Shown here in pieces: positions 1 through 63,501 of a stretch of DNA of 63,501 bases. This DNA comes from Pseudanabaena sp. M085S1SP2A07QC (lineage in GTDB: Bacteria; Cyanobacteriota; Cyanobacteriia; Pseudanabaenales; Pseudanabaenaceae), in NCBI GenBank assembly GCA_020404895.1, contig JADBWK010000005.1:1-63501 (forward strand). The letters are read 5' to 3'. The position numbers and the translations under genes were made by a program. The stretch's first letter is position 1; each line of letters opens with the position of its first letter. A model generated the notes under the pieces. That model was not told where the DNA came from. It did no database searches and saw nothing but the letters and a program-made list of their open reading frames with translations.

Positions 1-147
1 AAAAGTACTAACTTCAATATCGTGAAAGAAGAAGACTTTCAGAGAGTCGTGGATTTTATAAATCACAGACCGAGAAAATCTCTTGGCTATCGTACTCCTT
101 ACGAAGTATTCTTTGCTTCATCAGAACCCGTTGCATTTCATAATTGA
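1..147 (+). pseudogene. IS30-type transposase, C-terminal fragment (cut by window edge)
   Basis: The first 147 bases are open in frame 1 and end in TGA. The translation contains the C-terminal signature of IS30/integrase-core transposases (FINHRPRKSLGYRTPYEVF). Only about 48 residues are inside the window, so whether the full gene is intact cannot be judged. It marks the left edge as next to an insertion sequence. Confidence 0.8.
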
Positions 148-232
148 ATTAGCGAATTACCAATGAATAATTTAAAATTGCCATACATCAAAAAAATGTT
201 TAGATTTTGAAAACAGCAGTCAGTTTTAAGTT

Positions 233-1945
233 ATGCAAAAGAATACAAATTTAGTTTTAGTAGTTGATGATGAAATTGAGATCCAAAGACTATTTAAACA
301 GAGATTTAGAAAAAGAATTCTATCTGAAGAACTAGATTTTATATTTGCTTCAAATGGAATAGAAGCTTTGGCAATCTTGAAAGAAACAAATTGCATCTCA
401 ATGATCCTTACCGATATTAGGATGCCTAAAATGGATGGATTATCCTTTATTTCAAAATTAGCTGAAATTAATCAAAACATAAAAGCAGTAGTAGTCTCAG
501 CCTATGGAGATATCCAAAATATTCGGATGGCAATGAACTGTGGCGCTTTTGATTTTGTAACAAAACCTATTGATTTTGATGATTTAGAAATAACAATTGA
601 TAGAACATTTGCTTTTGTTTCTCATTTACAGGAACAACAAAAACAACTAGAGGAAACTCTTGCACAGGTGAGAGTGCTTGAACTGAAGGAAATTGCTTTA
701 GCTCATGACAAAGAGCTTGCCGAAGCTGCAAATCGAGCAAAGAGTGCTTTCTTAGCTAATATGAGTCATGAAATCCGTACGCCAATGAATGGAGTAATTG
801 GAATGACGGATTTATTGTCAACTACCAATTTGACAGAAGAACAGAGAGATTATGTACAGATAATTCGTGATAGTGGCGATTTGCTTTTAACAATTATTAA
901 TGACGTTCTTGATTTTTCTAAGATTGAATCTGGAATGCTAAAAATAGAAAGCCGTTCGCTCGTACTGGAAGATATCGTCAGATCTGTCTTTGAACTTTTA
1001 AGTAAACAAGCAAGCGATAAAAATCTCAGCATTCAATATTCAATGCATCCAGATATTCCTCATGATTTATTAGGTGATGCCGCAAAGATACGTCAAGTTT
1101 TAATCAATCTCTTAGGTAATGCGATTAAATTTACTCCACAAGGCAATGTGACGATCTCGATCGAGCCTAGGTTAATCGTAAATAGTGATGAGTGCGAATT
1201 AGTCTTTGCAGTTGAAGATACAGGTATTGGTATTGAAGTTAATCAGCTAAATTTATTGTTTCAACCATTTACTCAAGCTGATTCTTCCATCAGTCGTCAG
1301 TATGGTGGGACAGGATTAGGGCTTGCCATTAGTAAGCGTTTGGTTGAGTTAATGGGAGGTACAGTTTGGGTCGAGAGTCTTGGACGAATTGGTGGTAAGC
1401 CTCCTGACAATTGGATGTTTGATCCAGAAACGATTCATACCAGCGGTTCTGTGTTCTACTTTACTCTCGTGTTGAGAACTTTACCCACAGAAGTTGCTAA
1501 TTCTCAAATACCTAGCATTACTCAACCAATTTTATCTCCTGTAGCTCAAGAAACTACTAAATCATCTAGTTTAGAAGTTCTCATTGTTGAAGATAATTTC
1601 GTTAATCAAAGAGTGCTACAACTATTTTTAGAAACACTTGGTTATAGCCCGATGATCGCCAACAATGGCTTAGAGGCTTTAGATGCTATCAAAAATCAAA
1701 AATACGATGTAATTTTTATGGATATGCAAATGCCGAAAATGGATGGACTTACTGCTACTAAGCAAATTCGGCAGGATTGTTGTCAACAGCCTTGGATTGT
1801 AGCTGTAACTGCTAATGCTTTACCTGAAGATCGTCAGTTATGCTTAGATGTAGGAATGAATGACTTTATTACTAAGCCTATTCAGATTGAGGATATTGTA
1901 AACATTTTTGATAGATATAACAGCGATAAATGTTTTGAAAAATAG
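233..1945 (+). CDS. Hybrid sensor histidine kinase (receiver-HisKA-HATPase-receiver)
   Basis: This 570-residue protein is a cytoplasmic phosphorelay enzyme. An N-terminal receiver (about residues 5-125) has the acidic pocket VDDE, phospho-acceptor D61 (DIRMPKMDG) and K111. A coiled linker (about 130-170) leads to a HisKA domain with H179 in [12 protein letters not shown], then an HATPase with N box ([10 protein letters not shown]), G1 (EDTGIGI) and G2 (GTGLGLAIS). A second receiver (about 447-565) has D497 in [10 protein letters not shown]. There is no transmembrane segment and no periplasmic sensor, so the input probably arrives as phosphate on the first receiver or through a partner. It stands alone, and the stimulus cannot be read from the sequence. 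Confidence 0.9.
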
Positions 1946-2036
1946 CGCAAGTAAATGAACAGCTAAAGTTTTTGACTAAAAGCAAAATTTATCTAGATTG
2001 ATGACTAAAAAATAAGTAGATACTCTCTTCCCATTC

Positions 2037-2079
2037 AAGAAATAGCGTTGCGCAGCAAAGCTGCGTACCGCTATTTCTT
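2037..2079. repeat. Imperfect palindrome, 20-bp arms
   Basis: The arms AAGAAATAGCG...GCGCAGC and GCTGCG...CGCTATTTCTT pair around an AAA loop with two or three mismatches. It lies about 90 bases downstream of the hybrid kinase and has no clear T-tract. Confidence 0.7.
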
Positions 2080-2084
2080 TCTTA

Positions 2085-2129
2085 CCCAAACAAAAGTGGC
2101 GGCGCGAAGCGCTACCACTTTTGTTTGGG
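2085..2129. repeat. Palindrome with GCGC-GAA-GCGC core
   Basis: The arms CCCAAACAAAAGTGG and CCACTTTTGTTTGGG (15 bp, perfect) flank a GC-rich centre containing GGCGC-GAA-GCGC. It belongs to the variable-arm palindrome class seen throughout the window. Confidence 0.8.
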
Positions 2130-2159
2130 GTTTTATGTACTAAGCAAACCTTTTATTTC

Positions 2160-2267
2160 TATAGCAACGTAAGAGATAGATAGGACAATTCAAAACTCAA
2201 AAGATGGCAGAGCAAAGCTCTGCCATCTTTTGGGTTTTATGTCCTGAGCAAAGCTTACATTGCTATA
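2160..2267. mobile_element. 108-bp miniature inverted-repeat element, family TATAGCAA (copy A)
   Basis: The ends are TATAGCAACGTAAG and CTTACATTGCTATA, a 14-bp terminal inverted repeat with one mismatch. The centre is a long palindrome (GATGGCAGAGC/GCTCTGCCATC). A second copy of the same length lies at 9301-9408 in inverse orientation with about six differences. It has no coding capacity, so it is a MITE-like element that would need a transposase in trans. Confidence 0.85.
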
Positions 2268-2313
2268 TAGCCCGTACTTGAGTACATGGCTTGAGTCAGT
2301 AACTATAGCCTTA

Positions 2314-2414
2314 TACCAATTCAAAAAAGTATTGCCACACTTTTTTGAATTAAAACCCAAACCCTGTAAGGGTTTTAAAAACACAAAATGGCTACGCCAT
2401 TTTGTGTTTTGGTA
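2314..2414. mobile_element. 101-bp miniature inverted-repeat element, family TACCA (copy A)
   Basis: It begins TACCAATTC and ends TTTTGGTA, and is internally built of two hairpins separated by an AAACCC...GGGTTT-like middle. Two further copies of exactly 101 bp lie at 16092-16192 and 52876-52976 in the opposite orientation. Flanks read TA on both sides, compatible with TA target duplication as in IS630/Tc1-type transposition. Confidence 0.85.
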
Positions 2415-2645
2415 TTAGCCACTTTTATCAAGACAAATCAAAACCCAAATAGTGAGAGGCGGCGCAAAGCGCTGCCTCTCACTATTCCTAACAAGAAGGG
2501 CGACAGCTATATTGCGTAAGTGTGTGAAATAGCGATCGCTAACAAAAATAACTAACGATCAAGAGCAACTCAAAATCAAAGTTGCAATCTCGCTCTATTA
2601 TCGGTAGCATAGGGGATAATAAAAAATGTAATAAAACGCAACAAT

Positions 2646-2709
2646 CAAATATATTTTTCCAATATATTTGAGTTTGTCAATTGACAAACCAAAAACGCAT
2701 ACTAGATTA
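2646..2709 (+). promoter_or_regulatory. Candidate crtR promoter with two operator-like palindromes
   Basis: A perfect 10-bp inverted repeat with a 5-base spacer (CAAATATATT at 2646-2655, AATATATTTG at 2661-2670) is followed by an 18-bp perfect palindrome, GTTTGTCAATTGACAAAC (2672-2689). The right half of the latter supplies a consensus -35 box TTGACA (2681-2686); TAGATT at 2703-2708 is a plausible -10 at 16-bp spacing. A factor bound to the palindrome would cover the -35. The assignment is an inference from position and consensus. Confidence 0.5.
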
Positions 2710-2740
2710 AAGATAGGAAATTTGAGTAAGGAGTGACACA

Positions 2741-3625
2741 ATGCAGCAGCAGGGCAGAGCCCTAACTGTTCCAATCGGTGTGATGGGCGCAGCACAGGGA
2801 TTTAATCCGACGATACTACTGCTACTGGGTTCGATCATTTTAGGAACTGCATCGACAACAGGGTATTGGGTATGGGGCTGGGCGCACTGGCTCGTATTTG
2901 TTTGTAATTTTTCGGCGCTTTATGTACTGGGAACAGTAATTCATGATGCTTGCCATAACGTTGCTCACCCAAATCGCATTGTCAATGCAGCGATCGGGCA
3001 TATTGCAGCAATCTTGCAAGGATTTGTGTTTCCCGTATTTACTCGTGTCCACATGCAGCATCATGCCCATGTGAATGATGAGGAAGATGATCCTGACCAC
3101 TATGTTTCGACTGGCGGCCCCTTGTGGTTGATTGCTGCTCGCTTTTTTTATCACGAAGTTTTCTTTTTCCAGCGTCGGCTATGGAGAAATTACGAGCTTT
3201 TAGAATGGGCAGTTAGCAGGTTGATTGTAGTCGCCACATTGTTTGTTGGTTATCATTATGGGTTCCTCGGCTACATGATGAACTTCTGGTTCGTACCAGC
3301 AGCCGTTATGGGACTTTTGTTAGGCTTGTTTTTTGACTATTTGCCTCATCGTCCTTTTGTTGAGCGATCGCGATGGAAGAATGCCAGAGTTTACCCAGGA
3401 AGATTTTTAAATATCTTGTTATTAGGTCAGAACTATCACTTAGTTCATCATCTTTGGCCAAATGTGCCTTGGTATTATTACGAGAAGACCTATTATCAAA
3501 TGAAGCCTTTGCTCGATGCTAATGGCTCACCTCAGACATTAGGAATTTTCAAGATGCCTGATCTAGCTGGTTTTATATACGATGTTTTCTTGGGTATTCG
3601 GTTTCACGGTCATAAACACAAATAA
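2741..3625 (+). CDS. crtR: Beta-carotene hydroxylase CrtR
   Basis: This 294-residue membrane di-iron enzyme hydroxylates beta-ionone rings, making zeaxanthin from beta-carotene (and often myxoxanthophyll precursors). The three histidine boxes of the fatty-acid-desaturase superfamily are visible: HDACH (68-72), HMQHH (104-108) and HLVHH (233-237), with the CrtR-typical stretch HVNDEEDDPDH and STGGPLWLIAARFFYHE. Four or so hydrophobic segments surround them. The ATG is supported by AAGGAG seven bases upstream. It is monocistronic, with its own palindrome-bearing promoter region and palindromes downstream. Confidence 0.93.
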   Translation: MQQQGRALTVPIGVMGAAQGFNPTILLLLGSIILGTASTTGYWVWGWAHWLVFVCNFSALYVLGTVIHDACHNVAHPNRIVNAAIGHIAAILQGFVFPVFTRVHMQHHAHVNDEEDDPDHYVSTGGPLWLIAARFFYHEVFFFQRRLWRNYELLEWAVSRLIVVATLFVGYHYGFLGYMMNFWFVPAAVMGLLLGLFFDYLPHRPFVERSRWKNARVYPGRFLNILLLGQNYHLVHHLWPNVPWYYYEKTYYQMKPLLDANGSPQTLGIFKMPDLAGFIYDVFLGIRFHGHKHK

Positions 3626-3658
3626 AAAAGGCAGCGCTAAGCGCTCCCTTTTTTATTT
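3620..3658. repeat. Palindrome overlapping the crtR stop codon
   Basis: The arms AAATAAAAAAGG and CCTTTTTTATTT flank AGCGC-TAA-GCGCT. The left arm contains the crtR stop codon and the right arm has a T-run, so it may serve as the crtR terminator. Confidence 0.7.
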
Positions 3659-3662
3659 AGAA

Positions 3663-3711
3663 CCCCTAAAAAGTAAAGGCGGCGCTTAGCGCCGCCTTTA
3701 CTTTTTAGGGG
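3663..3711. repeat. Perfect palindrome, 23-bp arms, TTA loop
   Basis: The left arm 3663-3685 and right arm 3689-3711 are exact reverse complements with a 3-base TTA loop and a GGCGC core. It separates the convergent crtR and DUF760 genes. It has no T-tract on either side. Confidence 0.85.
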
Positions 3712-3717
3712 CAATAG

Positions 3718-4017
3718 CTATAGTGTTTCTAATGAATGATCTAGCTGCATTCTCGTTTCCATTTGGCGAATGAAATAACCTGTCATCATCGCTGAGCCTA
3801 TTAGTCCTGCTAAGTTTTCGCGATCAGTGGTGATACTGACGTTGAAATGCTGCGGTGGCAAAATACCCAGCAAGTTTTGAATATTTTGGTTGATAATTTG
3901 TTGCGCTTCAGGGGTGACGGACTGCGCGACTGTGGCTAAAGTTTCAGGCGATTGATTTTTGAGGTAATCGAGTAAAAGGTTGCTGCTGCTGGAGTTAAGT
4001 TCGCCTAGGTTAAACAT
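3718..4017 (-). CDS. DUF760 family protein
   Basis: This 99-residue protein resembles the short DUF760 proteins of cyanobacteria and plastids. Visible family features are the N-terminal helix ending NQNIQNLLG, then GILPPQHFNVSITTDRENLAGLIGSA split by a turn, and a C-terminal helix containing MMTGYFIRQMETRMQL. Plant homologues include regulators of protein turnover, but no biochemical role can be assigned here. It has no signal peptide or membrane segment and lies alone, about 140 bases downstream of ssb on the same strand. Confidence 0.75.
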   Translation of the reverse strand: MFNLGELNSSSSNLLLDYLKNQSPETLATVAQSVTPEAQQIINQNIQNLLGILPPQHFNVSITTDRENLAGLIGSAMMTGYFIRQMETRMQLDHSLETL

Positions 4018-4123
4018 GTATAGGTTCCTCGAATCTTGGATTCGCTAAGAATATCTACATATATTCTTACTGATGCGATCGCTAAGTTTTGAGTAGGAAA
4101 ACCGTATTTCAACCGAATAGAAA

Positions 4124-4158
4124 AGTACAAAAGCCTTGATAAACAAGGCTTTTGTACT
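4124..4158 (-). terminator. Terminator-like hairpin after ssb
   Basis: AGTACAAAAGCCTTG (4124-4138) pairs with CAAGGCTTTTGTACT (4144-4158) around a 5-base loop. The first base of the ssb stop triplet lies in the stem. It is followed on the minus strand by TTCT rather than a long T-run, so termination strength is uncertain. Confidence 0.6.
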
Positions 4159-4529
4159 TAAAAATCGTCGTCATAGCTGCCGCTACTATTGCTAGCTGCT
4201 TCATTGTCTTTACGAGAGCCAAGTAGATCTAGACGATCCACACGAATTACGGGTTTTTGGCGCTCATCACCAGTAGTGCGATCGTTCCAACGATCAAATT
4301 TAAGCGATCCTGATATACCAATTAGGCTTCCTTTTCTGACAAAGTTCTTCGCAACTTCGGCGGTTTTGTCCCACATTTCTAAGTCAAACCAATCGGGCGG
4401 ATCATCACGGTTGCTGGTATTTCGATTAACTGCGATCGTGAAGTTGCAAACCACTTTGCCAGACTCAAAATATTTAACTTCAGGATCACGTCCTGCGCGT
4501 CCGACTAGGTGAACTTTGTTTAAGGTCAT
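4158..4529 (-). CDS. ssb: Single-stranded DNA-binding protein
   Basis: This is a 123-residue OB-fold protein that coats single-stranded DNA in replication, repair and recombination. It opens with MTLNKVHLVGRAGRDPE, typical of SSB strand 1, continues with VCNFTIAVNR and the WFDLEMWDKTAEVAKNF block, and ends in a short acidic tail (DDDF), the docking site for partner proteins. It is shorter than E. coli SSB because the linker is brief, as is usual in cyanobacteria. Confidence 0.92.
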   Translation of the reverse strand: MTLNKVHLVGRAGRDPEVKYFESGKVVCNFTIAVNRNTSNRDDPPDWFDLEMWDKTAEVAKNFVRKGSLIGISGSLKFDRWNDRTTGDERQKPVIRVDRLDLLGSRKDNEAASNSSGSYDDDF

Positions 4530-4619
4530 AGGACAAGTTTCAAAAAAGATTTAGACATCTGCATTTTATAGCAAAACCAAAAAATAGAGGTGAGAAGAAG
4601 TGTCACCTCTATTTTTTGG

Positions 4620-6305
4620 CTATGGATTAATCGACTCAATTCTTGCGGATAAACCTTGTTGTGCGAGCCGAGAAACTTGGACTTCAGCGATACGGCGATC
4701 GCTATAGGCTCCAATCTGCACTACCAAATAGCCATTAAGTCGAGACGCAAAGGAATTTGGCACAATTTGACGTACTTGAGCAACAGCATTAGGTGAAGAA
4801 ACAGGCACTACCACACGATACCGAGGTGGGGTTTGAGGTCTAAAACTGGTATTAGCCAGCGGCGCAATTTGGATCGGTTGATTAACGGGTTCGCCGCTAG
4901 GAGGACTAGATCGCACGGGTGGCAAACTAGTACTAATTTCGGAATTAGCGGGGATCGGGGAACTAAAGCTCTTGGGCGTAATTCTGACGATCACAGAAGT
5001 AACAGGCTCGTACCAGAAAGGATTATTTGCTTGATTTGCTTGATTGTTTGGAATAAAACTATTGCTTTGACTTGAAGAGTTCGTTCTAACCAATGCTGGT
5101 GGAGTATCAAGATTAGGCGAAAGATTCATGGGCTGACTGTTGGCTATCTGTTGTTCTAGTTGTTGGTTGATATTGGCAAAGCGATCGCTTTTTGGTGTAA
5201 TTCTTGGTGAAGCCTTACTTACAGCCACAGCATTTGTAGTTGTCGCATTTGCTGAAGGATTATTAACAAATAGATTGGATGGCAGACGCACACCCGACAG
5301 TTGTAAATTTCCCTTCACTCTTTTACTGTCCAATTGATTGCCAATCACAGCAACCGCATTACGGCTGACGTTTTGCAAATCGAATGTGCCATTTCCCTGA
5401 AAAGTGTTGTTACCATCATCGTTAGGCTTGCCCAGATCTGGCTTGGCAGTATCAGAAATGGTTACGCCATAAGCACGATTATTGACGATCGCATTGCCGC
5501 GTAAAACTGGCTTGGCGTTGGATTGGATTAGGAGTCCATTTTGATTTTGAGTAAAGGTGTTTTCTGTGATTTGCGGAGCCGCATCTTGGCGAATACTCAT
5601 CCCAAAAGTAGTTTGTTGAAAGAGATTGCCACGAATATCTGGACTGGCTTCACCCTCGATCGCTAAGCCACTAGTTCCATTGCGAAAGAATTGATTTGCA
5701 GAAATAATCGCCGTTGATTTGCCTGTAATTAAGCCACCATCTTGCTGATTATCAATAAAAGTATTATTGGCGATCGCAGGACTCACATTCTCAATCCACA
5801 GTCCATAACCTCTAGGATTAGGATTGGTGACAGTCACACCACGCAATTCTGATCCATCGCCAAGAGCGATCGCCACATTTTGAGGAAACCCCGATCCTGT
5901 GCGTAGGGTTCCCCCGCCTAAAATTATGATGCCTTTGCCCTTAGTTGCCTCATTACCTCGTAATGTCACATTAGGGCGTAGTCGCATTGGGAACTGCTCA
6001 CCCGTAGCACTGCTGTAGGTTCCATAGGCTAGCTGAATAATTTGTCCAGTCTGAGCGCGACTCATCGCATAGGTAACTGTCTTGAAAGGTGCAACAGTAC
6101 TACCTTGTTCGGGGCGATCGCTACCTGTTTGGGGATTTACATAGATGATATTTTGGGCGATCGCTGATGAGCTAGTCAATGTCTGTGATTGAGCGACCAC
6201 AGGGGAGGCGATCGCTAAGGTTGGGGACAAGATTGCGATCGGAAGCAAATAAATCAGGTTTTGAAAAATAAAGCCTTGAAATGTCTTACAGATGCTCATT
6301 TTCAT
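4620..6305 (-). CDS. Secreted DUF1565/parallel beta-helix protein with SPOR-like C-terminus
   Basis: The chosen ATG at 6305 gives about 561 residues and places a signal peptide at the start (hydrophobic core LIYLLPIAILSPTLAIA, cleavage near VAQS). An upstream in-frame ATG at 6401 would add 32 residues and is less likely. A DUF1565 region follows (IYVNPQTGSDRPEQG, PFKTVTYA), then repeating right-handed beta-helix units of the pattern 'I..N.F..N....G' (NNTFIDNQQDGG, ANQFFRNGTSGL, ENTFTQNQNGL). A proline/serine-rich linker leads to a final SPOR-like block (YLVVQIGAYSDRRIAEVQV), a fold that binds denuded peptidoglycan. It probably sits in the periplasm or outer layer; its ligand is unknown. Confidence 0.8.
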   Translation of the reverse strand: MKMSICKTFQGFIFQNLIYLLPIAILSPTLAIASPVVAQSQTLTSSSAIAQNIIYVNPQTGSDRPEQGSTVAPFKTVTYAMSRAQTGQIIQLAYGTYSSATGEQFPMRLRPNVTLRGNEATKGKGIIILGGGTLRTGSGFPQNVAIALGDGSELRGVTVTNPNPRGYGLWIENVSPAIANNTFIDNQQDGGLITGKSTAIISANQFFRNGTSGLAIEGEASPDIRGNLFQQTTFGMSIRQDAAPQITENTFTQNQNGLLIQSNAKPVLRGNAIVNNRAYGVTISDTAKPDLGKPNDDGNNTFQGNGTFDLQNVSRNAVAVIGNQLDSKRVKGNLQLSGVRLPSNLFVNNPSANATTTNAVAVSKASPRITPKSDRFANINQQLEQQIANSQPMNLSPNLDTPPALVRTNSSSQSNSFIPNNQANQANNPFWYEPVTSVIVRITPKSFSSPIPANSEISTSLPPVRSSPPSGEPVNQPIQIAPLANTSFRPQTPPRYRVVVPVSSPNAVAQVRQIVPNSFASRLNGYLVVQIGAYSDRRIAEVQVSRLAQQGLSARIESINP

Positions 6306-6454
6306 GTACGGATTGCTTCCCTTAAATTTGCTGAAGTTGCTGAACAGGATAGTGGGCAGAGTGACTAGAAATATTAAATCTATATTAAATTTAAAACCCA
6401 AGTCTTAAGAATCATAAACTACCCTAAGTTCAAAACTATGGCAAGAGCAACAAG

Positions 6455-6496
6455 TCAAAGGATAAAGACGACGCGCTGCGTCGTCTTTATCCTTTG
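6455..6496. repeat. Palindrome overlapping the 3' end of the sugar permease gene
   Basis: CAAAGGATAAAGACGACGC and its complement GCGTCGTCTTTATCCTTTG form near-perfect 19-bp arms. The permease stop codon and last codons lie inside the right arm, so this palindrome has become part of the coding sequence or serves as its transcript end. Confidence 0.75.
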
Positions 6497-7338
6497 ACTC
6501 CAACACTAGCCTCGGTAGGAATGATGTAGCGTTGCAGAAATACAAACACGATAAAGACGGGCAGCATCGAAATCGCGGAACCTGCGGCAATTAATCGCCA
6601 ATCTTCAGAGAAGGCACTTGCCAGACTAGCAATTCCCCTTGGTAATGTATAAAGCTCAGCCTTATCGACGATCACTAAGGGCCATAAAAAATCGCCCCAC
6701 ATTGCGACAAAGGTAAATACAGCAAGTGTTGTTAATGCAGGACGCGCCGCAGGTAACATTACATGCCACCAAATCCCTAAACTAGAGCAACCATCCATTC
6801 GCGCTGCTTCCTCCATTTCTTTGGGAACGCTTTGAAAGGCTTGGCGCAGTAGAAATATGCCGAAAGCTGAAATTACATAGGGGAAAATCAAGCCAGCATA
6901 GGTATTTTTGAGGTTTAGCTGCACCGCCAGAATATAAAGGGGAATCATCGTAATTTGAAACGGAATCATCGTCGTACCCACGATCGCCCAAAATATAGAA
7001 TCTCGTCCTTTAAAATCTAGTCTGGCAAGGGGAAAGGCAGCGAGGGAGCAGAATAGCAAATTTAAAATTACGGTGATGCTGGAAACAAAAAAGCTATTCC
7101 AAAGATAAAGATCGAAGCGGGAATTTTTCCAGACCTTGAGGAAATTCTCAAAGGTAGGCTGGGCGGGTAAGAGTTGTGGTGTTGCCTGAAAAATATTTTC
7201 GGTTGGTGATTTAAAAGCGGTACTTACTAACCAGAGCAAAGGAAATATGGTTAACGTGGCGATCGCAATTAAAAGCAGAAATTGCGGAATATTTTTGAGG
7301 ATATTCAGTGATGATAGTTTCTGGGGCTTATTTTTCAT
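6487..7338 (-). CDS. Carbohydrate ABC transporter permease, MalG/UgpE type
   Basis: This is one of two membrane subunits of a sugar (CUT1-type) importer. Starting at the ATG at 7338 it has about 283 residues and six predicted membrane helices. The cytoplasmic EAA loop, which docks the ATPase, is clear: EEAARMDGCSSLGIWWHVMLP. Other family marks are PLLWLVSTAFKSP near the N-terminus and FPLARLDFKGRD. An earlier start at 7377 would add 13 non-hydrophobic residues. The partner permease is at 8237-9139, with a beta-lactamase gene in between. No binding protein or ATPase gene lies nearby; those subunits must be elsewhere. The substrate is unknown. Confidence 0.88.
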   Translation of the reverse strand: MKNKPQKLSSLNILKNIPQFLLLIAIATLTIFPLLWLVSTAFKSPTENIFQATPQLLPAQPTFENFLKVWKNSRFDLYLWNSFFVSSITVILNLLFCSLAAFPLARLDFKGRDSIFWAIVGTTMIPFQITMIPLYILAVQLNLKNTYAGLIFPYVISAFGIFLLRQAFQSVPKEMEEAARMDGCSSLGIWWHVMLPAARPALTTLAVFTFVAMWGDFLWPLVIVDKAELYTLPRGIASLASAFSEDWRLIAAGSAISMLPVFIVFVFLQRYIIPTEASVGVKG

Positions 7339-7394
7339 GATATTAATACTTATAATTTTGAAATGGGCGAAGCCCACCTAAAAACTGCTGGCTT

Positions 7395-8234
7395 TTACTT
7401 GGCAATGAGTTGTAAATCGCTAAAAACATCAAACAAAATCTTTTTACGGATAGGAATCATTTCAAAGTTAGGATCTTGATTTTCAAAATTTAAGGCATAG
7501 AAATAAACGTTGTTATCTCGTTCTATATAACCAACATACCAACCAATATTCTGCATTCCATCAACATTAGTTCCCCAACCAGTCTTACCTCTAAGAATGT
7601 AATTATCTTTACGATCAATTAGCATGATGTCTTTCACAGTTTTCATCACAGAAGGTGAAAATGGCAAATCCTCTTGATAAAGTCTGATGAGAAACTTGAT
7701 TTGCTCCTCTGGCGAAATTCTCAAATTGCCATCTAACCAAAAAGAATCAATCTGGTCTGAGATATCTTGATTGCCATAGTCAGCAGCTTTTATATATTTA
7801 GCCATTCTTTCATTCCCAATCCGTCGCGCTAAGTCTTGATAAAACCAAACAACCGATCGCGTAAAGGCTGTTCGCATATTTTGATCTTGACTCCACAAAG
7901 GAAATCGACGTTGGACTCCATCCCAGAGAATTACGGTATTTTCATCTGCGATCGCTTTAGTTTCTAGAGCAACCAATGAGTTAAATATCTTAAAGGTGGA
8001 TGCAGGAATAAAGCGTTTTTGACAATGTTGAGAGTTATAGCGAATATAGCGATCGCGTTTTAAGTCATACAAAATAAAACAGCCTTCAGATTTTGCTTCT
8101 TGGAGGTTTTTAGCAAGATTTTGAGAAAATTGCGATTGAAATATTGGAGTTGATTTAATGGAGCTATCTTGAGCAAAAACAGGTAAAGAGAGAAACAAAA
8201 AAGCACTTAAAAAAAAAGAAACAGTCTTAATCAT
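7395..8234 (-). CDS. Class D (OXA-type) beta-lactamase
   Basis: This 279-residue exported serine hydrolase opens beta-lactam rings or is a penicillin-binding relative. A signal peptide (residues 1-21, ending VFAQ) precedes the catalytic domain. All class D signatures are present: S79-TF-K82 (catalytic serine and carbamylated lysine), S127-VV, Y153-GN, W166 and K217-TG. It starts two bases after the MalF-type permease stop and ends about 57 bases before the MalG-type start, so all three genes are probably co-transcribed. It could alternatively be a BlaR-like sensor domain, but no membrane receptor part exists. The assignment to class D is strong; the true substrate is unknown. Confidence 0.9.
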   Translation of the reverse strand: MIKTVSFFLSAFLFLSLPVFAQDSSIKSTPIFQSQFSQNLAKNLQEAKSEGCFILYDLKRDRYIRYNSQHCQKRFIPASTFKIFNSLVALETKAIADENTVILWDGVQRRFPLWSQDQNMRTAFTRSVVWFYQDLARRIGNERMAKYIKAADYGNQDISDQIDSFWLDGNLRISPEEQIKFLIRLYQEDLPFSPSVMKTVKDIMLIDRKDNYILRGKTGWGTNVDGMQNIGWYVGYIERDNNVYFYALNFENQDPNFEMIPIRKKILFDVFSDLQLIAK

Positions 8235-8236
8235 AT

Positions 8237-9139
8237 TTAAATGGTTTTGGCAGGATTAATAAATTTGAAAGTTAGAATTGAAATAATAAAGATAATCAAA
8301 AATAAAAATACTCCGATCGCAGAAGCATATCCCATCTCTAAACTTGTGAAACCTTTGTCATACAAATAATAAACTACGGTTTTTGTACTATTCGCTGGAC
8401 CACCTTGAGACATGATATAAACCTCTTCAAAGACCTTCATTGCTCCAATCGAAGAAATGACTGCTACGAGAATAATGTAGGACTTCATTAATGGAATCGT
8501 AATATCTAAATGTTTTTGCCAACCATCAGAACCATCGATCGCCGCCGCCTCGTATAAATCTGCGGGAATCGCCTGTAAACCTGCTAAATAGATGACCATA
8601 TAGTAACCAACACCTCGCCAGATTACTACCGCAATAATCGCAAAAATGGCTGTTTTGGGGTCAGTTAACCAAGGGATTTTAATATCTTGAAATGAAATGG
8701 TTGACAGAAAATAATTCAGAATTCCATTCTGAGCATAAACCCATTTCCAAGCAATACCAGCGACAACCACAGAAACAATCACTGGAAAATAATAAATGGC
8801 TCGAAAGAATTTAATACTTCGTAACTTTTGATTGACTAATATCGCTAAAGCAAGTGGCAAAATTACGAGGCTAGGAACGGCAAAGATGAGATAAGCTAAA
8901 GTATTGCCTAATGTCCTCCAAAAAGTTTGATCTTTCCAGAGATTTAGATAGTTTTTCCATCCAATAAATTCAGGACTACCAACAAAATCATAATTGGTAA
9001 AACTTAAATATATGGCTTGGAATACTGGTAAAAACGAAGTCAAGCAAAGAAATGCGATCGCTGGCAATAGAAATAAATATGGAGTCCAAGAAAATTTCTT
9101 ACCTATTATTTGCCGTTTTAGTTTTACATTGGGCTGCAT
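8237..9139 (-). CDS. Carbohydrate ABC transporter permease, MalF/UgpA type
   Basis: This is the other inner-membrane subunit of the sugar importer, with about 300 residues and six helices. The EAA loop reads YEAAAIDGSDGWQKHLDITIP, and the first helix PYLFLLPAIAFLCLTSFLP is typical. The ATG at 9139 (preceded by GAG about 9 bases upstream) is preferred to an in-frame TTG at 9151. It is the first gene of the permease-bla-permease unit. Confidence 0.88.
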   Translation of the reverse strand: MQPNVKLKRQIIGKKFSWTPYLFLLPAIAFLCLTSFLPVFQAIYLSFTNYDFVGSPEFIGWKNYLNLWKDQTFWRTLGNTLAYLIFAVPSLVILPLALAILVNQKLRSIKFFRAIYYFPVIVSVVVAGIAWKWVYAQNGILNYFLSTISFQDIKIPWLTDPKTAIFAIIAVVIWRGVGYYMVIYLAGLQAIPADLYEAAAIDGSDGWQKHLDITIPLMKSYIILVAVISSIGAMKVFEEVYIMSQGGPANSTKTVVYYLYDKGFTSLEMGYASAIGVFLFLIIFIISILTFKFINPAKTI

Positions 9140-9170
9140 AGAAGATCTCAAAGCTTAAAAATAAGCAAAT

Positions 9171-9254
9171 TTAATTAGATTCAAAGTTTGCATTCTTGAC
9201 TAATTCTAAAGGTATTTCTAACAATTCTATAATTTCATCTTTGGTCAAGGGCAT
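9171..9254 (-). CDS. Possible 27-residue small protein or gene remnant
   Basis: An ATG at 9254 opens a 27-residue frame beginning MPLTKDEIIELLEIP that ends in TAA at 9171, just upstream of the sugar permease. The helix-like, charged composition looks protein-coding, but I recognise no family. It may be a truncated antitoxin-like gene. It lies next to miniature transposons, which fits decay. Confidence 0.25.
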   Translation of the reverse strand: MPLTKDEIIELLEIPLELVKNANFESN

Positions 9255-9300
9255 TGGTCAGTTAAGGAGTGTGGGAATAAAAACCACGCAATAACAGTAA

Positions 9301-9408
9301 TATAGCAATGTAAGCTTTGCTTAGGACATAAAACCCAAAAGATAGCAGAGCGAAGCTCTGCCATCTTTTGGGTTTTGAATTGTCCTATCTATCTCTTACG
9401 TTGCTATA
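9301..9408. mobile_element. 108-bp miniature inverted-repeat element, family TATAGCAA (copy B)
   Basis: This is the reverse complement of the element at 2160-2267, of identical length and with about six base differences, including a different loop (CGAAG against CAAAG). The ends are TATAGCAATGTAAG and CTTACGTTGCTATA. It sits directly against the next element at 9413. Confidence 0.85.
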
Positions 9409-9412
9409 CCAA

Positions 9413-9505
9413 TAGGACTTACGCAAAAGAACGAGCCGTAGGGGCAATTCATGAATTGCCCCTACGGCAAAATGAGGCTTTCAGGGCATTTTTGCGTAAG
9501 TCCTA
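9413..9505. mobile_element. About 93-bp miniature element with GGACTTACGCA termini
   Basis: GGACTTACGCAAAA at the left and TTTTGCGTAAGTCC at the right form a 14-bp perfect terminal inverted repeat, flanked on both sides by TA. The interior holds a perfect 32-bp palindrome (9436-9467, CCGTAGGGGCAATTCA and complement). Elements with this end sequence are familiar from other cyanobacterial genomes, though I could not search for copies here. Confidence 0.8.
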
Positions 9506-9621
9506 ACCAATTCACAGATTTACCCTGAATTTTGGAAGTCCACGATACTTACAAAACATCTTGTCGAGTGTTATATTAAGATTTCGTTACAAAACTCACC
9601 AAATTTTTAAGTATTCAATTC

Positions 9622-10185
9622 ATGAAAATGCAACAATTACACAAGTTTTCGGTTAAAGTTGCTAGCCTAGCGATCGCTACAGCGAGTCTTTTGGTTAGTC
9701 TTCCATCTTTTGCTATCGAGTCAAAAGCAACTCCAACCGTAAAAAAAGTAGCTGCATCCCCAACAGGAAATATTGTCCAAGTTGCAGTTTCTAATGGGTC
9801 TTTTAAGACTCTAGTGGCTGCTGTTAAAGCTGCTGGTTTGGTTGAGACCCTCTCTGGGAAGGGACCGTTCACTGTATTTGCACCAACTGATGAAGCATTT
9901 GCCAAGTTGCCTAAAGGTACTGTAGAAACACTACTGAAACCAGAGAACAAAGCCGCTTTGGTCAAGCTCTTGACTTATCATGTAGTCTCAGGCAAAGTCA
10001 ATTCCAAAGATATTAAAGCTGGTTCCGTCCTAGTGCCAACTGTTGCAGGTAGTTCAATTAAAGTTACGAAGACCACTAAAGATGTTGTGATTGACAATTC
10101 TAAAGTTGTTGTAGCGGATGTAAAAACTTCTAATGGCGTTATCCATGTGATTGATACTGTGTTACTTCCACCAGACCTGTTTTAA
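9622..10185 (+). CDS. Secreted fasciclin (FAS1) domain protein
   Basis: This is a 187-residue protein with a signal peptide ([16 protein letters not shown], cleavage near residue 31) and a single FAS1 domain. The two conserved FAS1 motifs are seen: H1 [14 protein letters not shown] and a C-terminal [13 protein letters not shown], with YHVV between. FAS1 domains mediate cell-surface adhesion; bacterial single-domain forms are often secreted or periplasmic. The gene is monocistronic and faces tex tail to tail across a terminator-like palindrome. Confidence 0.88.
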
Positions 10186-10215
10186 CTTGAAATCAGCCTA
10201 GCTAAGTTTGCAGTT

Positions 10216-10264
10216 AAAAAAACATAGAGTTTCAGCGCAAAGCACCGAAACTCTATGTTTTTTT
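10216..10264. terminator. Bidirectional terminator-like palindrome between fasciclin gene and tex
   Basis: The arms at 10216-10233 (A-run then ACATAGAGTTTC) and 10247-10264 (GAAACTCTATGTT then T-run) give an 18-bp stem with a T-tract on both strands. It lies between convergent genes and touches the tex stop codon. Confidence 0.75.
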
Positions 10265-12420
10265 TATGCCGATCGCATTGACAAACTAATCCGTTTCAGA
10301 GATTCATTTACTTCCAAAACTCGTACCTTTACGACCTGACCAACTTTAACAATTTGCTTCGGATCGCTGACAAAGCGATCGGCTAATTGCGAGATATGGA
10401 TTAATCCATCTTGATGCACACCAATATCCACGAACGCACCAAAATTAGCCACATTGGTAATAATCCCTTCTATCTCCATACCAATTTGCAGATCAGAGAT
10501 TTTCTGAATCGCATCGCTGAAAGTAGCATATTTAAACTCCGCACGCGGGTCACGCCCTGGCTTTTCTAGTTCTCGCAAAATATCGCGCAGGGTTGGCTCA
10601 CCGATCGCATCCGTCACATATTTCTTGAGATTTACCGTTTTCAGTTTATCCGCCGCTTGCGAGATTTCCGATAGCGGCACATTTAGGTCATGGGCGATCG
10701 CCTCCACCACACTATAGCTTTCGGGATGAACAGCAGTATTGTCTAACGGATTAGCTCCATCACGAATTCGTAAAAATCCCGCCGCCTGTTCAAAAGCTTT
10801 TGCACCTAGTTTCGGAACCTTCAACAAATGACGGCGATCGCGAAAAGCACCATTTTGATTACGATAGGTGATGATGTTATTTGCCACGGTGGCGCTTAGT
10901 CCAGACACAAAAGTGAGCAGTTCTTTAGACGCTGTGTTCAGGTCTACACCGACGAAGTTAACGCAACTTTCTACGGTTTCGTCAAGCTTCTTTTTTAATA
11001 ATTTTTGATCGACATCATGCTGATATTGTCCAACTCCAATTGATTTTGGTTCGATTTTTACCAGCTCCGCTAGAGGATCTTGCAAGCGTCGCCCGATGCT
11101 GACAGCACCACGTAAGGTTAAGTCTAATTCGGGAAATTCGGCGATCGCTACTGGACTAGCCGAATAAATGGAAGCCCCCGACTCGTTGACCATTACTTTA
11201 ATTGGCGGAATTTTTAACCCTTGAATAACTTCCATCACAAAAGCATCAGTTTCCCTTCCCGCCGTACCATTGCCAATCGCGATTAATTGAATTTGATACT
11301 TCTCAATCAAAGTTCTCAAAGTCCGAGTGGCTTGCTCTCTTTGTGCTAATGCCTGATGTGGAAAGATAGTTTGATATTCGAGAAACTTGCCTGTTTCACC
11401 AATTACGGCAGTCTTGCATCCTGTCCGAAATCCGGGATCGATCGCGAGGGTCGGTTTCATACCTGCGGGAGCGGCTAATAGCAAATCGCGCAGATTAGTT
11501 TCAAAGGTTTTGATCGATTCGCCATCTGCCCAAGCTTTCTTCTCCGTTATGACCGATGCGATCGCAGAGGCTTTTATCAAGCGGTTAAAGGCATCCTTGA
11601 GCATATCTTGATAGAACTGCTTTATTGCTGGAGTCTTCGCCCGAATTTGTTGCGATTCTAAGTAAGTCAGCACATGATCTTCATCAAAATCGAGATTGAG
11701 AGTGAGGATTTCTTCAGTTTCACCACGCAACAAAGCGAGAAGATTATGGGGCGCGATCGCCTTGACTTTTGCTTGATAGTCGCGGTACATCTCAAATTTG
11801 GTTGTGCCAACTGCATGGGTGGCTTTGATCTGCGAAACAAAGAAGCCTGACTGCATCAAGTATTCTCTGATATAGGCTCGATATTCGGCGCTGTCAGCGA
11901 CTTCTTCAGCAAGAATATCTGATGCGCCTTTAATCGCTTCTTCGACAGTTTTTACTTGCTCTGATAAATATTTCGTGGCTTCTGGTGCTAACGACGCAAT
12001 GTTAATGTTTGGACGGTTGAAGGCTTTGATGGCTTCCGCAAGTGGTTCGAGTCCTTTTTCTCTTGCGATCGCGGCTCTAGTTCTCCGCTTAGGGCGATAG
12101 GGCAAATATAGATCTTCAAGTTCGGTCTTTTGGGTACAGGTTTCGATTTTGTTTCTGAGGGCATCGGTTAGTTTGCCTTGGTCTGTAATCGCTTGGAGAA
12201 TTATCGCTTTGCGATCTCGCAATTCTGTGAGGTAGGCATAACGATCTTGCAGATCCCTTAATTGAATCTCGTTCATTTCACCAGTACGCTCTTTACGATA
12301 TCGCGCGACAAAGGGAATAGTTGCTCCTTCAGCAAATAGCTCTAGAGCATTTTTGATTTGTTCGGCACGAAGAGAAAGTTCTTGAGCTATGAGTTGGATT
12401 ATTAGTTGTTCGTTTTGCAT
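10264..12420 (-). CDS. tex: Tex family S1 RNA-binding transcription accessory protein
   Basis: This 718-residue protein has the full Tex architecture: an N-terminal helical region (ATIPFVARYRKERTGEMNE), a YqgF/RuvX-like core (LAIDPGFRTGCKTAVIG), helix-hairpin-helix repeats (LLTFVSGLSATVANNIITYR) and a C-terminal S1 domain (IEGIITNVANFGAFVDIGVHQ split by a turn, DGLIHISQL). Tex homologues bind nucleic acid and influence transcription and, in several bacteria, toxin or stress gene expression. Length and motifs are standard. The gene is monocistronic. Confidence 0.93.
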   Translation of the reverse strand: MQNEQLIIQLIAQELSLRAEQIKNALELFAEGATIPFVARYRKERTGEMNEIQLRDLQDRYAYLTELRDRKAIILQAITDQGKLTDALRNKIETCTQKTELEDLYLPYRPKRRTRAAIAREKGLEPLAEAIKAFNRPNINIASLAPEATKYLSEQVKTVEEAIKGASDILAEEVADSAEYRAYIREYLMQSGFFVSQIKATHAVGTTKFEMYRDYQAKVKAIAPHNLLALLRGETEEILTLNLDFDEDHVLTYLESQQIRAKTPAIKQFYQDMLKDAFNRLIKASAIASVITEKKAWADGESIKTFETNLRDLLLAAPAGMKPTLAIDPGFRTGCKTAVIGETGKFLEYQTIFPHQALAQREQATRTLRTLIEKYQIQLIAIGNGTAGRETDAFVMEVIQGLKIPPIKVMVNESGASIYSASPVAIAEFPELDLTLRGAVSIGRRLQDPLAELVKIEPKSIGVGQYQHDVDQKLLKKKLDETVESCVNFVGVDLNTASKELLTFVSGLSATVANNIITYRNQNGAFRDRRHLLKVPKLGAKAFEQAAGFLRIRDGANPLDNTAVHPESYSVVEAIAHDLNVPLSEISQAADKLKTVNLKKYVTDAIGEPTLRDILRELEKPGRDPRAEFKYATFSDAIQKISDLQIGMEIEGIITNVANFGAFVDIGVHQDGLIHISQLADRFVSDPKQIVKVGQVVKVRVLEVNESLKRISLSMRSA

Positions 12421-12510
12421 TTATCTAAGCAACTCTATAGGCTGGATACATACGTTTATAAGGCGTTCGCCATCCTAGCATATATAGCTATCTCTTTCAT
12501 TGCTATAACA

Positions 12511-12561
12511 ACCAATTTTGGTGTTTCCAGAGCCAAAGGCTCTGGAAACACCAAAATTGGT
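12511..12561. repeat. Perfect palindrome, 24-bp arms, AAA loop
   Basis: The left arm 12511-12534 (ACCAATTTTGGTGTTTCC...) and right arm 12538-12561 match exactly around AAA. It lies between the tex start and the puuE stop on the minus strand, where it could end the urate-operon transcript, but the centre is not followed by a long T-run. Confidence 0.85.
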
Positions 12562-12565
12562 TTCA

Positions 12566-13471
12566 CTAAGAGAGTGGCTTATGGTACTTATGCCAATGCT
12601 GAGCAATATCAACACGGCGACAAAGCCAAACGCGATCGCGGCTTTGCACATAGTCTAAAAACCTCGCTAAAGCCGCCGCTCTTCCTGGTCGCCCGACTAA
12701 GCGACAATGCAAACCAATACTCATCATTTTTGGTGACATTTCGCCTTCATCGTAGAGAACATCAAAAGCATCACGCAAATAAGCAAAAAATTGATCTCCT
12801 GAATTAAATCCTTGTGGAGTAGCGAAGCGCATATCGTTATTGTCAAGGGTATAGGGAATAATCAGATGTGGCTTACCATATTCGTAATTCCAATAGGGAA
12901 GGTCATCGGCATAGCTATCTGAATCATAGAGAAATCCACCTTCCTCTACAACTAAACGTCTTGTATGCTCGCTAGTGCGCCCAGTATACCAACCAAGGGG
13001 ACGTTCGCCAGTAACCTGTGTATGTATGGCGATCGCCTTTTGCAAATGCTCCCGCTCTTGTTCAGGCGAAAAATATTTGTAATCAATCCAACGATAACCA
13101 TGACTAGCAATTTCCCAATCAGCTTCGAGCATGGCAGCCACAGCTTCAGAATTGCGGGCTAGTGCCATCGCAATTCCATAGATAGTTACGGGAATATTGC
13201 GATCGCAAAACATACGATATAAGCGCCAAAATCCTGCACGACTTCCATATTCATAACAAGATTCCATATTCATATGTCGCAGTCCATTAAAGGGAACTGC
13301 GCCCACAATTTCTGACAGGAAAGTCTCAGATGCACTATCACCATGGAGAATACAGGTTTCCCCACCTTCTTCGTAATTAATTACAAACTGGACAGCAACA
13401 CGAGCATTATCTTTCCATTTTGCATCGGGAATAAATCTCCCATAGCCGATCATATCTCTTGGGTATGTCAT
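12566..13471 (-). CDS. puuE: PuuE-type allantoinase (polysaccharide-deacetylase fold)
   Basis: This 301-residue enzyme resembles the metal-independent allantoinase PuuE, which opens the allantoin ring to allantoate. The NodB-like fold is visible: VAVQFVINYEEGG near the N-terminus, EIASHGYRW (polysaccharide-deacetylase motif), GWYTGRTSEHTRRL, and SIGLHCRLVGRPGRA near the C-terminus, all characteristic of this family. It is the last gene of a minus-strand unit with uraD and a urate hydroxylase-like gene, which supports the role. A generic polysaccharide deacetylase is the alternative, but context makes it unlikely. Confidence 0.87.
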   Translation of the reverse strand: MTYPRDMIGYGRFIPDAKWKDNARVAVQFVINYEEGGETCILHGDSASETFLSEIVGAVPFNGLRHMNMESCYEYGSRAGFWRLYRMFCDRNIPVTIYGIAMALARNSEAVAAMLEADWEIASHGYRWIDYKYFSPEQEREHLQKAIAIHTQVTGERPLGWYTGRTSEHTRRLVVEEGGFLYDSDSYADDLPYWNYEYGKPHLIIPYTLDNNDMRFATPQGFNSGDQFFAYLRDAFDVLYDEGEMSPKMMSIGLHCRLVGRPGRAAALARFLDYVQSRDRVWLCRRVDIAQHWHKYHKPLS

Positions 13472-13540
13472 AGTCGAATATTATCTATTAGTAATTGATA
13501 ACTGAAAATTCGTAATTCGTAATTCGTAATTCGTAATTAA

Positions 13541-14023
13541 TTAGCCGCTAACTGCCAAAATCAACCGCCATCTAGCAATCTCAATAATTTCAGCGATCGC
13601 TTGTTTTTTCTCAACTTCCAGATTGTTTAGCAGCCTTTGCTCAAAAGCTTTGAGGATACTATCTTTGGTGTGGTTGCGGACAGCGATAATAAAAGGGAAT
13701 GCGAACTTGTCTTTATAGGCTTGATTAAGATATTGGAAGCGATCGTATTCTGTTGCTGAGAGTTGATCGAGTCCGACGGTAGATTGCTCCTGTACTGAAG
13801 CCTCTGCCATTTTGAATTTACTGCCAAGATCGGGGTGAGCGCAAATTAGCTTTAATTGCGCATCATCGCTCATTTTCAAAACGATCACAGCCATCACTTG
13901 ATGTAAATTCTGAACATCGGCAAAAGGTTGCGATCGCCATGCTTCAGCGGCTATTTCTGGCGTATGTTCAAAGATCGAACCAATGGCTTCAGTAAACTCT
14001 GATTGGCTCATCTGGTTGAGCAT
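13541..14023 (-). CDS. uraD: OHCU decarboxylase
   Basis: This enzyme converts 2-oxo-4-hydroxy-4-carboxy-5-ureidoimidazoline to (S)-allantoin. The ATG at 14023 gives about 160 residues starting MLNQMSQSEF, matching the usual family start; an in-frame TTG at 14056 overlaps the stop of the upstream gene and is the alternative. Family motifs are FEHTPEIAAEAW, LICAHPDLG (catalytic His) and FPFIIAVRNHTK. It lies between the urate hydroxylase-like gene and puuE. The hydroxyisourate hydrolase that normally works just before it is not encoded nearby. Confidence 0.9.
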   Translation of the reverse strand: MLNQMSQSEFTEAIGSIFEHTPEIAAEAWRSQPFADVQNLHQVMAVIVLKMSDDAQLKLICAHPDLGSKFKMAEASVQEQSTVGLDQLSATEYDRFQYLNQAYKDKFAFPFIIAVRNHTKDSILKAFEQRLLNNLEVEKKQAIAEIIEIARWRLILAVSG

Positions 14024-14052
14024 AGTAATCGGATAACAACTTGATGAATGGC

Positions 14053-15222
14053 TCAATGTAATGGTCCTCCATTAATAATTTTGGCGATCGCTTTGGTTAC
14101 ATCCAAGGGATCTTCTTGAGAGAGTTGGTCATACCACTTTTGGGTAATTTCGGGATCTTTCCCATGAATAGTTTCAGCACGACTTCTGGCTTTGTTGACA
14201 ATTTCAGTGACGCGGACTTTGCGTTCATTTTCGTAGCGTCGTAGTGCATCAGGAACACTTAAGTTCGTAGATGCTAAATAGTTGGCTAACACCCATCCAT
14301 CTTCGATCGCTTGACATCCACCTTGCCCCAAATCTGGACAAGTAGCATGGGCGGCATCACCGAGCAGAGCTACTCGACCTTTCACCATCTTTGCGATCGG
14401 ACCAACATCATGAATTTCTAGGCGAGCTACAGATTCAGGCTCGATGCGATCGATTAGTAACTGCACAGGCTTAGCCCAACCTTGGAAATGTTGCTTCAAT
14501 TCACTTTTGTAGTTAGTACAATCGTTAACTGTTCCCATTGGTAATGGCACATCAAAGAAGAAATAGAAGCGATCGCCTGCTAAAGGCATCAGCGATGCAC
14601 GTTTATGCTCTCCCACATAAATTGACCAAGTATCTGCTGCGGCAAGCTCTGGACTAATAGGAACTAGCCCATTCCAGTTAACATAGCCAGCATATTTAGG
14701 TTCTACTGATTCTTCGAGAATGTACTGGCGCAAGAGAGAGCGCACTCCATCTGCGGCTACCAATAGATCACCCGTGGCTGTGCTGCCATCCTCAAATTTC
14801 GCAGTGACATTACGAAAGCCTTCCACAATACCGATGCACTTAGCTCCAAGTGTTAGCTTGCCACCCTCAGATTGAAAAGCTTCTAAAAGCACATTTTGCA
14901 AATCCCGTCTTGCGACAGGGTAGGGACGTTGCCCAACTTCTTCAACTAATGGTTGCAATGAAATATGATTAAGAACATTTCCTGACAGATGGCGGTATTC
15001 CATGTAATGCATCTCACCACCGATCACAGCTAGCTTTTGGCTGAGCCCAAGACGATTGAGGACTTTCACTCCATTTGACCAGAGAGAGATTCCTGAGCCG
15101 ATCGGACGCAAATCCCGCACCCGATCATAAATTTCTACTTCATAACCAGCTTGTCGCAAGGCAATTCCTGTAGTAAGCCCACCAATACCCGCTCCGATGA
15201 CAATTGCTTTTAAGCCATACAT
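14053..15222 (-). CDS. hpxO: FAD-dependent urate hydroxylase-like monooxygenase (HpxO type)
   Basis: Starting at the ATG at 15222 this is about 389 residues. It has the flavin-monooxygenase layout: dinucleotide motif VIGAGIGGLTTGIALRQ, the DG motif (VAADGVRSLLRQ) and the FAD-binding GD motif (VALLGDAAHATCPDLGQGG). Klebsiella HpxO oxidises urate to 5-hydroxyisourate using NADH. The adjoining uraD and puuE genes argue strongly for urate as substrate over other aromatic hydroxylations. An upstream ATG at 15258 would add 12 residues. It is the first gene of the operon and diverges from apt. Confidence 0.82.
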   Translation of the reverse strand: MYGLKAIVIGAGIGGLTTGIALRQAGYEVEIYDRVRDLRPIGSGISLWSNGVKVLNRLGLSQKLAVIGGEMHYMEYRHLSGNVLNHISLQPLVEEVGQRPYPVARRDLQNVLLEAFQSEGGKLTLGAKCIGIVEGFRNVTAKFEDGSTATGDLLVAADGVRSLLRQYILEESVEPKYAGYVNWNGLVPISPELAAADTWSIYVGEHKRASLMPLAGDRFYFFFDVPLPMGTVNDCTNYKSELKQHFQGWAKPVQLLIDRIEPESVARLEIHDVGPIAKMVKGRVALLGDAAHATCPDLGQGGCQAIEDGWVLANYLASTNLSVPDALRRYENERKVRVTEIVNKARSRAETIHGKDPEITQKWYDQLSQEDPLDVTKAIAKIINGGPLH

Positions 15223-15292
15223 TGCAACAAACCCATATACTTTGCATACAGTATACATGCATGTTTTTTGATGCAGATCAAAATTTAGATAA

Positions 15293-15343
15293 AGAAGCTA
15301 ATTTTTGTGGCGCGGCTTCGCCGCGCCACAAAAATTAGCTTCT
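15293..15343. repeat. Perfect palindrome, 24-bp arms, TTC loop, between divergent hpxO and apt
   Basis: The arms 15293-15316 and 15320-15343 are exact reverse complements with the core GGCGCGGC-TTC-GCCGCGCC. Both flanking genes point away, so it cannot terminate either of them; it lies in the shared upstream region. Confidence 0.85.
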
Positions 15344-15459
15344 CTGCATCCTCAAATGCTGCTTCTACATGGGTATTAGGTTATGAAACTGCGATACTCT
15401 TGTGTTAAATGCGATCGCGCATACAGATAAAATTGTGACACTCTCTAGCAAGCAACCCT

Positions 15460-15981
15460 ATGGATTTTAAAAGCATTATTCGTGATATTCCTGATTTTCC
15501 GCAGCAAGGCATCATGTTTCGAGATATTACGCCTTTGTTAGCACATCCTCAGGGGCTGACAGCAGTTATCCAAGGCTTTAAAACAAAAATTGCAGAACTG
15601 AATATTGGGGAGATTGACTGTATTATTGGCATTGAATCACGAGGCTTTATACTTGGCGCATCACTGGCGATGGCTTTAGGTTGTAGCTTTGTGCCTGTCC
15701 GTAAACCTAAAAAATTACCATCAGCAGTATTTCGGGTTGAATATGCTTTGGAATATGGAACTGATATCTTAGAGATGCATCAAGATGCGATCGCTTCAGG
15801 TAAGCGCGTGATGATTATCGATGATGTGATTGCTACGGGTGGAACAGCGGCGGCAGCATCCAAACTAGTCGAGCAATCAGGCGCAGAGCTAGTTGGCTAT
15901 GGATTTTTAATTGAGCTAGATTTCCTCAACGGCAGAAAAGCTTTGCCAGAAGTACCGATTGTTTCCTTAGTAAACTATTAG
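15460..15981 (+). CDS. apt: Adenine phosphoribosyltransferase
   Basis: This 173-residue enzyme salvages adenine to AMP using PRPP. The N-terminus [17 protein letters not shown] is typical, the ESRGF motif is present, and the PRPP-binding loop reads [16 protein letters not shown]. The length fits the family. It is divergent from the urate-degradation genes, placing purine salvage next to purine breakdown, which may be chance or shared regulation. Confidence 0.95.
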
Positions 15982-15987
15982 TTGCCT

Positions 15988-16026
15988 CTCAAGGATTAGC
16001 GGCGCGAAGCGCCGCTAATCCTTGAG
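15988..16026. repeat. Perfect palindrome, 18-bp arms, GAA loop, after apt
   Basis: The arms 15988-16005 and 16009-16026 (CTCAAGGATTAGCGGCGC and complement) are exact. It begins seven bases after the apt stop codon; a short T/A stretch follows (TTTTAAT), so a terminator role is possible. Confidence 0.85.
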
Positions 16027-16091
16027 TTTTAATGTCTATTTTTGTATTGAGAAGGGAGTAGGCATATCAAACGAACCACAAAGCGCTGTAA

Positions 16092-16192
16092 TACCAAAAC
16101 ATAAAATGGTGTAGCCATTTTGTGTTTTTAAAACCCTTATAGAGTTTGTTTTTTAATTCACAAAAGTGTGACAACTCTTCTGTGAATTGGTA
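16092..16192. mobile_element. 101-bp miniature inverted-repeat element, family TACCA (copy B)
   Basis: It begins TACCAAAACATAAAATGG and ends GTGAATTGGTA, with length identical to copies at 2314 and 52876. Its second internal hairpin carries mismatches (GTGTGACAACTCTTC), so this copy is older or drifting. It lies between apt and the convergent kinase gene. Confidence 0.85.
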
Positions 16193-16198
16193 TTACAC

Positions 16199-18178
16199 CT
16201 AACTAATTGGTAACAACACTTCAAACTCAGTTCCAATCGTGACATCGCCATTGTTATTTAAATAAGGCGATCGCAACACAATTTTGCCTTGATGCTGCTG
16301 GGTAATGATTTGATGGCAAATTGCTAAACCCAAACCACTACCATGTCCTTGACCTTTAGTAGTAAAGAAATTATCAAAAATACGATTTTGGATTTCTTTG
16401 GGAATTCCCATTCCGTTATCCGCAATCTTAACTGACACCCAATTGCGATTATCAATCTCAGCGATCGCTGATGTGATCATTACCAAAGGCTGCCACGCAA
16501 TGTCCGTACTCGTCTGGACATTACTGTGCCCATTATCACGATCTTCCCTGAGAAGAAGATGCTCATGTTCTATGATCAGATCTGGACGTGATTTCATCTC
16601 CACCAATGCATCCAGAGCATTACTGATCAGATTCATAAACACTTGAATTAAGCGATCGCTATAGCCATTAATTTTTGGCAATTCGATGTAATTTTTAACA
16701 ATTTGGACATTCCTAACTCGACCACTAAGAATTGTTAAACTACTCTCTACACAGTCAAGCAAACTAATCGACTCTGGATTAGCATGATCATCCATATGAG
16801 ATAGAGATTGTAAAGTATCAACTAGTCGGCGTAGATATCTTGCACCAGATTGGATACTCCGCACCACTTGTGGCAAATCAGAACGCACAAAATCCCAATC
16901 AACTTCTTCAAGGGTTTCACTAATTATGGTTGATGAGATACCGTATTCTTTCTCATAGGCTCTCAAAATCTTCATGACTCCTTCGATGTAAGTCAAGAGA
17001 CATTCAGTATTCCCATAAATCGCCGACACAGGATTGCGAATATCGTGAGACACCTCAGCCACGATTTGCCCCAGACTTGCCATTTTCTCAGTTTGGAACA
17101 TAGTCGTTTGCGTCTGCTCACGCAAAAGCTTGGTGGCTAGTTCATGAATGTTAGACTGCTCTAGTAGTAGATCGTGAACATCAAGCACCGAGTAATTATC
17201 CGCATCTAAACGAACAATTACTGGCTCATAAATTTCATCATTAGCTCGTCCCAAAGCCATTTGAGATGCCATCACAATCGAGGTATTGCCATGCAATTCT
17301 AAAGTCTCTACAGGAACTTGTTCAAAGAGAACTCTCAATGGTCTTTTGGTGTACAACTCAAGAGCATAGGGGCGACTCAGGCATTCTAAAAACCTGCGAC
17401 GAGATAACATACCCACATATTTATCCTGCTCGAAAACAATAAGTGCAGGCAAAAGAGGATTATCTTTAAAAAGCTGGCGAGTAAATTCACCTGTTTGGGA
17501 TAAATCAACTTTGATATTGAACAAATTTAACTCAGCAACCGTAGAGTCCAGTGCTAATTGGCGCTTTATACTTTTTGGTGATAAGTCATTGTTTGTATCA
17601 TTTACAGGCTCACTTGCCATCACCATTAAGGGAATCATAGCCATCTTGCGAGCTAATTCTTGAGTGGCTGTTTGCCTGATATTCTTACCCTTAGCTGCGC
17701 CTTTGTCTGGTTGATACTGCTGCAACTTTAGATTGCTAATTGCAGAGTTTAGTGCTTCTGGTTTAATCTCTATCGCTAAAGCTTGGGCAGCGATTCCAAA
17801 GGCGATATTTAAATTTTCTAGCGATATCTTTGGTAATAAATCGATCGCACCGCGACGGATTGCCCAACGTTTCTCTACTTCCTTGATTTGAATTTGGCGA
17901 GGGTTAACCAATAAAACTTTTAAATCAGGTGCATGATCGGCACACCATTTGCAAAGCTCAGTGGCAAGTAAAGAAGTGCCACCACCATATCGGATGCCGA
18001 TATCGGAAATAATCAGTTGCGGTAAGCTTTGTTTTGATTGGCGTTTTTGATCGAGGAGTTTAAGTAAATCTTCAGTTTCAGAGGCAGCCCATACTTCTAA
18101 GTGATGTGATGACAAGGCATTGTGCCACATCAGAGATTGCTCTGCTGATAACTGAGCCAGCAACACAGATTTGACCAC
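16199..18178 (-). CDS. Sensor histidine kinase with degenerate receiver and CBS-like region
   Basis: This is a 659-residue cytoplasmic kinase. The N-terminal receiver-like domain (about 1-135) retains D59 (IISDIG) and K117 but lacks the paired acidic residues after strand 1 (VLLAQLSAEQ instead of a VDD pattern), so normal phosphorylation is doubtful. A middle region (about 220-345) resembles tandem CBS domains (LPALIVFEQDKYVGMLSRR, then YEPVIVRLDADNYSVLD). HisKA has H378 in EVSHDIRNPVSAI; the HATPase has the N box (FMNLISNALDAL), G1 (ADNGMGIP) and G2 (GSGLGLAI). It starts with GTG preceded by AGGA at good spacing. The CBS part suggests a nucleotide ligand input, which is an inference. Confidence 0.85.
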   Translation of the reverse strand: MVKSVLLAQLSAEQSLMWHNALSSHHLEVWAASETEDLLKLLDQKRQSKQSLPQLIISDIGIRYGGGTSLLATELCKWCADHAPDLKVLLVNPRQIQIKEVEKRWAIRRGAIDLLPKISLENLNIAFGIAAQALAIEIKPEALNSAISNLKLQQYQPDKGAAKGKNIRQTATQELARKMAMIPLMVMASEPVNDTNNDLSPKSIKRQLALDSTVAELNLFNIKVDLSQTGEFTRQLFKDNPLLPALIVFEQDKYVGMLSRRRFLECLSRPYALELYTKRPLRVLFEQVPVETLELHGNTSIVMASQMALGRANDEIYEPVIVRLDADNYSVLDVHDLLLEQSNIHELATKLLREQTQTTMFQTEKMASLGQIVAEVSHDIRNPVSAIYGNTECLLTYIEGVMKILRAYEKEYGISSTIISETLEEVDWDFVRSDLPQVVRSIQSGARYLRRLVDTLQSLSHMDDHANPESISLLDCVESSLTILSGRVRNVQIVKNYIELPKINGYSDRLIQVFMNLISNALDALVEMKSRPDLIIEHEHLLLREDRDNGHSNVQTSTDIAWQPLVMITSAIAEIDNRNWVSVKIADNGMGIPKEIQNRIFDNFFTTKGQGHGSGLGLAICHQIITQQHQGKIVLRSPYLNNNGDVTIGTEFEVLLPIS

Positions 18179-18284
18179 ACAAATCCTAAAAATAATAAAT
18201 GTAATAGATGTACATTACCGAACGGCGATATGTGTTGGCAAGAGAAATTAGATAACCTAGGGTTAACCAAAAGTTAATATGCTA

Positions 18285-18339
18285 TATCGCAAAGGTTAGA
18301 AGAGGGGCATAAAGCGACCCTTATCTAACCTTTGCGATA
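18285..18339. repeat. Inverted repeat between divergent kinase and NDH-2 genes
   Basis: TATCGCAAAGGTTAGA (18285-18300) and TCTAACCTTTGCGATA (18324-18339) are perfect 16-bp arms; the space between them is also partly paired (AGGGG...ACCCT). It lies upstream of both divergent genes. Confidence 0.8.
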
Positions 18340-18368
18340 AGATGGGAAAAAAGAACTTGGATTTTCAC

Positions 18369-19562
18369 ATGACACGAATTTGTATCCTTGGTGGTGGTTT
18401 TGGCGGTTTGTATACTGCGCTTAATCTCGCGCGCCTACCTTGGGCGGTCATGCCTGAAATTATCCTGATCGATAAAAGCGATCGCTTCTTATTCACGCCA
18501 TTTCTCTACGAGCTAGTCACAGGAGAAATGCAAGAATGGGAGATTGCACCAACTTTTGCTGAATTACTTGCTGATACTGGTATTCAGTTTGTTCAAGGTT
18601 TAATTACCAATATTGATTTTGAGTCAAAACAAGTAGAAGTAAATATTGGACAGAGGGCGATACTCGCATACGATCGCCTTGTATTAGCGATCGGTGGTGA
18701 AACGCCGATGAATCTTGTCGATGGAGCTTTGGAACATGCTATTCCATTTCGCAATCTGAATGACTTCTATCGTCTTAATAGTAAATTAGAACTATTAGAA
18801 GCATCCACTCGTGACAAGATTCGTGTCTGTATTGCAGGTGGTGGCAGCAGTGGCGTAGAGCTTGCCTGCAAAATTGCCGATCGCCTCAAGGATCGTGGTC
18901 GAGTCCGACTCGTTGATCGCAATGATAAAATTTTAAGCAACTCTACAAATGCAAATCGCCAGATAGCTGAAGTTGCTCTCTCAAAACGTGGGATCTGGAC
19001 GGATTTAAATACCAGAGTCTCGCAAGTAAATGATGGTGAAGTTACCCTTGACTACAGCGACGGAAGTGATACCTTACCTGTTGACATTATCCTATGGACA
19101 GTGGGTAGCACTTTCTCGAAAATGCTACAAAGTCTACCAGTTGAACATGGTCGGCAAGGGTCAATCGCCACGGAGATGACCTTACAAGTTAAGGGATATC
19201 CCGATGTATTCGCGATTGGAGACTTAGCAAGTTGTTTTGACTCTAATTCTAGTCTGCTCCCTGCCACCGCTCAAGTCGCCTTCCAGCAGTCCCAATATTG
19301 TGCTTGGAATGTTTGGGCGAGTCTTAATCAAAAAGCACTTGTTCCCTTTAGCTATATTCCCCTCGGCGAATTTATTAGTTTAGGGATTGACGGAGCAACA
19401 GCCTCAATTTTTGGTAAGTTCAGCGTTGATGGATTGCCAGCCCATCTGATGAGACGACTGGCTTATTTATTAAGGATGCCAACTACGCAGCATCAATGGA
19501 AGCTCGGCACACATTGGTTGACAAAACCCTTGATTGAGATGTTTAGAAAATCTGTAAAATAA
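18369..19562 (+). CDS. ndbB: Type II NADH dehydrogenase / demethylphylloquinone reductase-like (NdbB)
   Basis: This is about 397 residues from the ATG at 18369 (an upstream ATG at 18342 overlaps the inverted repeat and is less likely). It has two dinucleotide folds: FAD-binding ICILGGGFGGLYTALNLARL at the N-terminus and NAD(P)H-binding VCIAGGGSSGVELACKIADR in the middle, then DIILWTVG and the FAD-contact VFAIGDLA. A C-terminal amphipathic segment fits peripheral membrane attachment. The sequence resembles Synechocystis NdbB (slr1743), shown to reduce demethylnaphthoquinone in vitamin K1 synthesis, more than classical respiratory NDH-2; that subfamily call is from memory of the sequence. Confidence 0.8.
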   Translation: MTRICILGGGFGGLYTALNLARLPWAVMPEIILIDKSDRFLFTPFLYELVTGEMQEWEIAPTFAELLADTGIQFVQGLITNIDFESKQVEVNIGQRAILAYDRLVLAIGGETPMNLVDGALEHAIPFRNLNDFYRLNSKLELLEASTRDKIRVCIAGGGSSGVELACKIADRLKDRGRVRLVDRNDKILSNSTNANRQIAEVALSKRGIWTDLNTRVSQVNDGEVTLDYSDGSDTLPVDIILWTVGSTFSKMLQSLPVEHGRQGSIATEMTLQVKGYPDVFAIGDLASCFDSNSSLLPATAQVAFQQSQYCAWNVWASLNQKALVPFSYIPLGEFISLGIDGATASIFGKFSVDGLPAHLMRRLAYLLRMPTTQHQWKLGTHWLTKPLIEMFRKSVK

Positions 19563-19567
19563 AAACC

Positions 19568-19606
19568 AAAATTGATGCGGCGGGCTTTGCCCGCCGCATC
19601 AATTTT
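19568..19606. repeat. Perfect palindrome, 18-bp arms, TTT loop
   Basis: AAAATTGATGCGGCGGGC (19568-19585) and its exact complement (19589-19606) flank TTT. It lies between the ndbB stop and the next start on the same strand. Confidence 0.85.
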
Positions 19607-19626
19607 CGGATCATATAGAATAACTT

Positions 19627-21231
19627 ATGAATAATTCTCCGTCGAATTCCCCACAATTAATATCGTGGCTTGATCGTTTAGGTAACTGGAATCCTCAACT
19701 ACTGCGGGAAATTCGCGGCAAGCTGAAATTGCGTAATCTCATCGTAGCGATCGGATTATCTTTGCTATTCCAGATCTTGCCACTTTTGTTTTATAGCCAA
19801 CGCATACCCAATGAAGACTGCTATGCCCAAATACGAGGATTTGGCTGCGCTGCCTCTTGGCAAGTTTGGTGGTTAGAGCAATTTCGGTTTATTACTTGGA
19901 CTGAGCCATTTATTTTGTTCCTGACGGGTGTTTATAGTCTAGTTGCCGATCTTTCGCTAGAAGACTATAAAGGCAATCTCAACTTTATTCGTATTAGCCC
20001 GCGATCGAGTATCAATATTCTGATGGGAAAGATTATGGGTGTGCCATTACTGGCTTACATCTGTATTGGGCTATTGATCCCTTATCACCTGACGGCTGCG
20101 ATCGGCGCAGGTGTACCGATCGCCTTTTTATGCAGTTTTTATATATTGATGATCGGGACTGCCTTTCTGTTGTTTAGTGCCTCACTATTACTAGCTTTAC
20201 TAAGTGGCTGGCAAGCAAAGTTTGGTGGACAGGTATCCGCAGGCGCTTTGTTATTTTCGTTTATTACTTTTATCTGGTTTGCCCCTGCTTTCATGTGGTG
20301 GAATATTTTCACCACATGGAGTTCGTTTAGCAAGGTCTTGGTGGGTGGACAGATCAATCCTATCCAAGCGGAATGGTGGTATTTATCGATTACATCAAAT
20401 ATTTGGACTTCACATATTTTTACAATTGTAAACTTAGTGCTTTTGAGCTTAGCGATCTGGCGCGTTTTAGAAAGGCGCTTTCATAATCCCAATGCCACTT
20501 TGGTTAGCAAGGGGCAAAGCTATATCATGACTACATATTTGCAGATCTTGATTTTGGGCTTTTGTATGCAGACGAGCTTTACCACTGCAAGATCCACAAA
20601 CTCTTTGGAAATACAATTAATTTTGTTGCTGATGATTTATATTGCTAATCTGTTCTTGTTTTTAGCGACGATCGCAGCTTTAACTCCGCAAAGACAAGCA
20701 CTATTAGACTGGGTGAGATTTGGAGCATTATCGACCACCGAAGAGCATCCATCGGGCTTTAAATATATGCTGCGCGATCTGATTTGGTCAGACAAAAGCC
20801 CTGCACCGATCGCGATCGTCCTCAATCTTGTATTTACCCAAGTGCCGATTTTGATTTGGGTAAACTCGTGGAGTGATTCAATTATGCGCGGCAGGGCTAT
20901 GGTTGTCTTAGCGTCCTTTGCAATCTCAATACTTTTGGTTGCTCTGATTGCCCAACTAGTTTTATTCCTAAAGACAAGAAATCCTTCCGCTTGGCTAGTA
21001 GGCATTATTTCTGCATTAATTTTTCTACCAGTTTTGATTATGCTAAGCCTATCGATTAGCCCTGATCGCTATGCTGGTCTGTGGCTGTTTTTTGGATATC
21101 CTTGGTTAGTTGTTGCAAATATCCAACTTTCCGATATTATTTTGGCATTCGCTGGGCAAATTTCTGTAATAATTACGCTGACATTGCAGCTAATTTATCA
21201 GCTACAACGCGCTAAAATGCGAGAAACTTAA
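19627..21231 (+). CDS. Multi-spanning membrane protein, probable ABC-2-type permease
   Basis: This 534-residue protein has about ten to twelve hydrophobic helices. It opens with an amphipathic stretch common in ABC-2 export permeases (NWNPQLLREIRGKLKLRN) followed by a helix, then an extracytoplasmic loop with two cysteines (NEDCYAQIRGFGCAASW) that could form a disulfide. The layout of two halves of about five or six helices separated by a hydrophilic loop (around 360-390) fits a fused permease. No ATPase of the export type lies beside it; the PotA gene follows 90 bases downstream but belongs to an import class. The substrate is unknown. Confidence 0.6.
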   Translation: MNNSPSNSPQLISWLDRLGNWNPQLLREIRGKLKLRNLIVAIGLSLLFQILPLLFYSQRIPNEDCYAQIRGFGCAASWQVWWLEQFRFITWTEPFILFLTGVYSLVADLSLEDYKGNLNFIRISPRSSINILMGKIMGVPLLAYICIGLLIPYHLTAAIGAGVPIAFLCSFYILMIGTAFLLFSASLLLALLSGWQAKFGGQVSAGALLFSFITFIWFAPAFMWWNIFTTWSSFSKVLVGGQINPIQAEWWYLSITSNIWTSHIFTIVNLVLLSLAIWRVLERRFHNPNATLVSKGQSYIMTTYLQILILGFCMQTSFTTARSTNSLEIQLILLLMIYIANLFLFLATIAALTPQRQALLDWVRFGALSTTEEHPSGFKYMLRDLIWSDKSPAPIAIVLNLVFTQVPILIWVNSWSDSIMRGRAMVVLASFAISILLVALIAQLVLFLKTRNPSAWLVGIISALIFLPVLIMLSLSISPDRYAGLWLFFGYPWLVVANIQLSDIILAFAGQISVIITLTLQLIYQLQRAKMRET

Positions 21232-21320
21232 TGACTCTAATTTTGGTTTTGCCGCAGCGCAGATATGAAAAACTAAAGTTTCTGATTTCAAAAGATTAGT
21301 AGACGTTTGAGCATCACAAC

Positions 21321-22472
21321 ATGGCACAGTCAACCACTGCTAAGCAAATCGCCACAACGGGCACAGTCCCCGATGTAGAGCTACAGCGAGTATTTAAAAT
21401 GTTTGGGGCAAATACCGTTGTCCAAGGTGTGGATCTGCAAGTGCAGAGAGGTGAGCTTTTTAGCATCTTAGGCCCATCGGGTTGTGGCAAAACAACTTTA
21501 CTTAGACTAATTGCAGGTTTTGAGGAGCCATCGGCTGGTGAAGTGCTGATTCAGGGCAATCCCATGACCTATATTCCAGCCTATCAGCGACCAGTAAATA
21601 CAGTTTTCCAAAGCTATGCTCTTTTCGGGCATATGACTATTTTTGATAATGTTGCATTTGGCTTGTCAGTGAAAGGAGTTGCTAAGCCAGAAATTCAGCA
21701 ACGGGCGAAGGATGCGCTCAAGCTAGTGCGACTTGACCACATGAGCGATCGCTATCCTAGTCAAATATCTGGTGGTCAGCAGCAACGGGTTGCCCTCGCT
21801 CGTGCGCTTGTTAATCGCCCTAAAGTGATTTTGCTAGATGAGCCATTAGCGGCGCTTGATTTTAAACTCCGCAAAGAACTCCAAGTAGAGCTGTCAAACT
21901 TACAGTATGAGTTGGGTATTTCCTTCATTATGGTTACCCACGATCAAAGTGAAGCTCTGGCAATTTCTTCAAGAATTGCGGTGATGAATCAAGGACGCAT
22001 AGAGCAGATCGGCACACCATCAGAAGTTTACGATCGCCCATCTTCAGCCTTTGTAGCAGACTTTGTGGGCGAAACGAACTTATTTGAATGTCGGGTGATT
22101 GAGCAAGATGGTGCGTTTGTGGAATTGAGATCTTCTACTGGTTTAGCGATCGTTGCGGCAAAGCCCAGACATTGGCTCCCGATTCCTGAAGCCGTAGTCA
22201 GTGTTCGTCCAGAAAAAATCAAGCTCTCCACCGAATATCCGAACCAGCCATACAATACCTATCGCGGTATTCTCAATAATGTCTTGTATCTAGGCGATCA
22301 CTCGCAGTTTGTGGTGGATATACATGCTAGTGAAAATGTCCCCCCCGTCAGAGTCATGCTAGTACGTTCTAATCACCAAGGCGAAAAGACTCCTCTCTTT
22401 GATAGTCAGGTATATGTCTCATGGATTCCTGAAGATTGTGTGGCTCTTCCCAAAACTACAGTTGCGACCTAA
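21321..22472 (+). CDS. potA: Polyamine-type ABC transporter ATP-binding protein PotA
   Basis: This 383-residue ATPase powers import of spermidine/putrescine-like substrates. Walker A is GPSGCGKTT (51-59), the signature is ISGGQQQR (149-156) and Walker B is VILLDEPLAALD (169-180), with the H-loop in TVHDQ-like VTHDQSEAL. A C-terminal TOBE domain includes VSVRPEKIKLS. The binding-protein gene potD follows 19 bases later. No potB or potC permease is adjacent. Confidence 0.9.
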   Translation: MAQSTTAKQIATTGTVPDVELQRVFKMFGANTVVQGVDLQVQRGELFSILGPSGCGKTTLLRLIAGFEEPSAGEVLIQGNPMTYIPAYQRPVNTVFQSYALFGHMTIFDNVAFGLSVKGVAKPEIQQRAKDALKLVRLDHMSDRYPSQISGGQQQRVALARALVNRPKVILLDEPLAALDFKLRKELQVELSNLQYELGISFIMVTHDQSEALAISSRIAVMNQGRIEQIGTPSEVYDRPSSAFVADFVGETNLFECRVIEQDGAFVELRSSTGLAIVAAKPRHWLPIPEAVVSVRPEKIKLSTEYPNQPYNTYRGILNNVLYLGDHSQFVVDIHASENVPPVRVMLVRSNHQGEKTPLFDSQVYVSWIPEDCVALPKTTVAT

Positions 22473-22491
22473 ATCCTCCTAAATTTCTATT

Positions 22492-23640
22492 ATGCATATC
22501 TCTCGGCGCAAATTTCTTAGACAGACTGCCTATGCGACATCGGCGATGGCTAGTGCATCAACTCTGGCGGCTTGTGGAATTTTCGAGAAGAGTCCCCAAG
22601 AAACAAAGGCTGGCGGAGAAGAAGTAGACCGACCAGTTACTCAAGACAAAAGCACTTTATATATCTACGGTTGGGCTACCTACGTTAATAACCAAGAAGT
22701 TTTAGCTGATTTCACTAAAGAAACTGGGATTAAAGTTGTTGGCGATGCCTATGACTCTAATGAAGTTATGCTTGCTAAGCTAGAGGCTTCTGGTGGGCGA
22801 TCTGGTTATAGCGTCATTTATCCTAGTGACTATATGGTGACGCAGATGCGGGATTTAAATCTGCTAGCACCACTTAATAAAAAATTGTTACCCAATATCA
22901 AAAATATTGCCGCCAATTATTTAGATCTACCCCACGATCGCGGCGCTATATTCAGCATCCCTGTAAGTTTGGGTACAACTGGGTTTGCTTATAATGTCGA
23001 GGCAGTTAAGTCAATTATTGGGGAAGAACCATTTGATTGGCGCTACCTATGGCATAACAAAGAAAAGCTGCGAATTACCCTAGTTAATGATCCTCGTGAA
23101 GTGCTCGGTATGGCTCTCCACATTCTAGGGTACTCTTACAACACCAAAGAAGTTTCAAAGATTGAGAAAGCTTTCCAAAAATTGCAGGAATTGACACCTG
23201 CGATCGCTAACTTCACCACCGATGCATGGAGAGAGCCGCTTGCTTCAGGCGATCTCATGATATGCATGGCATTTTCTGGAGATGCGATCAGTATTGCTAG
23301 GCAAGATCCAAACATCAAATATGTCCTGCCCAGTAATGGTACATCGATCTGGACAGATACCATGGCAGTACCTAGAGGTGCGTCGAATATCGAAGGTGCT
23401 CATGCTTGGATAAATTATGTGATGCGACCTGAAGTTGCCGCTAAAATTAGTGATGCGAATAGTTTTGGGACAACAAATAAATTGGCAAAATCGATGATCC
23501 CTGACGATCTAAAAGCGATTAAGGCTCTGGAACCAACAGAGGAAATTATTGCCAAGAGCGATCGCATAGTTAAGCTTGATGCTAAAACTCTTCAAATCTA
23601 TGAAGGTTTCTGGACACGTTTAACAACAGGCTTAGGATAA
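22492..23640 (+). CDS. potD: Spermidine/putrescine-binding protein PotD (Tat-type lipoprotein)
   Basis: This 382-residue periplasmic solute receptor has an N-terminus with a twin-arginine-like motif (SRRKFLRQ) and a lipobox ending LAAC with C28, so it is probably exported and lipid-anchored. The mature part starts as PotD proteins do (LYIYGWATYVNNQEVLADF), with YPSDYMVTQM and SIPVSLGTTGFAYN. It is directly downstream of potA. A second PotD-like protein is encoded at 37588-38673. Confidence 0.9.
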   Translation: MHISRRKFLRQTAYATSAMASASTLAACGIFEKSPQETKAGGEEVDRPVTQDKSTLYIYGWATYVNNQEVLADFTKETGIKVVGDAYDSNEVMLAKLEASGGRSGYSVIYPSDYMVTQMRDLNLLAPLNKKLLPNIKNIAANYLDLPHDRGAIFSIPVSLGTTGFAYNVEAVKSIIGEEPFDWRYLWHNKEKLRITLVNDPREVLGMALHILGYSYNTKEVSKIEKAFQKLQELTPAIANFTTDAWREPLASGDLMICMAFSGDAISIARQDPNIKYVLPSNGTSIWTDTMAVPRGASNIEGAHAWINYVMRPEVAAKISDANSFGTTNKLAKSMIPDDLKAIKALEPTEEIIAKSDRIVKLDAKTLQIYEGFWTRLTTGLG

Positions 23641-23739
23641 AAATCCTAGTGGATAAAAATCCTAGTTATGAATTTTTCGCCTGCAAAGAGAGACTCTCAT
23701 AACTTTGTAAAGATCTCGCAATCATTCCTAAAGATTCAT

Positions 23740-26127
23740 ATGACATCACCACATCCCTCTAATCCAACTAGCAATATTTCCCTAGGCAATAATCCTTTTA
23801 TCTGGGGAAATATTGCTTTACTTGCTGTTGTGCCTTGGTTATTGGCGCTAAGTATGGCTGGTTTAGCAGTGGGTGATCCTGTTTTTCCTGAGTGGTTTGA
23901 GATCTTTCTTTTGGGATTTCCTGCGATCGCACTGGTGGCTTGGGTGCAGTGGCAACAGCCGATCTCACCATTTAGTTTATGGTTTGTGGCGAAGCCAAGT
24001 GAGAGTCTCAACGATCAAGAGCGGCAGATCCTTACTCTTGTGAAGCAGCATAGTAATGGTTGGTATGTGACGGGTTGGATTGCTACGGCTGTTGCCATAG
24101 TCATGAGCGCTATATTTTGTAAGATTTATATTTCTGCACCATTAGCTCAGGCGATCGCGCCATTTCCCTCTGGTTTGCGCTTGTTCGGTATTCTGTGGAC
24201 GGAGATTTTCTTTTTATTAAGTAATGTTATTTTGCAAGCTGGGATTTCAGCTTTGCGGATTAAATTAACAGCCGACACAGAGTTAAACGGATTGAAGCTA
24301 TTTAATCCTGAAAAAATTAAAAGCAGCTTTACAAGTGTAGGTTGGAAGTCTCCCCAGATATTAAAGTTCTTTGAAGAAGATGCGATCTCTGGAGTATCAG
24401 ATTATTCGCCCAAGGTCGAAGTTGCTAAGCCGCCCCTAGATGTAAATGAATCTCAAGAAGTTCCAGATACTGAGTCAATAGAGCCTAATAATTTGATTAC
24501 TGAAGTCGAGCCTGATGCAGTCTCAGAAATCAATGCTGTTGAAGATACAGTATGCGAGACTGAGGCGATCGCAGACATCACAGAAGACTTGGTTGTAAAG
24601 CCTCTTGAGTTTGTTAAAGATTCTGAGGTCGAAGAATCTTTGGACTTCTCCGAAATTATTGCGGAACCTGAGATTGAGACAATTGCACAAGAAGAATGTA
24701 TCCAAGAACCTGAAGAATTGGAGCCTATTGGATTTTTTGCAGCTCCAGAAATTGAGTCTTTAAATGTTATAGATACTTCTTTCGAGACAGAGATTGAACC
24801 TGCGACTAATACAGAAATTGCTGATGTTAGTCTAGACCATGATTTTGTTGAAGAGGCTGAAGACTTAGAGTTTAGTGAGATCATTGCTGAAGAATCTTTA
24901 ATTGAGGCTATCTCTGAACCTGAAGTTGAGCAACTTATTGAAGATACCCAATTTGAGTCAAATATAAACCTAGAAATTGTTCAAGAAACTGAAGGATTAA
25001 ATCAGTTTGAGCTTATTGAAGATGAAAAGTCTGATATTAAAGTTTTAGATTCTACTAGAGATCAGTCTAATCTGGATGAAGAGATTGATGAAGAAGCTAA
25101 GGAGTTAGAAGCTTTTAAGATAGATGAAGAGCCTGAGCTGACGTTTTTAGAAATCCCTAATGCTAGTCCAAAGACAAGAATCAAAGAGAATGAGCAAGCT
25201 GACGGGAACTTAGAGGTTTCTGACGATATTCTCGACAAGCAAATTACTGAAGACTGTGAAGAATTAGAATCTCTTGAGTCTATGGAAAGTTCTGAAGATG
25301 AGGAGGTTGCAGATACAGCACTAACAAGTGATAGCAATCTGAGTCTGAATTTTTTAAAAAAGTCACGTAAAAGTGTAGGCACACCAAAAAAACAAGGGTT
25401 TGGGAAACCTATAAAACGCGATATTATCTCAAGTCCAGACGCTATAGAGCCTAGTGAGTCTATAAATGCAATAGAGCCAGATGCGATCGCTAATCCTATA
25501 ATCGAAATTGAGTCTGATCTCGACTTTCCAGTTCCTATCTCAGAGCTAGAGATGATTCAAGAGCTTGATGAATCGCCTAATCTTGAAGCGATCGCAACAC
25601 CAATTGAGCAAGATTTAGAAGCAACAGAAATCAAATCTCAAGATTTTGACAATGAATTAGATGAGTTTATTGCCTTTAATACTTATGTTGAGAATATTCT
25701 AAAAGAATATCTAAAAGATAATGACGAAGAATCTAAAAATGAAGAACCGTTGGATGAGGAACCCCCTGAACAAATTGATCCATCAATAGTTTTTGATCCA
25801 GCTATAGAAGCGACTATGATCGCTAAAGAAAGTGTAGAAGCTTTCACTGAAAATCTACCAGACCTAGAAACTCAAGTTCCGATAGACACTATTGAAGAGG
25901 TTTCTAGTAATGAGAAATCACCCAAAAATCCTGAATTTTTAGTTCAAGAATTTCTCGTTGATAAGTTTTTTGCAAGAATAGAAGAACTGAATATTGCAGA
26001 CAAAGCTAGTAAATCCGCTGTTGAGAAAACTACAGAAAATATCTCAAAACCTGACTCTGAGATTGATGAGTTTGCTGATCTTGAGGCGCTACTAGATGGG
26101 AAACCTGAAAATCCTGATGCTATTTAA
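23740..26127 (+). CDS. Low-complexity-tail membrane protein
   Basis: The ATG at 23740 gives about 795 residues; an upstream ATG at 23668 would add 24 hydrophilic residues. The first 180 residues contain about four membrane helices (NIALLAVVPWLLALSMAGLA, FEIFLLGFPAIALVAW, WIATAVAIVMSAIFC, ILWTEIFFLLSNVILQAG). The remaining 600 are an extremely acidic, repeat-like tail of Glu/Asp with Ile/Leu and Ser, with no recognisable domain. This matches the cyanobacterial family named for its low-complexity tail. A disordered, strongly negative cytoplasmic tail is implied; function is unknown. Its last four bases overlap the stop region of pgeF on the other strand. Confidence 0.8.
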   Translation: MTSPHPSNPTSNISLGNNPFIWGNIALLAVVPWLLALSMAGLAVGDPVFPEWFEIFLLGFPAIALVAWVQWQQPISPFSLWFVAKPSESLNDQERQILTLVKQHSNGWYVTGWIATAVAIVMSAIFCKIYISAPLAQAIAPFPSGLRLFGILWTEIFFLLSNVILQAGISALRIKLTADTELNGLKLFNPEKIKSSFTSVGWKSPQILKFFEEDAISGVSDYSPKVEVAKPPLDVNESQEVPDTESIEPNNLITEVEPDAVSEINAVEDTVCETEAIADITEDLVVKPLEFVKDSEVEESLDFSEIIAEPEIETIAQEECIQEPEELEPIGFFAAPEIESLNVIDTSFETEIEPATNTEIADVSLDHDFVEEAEDLEFSEIIAEESLIEAISEPEVEQLIEDTQFESNINLEIVQETEGLNQFELIEDEKSDIKVLDSTRDQSNLDEEIDEEAKELEAFKIDEEPELTFLEIPNASPKTRIKENEQADGNLEVSDDILDKQITEDCEELESLESMESSEDEEVADTALTSDSNLSLNFLKKSRKSVGTPKKQGFGKPIKRDIISSPDAIEPSESINAIEPDAIANPIIEIESDLDFPVPISELEMIQELDESPNLEAIATPIEQDLEATEIKSQDFDNELDEFIAFNTYVENILKEYLKDNDEESKNEEPLDEEPPEQIDPSIVFDPAIEATMIAKESVEAFTENLPDLETQVPIDTIEEVSSNEKSPKNPEFLVQEFLVDKFFARIEELNIADKASKSAVEKTTENISKPDSEIDEFADLEALLDGKPENPDAI

Positions 26128-26870
26128 GTGATCGCAATTCCTGACCATTGTACTCGCGGCGCTCTGGGATGTGGATTAGGGTTGTTCAGAAAATAACGTC
26201 GATAGGAAAAGAATATTTCCTCATGTTGTAGCGTGCAGTATGGTGCGATCGCCACATTTTCCACTAACATGCCTAATTCTTGAAGTTGTTGCAATTGTAC
26301 TTGACGCAAATCGAGCTTGACTCGTTCTGGGTGCTCATCAGGCTGTAATCCAACAGTTTGATTAATCGTTGCTGTTACCTGTTTCGCCACATCCTGCGAC
26401 ACTTGATAAACACTGCCCGAAATTGCGGGACCAAGCGCCACTCGTAAATCTATTAACTCACTGCCTTGATCGCATAATGTCGCGATCGCCTTAGTCACAA
26501 TCCCCGTAGCTGTGCCGCGCCAACCTGCATGGACAGCCGCAACTGCGCCTAACTTGTGATCGCCAATTAACACTGGCACGCAGTCAGCAGTGCAAACCCA
26601 TACTGACCGACTATTCCCGTTACGCGTTGCCCAAACTCCATCCGCTTCAGGTAAGTTTGTATTAGGAGTAACCTCGATTTCATCAGCATGAATTAAGCGA
26701 TTTCCATGTACTTGTTTAGCGCGATATGCTTTGCCTGATGCTACGAGATGATTATGCAATTCAGTCGGCGATTTGGGAGCGTGCGATCGCGTAAAAAATC
26801 CATGTTGCCAGTCAGCCAGTAAGTCGCAAGTTAGTACGCTGTCTCGCCATTGCCATTGATTTGCGTTCAT
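26124..26870 (-). CDS. pgeF: Peptidoglycan editing factor / laccase-domain protein PgeF (YfiH)
   Basis: This 248-residue cytoplasmic protein belongs to the copper/zinc-binding laccase-domain (DUF152) family. Members cleave or phosphorylyse purine nucleosides, or remove wrongly built peptidoglycan precursors. Motifs seen are AKQVHG, CTADCVPVLI and HAGWRGT, which hold the metal-binding His and Cys, and APYCTLQHEEIFFSYRR at the C-terminus. It is convergent with and overlaps the acidic-tail gene by four bases. Confidence 0.9.
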   Translation of the reverse strand: MNANQWQWRDSVLTCDLLADWQHGFFTRSHAPKSPTELHNHLVASGKAYRAKQVHGNRLIHADEIEVTPNTNLPEADGVWATRNGNSRSVWVCTADCVPVLIGDHKLGAVAAVHAGWRGTATGIVTKAIATLCDQGSELIDLRVALGPAISGSVYQVSQDVAKQVTATINQTVGLQPDEHPERVKLDLRQVQLQQLQELGMLVENVAIAPYCTLQHEEIFFSYRRYFLNNPNPHPRAPRVQWSGIAIT

Positions 26871-26921
26871 TGATTTAGAGTCTTAAAAATAGTCAAGCTT
26901 CAATGACTTCGATCCTAACCC

Positions 26922-26966
26922 AAAAAGTAGAAGACGCATCACTATATGATGCGTCTTCTACTTTTT
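26922..26966. repeat. Perfect inverted repeat, 20-bp arms, 5-base loop
   Basis: The arms 26922-26941 (AAAAAGTAGAAGACGCATCA) and 26947-26966 are exact, with T-runs at the outer ends. It lies upstream of pgeF and beside the decayed transposase. Confidence 0.8.
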
Positions 26967-26969
26967 GCA

Positions 26970-27525
26970 ATATTCGATCAACCCCGACATAAGAAGAGGC
27001 GCAGGGCAAAGCCCCACAATGGGCTTTATATATTTATTTGTGGCGGGTTTGAAAGTAAAAGGCGCGATTGCTGCGAGTGTGGTAAATCTGGTCAACGTAA
27101 ACCGCTTCAGGATAATGACCAAAGCGCGTTCTAAACAATTCCACCTGAGTCTGGAGATCCCCCGATTCATTGTACATATCCCAATTGTTGCCGAATTGCT
27201 TTGCGTAACTTTTTGCCCTTGGGTTGGCGTTGTTTGGTGATGGCTAGATAGGCTGTTCTTGCTTGACGACGATAGGTGCGCGGTTTCTTTGGTAATTGGG
27301 CTTTCACTTGTTCGTAAAGTGCATCAGCGCTCCCAGAGTCATCTGGAAACTCTTGGCTGGCGCTCCTTCTCCTGCAATGAATTGCTCTGCATATTCATTC
27401 TCAAAACTTTCCCATGGGATTAGTTCTGCTAACTTTACCCATCGATTCTTTCCTGATAGTTTCCCATTAAATGGAAGATAGAAGTTCTCGAATGATAGTT
27501 GTCCTTTGGCGGAACATCGGTACAT
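26970..27525 (-). pseudogene. Decayed IS5/IS1182-type transposase
   Basis: The N-terminal part (27525 downward) reads QLSFENFYLPFNGKLS, NRWVKLAELIPWESFENEY, typical of these transposases. It then changes frame (ALYEQVKAQLPKKPRTYRRQ) and again to ELFRTRFGHYPEAVYVDQIY and TRSNRAFYFQTRHK, with a stop between pieces (QQLGYVQ then TGA). The catalytic middle and the C-terminus are missing. Three frames are needed, so the gene is dead. No clear ends of the original element were found. Confidence 0.8.
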
Positions 27526-27809
27526 AAAATTTTATTGCTGCAAGGCTTTTTCTTGTTTTTATGCTTTTTCCTTGCATTTTATCAGTTTTTATCATCCTTG
27601 AAAACCATTAATATCAACTGTTTCTGCCTTTCTAAGCAAGCCCTATATAGAGAAAGATTTTGGCATAGCGTCAGACAGTCGCAATTCAAGCAAACTTCGA
27701 GACCGCGATCACTAATGTCCACGCAAATATTTATGCAAATATCGCCAACAATAGAAGTATTGCAAGATACGACTGATACGAGTACGATCTCTGATCTTGT
27801 ATTCTATAG
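27526..27809. other. 284-bp gap without a recognisable gene
   Basis: Apart from a weak plus-strand frame with no family resemblance, I see nothing coding here. It lies between the transposase relic and the 3' end of the anti-sigma gene. Confidence 0.5.
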
Positions 27810-28628
27810 CTAGACTTCTCCTTTCATGACCATTTCACCCGTCGGTTCAGGCATATCTTTGTTTGGCTCAATCGTGATGATTAAGGTTGTAGTTTGTTTG
27901 AGAGCTTTACCTAGTGGCACTTTCACAAAAACATTGCCTTGCTCGTCAGGACGAAACTGAGCGCAATCGACCTTTTTGCCATCAACGATCGCCCAAAGCC
28001 GATAGCTATTATCTTGAGGAATTTGCCTCAGATTCTGAATGCTAATCATCGCAGTTTTTTCAGTGGGCGCAATCATCACACTTCCAGAAGCCGCAGGAAT
28101 TGCCCCCATCCCCTTGAGCGAGATCGTGCGATTGTCAAGACCTTGCAGCATGGCAATAGTTTTGCGATGTTTTTGTAACTCGATTTGATTAGAGGCAATT
28201 TGTTGGCGCATTTGGTAATTCTCAAAGCCAAGAGCAATTAGCGCGATCGCACCAATGCTACTTAAACCAATTGTGGCTAATTTCCAGAGATTCCTTCGGC
28301 GAGGCGATCGATTAATAATTGCTGTCAAGGGATTGCTTGAGGAGTCTATCGACGGATCTAAGGGATCTGTTAACAGATTCTCAACAGTTATCGGGATAGC
28401 CTGTGCCGCAATCCGATCGCGTAGATTTTTAGCTGGATGAGTTTCGCTCAAGCCCAGAGGCAGCATTGCTAAAGTCTCTTGAAAGTGATCGATTTTTGTG
28501 ACTGTTTCTGGATGCTCTAGGATAATTTTATGCATCTCGATAACTTCTTCAGGATCGAGATCTCCCAATACATATCCTGCTAATAGTTCTTCCCATTCAT
28601 GGGAATATTTATTTTGTAGTGTCGTCAT
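27810..28628 (-). CDS. Anti-sigma factor, RskA family
   Basis: This is a membrane anti-sigma factor of about 272 residues. The N-terminal cytoplasmic zinc-free anti-sigma domain (EWEELLAGYVLGDLDPEEV) is followed by a single membrane helix (about 115-135, LWKLATIGLSSIGAIALIALG) and a periplasmic RskA domain (YRLWAIVDGKKVDCAQFRPD, TLIITIEPNKDMPEPTG). The ATG at 28628 has GGAG five bases upstream; a GTG at 28634 overlapping the sigma stop is the alternative. It is translationally coupled to the sigma gene and surely sequesters it until a signal triggers release. Confidence 0.9.
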   Translation of the reverse strand: MTTLQNKYSHEWEELLAGYVLGDLDPEEVIEMHKIILEHPETVTKIDHFQETLAMLPLGLSETHPAKNLRDRIAAQAIPITVENLLTDPLDPSIDSSSNPLTAIINRSPRRRNLWKLATIGLSSIGAIALIALGFENYQMRQQIASNQIELQKHRKTIAMLQGLDNRTISLKGMGAIPAASGSVMIAPTEKTAMISIQNLRQIPQDNSYRLWAIVDGKKVDCAQFRPDEQGNVFVKVPLGKALKQTTTLIITIEPNKDMPEPTGEMVMKGEV

Positions 28629-28630
28629 AA

Positions 28631-29197
28631 TCACTCCAACGTATTCTGCAAGCTTTCTCTCAATCGAATTAATCCATTACGCGCCCAAGACTTAACCGTC
28701 CCCAATGGTGTTCCTAGCATTTTAGCAATTTCAGATTGGCTTAGTCCATCAAAATATGCCATTTCTAATACTTGGCGATGATTTTCAGGCAACTTTGCCA
28801 AAGCTGATTTTACTTTTTCCGAACGTTCGGCTAGTGACGCATTTTCCATGAGTGATGAGGTTCTGATATCCAGTTCTGAAGCAATACCCTGTTCCCATTT
28901 TTGGAGATGCTGCTGTTGCGATCGCGTTTTGCGAATGTGGTCAATCGCACGTGATCGGGTCAAGACTGTCAAAAAAGTGGAGATCGAACCGCGTTTACTA
29001 TCGTAAGTACTATTGCGACTAAGCAAAATGAAGATCTCTTGGGTGAGGTCTTCCGCCTCTTGGGGGCTACTTAAGATCCTTAATGATAAGCGGTAAACCA
29101 ACTCACCGTAGCGATCGTAAAAGATGCCAAAAGCTTGACCGTTTCCCGATCGCCAAGCTTGCAGTATTTCTACATCGGTTTGCTCGGAGAGTTTCAT
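28631..29197 (-). CDS. ECF-type RNA polymerase sigma factor (SigK-like)
   Basis: This 188-residue sigma-70 family protein has region 2 (FGIFYDRYGELVYRLSLRIL, EAEDLTQEIFILL) and region 4 (LPENHRQVLEMAYFDGLSQ, SEIAKMLGTPLGTVKSWARNG). Regions 1 and 3 are absent, as in ECF factors. Its stop overlaps the anti-sigma start, the usual sigma/anti-sigma arrangement. The regulon is unknown. Confidence 0.92.
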   Translation of the reverse strand: MKLSEQTDVEILQAWRSGNGQAFGIFYDRYGELVYRLSLRILSSPQEAEDLTQEIFILLSRNSTYDSKRGSISTFLTVLTRSRAIDHIRKTRSQQQHLQKWEQGIASELDIRTSSLMENASLAERSEKVKSALAKLPENHRQVLEMAYFDGLSQSEIAKMLGTPLGTVKSWARNGLIRLRESLQNTLE

Positions 29198-29266
29198 AGG
29201 GAAATTGAATAGGCTTCGTTACTATACATACGCATCCTAAGCCAGTATGGATGAGTTATCAACCTC

Positions 29267-29305
29267 AAAGATGAAAGGCATCGCTTCGCGCCGCCTTTCA
29301 TCTTT
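29267..29305. repeat. Palindrome with 13-bp arms
   Basis: AAAGATGAAAGGC (29267-29279) pairs with GCCTTTCATCTTT (29293-29305) around an imperfect GC core. It lies between the sigma gene and the 3' end of the PPOX gene, both on the minus strand. Confidence 0.75.
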
Positions 29306-29308
29306 GGT

Positions 29309-29884
29309 TTAAGGGTTAACTTCTTGTTCGCTCCAATTTCCTTGCTCATCACGTAGATATATCCAGCGATTTTGAGGTGTTCCGCGTAATTCGAGGCGAT
29401 CGCATTCGGTGGGATTTAGCAAGAGCAAACAAAAAGTATCAAGTGGTTGATCGGGATCGGGTGTCGTTATTGCTAAGAAGTCAACCCTCGGTTCTCTAGG
29501 ATGCGCCCATGCAAACTGCATTCTTGCAGGTTCCGAGAGAGTCTTCCATGCAGCGGATCTCGCTGTTTGCAATTCTAAATCTGAAAATTCACTATCAATT
29601 AAGATTAGTTTGCCAAAAATCCGAAATTGCGATCGCGTTTTCGTGAAATACCAACTTACCTCCGCCCAAGGATTAGCCCTAATTTGCTCAATCTTTTGAC
29701 TGCGCGAGTCGGTAACAACTTTTAGGCAATCTGGAAAGCGATCGCTATTTTCAAGAAAGCCCCGAAATACGACTGTGCGATTGCGTGGACGCTGATCTAA
29801 GTCAATCGTGGCAAGTTGTAAAAACCTTGCTTCGGGTTGGTTGCGGTGCTGATGTAAACTTCGAGCTAGATGCGATCGCCACAT
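29309..29884 (-). CDS. PPOX-class FMN-dependent flavoprotein (alr4036/Npun_F5749 family)
   Basis: From the ATG at 29884 this is 191 residues. The split-barrel FMN fold of pyridoxamine-phosphate-oxidase relatives is seen in FLQLATIDLDQRPRNRTVVFRGFL, KVVTDSRSQKIEQI, AEVSWYFTKTRSQFRI and a C-terminal DRLELRGTPQNRWIYLRDEQ (broken across strands). The family is widespread in cyanobacteria; the substrate is unproven. Its ATG is the left end of a perfect palindrome whose right end is the ATG of the divergent neighbour. Confidence 0.82.
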   Translation of the reverse strand: MWRSHLARSLHQHRNQPEARFLQLATIDLDQRPRNRTVVFRGFLENSDRFPDCLKVVTDSRSQKIEQIRANPWAEVSWYFTKTRSQFRIFGKLILIDSEFSDLELQTARSAAWKTLSEPARMQFAWAHPREPRVDFLAITTPDPDQPLDTFCLLLLNPTECDRLELRGTPQNRWIYLRDEQGNWSEQEVNP

Positions 29885-29940
29885 AAAACCATTTAGAATA
29901 AAGTTGCGCAAAGCGCAACTTTATTCTAAATGGTTTTATG
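29882..29940. repeat. Perfect 59-bp palindrome whose ends are two divergent start codons
   Basis: The 28-bp arms 29882-29909 and 29913-29940 are exact reverse complements around an AAA loop. The outer three bases are CAT/ATG: the minus-strand PPOX gene starts at 29884 and the plus-strand P-loop gene at 29938. The core is GTTGCGC-AAA-GCGCAAC. The whole 53 bases between the two start codons is palindrome. Confidence 0.9.
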
Positions 29941-31971
29941 TCGAATTTGTGGATTGAGGGCGGTAGTAAGAGCGGCAAGACTGAGCGAATAGTTCAGCGA
30001 TTCTGTGATTGGTCAGAAACGGATTTTGCATACCAGTCTAATCCTCAAGCAGCTTCCCAAAAAGTCTTGGTGCTTACTGTCGATTCTCAACAACGTCGGG
30101 AGCTAGGAGATCGCCTGATGATCGCAACTCATGGCAGCTATCCAGTTACCGCTGTCACCCCGCTAAGTTTTTTTCATGATGAAGTACGCTTGTTTTGGAC
30201 ATTATTAGTTAAAAAGCTCGATCTCAAAGCTCAGTTTCCATTGCTCCTCAGAGTTGAGAATGAGCAGGAACTCGCTAATAAGCTCTGGAAAGATCGCATC
30301 GAAACAGGAACCTTGCAAATGGAAGGGATCGGGCGCGATCGCCTTGTCCGCAGATTGCTGGATTTGTTTCTATTAGCTGTCTATGGTGGTCGCGAAATTA
30401 AAGAAATTCCTGCAATTTTAAATGCTGGTATCGAGACTAATATTTTAGAAAATGCTGTAGGTACTGAGAATAATATATTAGAACAATGGCAAGAAATTGG
30501 CGAAGCTTTACAAGAATGGCGCAAGTATTGCTGGGAGAGAGGTTTACTAACCTATGGAATTATTACGGATTTATTCGCCCATTATTTACTTCCTAATCCA
30601 CAATATCAACGCAAACTCAAGGAAAGATTTCGATATATTATCGTCGATCGCGCTGATGAAATGCCTGCGATCGCCTGTGATTTATGCAAGTTTCTGCTTA
30701 AAAATAATGCGATCGGCCTGTTTACATTTAATCCTGACGGATCAGCAAGATTGGGGTTGGGTGGCGATCCTGAATATTGGCGATTGCTCAAATCAGAATG
30801 CGAAATCGTAAGTTTACCCCATGCTAGTCATACTTTGGGAACTGAAATCGCTGAATCAGTTCTGCAAGTTGTCAGCGAACCAATTTTACAATTTATCGAA
30901 CCCTACACCTCGATTAAATTGATTGAATCTGTTTCTCGTGCCAAATTATTCCGTAATGTTGCTGAAACCATTGCCGAAGCGATCTCATCGGGCGAAATCA
31001 AAGCCAGCGAGATCGCCATTATTGCCCCTGGATTAGATAATATTTCCAACTATGCGATCGCGGAAATTCTGCGCAAAAAGAATATTAATATTACTCCACT
31101 CAACGATCAGCGCCCATTGTCCTATTCCGCTCAAGTGCGATCGCTACTTACCCTCATTACATTAGTCTATCCGAGCCTTGGGCAACTCGTAAGCCGCGAT
31201 CATATTGCCGAAATGTTGGTGGTGCTTACGGATGAGATCGATCCAGTCAGAGCGGGAATGCTTGCCGATTACTGCTTTGCAAGGCATCCAGAAAGCCCGA
31301 AACTTCTAGAAGCACAAACCTATAACCAATGGAATCGACTTGGCTATGAAGCGACTCAAGCCTATGAAAAAGTGCGGCAATGGATAGAACTGCAATCGCC
31401 AAAAGACACTCCATTGCTATTTATTGATCGCACTATTCAAGCATTTTTTAAACCGCGCAAATTGAATTATGAACATACTTCTACATTGCAATCATTGATT
31501 GAAACTGCCCAATATTATTGGCAATTGGGATATCGCCTCGATCAAGAAGAACCTGTAATTCTCGAAAATTTCATTCAACTAATTCGGCAAGGCACTGTCA
31601 CGGCAAATCCCTATGCGCCAAATCAACCTGAAGATAGCGTTGTCATCGCGACAATTATCCAGTATCGCATGGCAAGGCGATCGCATCGTTGGCAATTTTG
31701 GCTGGATGCTAGTTCTGAGCTATGGTTGCAGGGTGGATCTGCGTCTCTATTCGGTGCGCCACTTTTTCTTAAAAGCTGGAATGGCACATTATGGACAATC
31801 GAAAATCAGCGTGATGCCGATATGCAGCGTTTACAAAGGTTGCTTAGGGATTTACTCGATCGCACAGGAGATCGTTTATATCTCTGTCATAGTGAACTCA
31901 GCACCAATGGACAGATCCAAAATGGCGTGTTAATTCCATTAATTGAGATCAGTACGACACAATTAGCATAA
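29938..31971 (+). CDS. UvrD/RecB-like P-loop protein of cyanobacteria
   Basis: This is a 677-residue protein with a Walker A-like loop at the very N-terminus (LWIEGGSKSGKTERIV) and a possible Walker B (RYIIVDRADEMP, about 237-248), resembling superfamily I helicases and AddB/RecB-type exonuclease subunits. KASEIAIIAPGLDNISNYAI and NITPLNDQRPLSYSAQVR fit helicase motifs IV-V positions. No C-terminal nuclease motif is apparent. Homologues in cyanobacteria are often labelled recombinase or helicase. A DNA repair role is an inference. The right arm of the start-codon palindrome forms its immediate 5' region. Confidence 0.65.
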   Translation: MSNLWIEGGSKSGKTERIVQRFCDWSETDFAYQSNPQAASQKVLVLTVDSQQRRELGDRLMIATHGSYPVTAVTPLSFFHDEVRLFWTLLVKKLDLKAQFPLLLRVENEQELANKLWKDRIETGTLQMEGIGRDRLVRRLLDLFLLAVYGGREIKEIPAILNAGIETNILENAVGTENNILEQWQEIGEALQEWRKYCWERGLLTYGIITDLFAHYLLPNPQYQRKLKERFRYIIVDRADEMPAIACDLCKFLLKNNAIGLFTFNPDGSARLGLGGDPEYWRLLKSECEIVSLPHASHTLGTEIAESVLQVVSEPILQFIEPYTSIKLIESVSRAKLFRNVAETIAEAISSGEIKASEIAIIAPGLDNISNYAIAEILRKKNINITPLNDQRPLSYSAQVRSLLTLITLVYPSLGQLVSRDHIAEMLVVLTDEIDPVRAGMLADYCFARHPESPKLLEAQTYNQWNRLGYEATQAYEKVRQWIELQSPKDTPLLFIDRTIQAFFKPRKLNYEHTSTLQSLIETAQYYWQLGYRLDQEEPVILENFIQLIRQGTVTANPYAPNQPEDSVVIATIIQYRMARRSHRWQFWLDASSELWLQGGSASLFGAPLFLKSWNGTLWTIENQRDADMQRLQRLLRDLLDRTGDRLYLCHSELSTNGQIQNGVLIPLIEISTTQLA

Positions 31972-32092
31972 GCACCTCCACGTAACTAATGTGGAATTTC
32001 TGTCATAGCATAGGTATAGGGCTGGCACAGGGGCGCAGCCCCTAAGGTAACCTTTAAATTTTGGGGTAGTCGCCATCCCCCCGTGGTTGCCC
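31972..32092. other. Repeat-derived spacer
   Basis: This 121-bp stretch includes CACAGGGGCGCAGCCCCT and GGTAGTCGCCATCCCCCCGT, sequence of a kind common around cyanobacterial insertion sequences. No gene is visible. It forms the left flank of the ISAs1 relic and does not match the right flank, suggesting a deletion. Confidence 0.4.
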
Positions 32093-32707
32093 CAAGGCTA
32101 TTTCAAGAACAGGTAAGAAAATGAAAAAAGCAACCCATGTTCATAAATAGGTTTTTAGTCGATAATTTTAGCCAATAGTGTCAAAAGAGGTAGAAAATGA
32201 GTAAAAGCATAATTGATTATCTCAAGGAAGTGCCAGATCCACGCGGAGCGCAAGGGAGTCGAGACGATTTATGGCAAATCCTGCTAATTATCATCATGGG
32301 AATTATGAGTGGACATACAACCTACCGAGAATTAGAGAGATTTGTGGAGAGACAAGGGTAACTCGTTCAGGTGAGCGCGAAGGTAAAGATTACAGCACAT
32401 TGAGTTACTACTTCAGTTCTTTACCGCCAACATCTGAACGAATTGCCAAAGTGATTCGAGGACATTGGCAGATCGAAAACCGCCTACATTGGGTAAAAGA
32501 TGTCATTTTCGATGAAGATAAGAGTCCTCAAAAAGCAGGGAATGCACCGATTAATCTGTCAATCATCAAGACTTGGGTACTTTCTGTATTTAGGCTTCAT
32601 GGTTTTGACTCAATAAAGAGAGCAATTGACCGATTTTCCAATAATATACCTACCGTGTGGTCTTTACTTATTTAGAATCTCTCTTATCCGTTCTTGAAAC
32701 AGCCCTG
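32093..32707. mobile_element. ISAs1-family insertion sequence, internally deleted (615 bp)
   Basis: The ends are CAAGGCTATTTCAAGAAC (left) and GTTCTTGAAACAGCCCTG (right), an 18-bp inverted repeat with two mismatches that continues as AGGTAAGA / TCTTATCCG. Full ISAs1 elements are about 1.2-1.4 kb, so half is missing. On the right it abuts a truncated copy of the 150-bp miniature element. Confidence 0.8.
32197..32675 (+). pseudogene. ISAs1-family transposase with central deletion
   Basis: The N-terminal 54 codons (MSKSIIDYLKEVPDPRGAQG, LLIIIMGIMSGHTTYRELERF) end in TAA at 32361. In another frame the C-terminal third resumes (REGKDYSTLSYYFSSLP, GHWQIENRLHWVKDVIFDED, GNAPINLSIIKTW). The catalytic DDE middle is lost. 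This is a dead transposase. Confidence 0.85.
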
Positions 32708-32762
32708 CTCTGGGAGAGGGGGACTGGGTGGTGAGGGCAATCTTCATTCCACGTAACATCAG
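32708..32762. mobile_element. Truncated end of the 150-bp CTGATGTTACGTGGAA miniature element
   Basis: The sequence runs from the ISAs1 right end through CTCTGGGAGAGGGGG and GTGAGGGCAATCTTCATT to TTCCACGTAACATCAG. It matches, in inverse orientation, the left half of the complete copy at 33312-33461. The ISAs1 relic probably inserted into, or recombined with, this copy. Confidence 0.75.
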
Positions 32763-33120
32763 TTAACAATCAAATTCAACAACTTCCTAAATCAGAAATC
32801 AACAAAGTCCCTGAATATCTTCAACAAATTCCGCAGGGCACTGTTCTACTTTATCCATTAATTTTAGATGATCGCTTAGAAATCGTTCTCTTCTCACCCA
32901 ACTCACTTCCCATCAGCCGCACTGTAAGAATTTCTAGGGAGAAGCTAGAAAAATTAATTGCTGATTTTAGATCTGGACTTCGAGACACTAGCTCTAAAGA
33001 TGTCAAGGAGCCAGCCGAAGAGCTATATAATTTGTTGATTAAACCCATTGATACTGAACTTGTCAAAGCCAAAACCAAAACAATTCTCTATGCGCCTGAT
33101 GGACAACTCCGCTATGTTCC

Positions 33121-33151
33121 CACCTTTTGCCATCTATGATGGCAAAAGGTG
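33121..33151. repeat. Palindrome inside the CHAT pseudogene that rewrites the reading frame
   Basis: CACCTTTTGCCAT (33121-33133) and ATGGCAAAAGGTG (33139-33151) are exact complements. The right arm still encodes part of the expected YDGK motif; the left arm replaces the codons expected between RYVP and LYDGK. The net effect is a frame change. Confidence 0.75.
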
Positions 33152-33311
33152 ACTAGTTGAGAAATATCGGATGAGTAATCTCATTGCCTATAGTCTTTCT
33201 GACTTCTCACCGAAGCAAAAAAATTCCCCTAGTATCTTAGCTGGAGCTTTTGGTGGTAAAGAAGGAGAGAAAAAATTTGGGCAAATCGTCCTGCCAGCCA
33301 CAATTAAAGAA

Positions 33312-33461
33312 CTGATGTTACGTGGAATGAAGATTGCCCTCACCCCCAGCCCCCTCTCCTCTCTGGGAGAGGGGGAGCAAAATCCAGAAAACTCTTGTCC
33401 CCCTCTCCCTTTGGGAGAGGGGCTAGGGGTGAGGGTCTTAGAAACTTCCACGTAACATCAG
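33312..33461. mobile_element. 150-bp miniature element with 8-bp target duplication in CHAT gene
   Basis: CTGATGTTACGTGGAA (33312) and TTCCACGTAACATCAG (ending 33461) are perfect 16-bp terminal inverted repeats. The direct repeat TTAAAGAA flanks it at 33304-33311 and 33462-33469. The interior has two hairpins of CCCCTCTCC/GGAGAGGGG type, familiar from many cyanobacterial genomes. Removing the element plus one repeat copy (158 bp) rejoins the reading frame as PATIKE-VKAIANTF. Confidence 0.92.
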
Positions 33462-33949
33462 TTAAAGAAGTTAAAGCGATCGCAAATACATTCCAAGATT
33501 CGATTACCTTAACTGAAGCTGACTTCATCCGTCAAGCGATCGAGTCAAAATTCAAAAATCATTATATCCTTCACCTTGCCACCCATGCCGAATTCAATAC
33601 TGGTGTACCAGATAACTCCTTTATTATTTTTGGCAATGGCGACAAAATCCGTCTCCATGAAATCACCGAGTGGCTAATCCCAAATATAGACTTGATTATC
33701 TTAATCGCCTGTCGAACAGGATTAGGTTCACTTGGCAGTGGTGTTGAAATTTTAGGATTTGGCTATCAAGTTCAGAAAGCAGGTGCAAAGGATGCGATCG
33801 CTTCGCTCTGGTCAGTTAATGACGCTGGTACAGGTTCTCTGATGACCGCTTTTTATGCTGAAATTGCAAAAAGAAAATGCGGCAATTACTGAGTGATTAA
33901 GGCGATTTACGATCGCCTTAATCAAATCCAAGGACTATAACCATCCCTA

Positions 33950-35257
33950 CTACTGGTCAGCATTTTTTGTGATCGGCAATGGGCTGTAAAACTCAGCATT
34001 TATACCCTGCGCAGCAATCCAAGCCGTAGTCCATGCACTCTGGAAATTAAAACCACCTGTCACACCATCTATATCCAACACTTCACCAGCAAAAAATAAA
34101 CCTTGGCAAATCTTACTTTCCATCGTCTGAAAATTAACATCTTGCAAACGAATCCCGCCACAAGTTACAAACTCTTCTTTAAACACACCCTTGCCCGCGA
34201 TCGCATATTCACTGGTGCTTAGTACATTCACAATTTGCTGAATAGCTCTATTAGAGATATCTGCCCAGCGTTTCTCTAGTTCCACTTCAGCTTTATCGAG
34301 CAGATATTCCCATAAACGCAATGAGATATCGACAGGACAATAATTTGATACAAATTTCTTTGGTTGCTCAGTCTTTGCACTCAGCAAAATCTGCTTGATT
34401 GCTTCTACCTTAAGCGAAGGAATCCAATTAACCGCTAATTTTGCCTGATAGTTGCAATCATGCAATTCTCGCGCCGCCCATGCTGACAACTTTAAAACGG
34501 CGGGGCCACTCAATCCCCAATGGGTAATTAACAGAGCGCCTGATTGTTCTAATTGATTTCGAGCAGATTTTTTCTTTTCAGGGTTAGAATTTGATATTAA
34601 TAGCTTTACTGTGGCGGGGTTAACGCTGACTCCAGCCAGTTCATGAAGTTTAGAATCTTTAATATTAAATGTAAAAAGTGAAGGGACGGGAGGCTCCAGT
34701 TCATGACCTAGCGATCGCGCGATCGCATAGCCAGATGGACTGCTACCAGTAGCAAGTAATAGGCGATCGCAAAGTATATTCTCGCCATTTTTGAGAATTA
34801 CTTCAAATTTGCTATCTCCTTTGTCACTTTCTAAACGCTCAATTTTTTGAACTAAAACATTATTGCGGAGAACCACACCAGTTTTTTTAGCCGCAAACAT
34901 CAGAGCTTCCACAATCGTTTCTGAATCATCAGTAACAGGAAACATTCTGCCATCTGCTTCCGTTTTTAGCTTCACTCCTTCTGCATTAAACCAGCGCACG
35001 ACATCTAAAGCCTGAAACCGTGAAAATGCTCCCCGTAAAGCTTTGCTGCCTCTTGGATAGTTCAGAACTAATTGCGAAGGTTCAAAACAATGATGGGTAA
35101 CATTGCAACGTCCTCCGCCCGAAATTCGCACCTTAGCAAGTGGTTGTCGTCCTGCCTCTAATAAAGTTACTCGCGTATGGGGTGCTTGCGCCGCATGGAT
35201 TGCCCCGAAAAAACCTGCTGCTCCACCACCAATAACTACAACCTCTGTACTTGTCAT
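33950..35257 (-). CDS. HI0933/YhiN-family FAD flavoprotein
   Basis: This 435-residue flavoprotein belongs to the HI0933 family, of unknown substrate. An N-terminal dinucleotide fold (VVVIGGGAAGFFGAIHAAQ), the hallmark KVRISGGGRCNVTH (43-56) and DGRMFPVTDDSETIVEAL (about 102-119) are seen, with a C-terminal FAD motif FFAGEVLDIDGVTGGFN and FQSAWTTAWIAAQ. Length is normal. It is monocistronic. Confidence 0.9.
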   Translation of the reverse strand: MTSTEVVVIGGGAAGFFGAIHAAQAPHTRVTLLEAGRQPLAKVRISGGGRCNVTHHCFEPSQLVLNYPRGSKALRGAFSRFQALDVVRWFNAEGVKLKTEADGRMFPVTDDSETIVEALMFAAKKTGVVLRNNVLVQKIERLESDKGDSKFEVILKNGENILCDRLLLATGSSPSGYAIARSLGHELEPPVPSLFTFNIKDSKLHELAGVSVNPATVKLLISNSNPEKKKSARNQLEQSGALLITHWGLSGPAVLKLSAWAARELHDCNYQAKLAVNWIPSLKVEAIKQILLSAKTEQPKKFVSNYCPVDISLRLWEYLLDKAEVELEKRWADISNRAIQQIVNVLSTSEYAIAGKGVFKEEFVTCGGIRLQDVNFQTMESKICQGLFFAGEVLDIDGVTGGFNFQSAWTTAWIAAQGINAEFYSPLPITKNADQ

Positions 35258-35270
35258 GCTTAATCCCTAA

Positions 35271-35303
35271 TAAGATAGACGGCGCTTCGCGCCGCCTATC
35301 TTA
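35271..35303. repeat. Palindrome between the flavoprotein start and the small secreted gene's stop
   Basis: TAAGATAG-CGGCGC pairs with GCGCCG-CTATCTTA around TTC, with one mismatch. The stop codon of the 102-residue gene is inside the right arm. Confidence 0.75.
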
Positions 35304-35609
35304 GATTTTACCATTTCGACAAGATTGAAAAATATTGATTACTTCTTGAGGTACTTGCTTGGTTTCTCTTGCGGCTGTGTCAATCTTTAAGAACTCCGCA
35401 AAGGTATATTGCGATCGCAATTTGTCTAAACTACAAATACAAAATTCTTTGCTATTAGTAAATCCACAACCTTTCATGAAAGTCTTAGTTACTTCTTGAG
35501 GATATTCGTACTTCTCTTGAGTAGTAGGTTTATTCTCTTCTGCCCCAGCCATAGAGATTCCAGAGACAGCTAACACAAATGTGGTGAGAGCAAGTAGATA
35601 GTGGCGCAT
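35301..35609 (-). CDS. Small secreted protein with four cysteines, unknown function
   Basis: This 102-residue protein has a signal peptide (LLALTTFVLAVSGISMAGA, cleavage near residue 23). The mature part of about 79 residues has four cysteines (C48, C57, C59, C96 approximately) in a pattern that could form two disulfides: KGCGF, EFCICSLDK and FQSCRN. Similar short periplasmic proteins with a C-x-C and an LDK-TFAEF helix occur in cyanobacteria, but I assign no function. Confidence 0.6.
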   Translation of the reverse strand: MRHYLLALTTFVLAVSGISMAGAEENKPTTQEKYEYPQEVTKTFMKGCGFTNSKEFCICSLDKLRSQYTFAEFLKIDTAARETKQVPQEVINIFQSCRNGKI

Positions 35610-35717
35610 ATTTACTTTTGTTGATAATCGTTGCTGAGCGCGTAGATGATTATATTAGCAAGTAGAAGCAGCGCTTTGTAATTCCCTGAAGCCAAAATAC
35701 ATCTTGTCGCAAAGCAA

Positions 35718-35768
35718 GAAGCAGTTTTTTTGTGGCGTGGGGAAGCCACGCCACAAAAAAACTGCTTC
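35718..35768. repeat. Perfect palindrome, 23-bp arms, 5-base loop, between divergent genes
   Basis: The arms 35718-35740 (GAAGCAG, seven T, GTGGCGTGG) and 35746-35768 are exact. It lies in the shared upstream region of the small secreted gene and the receiver-kinase gene, so a terminator role is not expected. Confidence 0.85.
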
Positions 35769-35891
35769 CTTATTAAATCTCGGCGATATAATGCCTTTTG
35801 ACTTGTGCAATTTCTATCATCGGGATGACTGCATAGATTACGGTTTCATGACAGCATCTATATAGTCATCCCGTATTGATTGAGCGTTTGA

Positions 35892-36974
35892 ATGAAATCT
35901 CCTGACCGTTTACTAATTGTTGATGATGTGCCAGACAATCTATTTCTTGTTCGCACGATCCTTGAAGAAGAGGGATATGAAATTATCACATTATCAAATG
36001 GTCAAGATGCACTAAAGATTATTGAGACTGAGCCTCCAGACTTGATTTTGCTGGATGTGATGATGCCCGTGATGGATGGTTACGAGGTGACACGGCGCGT
36101 CAGAGCCATGAAAGATTTGCCATTTATTCCGATTTTGTTGATTACGGCTTACGATCGCGCTAATGCTGTCAAAGGCTTAGACCTCGGCGCAGATGAATTT
36201 ATTCGCAAGCCAATTGAAGCTGATGAGCTATTGGCAAGAGTAAGATCATTGCTGCGTTTAAAACATAGTATTGCAGAGCGCGATCGCATTGATCGCCAAA
36301 GACAGGATTTTGTATCACGCTTAACCCATGACTTACGGACACCATTAGTAGCCGCAGATCGCATGTTAGGGCTATTACAAGATGGTGTATTAGGGGAGAT
36401 TTCGCCCGAAATTTGCGAAGCTCTAAAAATTATGGGACGCAGCAACAGCAATTTGCTGGAAATGGTAAATAAGCTTTTAGATGTGTATCGCTATGAATCT
36501 GGTAGTAAAACTATTAATTTGCAGTCGTTAGACTTGAAAGAATTACTCAATCAAGTTGTGCAAGAACTTAAACCGATCGCTATTTCTAAAAATCTTGAAC
36601 TGATCGCTAATCTTGAAGATATTGGTATGGTTAAGGGTGATCGATTGGAACTATTGCGTGTATTTAATAATCTGATCGGTAATGCTCTCAAATTCACCGA
36701 ATCTGGCAGTGTTCATGTTAGCCTGAAATCAGATCAATCCGAGGCAATAATTGCGATCGCAGATACAGGTACAGGGGTTCCTTTAGAAGAGCAGCCGTTC
36801 TTGTTCCAACGATTTAGCCAAGGCAATCATCAAAAACAAGGTAGTGGCTTAGGATTATATCTATCTCACTATATTGTCAATGCCCATGAGGGCAAGATTT
36901 TAGTTAAGTCACCGAACCAAGGCTCCCAAAAAGGTTCTACATTCTTCGTGCATTTGCCCATTATTAAGCCATGA
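35892..36974 (+). CDS. Response-regulator/histidine-kinase hybrid (receiver-HisKA-HATPase)
   Basis: This is a 360-residue soluble protein. The receiver (1-120) has VDDVPDN, D55 (LLDVMMPVMDGY) and K106 (RKPIEADELL). A short linker (RDRIDRQRQDFVSRL) leads to HisKA H146 in LTHDLRTPLVAA; the HATPase has the N box (FNNLIGNALKF), G1 (ADTGTGVPL) and G2 (GSGLGLYLSHYI). It resembles small cyanobacterial hybrid kinases with an N-terminal receiver that accept phosphate from another kinase. Its stop overlaps the next gene's start (ATGA). Confidence 0.9.
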   Translation: MKSPDRLLIVDDVPDNLFLVRTILEEEGYEIITLSNGQDALKIIETEPPDLILLDVMMPVMDGYEVTRRVRAMKDLPFIPILLITAYDRANAVKGLDLGADEFIRKPIEADELLARVRSLLRLKHSIAERDRIDRQRQDFVSRLTHDLRTPLVAADRMLGLLQDGVLGEISPEICEALKIMGRSNSNLLEMVNKLLDVYRYESGSKTINLQSLDLKELLNQVVQELKPIAISKNLELIANLEDIGMVKGDRLELLRVFNNLIGNALKFTESGSVHVSLKSDQSEAIIAIADTGTGVPLEEQPFLFQRFSQGNHQKQGSGLGLYLSHYIVNAHEGKILVKSPNQGSQKGSTFFVHLPIIKP

Positions 36975-37537
36975 GTACTCTTCAACTTCAGTACGACACG
37001 CTCCTCAGCCATTACAGCAATCCTCTCGAAGCGATCTCACTCTTGAGAGAATATCGTCCATATTTTGAGCTGATTCCCAGTCTGCGCCGTCCCATAGACA
37101 GCTTGATTTCGATTCCCTTTCCAGTCGTGCAACTTACTAGTCCCAACTTGACTCAAAGTCACGTTCAGTTGCAATGCGATCTAGCCTTGATCATGTGTGA
37201 TCCTGACTGGAAAGTCAAAACTGGTCAAGAAATTTTTGTATTTATCCATCGCCCCAATGAGGACTATTCATCTTTACTAAAACGCTGGCGACAAGTAGAA
37301 GTAGCCCTTGGAGAAGAGTATTATTGGCTGTTACCTTGGAAGCATCGCAGCATTATTAGCGATCGTGGTGAATACCATTATCCGCTTTTTGTCACGCTCG
37401 ATTATTCACCAGCTCGTATTCATAAAGGTTTAGAAGGTGCATCACTTCCCCATGTTAAGGCTGCTAATCTAGCGATCGATCATCCTCCAGACATTGAAGA
37501 AAATCAAGAAGCTCCTATTTGTGATCCGACTCAATAG
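36971..37537 (+). CDS. Unknown protein translationally coupled to the receiver-kinase
   Basis: This 188-residue soluble protein shares the ATGA overlap with the upstream kinase, so the two are almost certainly made together. It has no signal peptide or membrane helix. The region FVFIHRPNEDYSSLLKRWRQ and EEYYWLLPWKHRSIISDRGEY is rich in aromatic and charged residues. I recognise no family. A role as kinase partner or output protein is inferred from coupling alone. Confidence 0.7.
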   Translation: MSTLQLQYDTLLSHYSNPLEAISLLREYRPYFELIPSLRRPIDSLISIPFPVVQLTSPNLTQSHVQLQCDLALIMCDPDWKVKTGQEIFVFIHRPNEDYSSLLKRWRQVEVALGEEYYWLLPWKHRSIISDRGEYHYPLFVTLDYSPARIHKGLEGASLPHVKAANLAIDHPPDIEENQEAPICDPTQ

Positions 37538-37538
37538 A

Positions 37539-37586
37539 TTTATAACAATTCTCAAAATGGCGTTGCCATTTTGAGAATTGTTATAA
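37539..37586. repeat. Perfect palindrome, 22-bp arms, GTT loop
   Basis: TTATAACAATTCTCAAAATG plus GC pairs exactly with its complement around GTT. It separates two convergent genes. The inner part resembles the terminal hairpin of the 101-bp TACCA element. Confidence 0.8.
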
Positions 37587-37587
37587 A

Positions 37588-38673
37588 TCATAGTGTTCCC
37601 GATCGCAGTTTAGTCCAGATATCCTTATACTTCGTAAGCGTTGATGGCGGCAAAGGTGACATTAATTCACTCTTTGCCAAAATATCTTTAGAGAAAAACT
37701 TGATCGGATCAGACTTAACACTAGCGGGAACCATCTCTAATTCACTCGATGGGCTAATCGCATCGGTCAAGGATGTTATTTGAGCGGCGACCTCAGGTGT
37801 CAGACAGAAATTCATCCATTCCATTGCTGCGATCTCAACTTCACCTTTAGGTATCACCCAAATATCACTCCAAAGCACTGTGCCATCTTGGGGGATTACC
37901 ACTTTGAGATTAGGATTTGTCCTCTGAGATTTGTACATATCACTCGTCCACCCCACGGCGGCAAGCGTATCGTCGGCTAATAGAGATTGTAAATAATTAT
38001 CAGAAGAGTAGGTTAAAACCTGAGAGTTAAGACTCTTTAGCTCTTGGGTAAGTTTAGCCAGAAGGTCAGGACGTTCAACTATGTTTTCTGGCTGATCGCG
38101 TAGCCCCATCTTTTTCAAGACCAGCCCGATCACTTCACGAGCATCATCTGGCAATGTTAGTTTTAGTTTTAATTCTGGTCGCCATAGGTCAGCCCATTGA
38201 GTAATCTCAAATTTCAGCTTGTCACTGCGATAGGCGATCGCGGTTGCGCCCCAACGATAGGGAATGCCCCATACTTGATCATTGCGCGTGACGCTTTGTT
38301 TCCATAGGGGTGAAAGTTTTTGCCATTTTGGAATTTTTTCTAATAAGTCGGGCGTGATTGGTTGGATTAAAGATTGGGCGATCGCCTGATCTAACCAGCT
38401 ATCTCCGATACTCATTAAATGAGGCGCTTTATCTTTAGGAATGTTTGGATAGTTTTGCAGTTCTTGCCAAAGTTTTGAGGGCAGATTCTCTGCTTTAAAT
38501 TCGAGTTTCTTTTGGGAAGCTGACTCAAACTGATTAATTACTTTACTGGGTATTGCCCCTAGCAAACCCACAATGCGCAAGCGCTCTCGTTGGTCAAAAG
38601 GATTTGACCATTGACATCCCCCAATCGACGTGACTGTCGCACCGCTTAAAACTAGAAACTTACGTCTATCCAT
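37588..38673 (-). CDS. PotD-like substrate-binding lipoprotein (orphan)
   Basis: This 361-residue extracellular solute-binding protein, with MDRRKFLVLSGATV and a lipobox ending IGGC (C20), is probably Tat-exported and lipid-anchored. The mature fold is of the PotD/PotF type (WGIPYRWGATAIAYRSDKL, AAVGWTSDMYKSQ, VLWSDIWVIPKGEVEIAAMEW). It is not next to a permease or ATPase. It may feed the same transporter as the potA/potD genes at 21-23 kb. Ligand unknown. Confidence 0.82.
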   Translation of the reverse strand: MDRRKFLVLSGATVTSIGGCQWSNPFDQRERLRIVGLLGAIPSKVINQFESASQKKLEFKAENLPSKLWQELQNYPNIPKDKAPHLMSIGDSWLDQAIAQSLIQPITPDLLEKIPKWQKLSPLWKQSVTRNDQVWGIPYRWGATAIAYRSDKLKFEITQWADLWRPELKLKLTLPDDAREVIGLVLKKMGLRDQPENIVERPDLLAKLTQELKSLNSQVLTYSSDNYLQSLLADDTLAAVGWTSDMYKSQRTNPNLKVVIPQDGTVLWSDIWVIPKGEVEIAAMEWMNFCLTPEVAAQITSLTDAISPSSELEMVPASVKSDPIKFFSKDILAKSELMSPLPPSTLTKYKDIWTKLRSGTL

Positions 38674-38683
38674 GACTTAATTA

Positions 38684-38742
38684 TAAAACCGATTTTGGAG
38701 TTTGCTGCGCCTTCGGCGCAGCAAACTCCAAAATCGGTTTTA
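38684..38742. repeat. Perfect palindrome, 28-bp arms, TTC loop
   Basis: The arms 38684-38711 and 38715-38742 are exact complements with the core TGCTGCGCC-TTC-GGCGCAGCA. It lies just upstream of the PotD-like gene start and downstream of the coiled-coil gene on the same strand. Confidence 0.88.
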
Positions 38743-38844
38743 CAGCGCTTTGCGCTCAACCCCGCCCCCTTAAGGTTGCTCCCATGCGGGGAAAACCTTA
38801 AGGGTTTGAAAGATAGAAAACGGCGCTATGCGCCATTTTTCATC

Positions 38845-39615
38845 TTATTTTACAAATGGACGCATCAGTAAATAGCCTGCACCAAAAGAAGTCAGAACGA
38901 TCGCCACAATTGTGACAGTCAATACCCAACCACTTAAACCAGAGGTTTCGCTAGAGTCTTCTATAGAATCAGTGCGGAGAGGACGAGAAGATATTTCTTC
39001 ACGTATTTCTAACTTAGGTAATACTTTTGTTTTTGGAGTCGGTGCAGATTCAGGAGCCTCAAAGGCAGCAAAAGAACTATCGTAATATAAGGCTTCGCTC
39101 ACCGTTGGTTCATTATCATTTTGAGTTGCTGAATTATTGGCGAGCTGTCTTGCTCTAGAAATTGCTTCTTGGATAGCACTATTTTTCTGCTGTGCAGCTA
39201 CTTTACGAGGACTAACCTGTGTTGCAGGTTTATCTACAGGGCGAGGTTTAGCCGCAGGAGGGAGTCCTTGGGGTTGTGGATTGCTTCTTGGTGGCGCAGG
39301 ATTAACTTGCGAAGAAGCACGAATACCTGCTAAAACTTCAGTTAGCTTTGAATCAGGTAGATTAGACTGAGTAAGAATAGTTTGCACTCGATCTGTGGAT
39401 TGGGCGATCGCTTCAAACTCTTGCAATAGCATTTGATTTTGCTTCGTTAGTTGCTCATTCTGCAACTGAAAAAAAGATAACTTTGCTTGAGTAGATTGCA
39501 ACTCCGCAGCCAGCTCTCGATATACAGTCACAGGTACTGAAGCCTGATAACCAGATTGAGAGGTCTGATAACCAGAATGAGAAGTTGTAGGTTTAAAGAC
39601 TGGATTGGCTTGCAT
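38845..39615 (-). CDS. Coiled-coil protein with C-terminal membrane anchor, unknown function
   Basis: This is about 256 residues from the ATG at 39615 (a GTG at 39627 is the alternative). A predicted coiled coil (about 34-75, ELAAELQSTQAKLSFFQLQN and QLTKQNQMLLQEFEAIAQ) is followed by a proline/glutamine-rich linker and a single C-terminal helix (WVLTVTIVAIVLTSFGAGYL) with few residues after it, so a tail-anchored membrane protein is likely. I do not recognise a family. Confidence 0.65.
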   Translation of the reverse strand: MQANPVFKPTTSHSGYQTSQSGYQASVPVTVYRELAAELQSTQAKLSFFQLQNEQLTKQNQMLLQEFEAIAQSTDRVQTILTQSNLPDSKLTEVLAGIRASSQVNPAPPRSNPQPQGLPPAAKPRPVDKPATQVSPRKVAAQQKNSAIQEAISRARQLANNSATQNDNEPTVSEALYYDSSFAAFEAPESAPTPKTKVLPKLEIREEISSRPLRTDSIEDSSETSGLSGWVLTVTIVAIVLTSFGAGYLLMRPFVK

Positions 39616-39700
39616 AGGCGGCAGCACCGTAGACCGTAAAAATTTAGTCGAGACTATACCATATGATTTGCTGCTTTTTCGCTAATTTACAATAGAATTT

Positions 39701-40381
39701 ATGCTTTTATTACAGTTCAGTACTTCTCACTATTGTCGTAAAGCTAGACTAGCCCTTGGCTACAAGCAGATTGCCTATCAAGTCGAAAATCTGACTCCTG
39801 GATTACATATTTTACGAGTTAAACCTCTTTCTGGCTCATATACTGTGCCAGTGCTATTACCGCAGCAAAAAAACTGTCCCGCTGTAGTTGGTGATTCTAC
39901 CAAAATTATTCAGTTTCTTGAATCCTATCAGCCCGATCCACCGCTTTATTTAGAAGATGCTATCCAACAAAAAGAAGCATTACGGCTAGAAGATCATTTT
40001 GATGAATTTGTCGGGACAGCGTCAAGATTTGTTTACTATCAGTTTCGAGCTAATGAGGGCAAAAAAATTGATCCTTCATTAATGAGCCAAGCTGTAATTA
40101 CAATCGTCCGATTTCAATATGGTATTAATGCCAATTCGGCAAAGATAGCTGCCCAGAAAATTGCGGATGCGATCGCTATACTCAGCGAATTTTGGCAAGA
40201 CGGTCATTGGGTAGGAGGTCGCTTTAGTGTCGCTGACTTGACAGCGGCAGCATTGCTGTCGCCTTTAGCGTTAATTCCCACCTATCGGCGTAATTATCCT
40301 TGGCTATTTGAGCGTATTGCAGAAATTCATCAGATTTGTAATGAGCCATTGCCCAAAAATTGGCAAGTTGGACTTGATTGA
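39701..40381 (+). CDS. Glutathione S-transferase family protein
   Basis: This 226-residue protein has an N-terminal thioredoxin-fold GST domain (LLLQFSTSHYCRKARLAL with the catalytic Ser/Cys region, the cis-proline YTVPVLL, and VGDSTKIIQFLE for glutathione) and a helical C-terminal domain (WVGGRFSVADLTAAALLSP). Substrate unknown. It is monocistronic. Confidence 0.85.
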   Translation: MLLLQFSTSHYCRKARLALGYKQIAYQVENLTPGLHILRVKPLSGSYTVPVLLPQQKNCPAVVGDSTKIIQFLESYQPDPPLYLEDAIQQKEALRLEDHFDEFVGTASRFVYYQFRANEGKKIDPSLMSQAVITIVRFQYGINANSAKIAAQKIADAIAILSEFWQDGHWVGGRFSVADLTAAALLSPLALIPTYRRNYPWLFERIAEIHQICNEPLPKNWQVGLD

Positions 40382-40390
40382 CCCGTTAGC

Positions 40391-40431
40391 AACCCAAAAG
40401 ATGAGAAGCGCCGCTTCTCATCTTTTGGGTT
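40391..40431. repeat. Perfect palindrome, 20-bp arms, 1-base loop
   Basis: AACCCAAAAGATGAGAAGCG (40391-40410) pairs with its exact complement (40412-40431) around one C. It lies ten bases after the GST stop and ends in TTTT on the plus strand, so it may act as a terminator. Confidence 0.8.
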
Positions 40432-40592
40432 TTGATTTATTGCAAAGTGTTGTAAATATTTTTGGTGTTAGCTTATTGATGTTAAGTTAGAGAATATTTC
40501 GGAAAATCTAAAAGCTGGATTTTTCTAATACTCAGAGTGCTAAGCAGCAGTTTTCAGATAGGTTATTAAAAGCGATTAGTGCGGGTAGTTTT

Positions 40593-41246
40593 ATGACTGT
40601 TAATGTTAGTGAATCTTTGTTTGAGCAGATTCTCGAATATCTTCGAGTAAGGACTGAAGCAAGCGATCGCATTGCCGAAAATTTGCTTAAAACACTTAAA
40701 GCTTTGACATCTAGCAGTACTGTAGATTCTGTTCAAAAGTCAAACAGCGATCGCGATGAGCTAGCACCACAATTTGGGCAAAAACTCTTTGATGCATGGA
40801 AGGAGCTAGCCGATTTACAGGTAGGGGAAAACTACTGGAGCTATCCTGTCATGTTTGAAGACCTTGCCGAAACCATGGAAATATCTGTTGATATCTTTGT
40901 GCAATATTTAGCAAATGTTCAGATCGGAAGTTTGCAGCTTATCCAAGGGCGGGGCTATAACTATCAAGTAAATGGACTTCAAGCTGCTTCTTTAACTTTT
41001 CATTCTGCCCCAACCCTCAAAAAAGCCGCCATCCCTAGTATCAATGACAAGAAACAAGGTACAGAGCATAAAACTTTAGGTAAGACCTTTAAAGTAGGCG
41101 ATCGCGTAGCTGTAAATGCGAATCGTCAACAATATGCCAATCATAAAGGTGTCGTTGAGCAGGTAATTAGCGTCAGCTGTCGTGTCAAATTAGATAATGG
41201 TTGGACAGCGTTTTTACCCAATCATTGTTTAGATCACATCACATAA
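40593..41246 (+). CDS. Conserved protein with C-terminal KOW/SH3-like part, unknown function
   Basis: This 217-residue protein has a helical N-terminal half (LFEQILEYLRVRTEASDRIA), a middle resembling a winged-helix or similar small domain (YPVMFEDLAETMEISVDIFV), and a C-terminal KOW-like barrel (FKVGDRVAVNANRQQYANHK, GVVEQVISVSCRVKLDNGW). The latter suggests nucleic-acid or protein binding. No family name is recognised. It is separated from the next gene by a perfect palindrome. Confidence 0.65.
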   Translation: MTVNVSESLFEQILEYLRVRTEASDRIAENLLKTLKALTSSSTVDSVQKSNSDRDELAPQFGQKLFDAWKELADLQVGENYWSYPVMFEDLAETMEISVDIFVQYLANVQIGSLQLIQGRGYNYQVNGLQAASLTFHSAPTLKKAAIPSINDKKQGTEHKTLGKTFKVGDRVAVNANRQQYANHKGVVEQVISVSCRVKLDNGWTAFLPNHCLDHIT

Positions 41247-41297
41247 AGCCCAAAAGAGAAAAGGGGCGCGATGCGCCCCTTTTCTCTTTTGGGCTTT
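41245..41297. repeat. Perfect palindrome, 25-bp arms, GAT loop
   Basis: The arms 41245-41269 and 41273-41297 are exact, with the core GGGGCGC-GAT-GCGCCCC. The left arm begins in the last base of the upstream stop codon. Confidence 0.88.
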
Positions 41298-41300
41298 GGG

Positions 41301-41338
41301 ATTCTCAAAATAGTGTAGCCATTTTGAGAATTGGTATA
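41301..41338. repeat. Half-size relic of the TACCA element or related palindrome
   Basis: ATTCTCAAAAT and ATTTTGAGAAT flank AGTGTAGCC and are followed by TGGTATAAT, resembling one terminal hairpin of the 101-bp TACCA family. The other half is absent. Confidence 0.5.
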
Positions 41339-41374
41339 ATTTCAACTAATGAAATAACAAGTCTTGAAAAAAAA

Positions 41375-41863
41375 ATGACCTTTGAAGAGGCGATCGCCTA
41401 TACACAAGCTTTGCTCTCGCGCAAAGACTTAGATGAATTACAACTAGAATCAGAAATCTCGGCACTTGTACAAACTTCTAATGGAGCGAGGGGCTTTTTT
41501 GTGTGTTTCTTGACTGGGGAATGGCAACTTGCAGATGCGCCTAGCACTCCTATTATTAAGGCTTTGCAATCTTCTCCTGATGCGATCGCTGAATTGCTTG
41601 TCAAAAATCTCGCTATGTCCACAGCCATGGCAATTTCCCATCGTCGGGCAGATAACGAAGAACAAGCCCAAGGTTCTGATCGTGTCGCTAGACGAACTGG
41701 GCTTTTAATTGAGAAAGTAAGACTTCCTGAAGTTTATGAAATTGCTACTCAAATGCGTAACTCGGCAATCTCAAACGAAGGGAATTATGTATCTTTTCTC
41801 GAAAGATGGAGATATGATGCCGAGCAAAAACAAGCGATCGCTAATGTGCTAGCCAATGGTTGA
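41375..41863 (+). CDS. Conserved cyanobacterial protein, unknown function
   Basis: Starting at the ATG at 41375 this is 162 residues; the frame extends further upstream but there it runs through the palindrome and is unlikely to be coding. It is soluble, with ARGFFVCFLTGEWQLAD and a C-terminal helix YVSFLERWRYDAEQKQAI. Similar proteins occur in many cyanobacteria, with no known role. It overlaps the DUF309 gene by eight bases. Confidence 0.65.
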   Translation: MTFEEAIAYTQALLSRKDLDELQLESEISALVQTSNGARGFFVCFLTGEWQLADAPSTPIIKALQSSPDAIAELLVKNLAMSTAMAISHRRADNEEQAQGSDRVARRTGLLIEKVRLPEVYEIATQMRNSAISNEGNYVSFLERWRYDAEQKQAIANVLANG

Positions 41864-42251
41864 TCAAGCATTTGAAGAGGCGATCGCCCAGTTTAATAGT
41901 GGGGACTATTATGCCTGCCACGATACTTTAGAATCAATTTGGAATGATGCTTGGCAAAGCGATCGGGCTTTTTATCAAGGGATTTTACAAATTGCCGTTG
42001 GTCTATATCACCTCAAAAGTCAAAATTGGCATGGTGCAGCGATTCTCTTAGGGGAAGGGACGAGTCGTCTACCAGCATATCTTCCTGACTATCAGTCCAT
42101 TGATGTGGAAGCTTTATTAACAGATAGCTTACTCATCTTACAAAAAGTACAGACCAACGGAAAAGAAGGAATTGCAGAGATATTGAAACAGATGGTGCAG
42201 GGCGATTTAAAGATTCCCAAGATCACTAGATCCAATCTGGGAAATGCTTAG
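41856..42251 (+). CDS. DUF309 family protein
   Basis: This 131-residue helical protein has the DUF309 hallmark near the N-terminus: FNSGDYYACHDTLESIW and FYQGILQIAVGLYHL. The conserved H and E of the HDTLE motif look like a metal or catalytic site. The biochemical role is unknown. It overlaps the preceding gene, implying a joint transcript. Confidence 0.85.
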   Translation: MVDQAFEEAIAQFNSGDYYACHDTLESIWNDAWQSDRAFYQGILQIAVGLYHLKSQNWHGAAILLGEGTSRLPAYLPDYQSIDVEALLTDSLLILQKVQTNGKEGIAEILKQMVQGDLKIPKITRSNLGNA

Positions 42252-42277
42252 CGCCATCAAAATAATCTTTATAAAAT

Positions 42278-43333
42278 ATGACTTGGGAACTCTCTGATCT
42301 ACTGCGTGCGATCGCCACAACTATCGTCATTGGTATTCACGCTTCGCATCACTGGTGGTTTGGAGTGCATGATACAACTACGATCAATTTTGAGATTTTT
42401 ATCGATACGATCATTAACCAAGTTGGGCGCTTTACAGTTCCCATATTTGTGATTTTGTCAGGCTTTGCTTTGGCGAAATCAGAAGAAAAAAGACCTTTTG
42501 ATTTGCAAATATTTTTTCAGCGCCGTCTGTGGCGCATTGTTCCGCCATATATTTTATTTACTGTACTCAATATCATTGGACAGAGTCAGTTTCAAAAAGC
42601 AGACTGGCTAGAGCGTGGGCAACAAATCCTCCAATTACTTTCTACAGGTATGGGTGACTATCATCTTTACTTTTTAGGCATCATTTTCCAATGCTATGTT
42701 TTATATCCAATCCTTAGGAACATCTTATTTACAAAATGGAACTTGTATATTCTGATATCAATTACTTTCGCTTTGTTTGGATTGAGATGGGTATCTGCAA
42801 CTTTTGATTTACTGATAAATATCACAACTTTTTTACCTAATGGAAATCATATAATTTATTGGTTGTCCTATTTTCAATTTGGCATTTGGCTTGCCAAAGA
42901 TAGCGGATGGACTAGTCTGTTGGTAGCGAAATGGAGATCGCATATATGGGGATATTTATTTGCGATCACCGCAATTGTCGAACTGAGCGAATTTTATTGG
43001 ACAGCGATACTCAAGAACTCCGCCGAAGCTGTCGGTCATTATGCTCGACCAACTGTAGTTTTGCTGACATTGACTTTCTTACTATGGTCAATGTCTTGGT
43101 CAAAGAGATTGAGACAGACCTTCAGACTGCCTCAATCTCTTCAGGTTGATTCAATTACAACTTTTGCCAAAGCAAGCTTTACTACTTATCTAGTTCATGT
43201 CTGGGTGCTGCGTGCGATCGCTCCCCTAGAAATAGTTGGAGGAATTCTATATGTTCCATTAGCAACAAGTATTTCTTGGCTAATTGGAATCATCATCTGG
43301 AAACTTTTAAAACGCTTTGCAGTGTCACTTTAA
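42278..43333 (+). CDS. Acyltransferase 3 family membrane protein
   Basis: This is a 351-residue integral membrane protein with about ten helices. Acyltransferase-3 features are the N-terminal LLRAIATTIVIGIHASHHW with the conserved histidine, then FTVPIFVILSGFALAKS and the basic RRLWRIVPPYILF. Such proteins acylate sugars or lipids at the membrane. Substrate unknown. It follows the DUF309 gene by 26 bases and may be in the same transcript. Confidence 0.85.
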   Translation: MTWELSDLLRAIATTIVIGIHASHHWWFGVHDTTTINFEIFIDTIINQVGRFTVPIFVILSGFALAKSEEKRPFDLQIFFQRRLWRIVPPYILFTVLNIIGQSQFQKADWLERGQQILQLLSTGMGDYHLYFLGIIFQCYVLYPILRNILFTKWNLYILISITFALFGLRWVSATFDLLINITTFLPNGNHIIYWLSYFQFGIWLAKDSGWTSLLVAKWRSHIWGYLFAITAIVELSEFYWTAILKNSAEAVGHYARPTVVLLTLTFLLWSMSWSKRLRQTFRLPQSLQVDSITTFAKASFTTYLVHVWVLRAIAPLEIVGGILYVPLATSISWLIGIIIWKLLKRFAVSL

Positions 43334-43765
43334 TTTATCGCTGGATTTTTTACCGTGAAAAGTGATAGTAAAAATTTGCCTTTACTACTAAATTTTCAAC
43401 TTTTTCCTGAAAACTATAGACAAAATATCCCACATAGAGTTATGATTGCTAATCGTGACTAAAAACAGAAACTAAGTGAAATAAACTAATACATTTGTTT
43501 CCTTAAGTCTGAGTCATGCTTTGGTATAGCGACATAAAGAAAGTTAAAAGTCTTTTAAACCTATAACAACCAACCCAAGAGATTGAGTTTCTCACATCTA
43601 GTAGTTTGACTAGATATCTTCTGTAAGTCGTCTCGAAGTCCGTTAAACAGCCTTCAAAACCAATACTTCTTACTAAGATCGAAACCGATCTCTTTTGAGC
43701 CTGTCAAAAATCGGCAGAAATATTCTGCGCGAAAATTTGAAGTCAAGCAAGCGGAGCTAATTTTA
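43334..43765 (+). promoter_or_regulatory. 432-bp leader/promoter region of the ribosomal-protein operon
   Basis: No gene is visible. The stretch must hold the promoter and 5' leader of the rplC operon. Short inverted repeats occur near the gene (GATCGAAACCGATC at 43678 and CTAGTAGTTTGACTAG around 43598), which could form leader structures. I cannot name a promoter with confidence, and an L4-type autoregulatory leader is only a possibility. Confidence 0.4.
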
Positions 43766-44407
43766 ATGACTGTCGGAATTCTCGGCACAAAACTTGGGAT
43801 GACCCAAGTATTCGATTCGGATGGCAACGCTGTTCCTGTAACCGTTGTCCTAGCAGGTCCATGCACAATCACACAAGTCAAGACCGAAACCAAAGAAGGC
43901 TACAAAGCCATTCAAATTGGTTACGGTAAGACCCGCGAGAAGCTTCTTAGCAAGCCAGAACTGGGGCATTTGAAAGTCTCAGGTGCTGAGCCTGTTAAGC
44001 ATCTTCGTGAGTATCGTCTTGACAATGTTAGTGATTTCACTATTGGTCAGACCCTAGATGTAAGTCAGTTCAAGGATGGCGACATCGTTGACGTGATTGG
44101 AACTAGCATCGGCAAAGGTTTTGCTGGTTACCAAAAGCGCCACAACTTCGCTCGCGGTCCAATGGCTCACGGTTCTAAGAACCACAGACAACCTGGCTCG
44201 ACTGGAGCAGGTACAACCCCTGGTCGTGTATACCCAGGTAAGCGCATGGCTGGTCGTCTTGGCGGTAAGCAAATCACCGTGAAGAAGCTAACTATAGTCA
44301 AAGTCGATGCAGCGAACAATGTGTTGCTAATTAAAGGAGCAGTCCCTGGTAAGCCTGGCGCATTGCTTAACGTCATTCCTACCGTAATTATCGGCAAGAC
44401 CAAATAA
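43766..44407 (+). CDS. rplC: Ribosomal protein L3
   Basis: This 213-residue primary 23S rRNA-binding protein initiates 50S assembly. The family start [15 protein letters not shown] and the loop that reaches the peptidyl-transferase centre ([17 protein letters not shown]) are present. It is the first gene of the cluster; as in other cyanobacteria rpsJ does not precede it. Confidence 0.97.
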
Positions 44408-44448
44408 GGACTAAGTAGTTTGTTCGTGAGATCGAGAGAATATAAGTT

Positions 44449-45123
44449 ATGCCTACAGTAATAGATTGGACAGGGAATGAAGTTGGTGAAGTAAGCCTTG
44501 AGTTGCGTGTTGCCAAAGAAGCAAGTGCAAAAGGTTTAGTTCATCGCGCCCTCGTCAGACAGTTAGCTAATGCCCGTCAAGGCACAGCCAGCAGCAAGAC
44601 TCGCGCTGAAGTCCGTGGTGGTGGTCGTAAGCCTTTTAGACAAAAGGGTACAGGTCGCGCCCGTGCAGGTTCGACCAGATCTCCCTTGACCCGTGGTGGT
44701 GGTGCAATCTTTGGACCTAAGCCTAGAGACTACGAAACCAAGATGAACCGTAAGGAGCGTCGTCTTGCCCTTCGTACCGCATTTATCGGTCGTACCGCAG
44801 ATTTGATTATTGTTGAAGATTTTGCCGTAAACCTTGCTCAGCCTAAGACTAAGGAATTATGTCAAGCCCTTGAGCGTTGGGGGGTCACCGTTGGCAAAAA
44901 GACCCTGATCATCACTGATCGCAAAGAAGAAAACATCGTGTTATCTGCGCGTAACATCCAAAACTTGCAATTGATCGCTGCCGATCAGCTCAATATGTTC
45001 GACATTCTCAATTCTGAAAAGATTGTGGCAACCCGCTCAGCGATCGCCAAGATTCATGAAGTATATGGTGGCGACGCAAAGTTGGTAACTGAGATCGTAA
45101 CCACGGTCGAAGACGCAGAATAA
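44449..45123 (+). CDS. rplD: Ribosomal protein L4
   Basis: This 224-residue protein has the long tunnel-lining loop visible as [20 protein letters not shown]. In gamma-proteobacteria L4 also represses its operon; whether that holds here is unknown. It begins 41 bases after rplC. Confidence 0.97.
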
Positions 45124-45151
45124 CGGAATCTAAGTAGAAGAAAGAAACAAC

Positions 45152-45466
45152 ATGGCTAAGATCCCCACCGAATTCGATCCCCGTCGCTTGCCCGACATCA
45201 TTCGTCGCCCTCTGCTCAATGAAAAGGCAACCCGACAACTTGAAAGCAACAAATACACATTTGATGTTTTTCATGATGCTACTAAGCCTGAGATCAAGGC
45301 AGCTATCGAAAGCCTTTTCTCAGTTACGGTCAAAAAAGTGAACACCCATAACCCACCCGCACAAGCGCGTCGTATTGGTAAGTTCGCAGGCAAACGCGCT
45401 CAAATCAAAAGAGCGATCGTCACCCTTGCCGAAGGCAGCAAAATTGATTTGTTCCCCGATGTATAA
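45152..45466 (+). CDS. rplW: Ribosomal protein L23
   Basis: This is a 104-residue tunnel-exit protein that docks trigger factor and SRP. Family motifs are [33 protein letters not shown] and [10 protein letters not shown]. It is 28 bases downstream of rplD. Confidence 0.96.
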
Positions 45467-45517
45467 GCACTAGCTTAAAAAAACCAGAGAACTGTTCTTT
45501 AACAAAACCAGACAATT

Positions 45518-46384
45518 ATGGGCGTTCGTGCATATAAACCGTATACCGCAAGTACCAGACAAACTGTTGTCTCGGACTTCTCGGAAATCACCAAATCAGA
45601 ACCCGAAAAGTCTTTAACCAGCCACGTCCATCGTAAAAGAGGACGTAATAATCGTGGTGTCATCACTAGCCGCAGACGTGGCGGTGGTCACAAGAGACTC
45701 TATCGGATTATTGATTTCAAACGCAATAAACGCGACATTATCGCCGAAGTAATTGCGATCGAGTACGATCCCAACCGCACTTCTCGTATTGCACTGTTGC
45801 AATACGAAGACGGCGAAAAGAGATACATCCTTGCTCCCAAAGGAATCGCTGTTGGCAACAAGATTCAAGCAGGTACAAACAATGTACCTTTTGAAATCGG
45901 TAACGCAATGCCATTGGTAAATATCCCTCTTGGTACGATTGTTCACAATGTCGAACTCGTCCCTGGTAAAGGTGGGCAAATTGTGAGATCAGCTGGTGCT
46001 GGTGCTCAAATTGCAGCCAAGGAAGGTGATTTCGTCACCCTCAAGCTTCCTTCTAGTGAAGTTCGTTTGATTCGCAAAGATTGTTTCGCCACCATCGGAC
46101 AAGTTGGCAACCTCGATCACAGCAATACCAGTCTTGGTAAAGCAGGTCGCAGCCGTTGGTTGAACCGTCGTCCTAAAGTCCGTGGTATGGTCATGAACCC
46201 CGTCGATCACCCCCATGGTGGTGGTGAAGGTTGCGCCCCCATTGGTCGCAGTGGTCCTGTTACCCCTTGGGGTAAACCAACCTTGGGTTACAAGACTCGC
46301 AAGAAGGGTAAACTCAGTGATGCCCTTATTGTTCGTCGCCGTCGCAAGTCCTCGAAGCGCGGTAAGGGCGGACGTAACGCCTAA
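45518..46384 (+). CDS. rplB: Ribosomal protein L2
   Basis: This 288-residue protein is needed for subunit joining and peptidyl transfer. It shows [17 protein letters not shown] and the conserved C-terminal [12 protein letters not shown] containing the histidine near the active site. Length is slightly above bacterial average, usual for cyanobacteria. Confidence 0.97.
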
Positions 46385-46448
46385 TTTTTTGCTAAGCGAC
46401 TGCCAATCAGTCGCCTAGCGCGAAGATTTATTTAGAGAATAAAAAATT

Positions 46449-46727
46449 ATGACGCGATCGCTAAAAAAAGGTCCCTTTGTTGCCGATCACCTATTGACCA
46501 AAATTGAAAAGCTCAACGCCAAAGGCGAAAAGCAAGTTATCAAAACATGGTCACGCGCTTCCACCATTCTTCCTCAAATGATCGGGCATACCATTGCTTG
46601 TCACAACGGAAAACAGCACGTTCCTGTATATGTCACGGAGCAAATGGTAGGACACAAACTCGGTGAGTTTGCCCCTACCCGCACCTTTCGTGGTCATGCC
46701 AAGAGCGACAAAAAGGCAAAGAGATAG
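46449..46727 (+). CDS. rpsS: Ribosomal protein S19
   Basis: This 92-residue protein of the 30S head has [13 protein letters not shown] and [15 protein letters not shown], the family signature. It begins with an ATG 64 bases after rplB. Confidence 0.97.
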
Positions 46728-46745
46728 GTAGACAGGTAAATAAAA

Positions 46746-47102
46746 ATGATCCTTGCCCAAAACGAAATCCCTGCCGTAGCCAAATATATTCGCATGTCAC
46801 CTCACAAGGTGCGTCGAGTACTCGACCAAATCCGTGGTCGTAGCTACCGCGAAGCATTGATGATTCTTGAGTTCATGCCTTATCGTTCCTGCGAACCAAT
46901 CACGAAAGTGTTGCGTTCCGCTGTAGCTAATGCTGAGCACAATTCAGGACTCGATCCTGCATCTCTATTTGTTAACCAAGCCTACGCTGACATGGGACCT
47001 AGCCTCAAACGCTTCCGTCCTCGCGCCCAAGGTCGCGCTTATCAAATCCGTAAGCCGACTTGCCACATTACGATTACCGTCAAACCATCGGAGGAAGAAT
47101 AG
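46746..47102 (+). CDS. rplV: Ribosomal protein L22
   Basis: This 118-residue protein lines the exit tunnel with its beta-hairpin. It shows [16 protein letters not shown] and the hairpin end [17 protein letters not shown]. The rpsC start follows two bases after the stop. Confidence 0.97.
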
Positions 47103-47104
47103 GT

Positions 47105-47851
47105 ATGGGTCAGAAGATTCACCCAACAGGGTTACGCCTCGGCATCACCAAGTCTCATCTTTCCCGTTGGTATGCTGATGTCAATCGCTACGGCATTCTT
47201 GCTGAAGAAGATAGCAAAATTCGTAAGTTTATCGAAAAAACTTTGAGTAATGCTGGTATCGCTGAAATCTTGATTGATCGCAAAGCTGATCAAGTAGATC
47301 TCGAAATCCGCACTGCTCGTCCAGGAGTTGTTGTTGGTCGTGGTGGCGCTGGTATCGAGCAATTGCGCGTCGGACTAGTTAAGTATCTCGAACAAGACGG
47401 TTCCCTGAAAAAGACAGGTACTAGCCAAGTTCGGATTAACGTCACCGAAGTAACCAGGGTTGATGCGGAAGCGCCTCTCATCGCTGAATACATTGCTCAG
47501 CAAATCGAACGTCGTGTTTCCTTCCGTCGTGTCGTTCGTCAAGCTATTCAAAGAGCACAACGCGCAGGCATCGAAGGGATCAAGGTGCAAATCAGTGGTC
47601 GTCTTAACGGAGCTGAAATCGCCAGAACTGAGTGGGTGCGTGAAGGTCGTGTTCCTCTGCATACATTGCGTGCTGATATCGACTATAGCTACAAGACTTC
47701 CAGAACTATTTATGGTGTTATTGGCATCAAGGTCTGGATCTTTAAAGGCGAAATCATTCAAGGCGAAGAGGCTCCTGCTCCTGCCGCTCAACCCCGTCGT
47801 CGCCAGCAACGTCGTCCCCAATTTGAGGATCGTTCTAGCGCTGAAGGATAA
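47105..47851 (+). CDS. rpsC: Ribosomal protein S3
   Basis: This protein has 248 residues from the ATG at 47105, which begins the family start [14 protein letters not shown]; upstream in-frame codons belong to rplV in another frame. It has a KH domain ([15 protein letters not shown]) and C-terminal S3 part ([20 protein letters not shown]), ending in a basic, glutamine-rich tail. Confidence 0.97.
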
Positions 47852-47877
47852 ACTTCTGTCATCTAGAGTTTTGAACC

Positions 47878-48291
47878 ATGTTAAGTCCTAAACGTACAAA
47901 ATTTCGTAAGCAGCAACGCGGTCGGATGGCTGGTCCTGCTACCAGAGGAACTGAAATCAACTTTGGTGATTACGCCATGCAGGCTCTAGAGCCTTCTTGG
48001 ATTACCGCTCGTCAAATTGAAGCTTCCCGACGTGCCATGAACCGCTATATCCGTCGTGGCGGCAAGATTTGGATTCGTATTTTCCCAGACAAACCCGTAA
48101 CCATGCGTCCAGCTGAAACCCGTATGGGTTCTGGTAAAGGGGCTCCTGAGTTTTGGGTGTCAGTGGTTAAGCCAGGTCGCATCATGTTTGAAGTAGCTGG
48201 TGTAAGTGAAGAAACCGCAAGAGAGGCAATTCGCTTGGCGGCTGCCAAGATGCCAATCAAAACCAGATTTGTTATCCGCGAGAAGGAGTAA
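47878..48291 (+). CDS. rplP: Ribosomal protein L16
   Basis: This 137-residue protein sits near the A-site tRNA. Motifs are [15 protein letters not shown] and [20 protein letters not shown]. Spacing to rpmC is four bases. Confidence 0.97.
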
Positions 48292-48295
48292 GAAT

Positions 48296-48499
48296 ATGGC
48301 ACTCCCAAAAGTCCAAGAAACTAGAGAGCTATCTGATGATGAGTTGCAAGCTCAGATCTTGACCGTCAAGAAAGAGCTATTTGATCTGCGTTTCAAGCAG
48401 GCCACTAGACAACCCGTCCAGCCACATCAGTTCCAACATGCTAAGCATCGTTTGTCTCAACTGATGACCGTCGAGCGCGAACGTCAGTCCAGAGCTTAA
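48296..48499 (+). CDS. rpmC: Ribosomal protein L29
   Basis: This 67-residue protein starts at the ATG at 48296 ([16 protein letters not shown]), preceded by AAGGAG at 48284. It contains the typical two-helix [12 protein letters not shown]. An upstream in-frame ATG lies inside rplP and is rejected. Confidence 0.96.
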
Positions 48500-48532
48500 G
48501 AAAGCTATTTACAAAACATAGGAATTTTAGCA

Positions 48533-48784
48533 ATGGCAGTTAAAGAAAAAGTTGGCGTTGTCGTCAGCGACAAAATGCAGAAAACGGTGGTTGTAGCGGT
48601 TGAAAACCGTACATCTCACCCCAAATATGGAAAAATCGTGGTCAAAACGACTAAGTTTAAAGCCCACGATGAAGAAGATAAAACCCGTGAAGGCGATCGC
48701 GTCAAAATTCGGGAAACCCGTCCCCTTAGCCGTACAAAGCGATGGGAAGTTGTAGAGATTCTCTCATCTAGCTCGGAAGCATAA
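48533..48784 (+). CDS. rpsQ: Ribosomal protein S17
   Basis: This 83-residue OB-fold protein of the 30S body has [13 protein letters not shown] and [14 protein letters not shown], the family core, and [15 protein letters not shown] at the end. Confidence 0.97.
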
Positions 48785-48787
48785 GTC

Positions 48788-49156
48788 ATGATTCAACAAG
48801 AGTCTTATCTAAACGTTGCGGATAATAGCGGAGCTAAGAAGCTGCTATGTATTCGCGTCCTAGCTGGTGGTAATCGCGCCTTTGGCGGAGTTGGTGATGT
48901 CATCATTGCTACTGTTAAAGACGCTGCGCCCAATATGCCAGTCAAAAAATCTGATGTTGTCCGCGCCGTGATTGTTCGTACCAAAGCATCCATCAACCGT
49001 GAAAGCGGCATGAGAATTCGCTTTGACGACAATGCCGCTGTAATCATTAACCAAGACGGCAACCCCAAAGGAACCCGCGTATTTGGTCCAGTTGCGCGTG
49101 AGTTGCGGGATAAAAATTTCACTAAAATTATCTCCCTAGCGCCAGAGGTACTGTAA
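48788..49156 (+). CDS. rplN: Ribosomal protein L14
   Basis: This 122-residue subunit-interface protein has the family start [15 protein letters not shown] and end [15 protein letters not shown]. Its stop TAA shares its last base with the rplX start ATG. Confidence 0.97.
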
Positions 49157-49539
49157 TGTCATTCAAGTCAAAACCTGCCTATCGCGGCAACCGCAAGTCT
49201 TTTAAGATTCACGTCAAGAAAGATGATGTAGTTCAAGTAATTTCAGGAAGCTCAAAGGGAACCGTGGCGAAGGTGCTACAGGTTTTCCCTAAAGACAGCA
49301 CCATCATCGTTGAAGGTGTGAATGTTAAGACTAAGCATGTCAAGCCTCAAGCTGATGGCGAGTCTGGACAAATTATTACCCGCGAGTTTCCGATTCACAG
49401 TTCTAAAGTGCTGTTGTATTCCGAAAAGGAAAAGACTGCCAGCCGTTCTTGCTTCACCTTTACCGATGATGGCAAGAAAGTAAGAATGTTGAAAAAGACT
49501 GGCGAAATCGTCGATTCCGTCCAGACTGCAAAGAAATAA
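49156..49539 (+). CDS. rplX: Ribosomal protein L24
   Basis: This 127-residue assembly-initiator protein has a KOW motif in [18 protein letters not shown] and [18 protein letters not shown]. It overlaps rplN by one base (TAATG), so it is translationally coupled. Confidence 0.96.
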
Positions 49540-49587
49540 TTCTATACAACCTGACCAAGCCCAGGAAAACTCATCGAGGAAGATAAA

Positions 49588-50133
49588 ATGCTAACAAGAT
49601 TTACCGAAGTCTATAAAAATCAGGCTGTTCCCAAGTTAATGGAGCAGTTTAAGTACACCAACATCCATCAAGTTCCTACATTTGAAAAAGTAGTGATCAA
49701 CCGTGGTCTCGGTGAAGCTGCTCAGAATGCTAAGTCCCTAGAAGCTTCTTTGATCGAAATTGCGACGATCGCTGGTCAAAAGCCCGTAGTAACTAGAGCC
49801 AAGAAAGCTATCGCTGGTTTCAAATTGCGTCAAGGAATGCCCGTCGGCATGATGGTCACACTCCGCCGCGATAAGATGAACAACTTTTTGGATCGTCTGA
49901 TCAACTTCTCTTTGCCTCGCATCCGTGATTTTCGCGGTGTTAGCCCCAAGAGCTTTGATGGACGTGGTAACTATACCCTCGGTGTTCGCGAGCAACTTAT
50001 CTTCCCCGAAATCAGCTACGACAGTATTGAGCAAATTCGGGGGCTTGATATTTCCATCATTACCACTGCCAACACGGACGAAGAAGGACGTGCGCTCCTG
50101 AAAGCAGTTGGTATGCCCTTTAGAGAATCATAA
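49588..50133 (+). CDS. rplE: Ribosomal protein L5
   Basis: This 181-residue 5S rRNA-binding protein has [18 protein letters not shown] and [19 protein letters not shown]. The rpsN gene that follows L5 in many bacteria is absent here, as is common in cyanobacteria. Confidence 0.97.
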
Positions 50134-50156
50134 GTAGATCGAATTAGGAGATAAGG

Positions 50157-50558
50157 ATGGCTACCAACGACACCATCTCGGACATGCTTACCCGCATTCG
50201 CAATGCAACACTTGCAAAGCACCAGACAACTTCTATCCCTGCCACAAGGATGACGTTGAGCATTGCCCGAGTGATGAAACAAGAAGGTTTTATCGCAGAT
50301 TTTGAAGAAACAGGCGAAAACATCGACCGCGCCTTGGTCGTCGCTCTCAAGTATGAAGGCAAGAACCGTCAATCGATTATTAAGCGCCTCAAGCGCGTCA
50401 GCAAACCTGGTTTACGGGTTTACTCAAACTCCAAAGAATTACCCCGTGTATTAGGTGGGATCGGCATTGCGATCATCTCCACCTCTAAAGGGATCATGAC
50501 CGATCGCGAAGCCCGTAAACAGGGAGTCGGCGGTGAAGTCCTTTGCTATATCTGGTAA
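50157..50558 (+). CDS. rpsH: Ribosomal protein S8
   Basis: This 133-residue central-domain assembly protein has [17 protein letters not shown] and [19 protein letters not shown], the family signature. AGGAG precedes the ATG by about seven bases. Confidence 0.97.
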
Positions 50559-50644
50559 TTCAGATCTTTTAGATTATTTAATCTAGATCTGTTAACTCAG
50601 GCTGTTAACTCAGCAAATCACATCACAAGCAACGGAAAACAGAC

Positions 50645-51208
50645 ATGTCTCGTATTGGAAAACGTCCCATTCCTCTTCCCCCTAAAGTTGCGGTCTCCAT
50701 CGTAGGGCAAGAGGTTACTGTCAAAGGTCCTAAAGGCGAACTAAAGCGTGTGTTGCCAAACACTGTAGAAGTTCTGCAAGAAGAAAGCAACTTGATTGTC
50801 AACCGAGCTAATGAATCTCGACCTGCAAAGCAACAGCACGGTCTTTTCCGCACCCTCGTTGCCAACATGGTCGAAGGTGTGTCTACTGGCTTTCAGCGCA
50901 AGTTGGAAATTCAAGGTGTTGGTTATCGCGCCAACCTGAGCGGCAGCAATATTGTTCTTACTGTTGGCTATAGCCATACAGTTGACATCATTCCTCCCGA
51001 AGGAGTTTCTCTCGGCGTTGAAGATGCTACAGGCAAAAAAGTCCCTCAAGGAACATTTATTGTTGTCGAAGGAATTGACAAGGAAATCGTCGGTAACTTA
51101 GCAGCAAAAATTCGCGCTGTACGTCCACCTGAAGTTTACAAAGGTAAGGGCATCCGTTACCTCGGCGAATTCGTCAGACGTAAGGCTGGTAAGACTGGTA
51201 AGAAGTAA
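50645..51208 (+). CDS. rplF: Ribosomal protein L6
   Basis: This 187-residue protein lies near the factor-binding site. It has MSRIGKRPIPLPPKV and KGKGIRYLGEFVRRK at the C-terminus. Confidence 0.97.
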   Translation: MSRIGKRPIPLPPKVAVSIVGQEVTVKGPKGELKRVLPNTVEVLQEESNLIVNRANESRPAKQQHGLFRTLVANMVEGVSTGFQRKLEIQGVGYRANLSGSNIVLTVGYSHTVDIIPPEGVSLGVEDATGKKVPQGTFIVVEGIDKEIVGNLAAKIRAVRPPEVYKGKGIRYLGEFVRRKAGKTGKK

Positions 51209-51274
51209 GGACAAGAATTTTCTGGCTTCTTTATTTAATCTTCTTAATTTTCGTAATCTTCATATATAAAAAAC

Positions 51275-51640
51275 ATGAGTGCTAATAGTCGTAGACAAGC
51301 AACCATAAGCCGCCATAAGCGAATTCGTAAAGGTATGTCAGGCACACCTGAACGTCCTCGCTTGTCAATTTATCGCTCTAACAATCACATCGTGGCGCAA
51401 GTGATTGATGATGTAGCACAGCATACGCTTGTTGCTGCATCGACCCTCGAATCCGATGTCCGTGAAGGTCTCAGCACTACTGCTAATTCTGAAGCTTCGG
51501 CTAAGGTTGGGGCTTTGATTGCTGAAAGAGCGATCGCGCAGGGAATAACCAAAGTTGTGTTCGACCGTGGTGGAAACCTCTATCATGGAAGGGTCCAAGC
51601 TCTCGCTGAAGCTGCCCGCGAAGCAGGTCTAGATTTCTAA
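51275..51640 (+). CDS. rplR: Ribosomal protein L18
   Basis: This 121-residue 5S rRNA-binding protein has [20 protein letters not shown] and [20 protein letters not shown], the family core. Confidence 0.97.
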
Positions 51641-51683
51641 CGCATCGAATCATCCAGCAGTGAATCAGTAGATAGAAACAAAT

Positions 51684-52301
51684 ATGGCTAAGAATAGAGA
51701 ATCAAGATCAGGTGCTGGTCGCGACAGTGGCAGCGGCGACAGTGGCGACAGCAACCGCGATGAAAAACGCAAAGGCAAGCGCGATAGTAAGAAAAGCGAT
51801 CGCGCTCGTACTGAAAAAGAATCTGAATGGCAAGAACGTGTCGTCCAAATCCGCCGCGTAACCAAGGTTGTCAAAGGTGGTAAAAAGCTCAGCTTCCGTG
51901 CGATCGTGGTCGTCGGCAATGAGAAAGGACAGGTCGGTGTTGGCGTTGGCAAAGCAGCCGATGTAATTAACGCTGTAAAGAAAGGAGTCGCTGATGCTAG
52001 AAAGCACGCGATCGACGTACCTTTGACCAAGAGTAACTCCATTCCACATCCTACCAATGGGATCGGCGGTGGCGCTAAAGTGATGATCCGTCCTGCATCT
52101 CCAGGTACTGGGGTAATTGCTGGTGGCGCTGTCAGAACCGTACTAGAACTAGCAGGAGTCAAAAATATTTTGGCAAAGCAACTTGGTTCTAGTAGTCCTC
52201 TAAACAATGCTCGTGCGGCAATTAATGCCCTTGCAACCTTACGTACTTTTGGTGAAGTTGCCAGAGCTCGTGGTATTACGCTGGAACAGCTATTTAATTA
52301 A
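51684..52301 (+). CDS. rpsE: Ribosomal protein S5 with extended basic/acidic N-terminus
   Basis: This is a 205-residue decoding-centre protein. The conserved part starts near residue 48 ([20 protein letters not shown]) and includes [17 protein letters not shown]. The first 45 or so residues are a low-complexity run of Gly/Ser/Asp then Lys/Arg/Asp, longer than in most S5 proteins, and are probably disordered. It is followed by a palindrome before rplO. Confidence 0.96.
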
Positions 52302-52302
52302 T

Positions 52303-52331
52303 ACAATAACGGCGCGTAGCGCCGTTATTGT
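52303..52331. repeat. Perfect palindrome, 13-bp arms, GTA loop, inside the ribosomal operon
   Basis: ACAATAACGGCGC (52303-52315) pairs with GCGCCGTTATTGT (52319-52331). It sits in the 51-base gap between rpsE and rplO, in the middle of a transcript that must be read through. Confidence 0.85.
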
Positions 52332-52352
52332 CAAAAGTAGAAAGGAAAAACT

Positions 52353-52796
52353 ATGAGAATTGACGATCTTCAGCCTCAAGAAGGCTCTCAGCATCGCAAG
52401 CGTCGTCTAGGACGTGGTATTGCCGCAGGGCAAGGTGCTAGCGGTGGTTTCGGTATGCGTGGTCAAAAATCTCGTTCAGGTCGTCCCACCAGACCTGGTT
52501 TTGAAGGTGGTCAAATTCCCCTTTACAGACGAGTACCCAAACTTAAGCATTTTACAATTGTCAATCCTAAGCGTTTCACAATTGTTAATCTCGACCAATT
52601 AAGCGGATTACCTAAGGGTACTGTAGTAACTCTTGATTCTTTAATGGAAGCAGGAATTATTACTCAAAATGATGGTGTATTGCGTGTATTAGGAAGAGGC
52701 GACGTAACTGTAGCACTTACAGTACGCGCTCATTCGTTTACAGAATCTGCTAAGAGCAAAATCGAAGCTGCTGGCGGCACTGTAGAAGTTGCCTAG
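52353..52796 (+). CDS. rplO: Ribosomal protein L15
   Basis: This 147-residue late-assembly protein has the glycine-rich N-terminus ([18 protein letters not shown]) and [19 protein letters not shown]30 (rpmD), which lies between S5 and L15 in many bacteria, is absent, as is normal in cyanobacteria. Confidence 0.97.
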
Positions 52797-52800
52797 TTAT

Positions 52801-52849
52801 AAAGAGAATATGTGGCGGAGCGCTTAGCGTTTCGCCACATATTCTCTTT
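52801..52849. repeat. Near-perfect palindrome, 23-bp arms, TTA loop
   Basis: AAAGAGAATATGTGGCG-AGCGC and GCG-CGCCACATATTCTCTTT pair with two mismatches around TTA. It begins four bases after the rplO stop. Confidence 0.8.
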
Positions 52850-52875
52850 TGTTGTTTTAGAATAGCCTCGCATTA

Positions 52876-52976
52876 TACCAAAACACAAAACGGCGTAGCC
52901 ATTTTGTGTTTTTAAAACCCTTATAGGGTTTGGGTTTTAATTCACAAAAGTGTTGCAACACTTTTGTGAATTGGTA
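52876..52976. mobile_element. 101-bp miniature inverted-repeat element, family TACCA (copy C), inside the ribosomal operon
   Basis: TACCAAAACACAAAACGG to GTGAATTGGTA, exactly 101 bp like copies A and B. Both internal hairpins are well paired (CACAAAAGTGTTG/CAACACTTTTGTG), so this copy looks the best preserved. It lies between rplO and secY. Confidence 0.88.
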
Positions 52977-53014
52977 TTACGCTTTTCTCTAAGCAACTAC
53001 AATATTTAAATATC

Positions 53015-53049
53015 TTAAGTTAGGAGGAGTTTTTTGCCTCCTAACTTAA
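53015..53049. terminator. Hairpin upstream of secY (terminator or attenuator)
   Basis: TTAAGTTAGGAGG (53015-53027) pairs with CCTCCTAACTTAA (53037-53049) around AGTTTTTTG. The stem contains an AGGAGG that is not at a start codon. It lies 25 bases before secY and could weaken transcription into secY-adk-infA, but no T-tract follows. Confidence 0.55.
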
Positions 53050-53074
53050 TCACTAGCTTGAGGTAAGTTTAGTT

Positions 53075-54415
53075 ATGGTTGTTAGTAAGGGAAAGAACCC
53101 AACTGCACAAGAAACTTTTATGCAAATGGCTCAAGCCGCAGGGCTAAGAGGTCGGTTGCTAGTTACTGTTGGTGTTTTGATATTGGTTAGACTTGGCATC
53201 TACCTGCCATTGCCAGGGGTTGATCGCCTAAGATTTACGGAAATTGTTAAAAATAATGCCGTAGTTAATTTTTTAGATATTTTCTCTGGTGGCGGCTTAT
53301 CACTGCTGGGTATTTTTGCTCTTGGCATTTTGCCTTTCATTAATGCCTCAATTATCATGCAATTGATGACATCGGCTCTGCCAAGCTTAGAAAACCTTCA
53401 AAAGAACGAAGGAGAAGCAGGTAGAAGAAAAATTTCTCAATACACCCGCTATGTGGCATTTGTTTGGGGTGTAATCCAAAGCTGGGGGCTTGGCGTTTGG
53501 GTGCAGAACTCTGGTGTGCTTTCAGATCCAGCCTCTAACTGGATTACGGTTGGTGATGGTCGAGTTATTTTGTCTAGCTTTATTTTTCAGACGACAGTAG
53601 CTTTGGCTGCTGGCTCAATGTTTGTAATGTGGGCTGGCGAACTAATTACGGAGAAAGGTGTTGGAAATGGTGCTTCTTTACTGATTTTTATTAGTATTGT
53701 CGCTAACTTGCCAACTTCTCTGGGTGATACGATCGCGCTAGCTCAAAAAGATAGCTCACGAGTTGGTGGGGTCATCTTATTGTTAGTGATCTTCTTGATT
53801 ATGATTGTGGGGATTGTGTTCGTTCAGGAAGGAACGCGGCGAATTCCAATTATCTCCGCTCGTCGTCAGGTTGGACGAAAGCTCTATCGTGAACAAGCTT
53901 CTTATTTGCCTTTACGCTTAAATCAGGGTGGGGTTATGCCAATCATTTTCGCTTCATCGGTGATGATTTTACCCGCCTATCTAAGCCAGAGTATCAATAA
54001 TGAGGCGTTTGTGGCGATCGCTACTTGGATATCTCCTAGTGGACCCGGTCATATTCCTGTGTATATGCTGCTGATTTTAGGATTTAGCTTCTTTTATTCG
54101 ACTCTAGTTCTTAATCCTGTAGAGCTATCGCAGAACCTGAAAAAGATGGGTAGTAGCATTCCTACGGTACGACCTGGAACAGCAACTTCGGACTATATTA
54201 GTCGTATTTTGAACCGCCTAACTTTACTTGGTTCAGTCTTCTTGTGTGGCATTGCGATTATACCTAGTGCCCTTGAAAAAGCCACTGGCGTATCGACCTT
54301 TAGCGGCATTGGTGCAACTTCGTTACTGATTTTAGTTGGTGTCGCGATCGAAACCTCCAAGCAAATCCAAACCTACGTGATCTCTCAACGTTATGAAGGT
54401 ATGGTGAAACAGTAA
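53075..54415 (+). CDS. secY: Protein translocase subunit SecY
   Basis: This is the 446-residue core of the SecYEG channel, with ten membrane helices. The family blocks are VLILVRLGIYLPLPGVD, ALGILPFINASIIMQLM, and GNGASLLIFISIVANLP; cytoplasmic loop GTRRIPIISARRQVGRKLY. Its stop overlaps the adk start (TAATG). Confidence 0.97.
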   Translation: MVVSKGKNPTAQETFMQMAQAAGLRGRLLVTVGVLILVRLGIYLPLPGVDRLRFTEIVKNNAVVNFLDIFSGGGLSLLGIFALGILPFINASIIMQLMTSALPSLENLQKNEGEAGRRKISQYTRYVAFVWGVIQSWGLGVWVQNSGVLSDPASNWITVGDGRVILSSFIFQTTVALAAGSMFVMWAGELITEKGVGNGASLLIFISIVANLPTSLGDTIALAQKDSSRVGGVILLLVIFLIMIVGIVFVQEGTRRIPIISARRQVGRKLYREQASYLPLRLNQGGVMPIIFASSVMILPAYLSQSINNEAFVAIATWISPSGPGHIPVYMLLILGFSFFYSTLVLNPVELSQNLKKMGSSIPTVRPGTATSDYISRILNRLTLLGSVFLCGIAIIPSALEKATGVSTFSGIGATSLLILVGVAIETSKQIQTYVISQRYEGMVKQ

Positions 54416-54972
54416 TGCCTAGAGTGATTTTGATGGGTCCTCCTGGAGCTGGTAAGGGTACACAAGGCGAGATTTTGGCTGAATCTTGGCAAGTGCCAAG
54501 AATTGCTCCTGGAGATATTTTTCGGGCTGAGATTAAGCAAGGCTCAGAACTAGGACTAAAGGTTAAGTCTTTTAGTGATTCAGGCACATTGGTTCCTGAT
54601 GCTGTTGTGATTGAGGTAATTGAATCTCGATTGAGACAGCCTGATACTCAAGTTGGTTGGATTCTTGATGGTTTTCCGCGCACAGTAGCTCAAGCTGAGG
54701 CTTTAGATACTCTATTAGCGGAGATCAATCAGTCCTATGACTCGGTGATTAATCTTGATGTGCCAGATCAGTTTTTGATCGATCGCTTGTTAGCAAGAGC
54801 GATCGATCAGGGACGTGCTGATGACACTGAGGAAGTCATCATAAATCGGCTGCAAGAGTACAATTCCAAAACTAGACCTTTGCTAGAATTTTATGGAAAG
54901 AGTGTTACCCAAATTGATGGCACACCGTCGATGCCAGAGGTAACTGAGACGATCAAAAAATTCTTTGCATAG
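54415..54972 (+). CDS. adk: Adenylate kinase
   Basis: This 185-residue enzyme converts AMP and ATP to two ADP. It has the P-loop GPPGAGKGTQ, the AMP-binding GWILDGFPRTVAQAEAL, and a short LID without the zinc cysteines, so it is the short form. It is translationally coupled to secY by a one-base overlap. Confidence 0.96.
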   Translation: MPRVILMGPPGAGKGTQGEILAESWQVPRIAPGDIFRAEIKQGSELGLKVKSFSDSGTLVPDAVVIEVIESRLRQPDTQVGWILDGFPRTVAQAEALDTLLAEINQSYDSVINLDVPDQFLIDRLLARAIDQGRADDTEEVIINRLQEYNSKTRPLLEFYGKSVTQIDGTPSMPEVTETIKKFFA

Positions 54973-55086
54973 ATACGGTGATATTTGATTAAGTAATTCT
55001 TAATCAAATATATATCCCATGTTGCAAGCGCTTTGCGATCGCAACATAATACATAAAGAACTAATACTAAATTTTGGAGAGTTTGT

Positions 55087-55326
55087 TTGTCAAAAGAAGA
55101 TTCTATTGAAATGGAAGGGACGGTAACTGAGTCACTTCCTAATGCTATGTTTCGGGTTGCACTCGATAATGGCTTTAATGTACTTGCACACATTTCGGGC
55201 AAGATTCGTCGAAACTATATCAAAATTCTGCCTGGCGATCGCGTGAAGGTGGAGCTAACGCCCTATGACCTTACTAAAGGACGAATTACCTACCGCCTCA
55301 AAAATCAAGGCGGCGGCAAGAAATAA
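55087..55326 (+). CDS. infA: Translation initiation factor IF-1 (TTG start)
   Basis: This 79-residue OB-fold protein of the 30S A-site has [20 protein letters not shown] and [20 protein letters not shown]. The start is TTG at 55087, chosen because GGAGA lies about seven bases upstream and the family's MSKxD start aligns there; the nearest ATG (in IEMEG) would remove conserved residues. It is the last gene of the operon here. Confidence 0.93.
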
Positions 55327-55330
55327 AACA

Positions 55331-55373
55331 AACAGAAGAGGCAACTTTACTAAGTAAAGTTGCCTCTTCTGTT
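55331..55373. terminator. Perfect palindrome, 20-bp arms, after infA
   Basis: AACAGAAGAGGCAACTTTAC (55331-55350) pairs exactly with 55354-55373 around TAA. It begins four bases after the infA stop and probably marks the operon end, though no T-run follows. Confidence 0.75.
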
Positions 55374-55410
55374 ACAAAAACGAGTTATAGCGCTTTTGCT
55401 TTTTGAAAGT

Positions 55411-55475
55411 AATGATATGAATTAGCGATCGCCATATCATGCGATCGTTTAAGTGTCTCCATCTTTAAAGCTTTT
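55411..55475. repeat. 65-bp direct repeat, copy 1
   Basis: The sequence starts AATGATATGAATTAGCGATC and ends CATCTTTAAAGCTTTT. Copies at 56192 and 56571 match it closely. Each starts with TGATAT..ATATCA around a HIP1 octamer. It stands at the left of the first toxin-antitoxin remnant. Confidence 0.8.
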
Positions 55476-55515
55476 GCTATAATTGCTGATAATTAAATGA
55501 TTTAGGATGCAAATC

Positions 55516-55764
55516 ATGAGTATTGCCTTAAAAAGTGAGCAAGAGCAGTTTATTCAAAAAAAAGCTGAATAGTGGTAAGTATGGCTCTGCTGATGAGGTG
55601 ATTTTTGAGGCGTTTCGGTTGCTTGAGGAAAGAGATCGGCATTACGAACAATGGCTGCAAGATACTCGCCAAAAGGTGGCTGATGGTCTAGCTCAACTAG
55701 ATCGTGGTGAAGGGCTGGATGGTGAGAGTGTGATGGCAAGATTGAAGGAACGGGTTCGTATGTA
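55516..55764 (+). pseudogene. ParD-like antitoxin with a homopolymer frameshift
   Basis: From the ATG at 55516 the frame reads MSIALKSEQEQFIQKK and then hits TAG after an eight-A run (55556-55563). If one A is removed the frame continues KLNSGKYGSADEVIFEAFRLLEERD, the ParD/CopG antitoxin pattern, to TAG at 55764. No ParE toxin follows. It may be a real mutation, a slippage-prone site or a sequencing error. Confidence 0.7.
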
Positions 55765-55805
55765 GAAGCTTCTCAAACACATAAAGAATAAATTCGGTTA
55801 TTGTC

Positions 55806-56035
55806 ATGCGTAAACAGATTATTGAATATACATCGCTCTGGATGCTTTAGTCTCTTTAACTAAGCAGTTATACGGTTATGAGATTAAATACCAAACTGAC
55901 TCAGCCGACTTTTTTGTGCAGTATCAGCAAGGAAAAACGGGTGATGATGAAGATACGTTTAATTGGGCGAGTAATTACCGTCATTATCTAGCTTTACGAC
56001 AAGAACTAGAGAGTAAGTTAAGAAATGTCGCGTAA
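55806..56035 (+). pseudogene. Frameshifted TumA-like antitoxin
   Basis: An ATG at 55806 opens MRKQIIEYTS and is lost near 55842. In the next frame LDALVSLTKQLYGYEIKYQ, then DSADFFVQYQQGKTGDDED and RHYLALRQELESKLRNVA follow to TAA at 56035. One missing base (expected TCGCCTCTGG, seen TCGCTCTGG) would join them as TSPLDALVSL. This resembles small cyanobacterial antitoxins annotated TumA. The partner toxin is not recognisable; only a 38-residue frame of unknown nature (56090-56206) follows. Confidence 0.6.
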
Positions 56036-56089
56036 TAGTTTTAGGGATTATTCTGATCAAAATAGATCAGCTTTTGGAATCTTACCCTA

Positions 56090-56206
56090 ATGTCTATTAA
56101 GCATTTAGCAGATAGAGTAATTTCTTGTAGTCAGCCGAATATTGCTATGGTTATTCAAGATGCGATCGCTTTTCTTGAGGAAGTTGAAGATAATGATATA
56201 AATTAG
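56090..56206 (+). CDS. 38-residue open frame, possible gene remnant
   Basis: MSIKHLADRVISCSQPNIAM and VIQDAIAFLEEVEDNDIN form a short frame ending inside the second 65-bp repeat. It is protein-like in composition but too short to assign, and may be the start of a toxin cut by the repeat. Confidence 0.3.
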   Translation: MSIKHLADRVISCSQPNIAMVIQDAIAFLEEVEDNDIN

Positions 56207-56256
56207 CGATCGCTATATCAGGCGATCGTTTAACTACATCTGCTTTTAAAACTACC
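56192..56256. repeat. 65-bp direct repeat, copy 2
   Basis: AATGATATAAATTAGCGATC through GTTTAACTACATCTGCTTTTAA matches copies 1 and 3. It supplies the stop of the preceding small frame. Confidence 0.8.
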
Positions 56257-56281
56257 AAATTGTCTGAATATTTGATAAGTT

Positions 56282-56521
56282 TCACATTTCAATATCCTTG
56301 GGGAAGTTTGCCCACATTTCTTTTCTGTTTGTAGAGAGTTCTTCTTCGGTGAGATTAATATCTGCATTTGCCCATAAGCCTTTAATTCTTTTGCTTGGGG
56401 CTTTAGGCAAGGTTTTGGCTTGCAAAAATTCGGCAAATTCTAATAGTGCTTGCTGTTTTTCGGTTGGTAAGGTTTTGATGACTGCGATTAATGTTTCTTC
56501 GATTTTAGGTAGTGTTTGCAT
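56282..56521 (-). CDS. DUF2281-like antitoxin
   Basis: This 79-residue protein has an N-terminal helical region (TLIAVIKTLPTEKQQALLEFAEFL) split as in DUF2281, with an acidic C-terminus ending KEMWANFPKDIEM. DUF2281 proteins are usually the antitoxin partners of PIN or RelE-type toxins; no toxin gene adjoins it. It is flanked on both sides by the 65-bp repeats. Confidence 0.7.
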   Translation of the reverse strand: MQTLPKIEETLIAVIKTLPTEKQQALLEFAEFLQAKTLPKAPSKRIKGLWANADINLTEEELSTNRKEMWANFPKDIEM

Positions 56522-56570
56522 AATTTTATTTTTTGGTTGTTTGTTGTTTGATAAATAAACTATTGGAAGT

Positions 56571-56635
56571 AGTGATATAGATTAGCGATCGCCATATCAA
56601 GCGATTGTTTAACTACATCTATTTTTAAAGCTTTA
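56571..56635. repeat. 65-bp direct repeat, copy 3
   Basis: AGTGATATAGATTAGCGATC through TTAACTACATCTATTTTTAA matches copies 1 and 2. It lies about 100 bases upstream of the restriction-modification gene. Confidence 0.8.
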
Positions 56636-56731
56636 TGCCTCCGAATCTTGATCTTTTGGCAAAAAAATCACATTTAAACGTCTTTTGTAAATAAGCTACT
56701 ATAATACGCTTACAGACATCTTGGTTTATCT

Positions 56732-59700
56732 ATGAGCGCCGAAAACTTACTGAATGATGAATACATTAGCCGTAAAGCGGAAGAATTTGCTAATAATCTG
56801 AAGCAAGCTGTTCAAAAAGCTCATAACGAAGAAGATATTAAAATTGCCGCAGAGTCACAGATTCGACAGTTAGCCAAAGAAGCAAACTTAGAACTAGAAG
56901 CAAAATATGAGTTTACGGTTGCTAAGGGTCGCATTGATTCAGCCTATGATCGTGTATTTATAGAGTATAAAAACCCCAAAAGTAGCGATCGCCTTTCTGC
57001 TAATCCAAATGATAAAGGCAATAAAAAAGTTATTGAGCAGATAAAAAGTCGTTTTGCAGGACTCAAAGAAGATTTAGGATATTCACCAGAATCATTGTTT
57101 GGCGTGGGATGTGATGGCAATTATTTCATTTTCGTGCGCTATCGTAACCATCAATGGGATGTCCAAGATCCAGTAGAAGTTAGTAAATATACATCCGAAA
57201 GATTTCTTAGAGTTCTATTTAACTTAGGCATATCAGGTAAGCCTTTTGTTCCTGAATATTTAGCCCAAGACTTTGGTTCTGAAGGAACAGTTGCTCGTTC
57301 TGGTATAAAAACTCTTTATGAAACGATCTGCGATACGGACAATCCAAAAGCACAAACATTTTTTCAACAGTGGAAGATTCTCTTTGGACAGGTTTGTGGA
57401 TATGATGTCAATATTCCCTCGGAAAAAATAATTCAATTAGGAGAGTTCTATGGGATTGAGGGTGATCATAATACTCTAAAAGCACCTGAACTACTATTCT
57501 CTGTCCATAGTTACTATGCCCTATTTATTAAGCTATTAGCGGCTGAAATTGTTTCTCTTTCTCAAAGTTTTACGGTTTCACCTCATAAAAAGATGTTAAG
57601 GGCAGCAACATCCAAAAAATTAAAACAAGAGTTAGAAGATTTAGAATCTGGCAGTATCTTTAAGAAACTAAATATTGTCAATTTCTTAGAAGGAGATTTA
57701 TTTGCTTGGTATTTATGGGCATGGAATGAGTCTATTGAAAAGCTAATTAGGGAAATGGTTAGTAAATTAGACGAATACAATCCCGCCACACTTTCAGAAG
57801 ATCCTGCAAAAAGTCGTGACTTACTCAAGAAATTATATCAACAGCTTTTCCCTAAAACTTTGCGCCATGATCTTGGTGAATATTACACACCAGATTGGCT
57901 AGCAGAGCATACTCTTAACCGTTTAGATTACGATGGCAATCCAGATCAAAGATTGCTTGATCCTTCCTGTGGTTCAGGTACATTTTTGGTGATGACTATT
58001 GCTAAAATTCGACATTTTTATGAAGAACATCGAGAAGATTGTAACTTTGATGAAGGTGAACTGTGTCAGAAGATTCTTAATAATGTGATTGGATTTGATC
58101 TTAATCCTTTAGCTGTGATGGCAGCTAGAACCAACTACTTAGTAGCAATCCGTGACTTGATTCGTTATGTAGATAGAATTGAGATTCCTGTTTATCTATG
58201 TGATTCGATTATGACTCCTTCCGAGTATGGTAGTGGTCGTCTTTTGACGGAGACAGGTTTAGCAGTAGATCAGATTGGCTCTACTAAAGAGCTAAAAACT
58301 GCGGTTGCTAATTTTTACGTTCCTACTGAAATTACTACTAGCTGTGAATTAGTAAGTAAATATGCTCAAGCTTTAGAAGATTGCGTTAAAAATGGAAATT
58401 CCCAAGCTGAGTTTATCGAACATTGTCAAGATGAAAGTTTGCCTGTACAGGCGCAACACGTCCATGAGGGGCTATATCGAGAACTTGTCAGACTAGATCA
58501 GGTAAATCAGAATGGAATCTGGGCAAGAATTATTAAAAATGCGTTTGCACCTTTATTTATTGGTAAAGTTGATTTTGTAATCGGCAATCCACCTTGGGTA
58601 AATTATGAACATTTACCTGCTGATTATCGTGAAGCGATGGCTTCCATTTGGAATCGATATGAGCTATTTCCTAAAGGTGGATGGAGAGCTAGATTTGCTA
58701 AAGGTAATACTGATTTAGCGATGATTTTTACTTATTCAGCGATCGATAATTACCTAAAAGAGAATGGCAAATTAGGCTTTGTTTTAACTCAAAGTGTATT
58801 TCAATCTAGCTCTGCTAGTGGTTATCGAAGATTCAAAATACATATTAACAAAAAATTTAATATTCAATTAGTTGATGACATGAGCAGTTTTCAGCCTTTT
58901 GATGGCGCAACTAATAGAACCGCAATTTTGGTTTGTACTTTAGATCGTAAAGGTACTTCTTATCCAGTTCCTTATACTGTCTGGTCTTTAAAAAATAGAG
59001 TTTCTATTTCTAGTGATAATTCGCTAGAAATGGCTCTCAAAAATACAGAGAGACAACAAAAAGTAGCCTATCCAATTACTGATGAACAAAGCCCTTGGAT
59101 GGTTTTGCCTGAAGCTATTAGTAAAAAAACTATTGAAAAAATTCAAAAAGGGCGGCAAGAGTATAAAGCTTGGAAGGGATCAGATACTAGAGGTGGTAAT
59201 GGGTTATTTTGGCTACAACCATTACATAAAAAGATGAAGACCGTGATATGTAGAAACACTCCAGAATTTTCAAAGAAGAAACCGCCAGAAGTTACAGAAG
59301 CCTTCGATGCAGATTTGCTTTATCCCCTTTTGAAAGGGAAAGAAGTGTCAAAATGGCATACTCAACCAGAATATGCATTACTGTATCCGCACAAAGGAGA
59401 TAGTGCTATTCCAGAAAATGAAATGAAGCGTAAATATTCAAAGACCTATGCTTATTTTCATAAAATGCGAGAGTATTTAACTAAAAGAAAAATGTATGAT
59501 CTTTCAAGAAGAGATCTAGCTTTTTATTCCTTGTTTGAGACTGGAGAATTTTTAGTTAAACCTTACAAAGTGGTATGGAAAGAAATATCCTCATACTTTT
59601 ACTGTGCTGTACAAGGTAATTTTAAACATGAATTGTTGACTAATACAATTGTGATCCCAGATCATAAACTTGTAATTATCCCCTTTGAAAATTTGGTGGA

Positions 59701-60052
59701 AGCTCATTATGTTTGTGGATGTTTAAATTCTAGCCCCACTCGATTTGTGGCTAGTACATACATTGTCAGTACGCAGATTTCTACGCATATTCTCGAATAT
59801 ATTAAAGTTCCTAAATTTAGTGAAAGCAATCCACTACATCTACAAATTGCACAGATATCTGTGCAATGTCATGAACAAACGAGTAATGGGAATAATGAAC
59901 AAGTATTAAATTTAGAAACAGACCTAGATAGATGTACGGCTAAACTTTGGAAACTTACTGACAAAGAGTTGAAAGGGATACAAGACGCTTTGTTGAATTC
60001 GCTGAAGCCTAAAAATACTAGAATAAAGATTATTGATGAAGATTTAGGATAA
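56732..60052 (+). CDS. Single-polypeptide restriction-modification enzyme (type IIG-like, N6-adenine methylase)
   Basis: This 1106-residue protein joins all activities. The N-terminal part has a PD-(D/E)xK-like nuclease signature (RIDSAYDRVFIEYKNPKS, about 66-84). The methylase core has motif I (LLDPSCGSGTFLV, about 407-419), motif X-like HDLGEYYTPDWLAEH just before it, and motif IV NPPW in VIGNPPWVNYEHL (about 616-628). The C-terminal third resembles TaqI-type target-recognition domains (FDADLLYPLLKGKEVSKW, EAHYVCGCLNSSPTRF). It would cut and methylate a target on its own; the site cannot be predicted. No partner gene is adjacent. It is the intact centre of the accessory island. Confidence 0.88.
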   Translation: MSAENLLNDEYISRKAEEFANNLKQAVQKAHNEEDIKIAAESQIRQLAKEANLELEAKYEFTVAKGRIDSAYDRVFIEYKNPKSSDRLSANPNDKGNKKVIEQIKSRFAGLKEDLGYSPESLFGVGCDGNYFIFVRYRNHQWDVQDPVEVSKYTSERFLRVLFNLGISGKPFVPEYLAQDFGSEGTVARSGIKTLYETICDTDNPKAQTFFQQWKILFGQVCGYDVNIPSEKIIQLGEFYGIEGDHNTLKAPELLFSVHSYYALFIKLLAAEIVSLSQSFTVSPHKKMLRAATSKKLKQELEDLESGSIFKKLNIVNFLEGDLFAWYLWAWNESIEKLIREMVSKLDEYNPATLSEDPAKSRDLLKKLYQQLFPKTLRHDLGEYYTPDWLAEHTLNRLDYDGNPDQRLLDPSCGSGTFLVMTIAKIRHFYEEHREDCNFDEGELCQKILNNVIGFDLNPLAVMAARTNYLVAIRDLIRYVDRIEIPVYLCDSIMTPSEYGSGRLLTETGLAVDQIGSTKELKTAVANFYVPTEITTSCELVSKYAQALEDCVKNGNSQAEFIEHCQDESLPVQAQHVHEGLYRELVRLDQVNQNGIWARIIKNAFAPLFIGKVDFVIGNPPWVNYEHLPADYREAMASIWNRYELFPKGGWRARFAKGNTDLAMIFTYSAIDNYLKENGKLGFVLTQSVFQSSSASGYRRFKIHINKKFNIQLVDDMSSFQPFDGATNRTAILVCTLDRKGTSYPVPYTVWSLKNRVSISSDNSLEMALKNTERQQKVAYPITDEQSPWMVLPEAISKKTIEKIQKGRQEYKAWKGSDTRGGNGLFWLQPLHKKMKTVICRNTPEFSKKKPPEVTEAFDADLLYPLLKGKEVSKWHTQPEYALLYPHKGDSAIPENEMKRKYSKTYAYFHKMREYLTKRKMYDLSRRDLAFYSLFETGEFLVKPYKVVWKEISSYFYCAVQGNFKHELLTNTIVIPDHKLVIIPFENLVEAHYVCGCLNSSPTRFVASTYIVSTQISTHILEYIKVPKFSESNPLHLQIAQISVQCHEQTSNGNNEQVLNLETDLDRCTAKLWKLTDKELKGIQDALLNSLKPKNTRIKIIDEDLG

Positions 60053-60058
60053 CTTAGA

Positions 60059-60180
60059 ATGTTTCTGAATATGAAAATTGGTTAGAACTTGAAAAGAGGA
60101 AACAACAGGAAGAAGGCGATCAGATGCGTTCTTTAATCTCTAGCAAAAAAAAAGAATTTGAAAAATCTCTCTCTGTCTAG
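60059..60180 (+). pseudogene. C-terminal gene fragment, copy 1 of a duplicated tail
   Basis: An open frame without a start reads EYENWLELEKRKQQEEGDQ and MRSLISSKKKEFEKSLSV before TAG at 60180. A diverged copy lies at 62441-62543. The parent gene is not recognised. Confidence 0.55.
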
Positions 60181-60188
60181 CATTAAAA

Positions 60189-61907
60189 CCTACATTCAGC
60201 AGGTTATTTAGGACAAAAAATAATATTTACGAGAAGATGAGCCGAGAAACTGCAAAATTAGATTTTGTCTATTTGTAAGCTTAATCTGATATTTAACATG
60301 GTCAAGAAAGACCAAATGGACAGAGAGAAAGCATTGAAGTAGCCAACGTAAAGTAGGGCGAGGGCTTACCTTTTTGATCAGGAAGAGTCGCATTGGCTTT
60401 CTCTAAAGCAAGTCTGAGTTGTCTTTGCCCCAAACTATAGACCATGAGAGCAAGAGTCATGATCATCGCCAAAGCCATGATCCGTTTCGTGTTTTTGAGA
60501 AAAACACTAGAAGCAAAGAATAGAGGGTCTTTGAGAAAGCGAAATCCCTGTTCCGTAGGTTGCTGTCCCTTATATTCCCGTAAGATTTCGCATTCAGTCC
60601 ATTTTTCAGAATCCAGCGAATTGGTGGCAAGAATAAAACGTCCAACCTGTTGACGATGAGCAGCAATGATTACAGGATTCTCGACTAAAGTTGACTGCAC
60701 GTGAAAGAAATGATGAGTTGCTTCAGTATTGGGACGACCTCTTTGCGAATAATGCGGTTGAGCAAGGATTTTAGGTTCATCAAGACTGTGGTAATTCAGC
60801 GTTTTCTCAAAGTCCTTGATAGCACTGAGGGCATCAGCTTCACAAGCAAAACTTTTATTCATTAAGCTTTTTAGAACTTTCTCTTTCTCTTTCAAGGTTT
60901 TCTCTATCTGCTTCGATAAAGTTTTGAGATCAGATTCCATGCGTTGTTGGCTTTCAACAACAATCCATTGCTGTTTGATCCCTGCGTAAGTACTACAGAC
61001 TACGCAAAAACGATAACCTTTGTGGTCATTCTGTTCACTAAATTGTTCGGGCAATATAGTTTGGATTAATTCCTGTGAGGCTTTTATCGTTGCTGGTACT
61101 CGGCTAATCCAATTGATGCTATGACCAAATTCCTTCAGATTTGCTTCACTATAGAAGGCTGCATCCATCACGTACAAGTCTGGTTGCTCTCCTTCCCATT
61201 CTGCCTGAAATGCTTTGATTACCTCTGGAAAAGCACTTTGGTCGGTTTTATTCCCGTCGGCAACATTCATGAACAATGGGATTCCTTCCTCCTCACTGGT
61301 CAGTAAATGCCATGTGAATTGTTTCAAGTCTGGACGATGATCTCGTGAGTATCCTTGGGTTATGCTGATCGCTACTGGCTCGGCAGAGTCATTCTCGACT
61401 AGATTTTCTTCCCCTGCTTCTGCCCTTAGATACTTCCCCTGTACTGATATACTTGTTCCATCAAGGTGCATATTCTTTGCACTAATCCCAAATCGTTTCG
61501 ACATCTCTGTGGCTATCTTCACAAATATTAGCGTGATGCCATATTTGTACAGTTGATCCATCACTCTTCCCAATCGACTATCGTTCAGATATTCTGCTTT
61601 TACTCCTGCTCCAATTAGATGTTCGGTCGCTTTTCCTACGAAAAATTCACTGAATAGGTATAGGGGAGCCGTCAAGAAACCCATACAGTTCAATATCATC
61701 GCTTTCACCACTTGTCCCGCACTCACTTTCTCTTGTGGATGGCTTCCTAGCTCCCGATCTATGATTTCTACTATCCCAATATCATCTACTATCCCAGCAA
61801 TAATACCTAGATGGTCTATGTCTTGTACATCTATCTGAGGCATTTGATTATTTTGAATGCGCTTAAATAAAAATACCTTATTTTAAATTTAACCTGCTGA
61901 ATGTAGG
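60189..61907. mobile_element. IS1634-family insertion sequence, 1719 bp, with 6-bp target duplication
   Basis: CCTACATTCAGCAGGTTA at the left and TAACCTGCTGAATGTAGG at the right are perfect inverted ends. TTAAAA flanks both sides (60183-60188 and 61908-61913). It contains one transposase gene on the minus strand. Confidence 0.9.
60208..61843 (-). pseudogene. IS1634-family transposase, frameshifted near the C-terminus
   Basis: The main frame (61843 to 60302, 513 codons) shows the DDE-transposase pattern: LDGTSISVQGKY, YVMDAAFYSEANL and YKGQQPTEQGFRFLKDPLFF. Around 60350-60370 the frame changes; the expected end (PRPTLRWLLQCFLSVHLVF, LDHVKYQIKL, SRKYYFLS) continues in another frame to a stop at 60208. 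The open frame instead ends in an unrelated 14-residue tail. A +1 change explains it; whether the protein still works is uncertain since the catalytic residues precede the shift. Confidence 0.82.
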
Positions 61908-61968
61908 TTAAAAAATCCTCTCTGAGATTACATATAATTTACTCAACCCCAATAAATAGGAGTTACCA

Positions 61969-62172
61969 ATGCAAACAACTAGCGAACAATACATTGTTGA
62001 TGCTCAAGGTCAACGTTTGAGTATAGTTTTAGAATTTGACTATTATCAAAAATTGCTTGCCCGTCTAGAAGAACTAGAAGAAATCTATGCCTTTGACCTA
62101 GCCGAAGAATCACAAGATGAAGCTATCCCATTCTCCCAAGCGATCACTGAAATTAACCAATCACGACCATGA
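61969..62172 (+). CDS. Antitoxin of a RelBE/ParDE-type pair
   Basis: This 67-residue protein (YIVDAQGQRLSIVLEFDYYQ, KLLARLEELEEIYAFDLAEE) fits the Phd/RelB-like antitoxins. AGGAG lies six bases before the ATG. Its stop overlaps the start of the toxin gene by four bases (ATGA), the usual coupled layout. It would neutralise the toxin and repress the operon. Confidence 0.8.
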   Translation: MQTTSEQYIVDAQGQRLSIVLEFDYYQKLLARLEELEEIYAFDLAEESQDEAIPFSQAITEINQSRP

Positions 62173-62426
62173 GCTACAACTTAGAAATATTAAGACGCGC
62201 TCAAAAAGAACTTGCCGATCTTCCTAAAGAAACCTATCCAAAAATATGTGACGCAGTTCAAGACTTGGCTAGAGAGCCTAGACCATCAGGCTGTCTAAAG
62301 CTCAAAGGAAGAGAGGGTTGGCGAATTAGGGTTGGAAACTATCGGGTGCTTTACAAGATTGACGATCAACAGCAAATAATCACAATTGTTCACATAGGTC
62401 ATCGGCGCGATGTGTATGACAAATAA
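62169..62426 (+). CDS. RelE/ParE-family toxin
   Basis: This 85-residue RelE-fold protein has LEILRRAQKELADLPKETY, then GCLKLKGREGWRIRVGNYRV, and LYKIDDQQQIITIVHIGHRRDVY. RelE toxins cut mRNA on the ribosome; ParE toxins poison gyrase. The RIRVGNYRVLY and HRRDVY motifs fit the RelE side. It appears intact. Confidence 0.88.
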   Translation: MSYNLEILRRAQKELADLPKETYPKICDAVQDLAREPRPSGCLKLKGREGWRIRVGNYRVLYKIDDQQQIITIVHIGHRRDVYDK

Positions 62427-62440
62427 CTTTACTTTGCAAA

Positions 62441-62543
62441 TCGCTTAGAACTTGAGGATAAATAATAACGGTTAGAAGGTGATCGCATACGTTCTCTAAT
62501 TTCTAGCAAAAAACAAGAATTTGAAAACACCCTCAAATCCTAA
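62441..62543 (+). pseudogene. C-terminal gene fragment, copy 2 of a duplicated tail
   Basis: RLELEDK, two stops, then RLEGDRIRSLISSKKQEFEN and TLKS before TAA at 62541 align with the fragment at 60059-60180 (RSLISSKKKEFEKSLSV). It is broken by stop codons and is a remnant. Confidence 0.55.
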
Positions 62544-62550
62544 TAAAACT

Positions 62551-62862
62551 ATGATCAAACAAATTACCCTAGAAGTCGAAGCCCCTATCGCTGACGCATA
62601 CCAAAATGCGATCCCAGAACATCGTCAAGCATTACAAGCGATCGTCTGTCTATATTTAAAATCTATCTCTATCCCACAGCAAATAGTCTCTAAAGAAGCT
62701 AATGCAAAATCAGAGCAAAAAGACCTTAATCCCGATCAAGAAATCCTTAACAAAAAGCCAAAGCGCACAACACCCGCTCATCTGATTGGCAAAGGAGAGA
62801 CATTAGGCGACATTGTTAGCCCAATCGTAGAAGAAGAGGACTGGGAATGTCTGAAATGGTAA
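62551..62862 (+). CDS. VapB-like antitoxin
   Basis: This is about 103 residues from the ATG at 62551 (a TTG at 62521 lies in the gene-tail repeat). The N-terminal QITLEVEAPIADAYQNAIP and LQAIVCLYLKSI are seen in cyanobacterial antitoxins that precede PIN toxins; the C-terminus is a charged tail (LGDIVSPIVEEEDWECLKW). It overlaps the toxin gene by 16 bases. Confidence 0.72.
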   Translation: MIKQITLEVEAPIADAYQNAIPEHRQALQAIVCLYLKSISIPQQIVSKEANAKSEQKDLNPDQEILNKKPKRTTPAHLIGKGETLGDIVSPIVEEEDWECLKW

Positions 62863-63245
62863 TTCTTGATACTCACATTTGGTTTTGGCTCATCAATGTA
62901 AGTTTTGAGCGCTTTCCCACACAATGGTTAGAACAAATTCGGCAAGTAGACATAGTTGCAGTGTCAGCAATATCTTGCTACGAAATCGCTCTAGCTCATA
63001 ACAAAGCCAGATTAGAGCTACATATTCCCGTTCAAGATTGGCTTACTGATTCGTTAGCTCCCGCAGGAATCGATCTATTGCCACTGACTCCAGAGATTAC
63101 AGTTAGAGCCGTAAACCTATCGCTCATTCACAAAGATCCCTTCGATCGCCTAATCATTGCCACCACTTTAGAATATGGCGCAAAACTTGCCAGTGTTGAC
63201 AACTTATTGCCTAAATATCCTGAACTAAAAAATCATCTGATGTAA
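62847..63245 (+). CDS. vapC: VapC-type PIN-domain toxin
   Basis: This 132-residue ribonuclease has the PIN acidic residues ILDTHIWFW (first Asp), SAISCYEIALAHNKARLEL (Glu), and DPFDRLIIATTLEYGAKL with LASVDNLL (remaining Asp). PIN toxins cleave tRNA or rRNA. It is coupled to the antitoxin gene and looks intact. Confidence 0.88.
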   Translation: MSEMVILDTHIWFWLINVSFERFPTQWLEQIRQVDIVAVSAISCYEIALAHNKARLELHIPVQDWLTDSLAPAGIDLLPLTPEITVRAVNLSLIHKDPFDRLIIATTLEYGAKLASVDNLLPKYPELKNHLM

Positions 63246-63258
63246 ATTCCGCAAAAAT

Positions 63259-63290
63259 AAAAAAGCCTCTCCTTGCGGAGAGGCTTTTTT
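63259..63290. terminator. Bidirectional intrinsic terminator between vapC and psbA
   Basis: GCCTCTCC (63265-63272) pairs with GGAGAGGC (63277-63284), with six A before and six T after, so both strands carry a stem followed by a T-tract. It lies between convergent genes. Confidence 0.85.
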
Positions 63291-63342
63291 ATTTCGAGAT
63301 GACTAGATCAAGAGGCTTTTTTATTTCGAGATGACTAGATCA
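63279..63342. repeat. 32-bp tandem duplication of the terminator's right half
   Basis: The unit starting AGAGGCTTTTTTATTTCGAG and ending CTAGATCA occurs twice in a row (63279-63310 and 63311-63342) without differences. The second copy repeats the right stem and T-tract but lacks the left stem. Confidence 0.9.
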
Positions 63343-63353
63343 ATCAGAAAAGA

Positions 63354-63501
63354 TTAACCATTGATAGCAGGAGCAGCCATTGCTACAGGAGCTACATCAA
63401 CAGCAGCCAAATCGAGTGGGAAGTTGTGAGCATTACGTTCGTGCATTACTTCCATACCCAAGTTTGCGCGGTTGATTACGTCTGCCCAAGATGGTACTAC
63501 A
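63354..63501 (-). CDS. psbA: Photosystem II D1 protein, C-terminal part (cut by window edge)
   Basis: The visible 48 codons read [27 protein letters not shown] and a 16-residue extension ending PAING. His, Glu, His, Asp and the terminal Ala of the mature protein, all ligands of the oxygen-evolving manganese cluster, are in [14 protein letters not shown]. CtpA cleaves after that Ala. The 5' part lies outside the window. Confidence 0.97.

Follow-up and report, generated by a model that had tools for sequence, protein, structure and literature searches.

Short symmetric DNA that serves two opposite transcripts has been described in bacterial bidirectional promoters (PMC10268837, PMC12825309), in which one symmetric -10 element is read both ways and the diverging starts lie approximately 18 bp apart. 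The locus described here, a perfect inverted repeat of 61 bases (29881-29941) between two divergent Pseudanabaena genes, is alike in that short symmetric DNA would serve two opposite transcripts, and the TAGAATA in each of its arms has -11A and -7T that coincide reciprocally, as they do in symmetric -10 promoters. It differs in having two distinct boxes that point towards each other from either side of a 23-bp hairpin tip; the predicted transcripts thus overlap at their 5′ ends rather than diverge, whereas starts 7-25 bp apart on opposite strands are expected of the symmetric -10 class.

Three further kinds of element resemble this locus in part. Quasipalindrome correction, or template-switch mutation (PMC8604942, PMC8794818, PMC7202029), is matched in identical arms, compensatory two-sided changes and loop inversion, and arm homogenisation together with spacer inversion is the published mark of template switching (PMC8604942; PMC8794818); the events in those reports were described in genes of yeast, in RNA genes or in laboratory E. 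coli, whereas here many intergenic hairpins of one bacterial genus, a putative promoter region included, have apparently been shaped in this way. A 5′-terminal stem-loop can protect mRNA in E. coli (reviewed in PMC3997798) and, like the ompA and papA transcripts with their 5′-terminal stem-loops, the mRNAs predicted here would open with a short G+C-rich stem-loop, although the start is a prediction in this case. The bidirectional intrinsic terminators of Rho-less cyanobacteria also combine a long hairpin with T runs on the two strands, but the present structure lies between gene starts, not gene ends; in Synechococcus elongatus, transcript ends that look like canonical terminators are only a minority (PMC13289151).

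The structure is a variant that combines known things, a bidirectional promoter and a template-switched palindrome, and not a new kind of system. The preferred reading, to which a probability of about 0.58 is given, is that the palindrome is a mirrored promoter region shared by both genes, made and kept perfect by template switching. Perfect pairing of a long stem that survives sequence change is usually taken as selection on RNA structure; here, marks of DNA copying (loop inversions, paired changes and a probable spill-over into a codon) stand beside two fixed promoter-like boxes, which allows both causes to be separated at a single locus.

A perfect palindrome fills the gap between two divergent genes

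The window (the whole stretch of DNA that was analysed, 63,501 nucleotides) and its genome belong to Pseudanabaena, as do most of the named relatives found in a second collection. The palindrome and the genes that flank it are arranged as follows, with positions numbered in the window.

29309..29884, minus strand: PPOX-type FMN flavoprotein gene (TIGR04026, Npun_F5749 family; 191 aa)
29881..29909: left arm, 29 bp, perfect, including the PPOX start codon (CAT, 29882-29884)
29910..29912: loop AAA (AGA in the orthologue of G010)
29913..29941: right arm, including the P-loop start codon (29938-29940) and the first base of codon 2 (T29941)
29938..31971, plus strand: P-loop protein gene (677 aa; weak match to the UvrD/REP helicase N-terminal domain, PF00580)

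The original prediction had described exact arms of 28 bp; their exactness holds, and the true arm length is one base more, 29 bp. The arms run into both start codons, in agreement with the earlier description of the 5′ region of both genes as wholly palindromic. With exact arms, CAT at one end follows automatically from ATG at the opposite end, which is one coincidence and not two; the coincidence that needs an explanation is that the palindrome just fills the gap. Both ATGs, as had been proposed, are very likely genuine starts, since the PPOX start (the ATG before WRSHLA) and the P-loop start are conserved in nearly all orthologues in the genus. A TTG at 29911 was considered as an alternative PPOX start and rejected, as it is not conserved in orthologues. 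The P-loop gene is present in 25 of the 26 genus genomes searched, and a sequence search with the 677-aa protein gave no relative of known structure.

There are 27 perfect inverted repeats in the window (arm of at least 12, loop of at most 9), of which the palindrome at 29881-29941 is the longest. Order-2 Markov versions of the window (20 trials) contained at most one perfect inverted repeat with an arm of at least 12 and none near 29, and a chance origin of the palindrome with 29-bp arms is excluded. The full hairpin is predicted to be very stable (-41.4 kcal/mol), and the palindrome is single copy in its own genome, even when 3 mismatches in 25 nt are allowed. No Rfam family matched it at the gathering score; the sub-threshold matches were mostly of the microRNA type, such as any long hairpin may give.

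Orthologous hairpins keep two inward-facing boxes

Orthologous gene pairs were sought in 26 genomes of the genus. A hairpin with TAnAAT in both arms, with the divergent pair adjacent, was found in 14 genomes (G000, G002, G003, G006, G008, G009, G010, G014, G015, G018, G020, G021, G039 and G040), and in G005 and G022 the same TAnAAT hairpin stands before the P-loop start although the PPOX gene is not next door. The two genes are apart and have no such hairpin in G012, G017 and G019, and the locus is masked in G013. An unrelated hairpin with no TAnAAT in its arms is present in G011 and G007, and no hairpin was found at the gap of the gene pair in G001 and G038, which indicates that the gene pair does not need the structure. 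The orthologous hairpins directly precede the P-loop start and most end 5-8 nt short of the ATG; arms flush with the start codons are found only in three closely related species (G000, G008 and G010), of which G008, the cultured Pseudanabaena sp. UWO311, has the same palindrome. Stem length is approximately 17-22 bp where pairing is imperfect and 17-29 bp where it is perfect; the inner stem sequence of G009, G005 and G022 is quite different, yet still paired.

Both arms of the orthologous hairpins keep an inward-facing TAnAAT box, although the hairpin sequence drifts. In a nine-species alignment, all 10 fixed bases of the two boxes are invariant, relative to 11 of the 43 other gap positions (Fisher P 2e-5), although the -10 motif was chosen after the alignment had been viewed and the two boxes of a palindrome are not independent evidence; for the left half alone the counts are 5/5 box bases and 4/20 others (P 0.002). 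The third box position varies in the alignment (G, A or C), which is variation that a -10 box would tolerate. The inward TAnAAT reading is invariant in the orthologues, whereas the outward reading is not always kept. The tip GnGC/GCnC is likewise invariant among the nine species. Of the 11 adjacent pairs listed, 10 have a spacing of six bases between box and tip G on both strands, and G014 has one of seven. Six or seven bases is the usual distance from a -10 box to the transcription start, and in 10 of these 11 pairs the first G of the tip is the predicted +1 on each strand. TAnAAT is rare in the arms of other palindromes (2 of 116 in this genome and none of 128 in G002), and is thus not a general feature of Pseudanabaena hairpins. 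It is this combination of conservation, spacing from the tip and rarity elsewhere that leads to the boxes being read as promoters. A promoter scan found no -35 partner for either box, and no consensus sigma-70 promoter with a -35.

In G015 (L015, L051) the hairpin loop is interrupted by a MITE-like insertion, longer than 100 bp and containing a further hairpin, while both boxes are intact; a similar loop insertion, half seen, is present in G004 (L016, L052). The insertion has inverted ends, AAGTAG..GGCATAA and TTATGCC..CTACTT.

Predicted transcripts carry one arm each

The elements of the mirrored promoter reading are listed below.

29894..29899, plus strand: putative -10 box TAGAAT of the P-loop gene, facing the loop, invariant save for position 3 in orthologues
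29923..29928, minus strand: putative -10 box TAGAAT of the PPOX gene, facing the loop, conserved in orthologues
29906..29916: conserved tip GCGC-AAA-GCGC, with predicted starts at about 29906 (plus) and about 29916 (minus)
29906..29937, plus strand: predicted P-loop leader, 32 nt
29885..29916, minus strand: predicted PPOX leader, 32 nt, matching the P-loop leader except in the loop

The left TAGAAT box would direct transcription of the P-loop gene from approximately 29906 on the plus strand, and the right one that of the PPOX gene from approximately 29916 on the minus strand. Each mRNA would then consist of the tip stem-loop and one arm only, and the two leaders would be near-identical 32-mers; leaders of 32-35 nt are predicted in most orthologues. 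As each predicted mRNA holds one arm only, neither start codon would be paired with its own complement, and in RNA beginning at 29905 (plus) or 29917 (minus) only the tip hairpin is stable, the remainder folding no better than shuffled sequence. Given starts near 29906 and 29916, the full hairpin would form only in transcripts entering from outside. Promoter activity and the transcription starts are inferred from the sequence features described above, and the 5′ stem-loop may have a stabilising role.

The original prediction had argued that the palindrome leaves almost no room for promoters, and had posed a choice between promoters inside coding DNA, nearly leaderless mRNAs and a start hidden in a hairpin. 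The first argument is unsupported, since the best conserved bases are the two TAnAAT boxes inside the arms, from which leaders of approximately 32 nt are possible. As to the hidden start, with internal promoters the start codon would not be locked in the hairpin, and RNA from 29905 folds no better than shuffled sequence. The choice itself would dissolve if the promoters sit inside the arms, which the conservation favours.

An extension of the promoter reading, put forward as a speculation that is probably wrong, is that the element insulates itself. Its own transcripts would carry half of the palindrome and escape, incoming transcripts would carry all of it and be terminated at the UUUU before the next start codon, and template switching would keep the halves matched, so that a promoter pair and a two-way stop would be joined in one element.

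Probable marks of template switching between the arms

In the proposed mechanism, one arm would now and then template the other during replication (quasipalindrome correction), by which the arms would stay identical, and the same copying between arms would flip the 3-nt loop. Both arms change together at the orthologous hairpins, with paired-position changes on both sides in 11 cells compared to 3.6 in shuffled columns and 0-2 when the arms were slid. Inversion of the loop between unchanged arms is seen, at the gap of the gene pair, in G011 (GAA) relative to G007 (TTC), where the 17-nt arms are identical, and between G000 and G008 at the palindromes beginning at 37537 (GTT/AAC) and 52303 (GTA/TAC). 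At the orthologous hairpins the loop is GAA in G002 and G021 and TTC in G020, G039 and G040, with arms that differ at 1-3 pairs. A comparison of loop inversion between G002 and G020 yielded 2 usable sites only, as the stretches are hardly syntenic. Selection on an RNA hairpin with ordinary mutations could also give the co-change of the arms.

A further mark may lie in the P-loop coding sequence. Only G000, G008 and G010, which form a clade with support of 99/96, have TCG as codon 2 of the P-loop gene; in the remaining 22 orthologues this codon is mostly ACN or GCN, and otherwise CCN or AAT. The T of this TCG is the outermost base of the palindrome and is complementary to the PPOX side, on which the codon after the ATG holds the sequence at ATGT(GG); ATGTGG is read there in nearly the whole genus. 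The simplest reading appears to be a copying tract from the PPOX arm that extended one base into the P-loop coding sequence, although the change could be a plain point mutation. In the proposed sequence of events, a copying event in the ancestor of the three species, for which the PPOX arm was probably the template, would have reached the P-loop ATG and gone beyond it by one base, and as a result the palindrome now ends in both start codons.

Perfect palindromes are abundant in Pseudanabaena

Perfect palindromes number 116 in 318 kb of this genome and 128 in 400 kb of G002, a complete genome. The densities of 36 and 32 per 100 kb, respectively, compare with 0-7.5 in five other cyanobacterial families sampled, a contrast that is only partly controlled as the five families are higher in G+C. 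The two sampled Pseudanabaena genomes thus have approximately one perfect intergenic palindrome per 3 kb, at least four times the density of the other five families. Similar copies in the sampled DNA were found for 51 of the 116 and 70 of the 128 palindromes. The loop is most often 3 nt (TTC/GAA or TTT/AAA) and closed by C-G, and the tips are G+C-rich. This richness in palindromes suggests Pseudanabaena as a natural system for measuring bacterial template switching and its effect on promoters and terminators. Loss of the hairpin-cutting SbcD or of exonuclease VII (XseA) was considered as the cause of the abundance and rejected, as both genes are present throughout the genus.

Almost all of the palindromes are intergenic, with 3.3-4.8 per kb of gap between convergent genes relative to 0.6-1.3 between divergent genes, where the gap classes rest on gene calls made by a simple longest-ORF heuristic. 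They lie nearer to stop codons than to start codons, and their concentration between convergent genes indicates that most are probably terminators. In the sampled DNA, nine palindromes extend over the stop codons of both convergent genes, and in several of them the overlap is exactly equal on the two sides. The filling of a gap up to both coding ends occurs at gene ends too, and the divergent case is the rarer form.

In the window, a perfect palindrome with 25-bp arms (37537-37589) fills a convergent gap and overlaps both stop codons. It is a dispersed repeat, its query region having 34 matches in this genome and up to 46 in relatives. The second palindrome with a loop inverted in G008 is also perfect and spans 52303-52331.

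Alternative explanations

The TAGAATA of each arm can also be read outward as TATTCT, which would place starts at approximately 29888 (minus) and 29934 (plus), a few bases before the ATGs, so that the mRNAs would be near-leaderless and each arm would be a symmetric bidirectional -10 as in E. coli. The reciprocal -11A and -7T agree with the described bidirectional promoters (PMC10268837), as does the 18 bp that separates the inward and outward starts predicted from the sequence, and leaderless transcripts occur in cyanobacteria (PMC6091082). However, G009 and one arm of G018 have lost the T at -12 of the outward reading but retain the inward box, extra bases between box and PPOX ATG in G009 and G003 mean that a leaderless start would not be conserved, and in the window an outward transcript would have T as its +1; near-leaderless transcription is accordingly regarded as unlikely. 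Also improbable as the account of this locus is a two-way intrinsic terminator or insulator, in which transcripts arriving from either side would contain the complete 29-bp hairpin, with UUUU at the foot of the stem, and would end ahead of the next gene. A scan for terminators finds the structure on both strands (6 hits relative to 0.4 expected), the full hairpin has the stability noted above, a G+C-rich stem is followed by a U run on both strands, albeit a short one (TTTT), and the distribution of palindromes in the genus, densest in convergent gaps and close to stops, is that of terminators. The U run on the P-loop side is not conserved, most orthologues having a T run only on the PPOX side; both flanking genes begin here, so that the structure is not downstream of a gene; and the conserved TAnAAT boxes are left unexplained. 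A terminator role is compatible with the mirrored promoter reading, and the two can coexist.

An operator, at which a dimeric regulator would control both genes, would account for a symmetric site between divergent genes and for the conservation of the inverted TAnAAT, but the spacing of the half sites varies (23-25 bp in most, 38 in G009 and, through the loop insertion, more than 130 in G015) and the half site matches a -10 box, which makes this very unlikely. Least probable is the insertion of a mobile palindromic repeat (REP, SDR or MITE) between the genes. Approximately half of the sampled palindromes have similar copies, and for that at 37537 there are many genomic matches, but the present hairpin has counterparts with the same boxes at the equivalent position even in distant species of the genus. 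Classification of the 29881-29941 palindrome as a dispersed repeat, REP or mobile element was also rejected, as it is present once rather than in many copies.

Neighbouring genes and separated gene pairs

Downstream of the PPOX gene, on the minus strand (27810-29197), are an ECF sigma factor gene and then an RskA-type anti-sigma factor gene, and a DDE transposase fragment (32271-32675) lies just downstream of the P-loop gene. In G012, G017, G019 and G022 (L037, L039, L040; L007, L008, L010, L012) the PPOX gene is not next to the P-loop gene. In G012 and in G019 it still has the leader AATGGTTTTATG, as would be expected of a break inside the palindrome.
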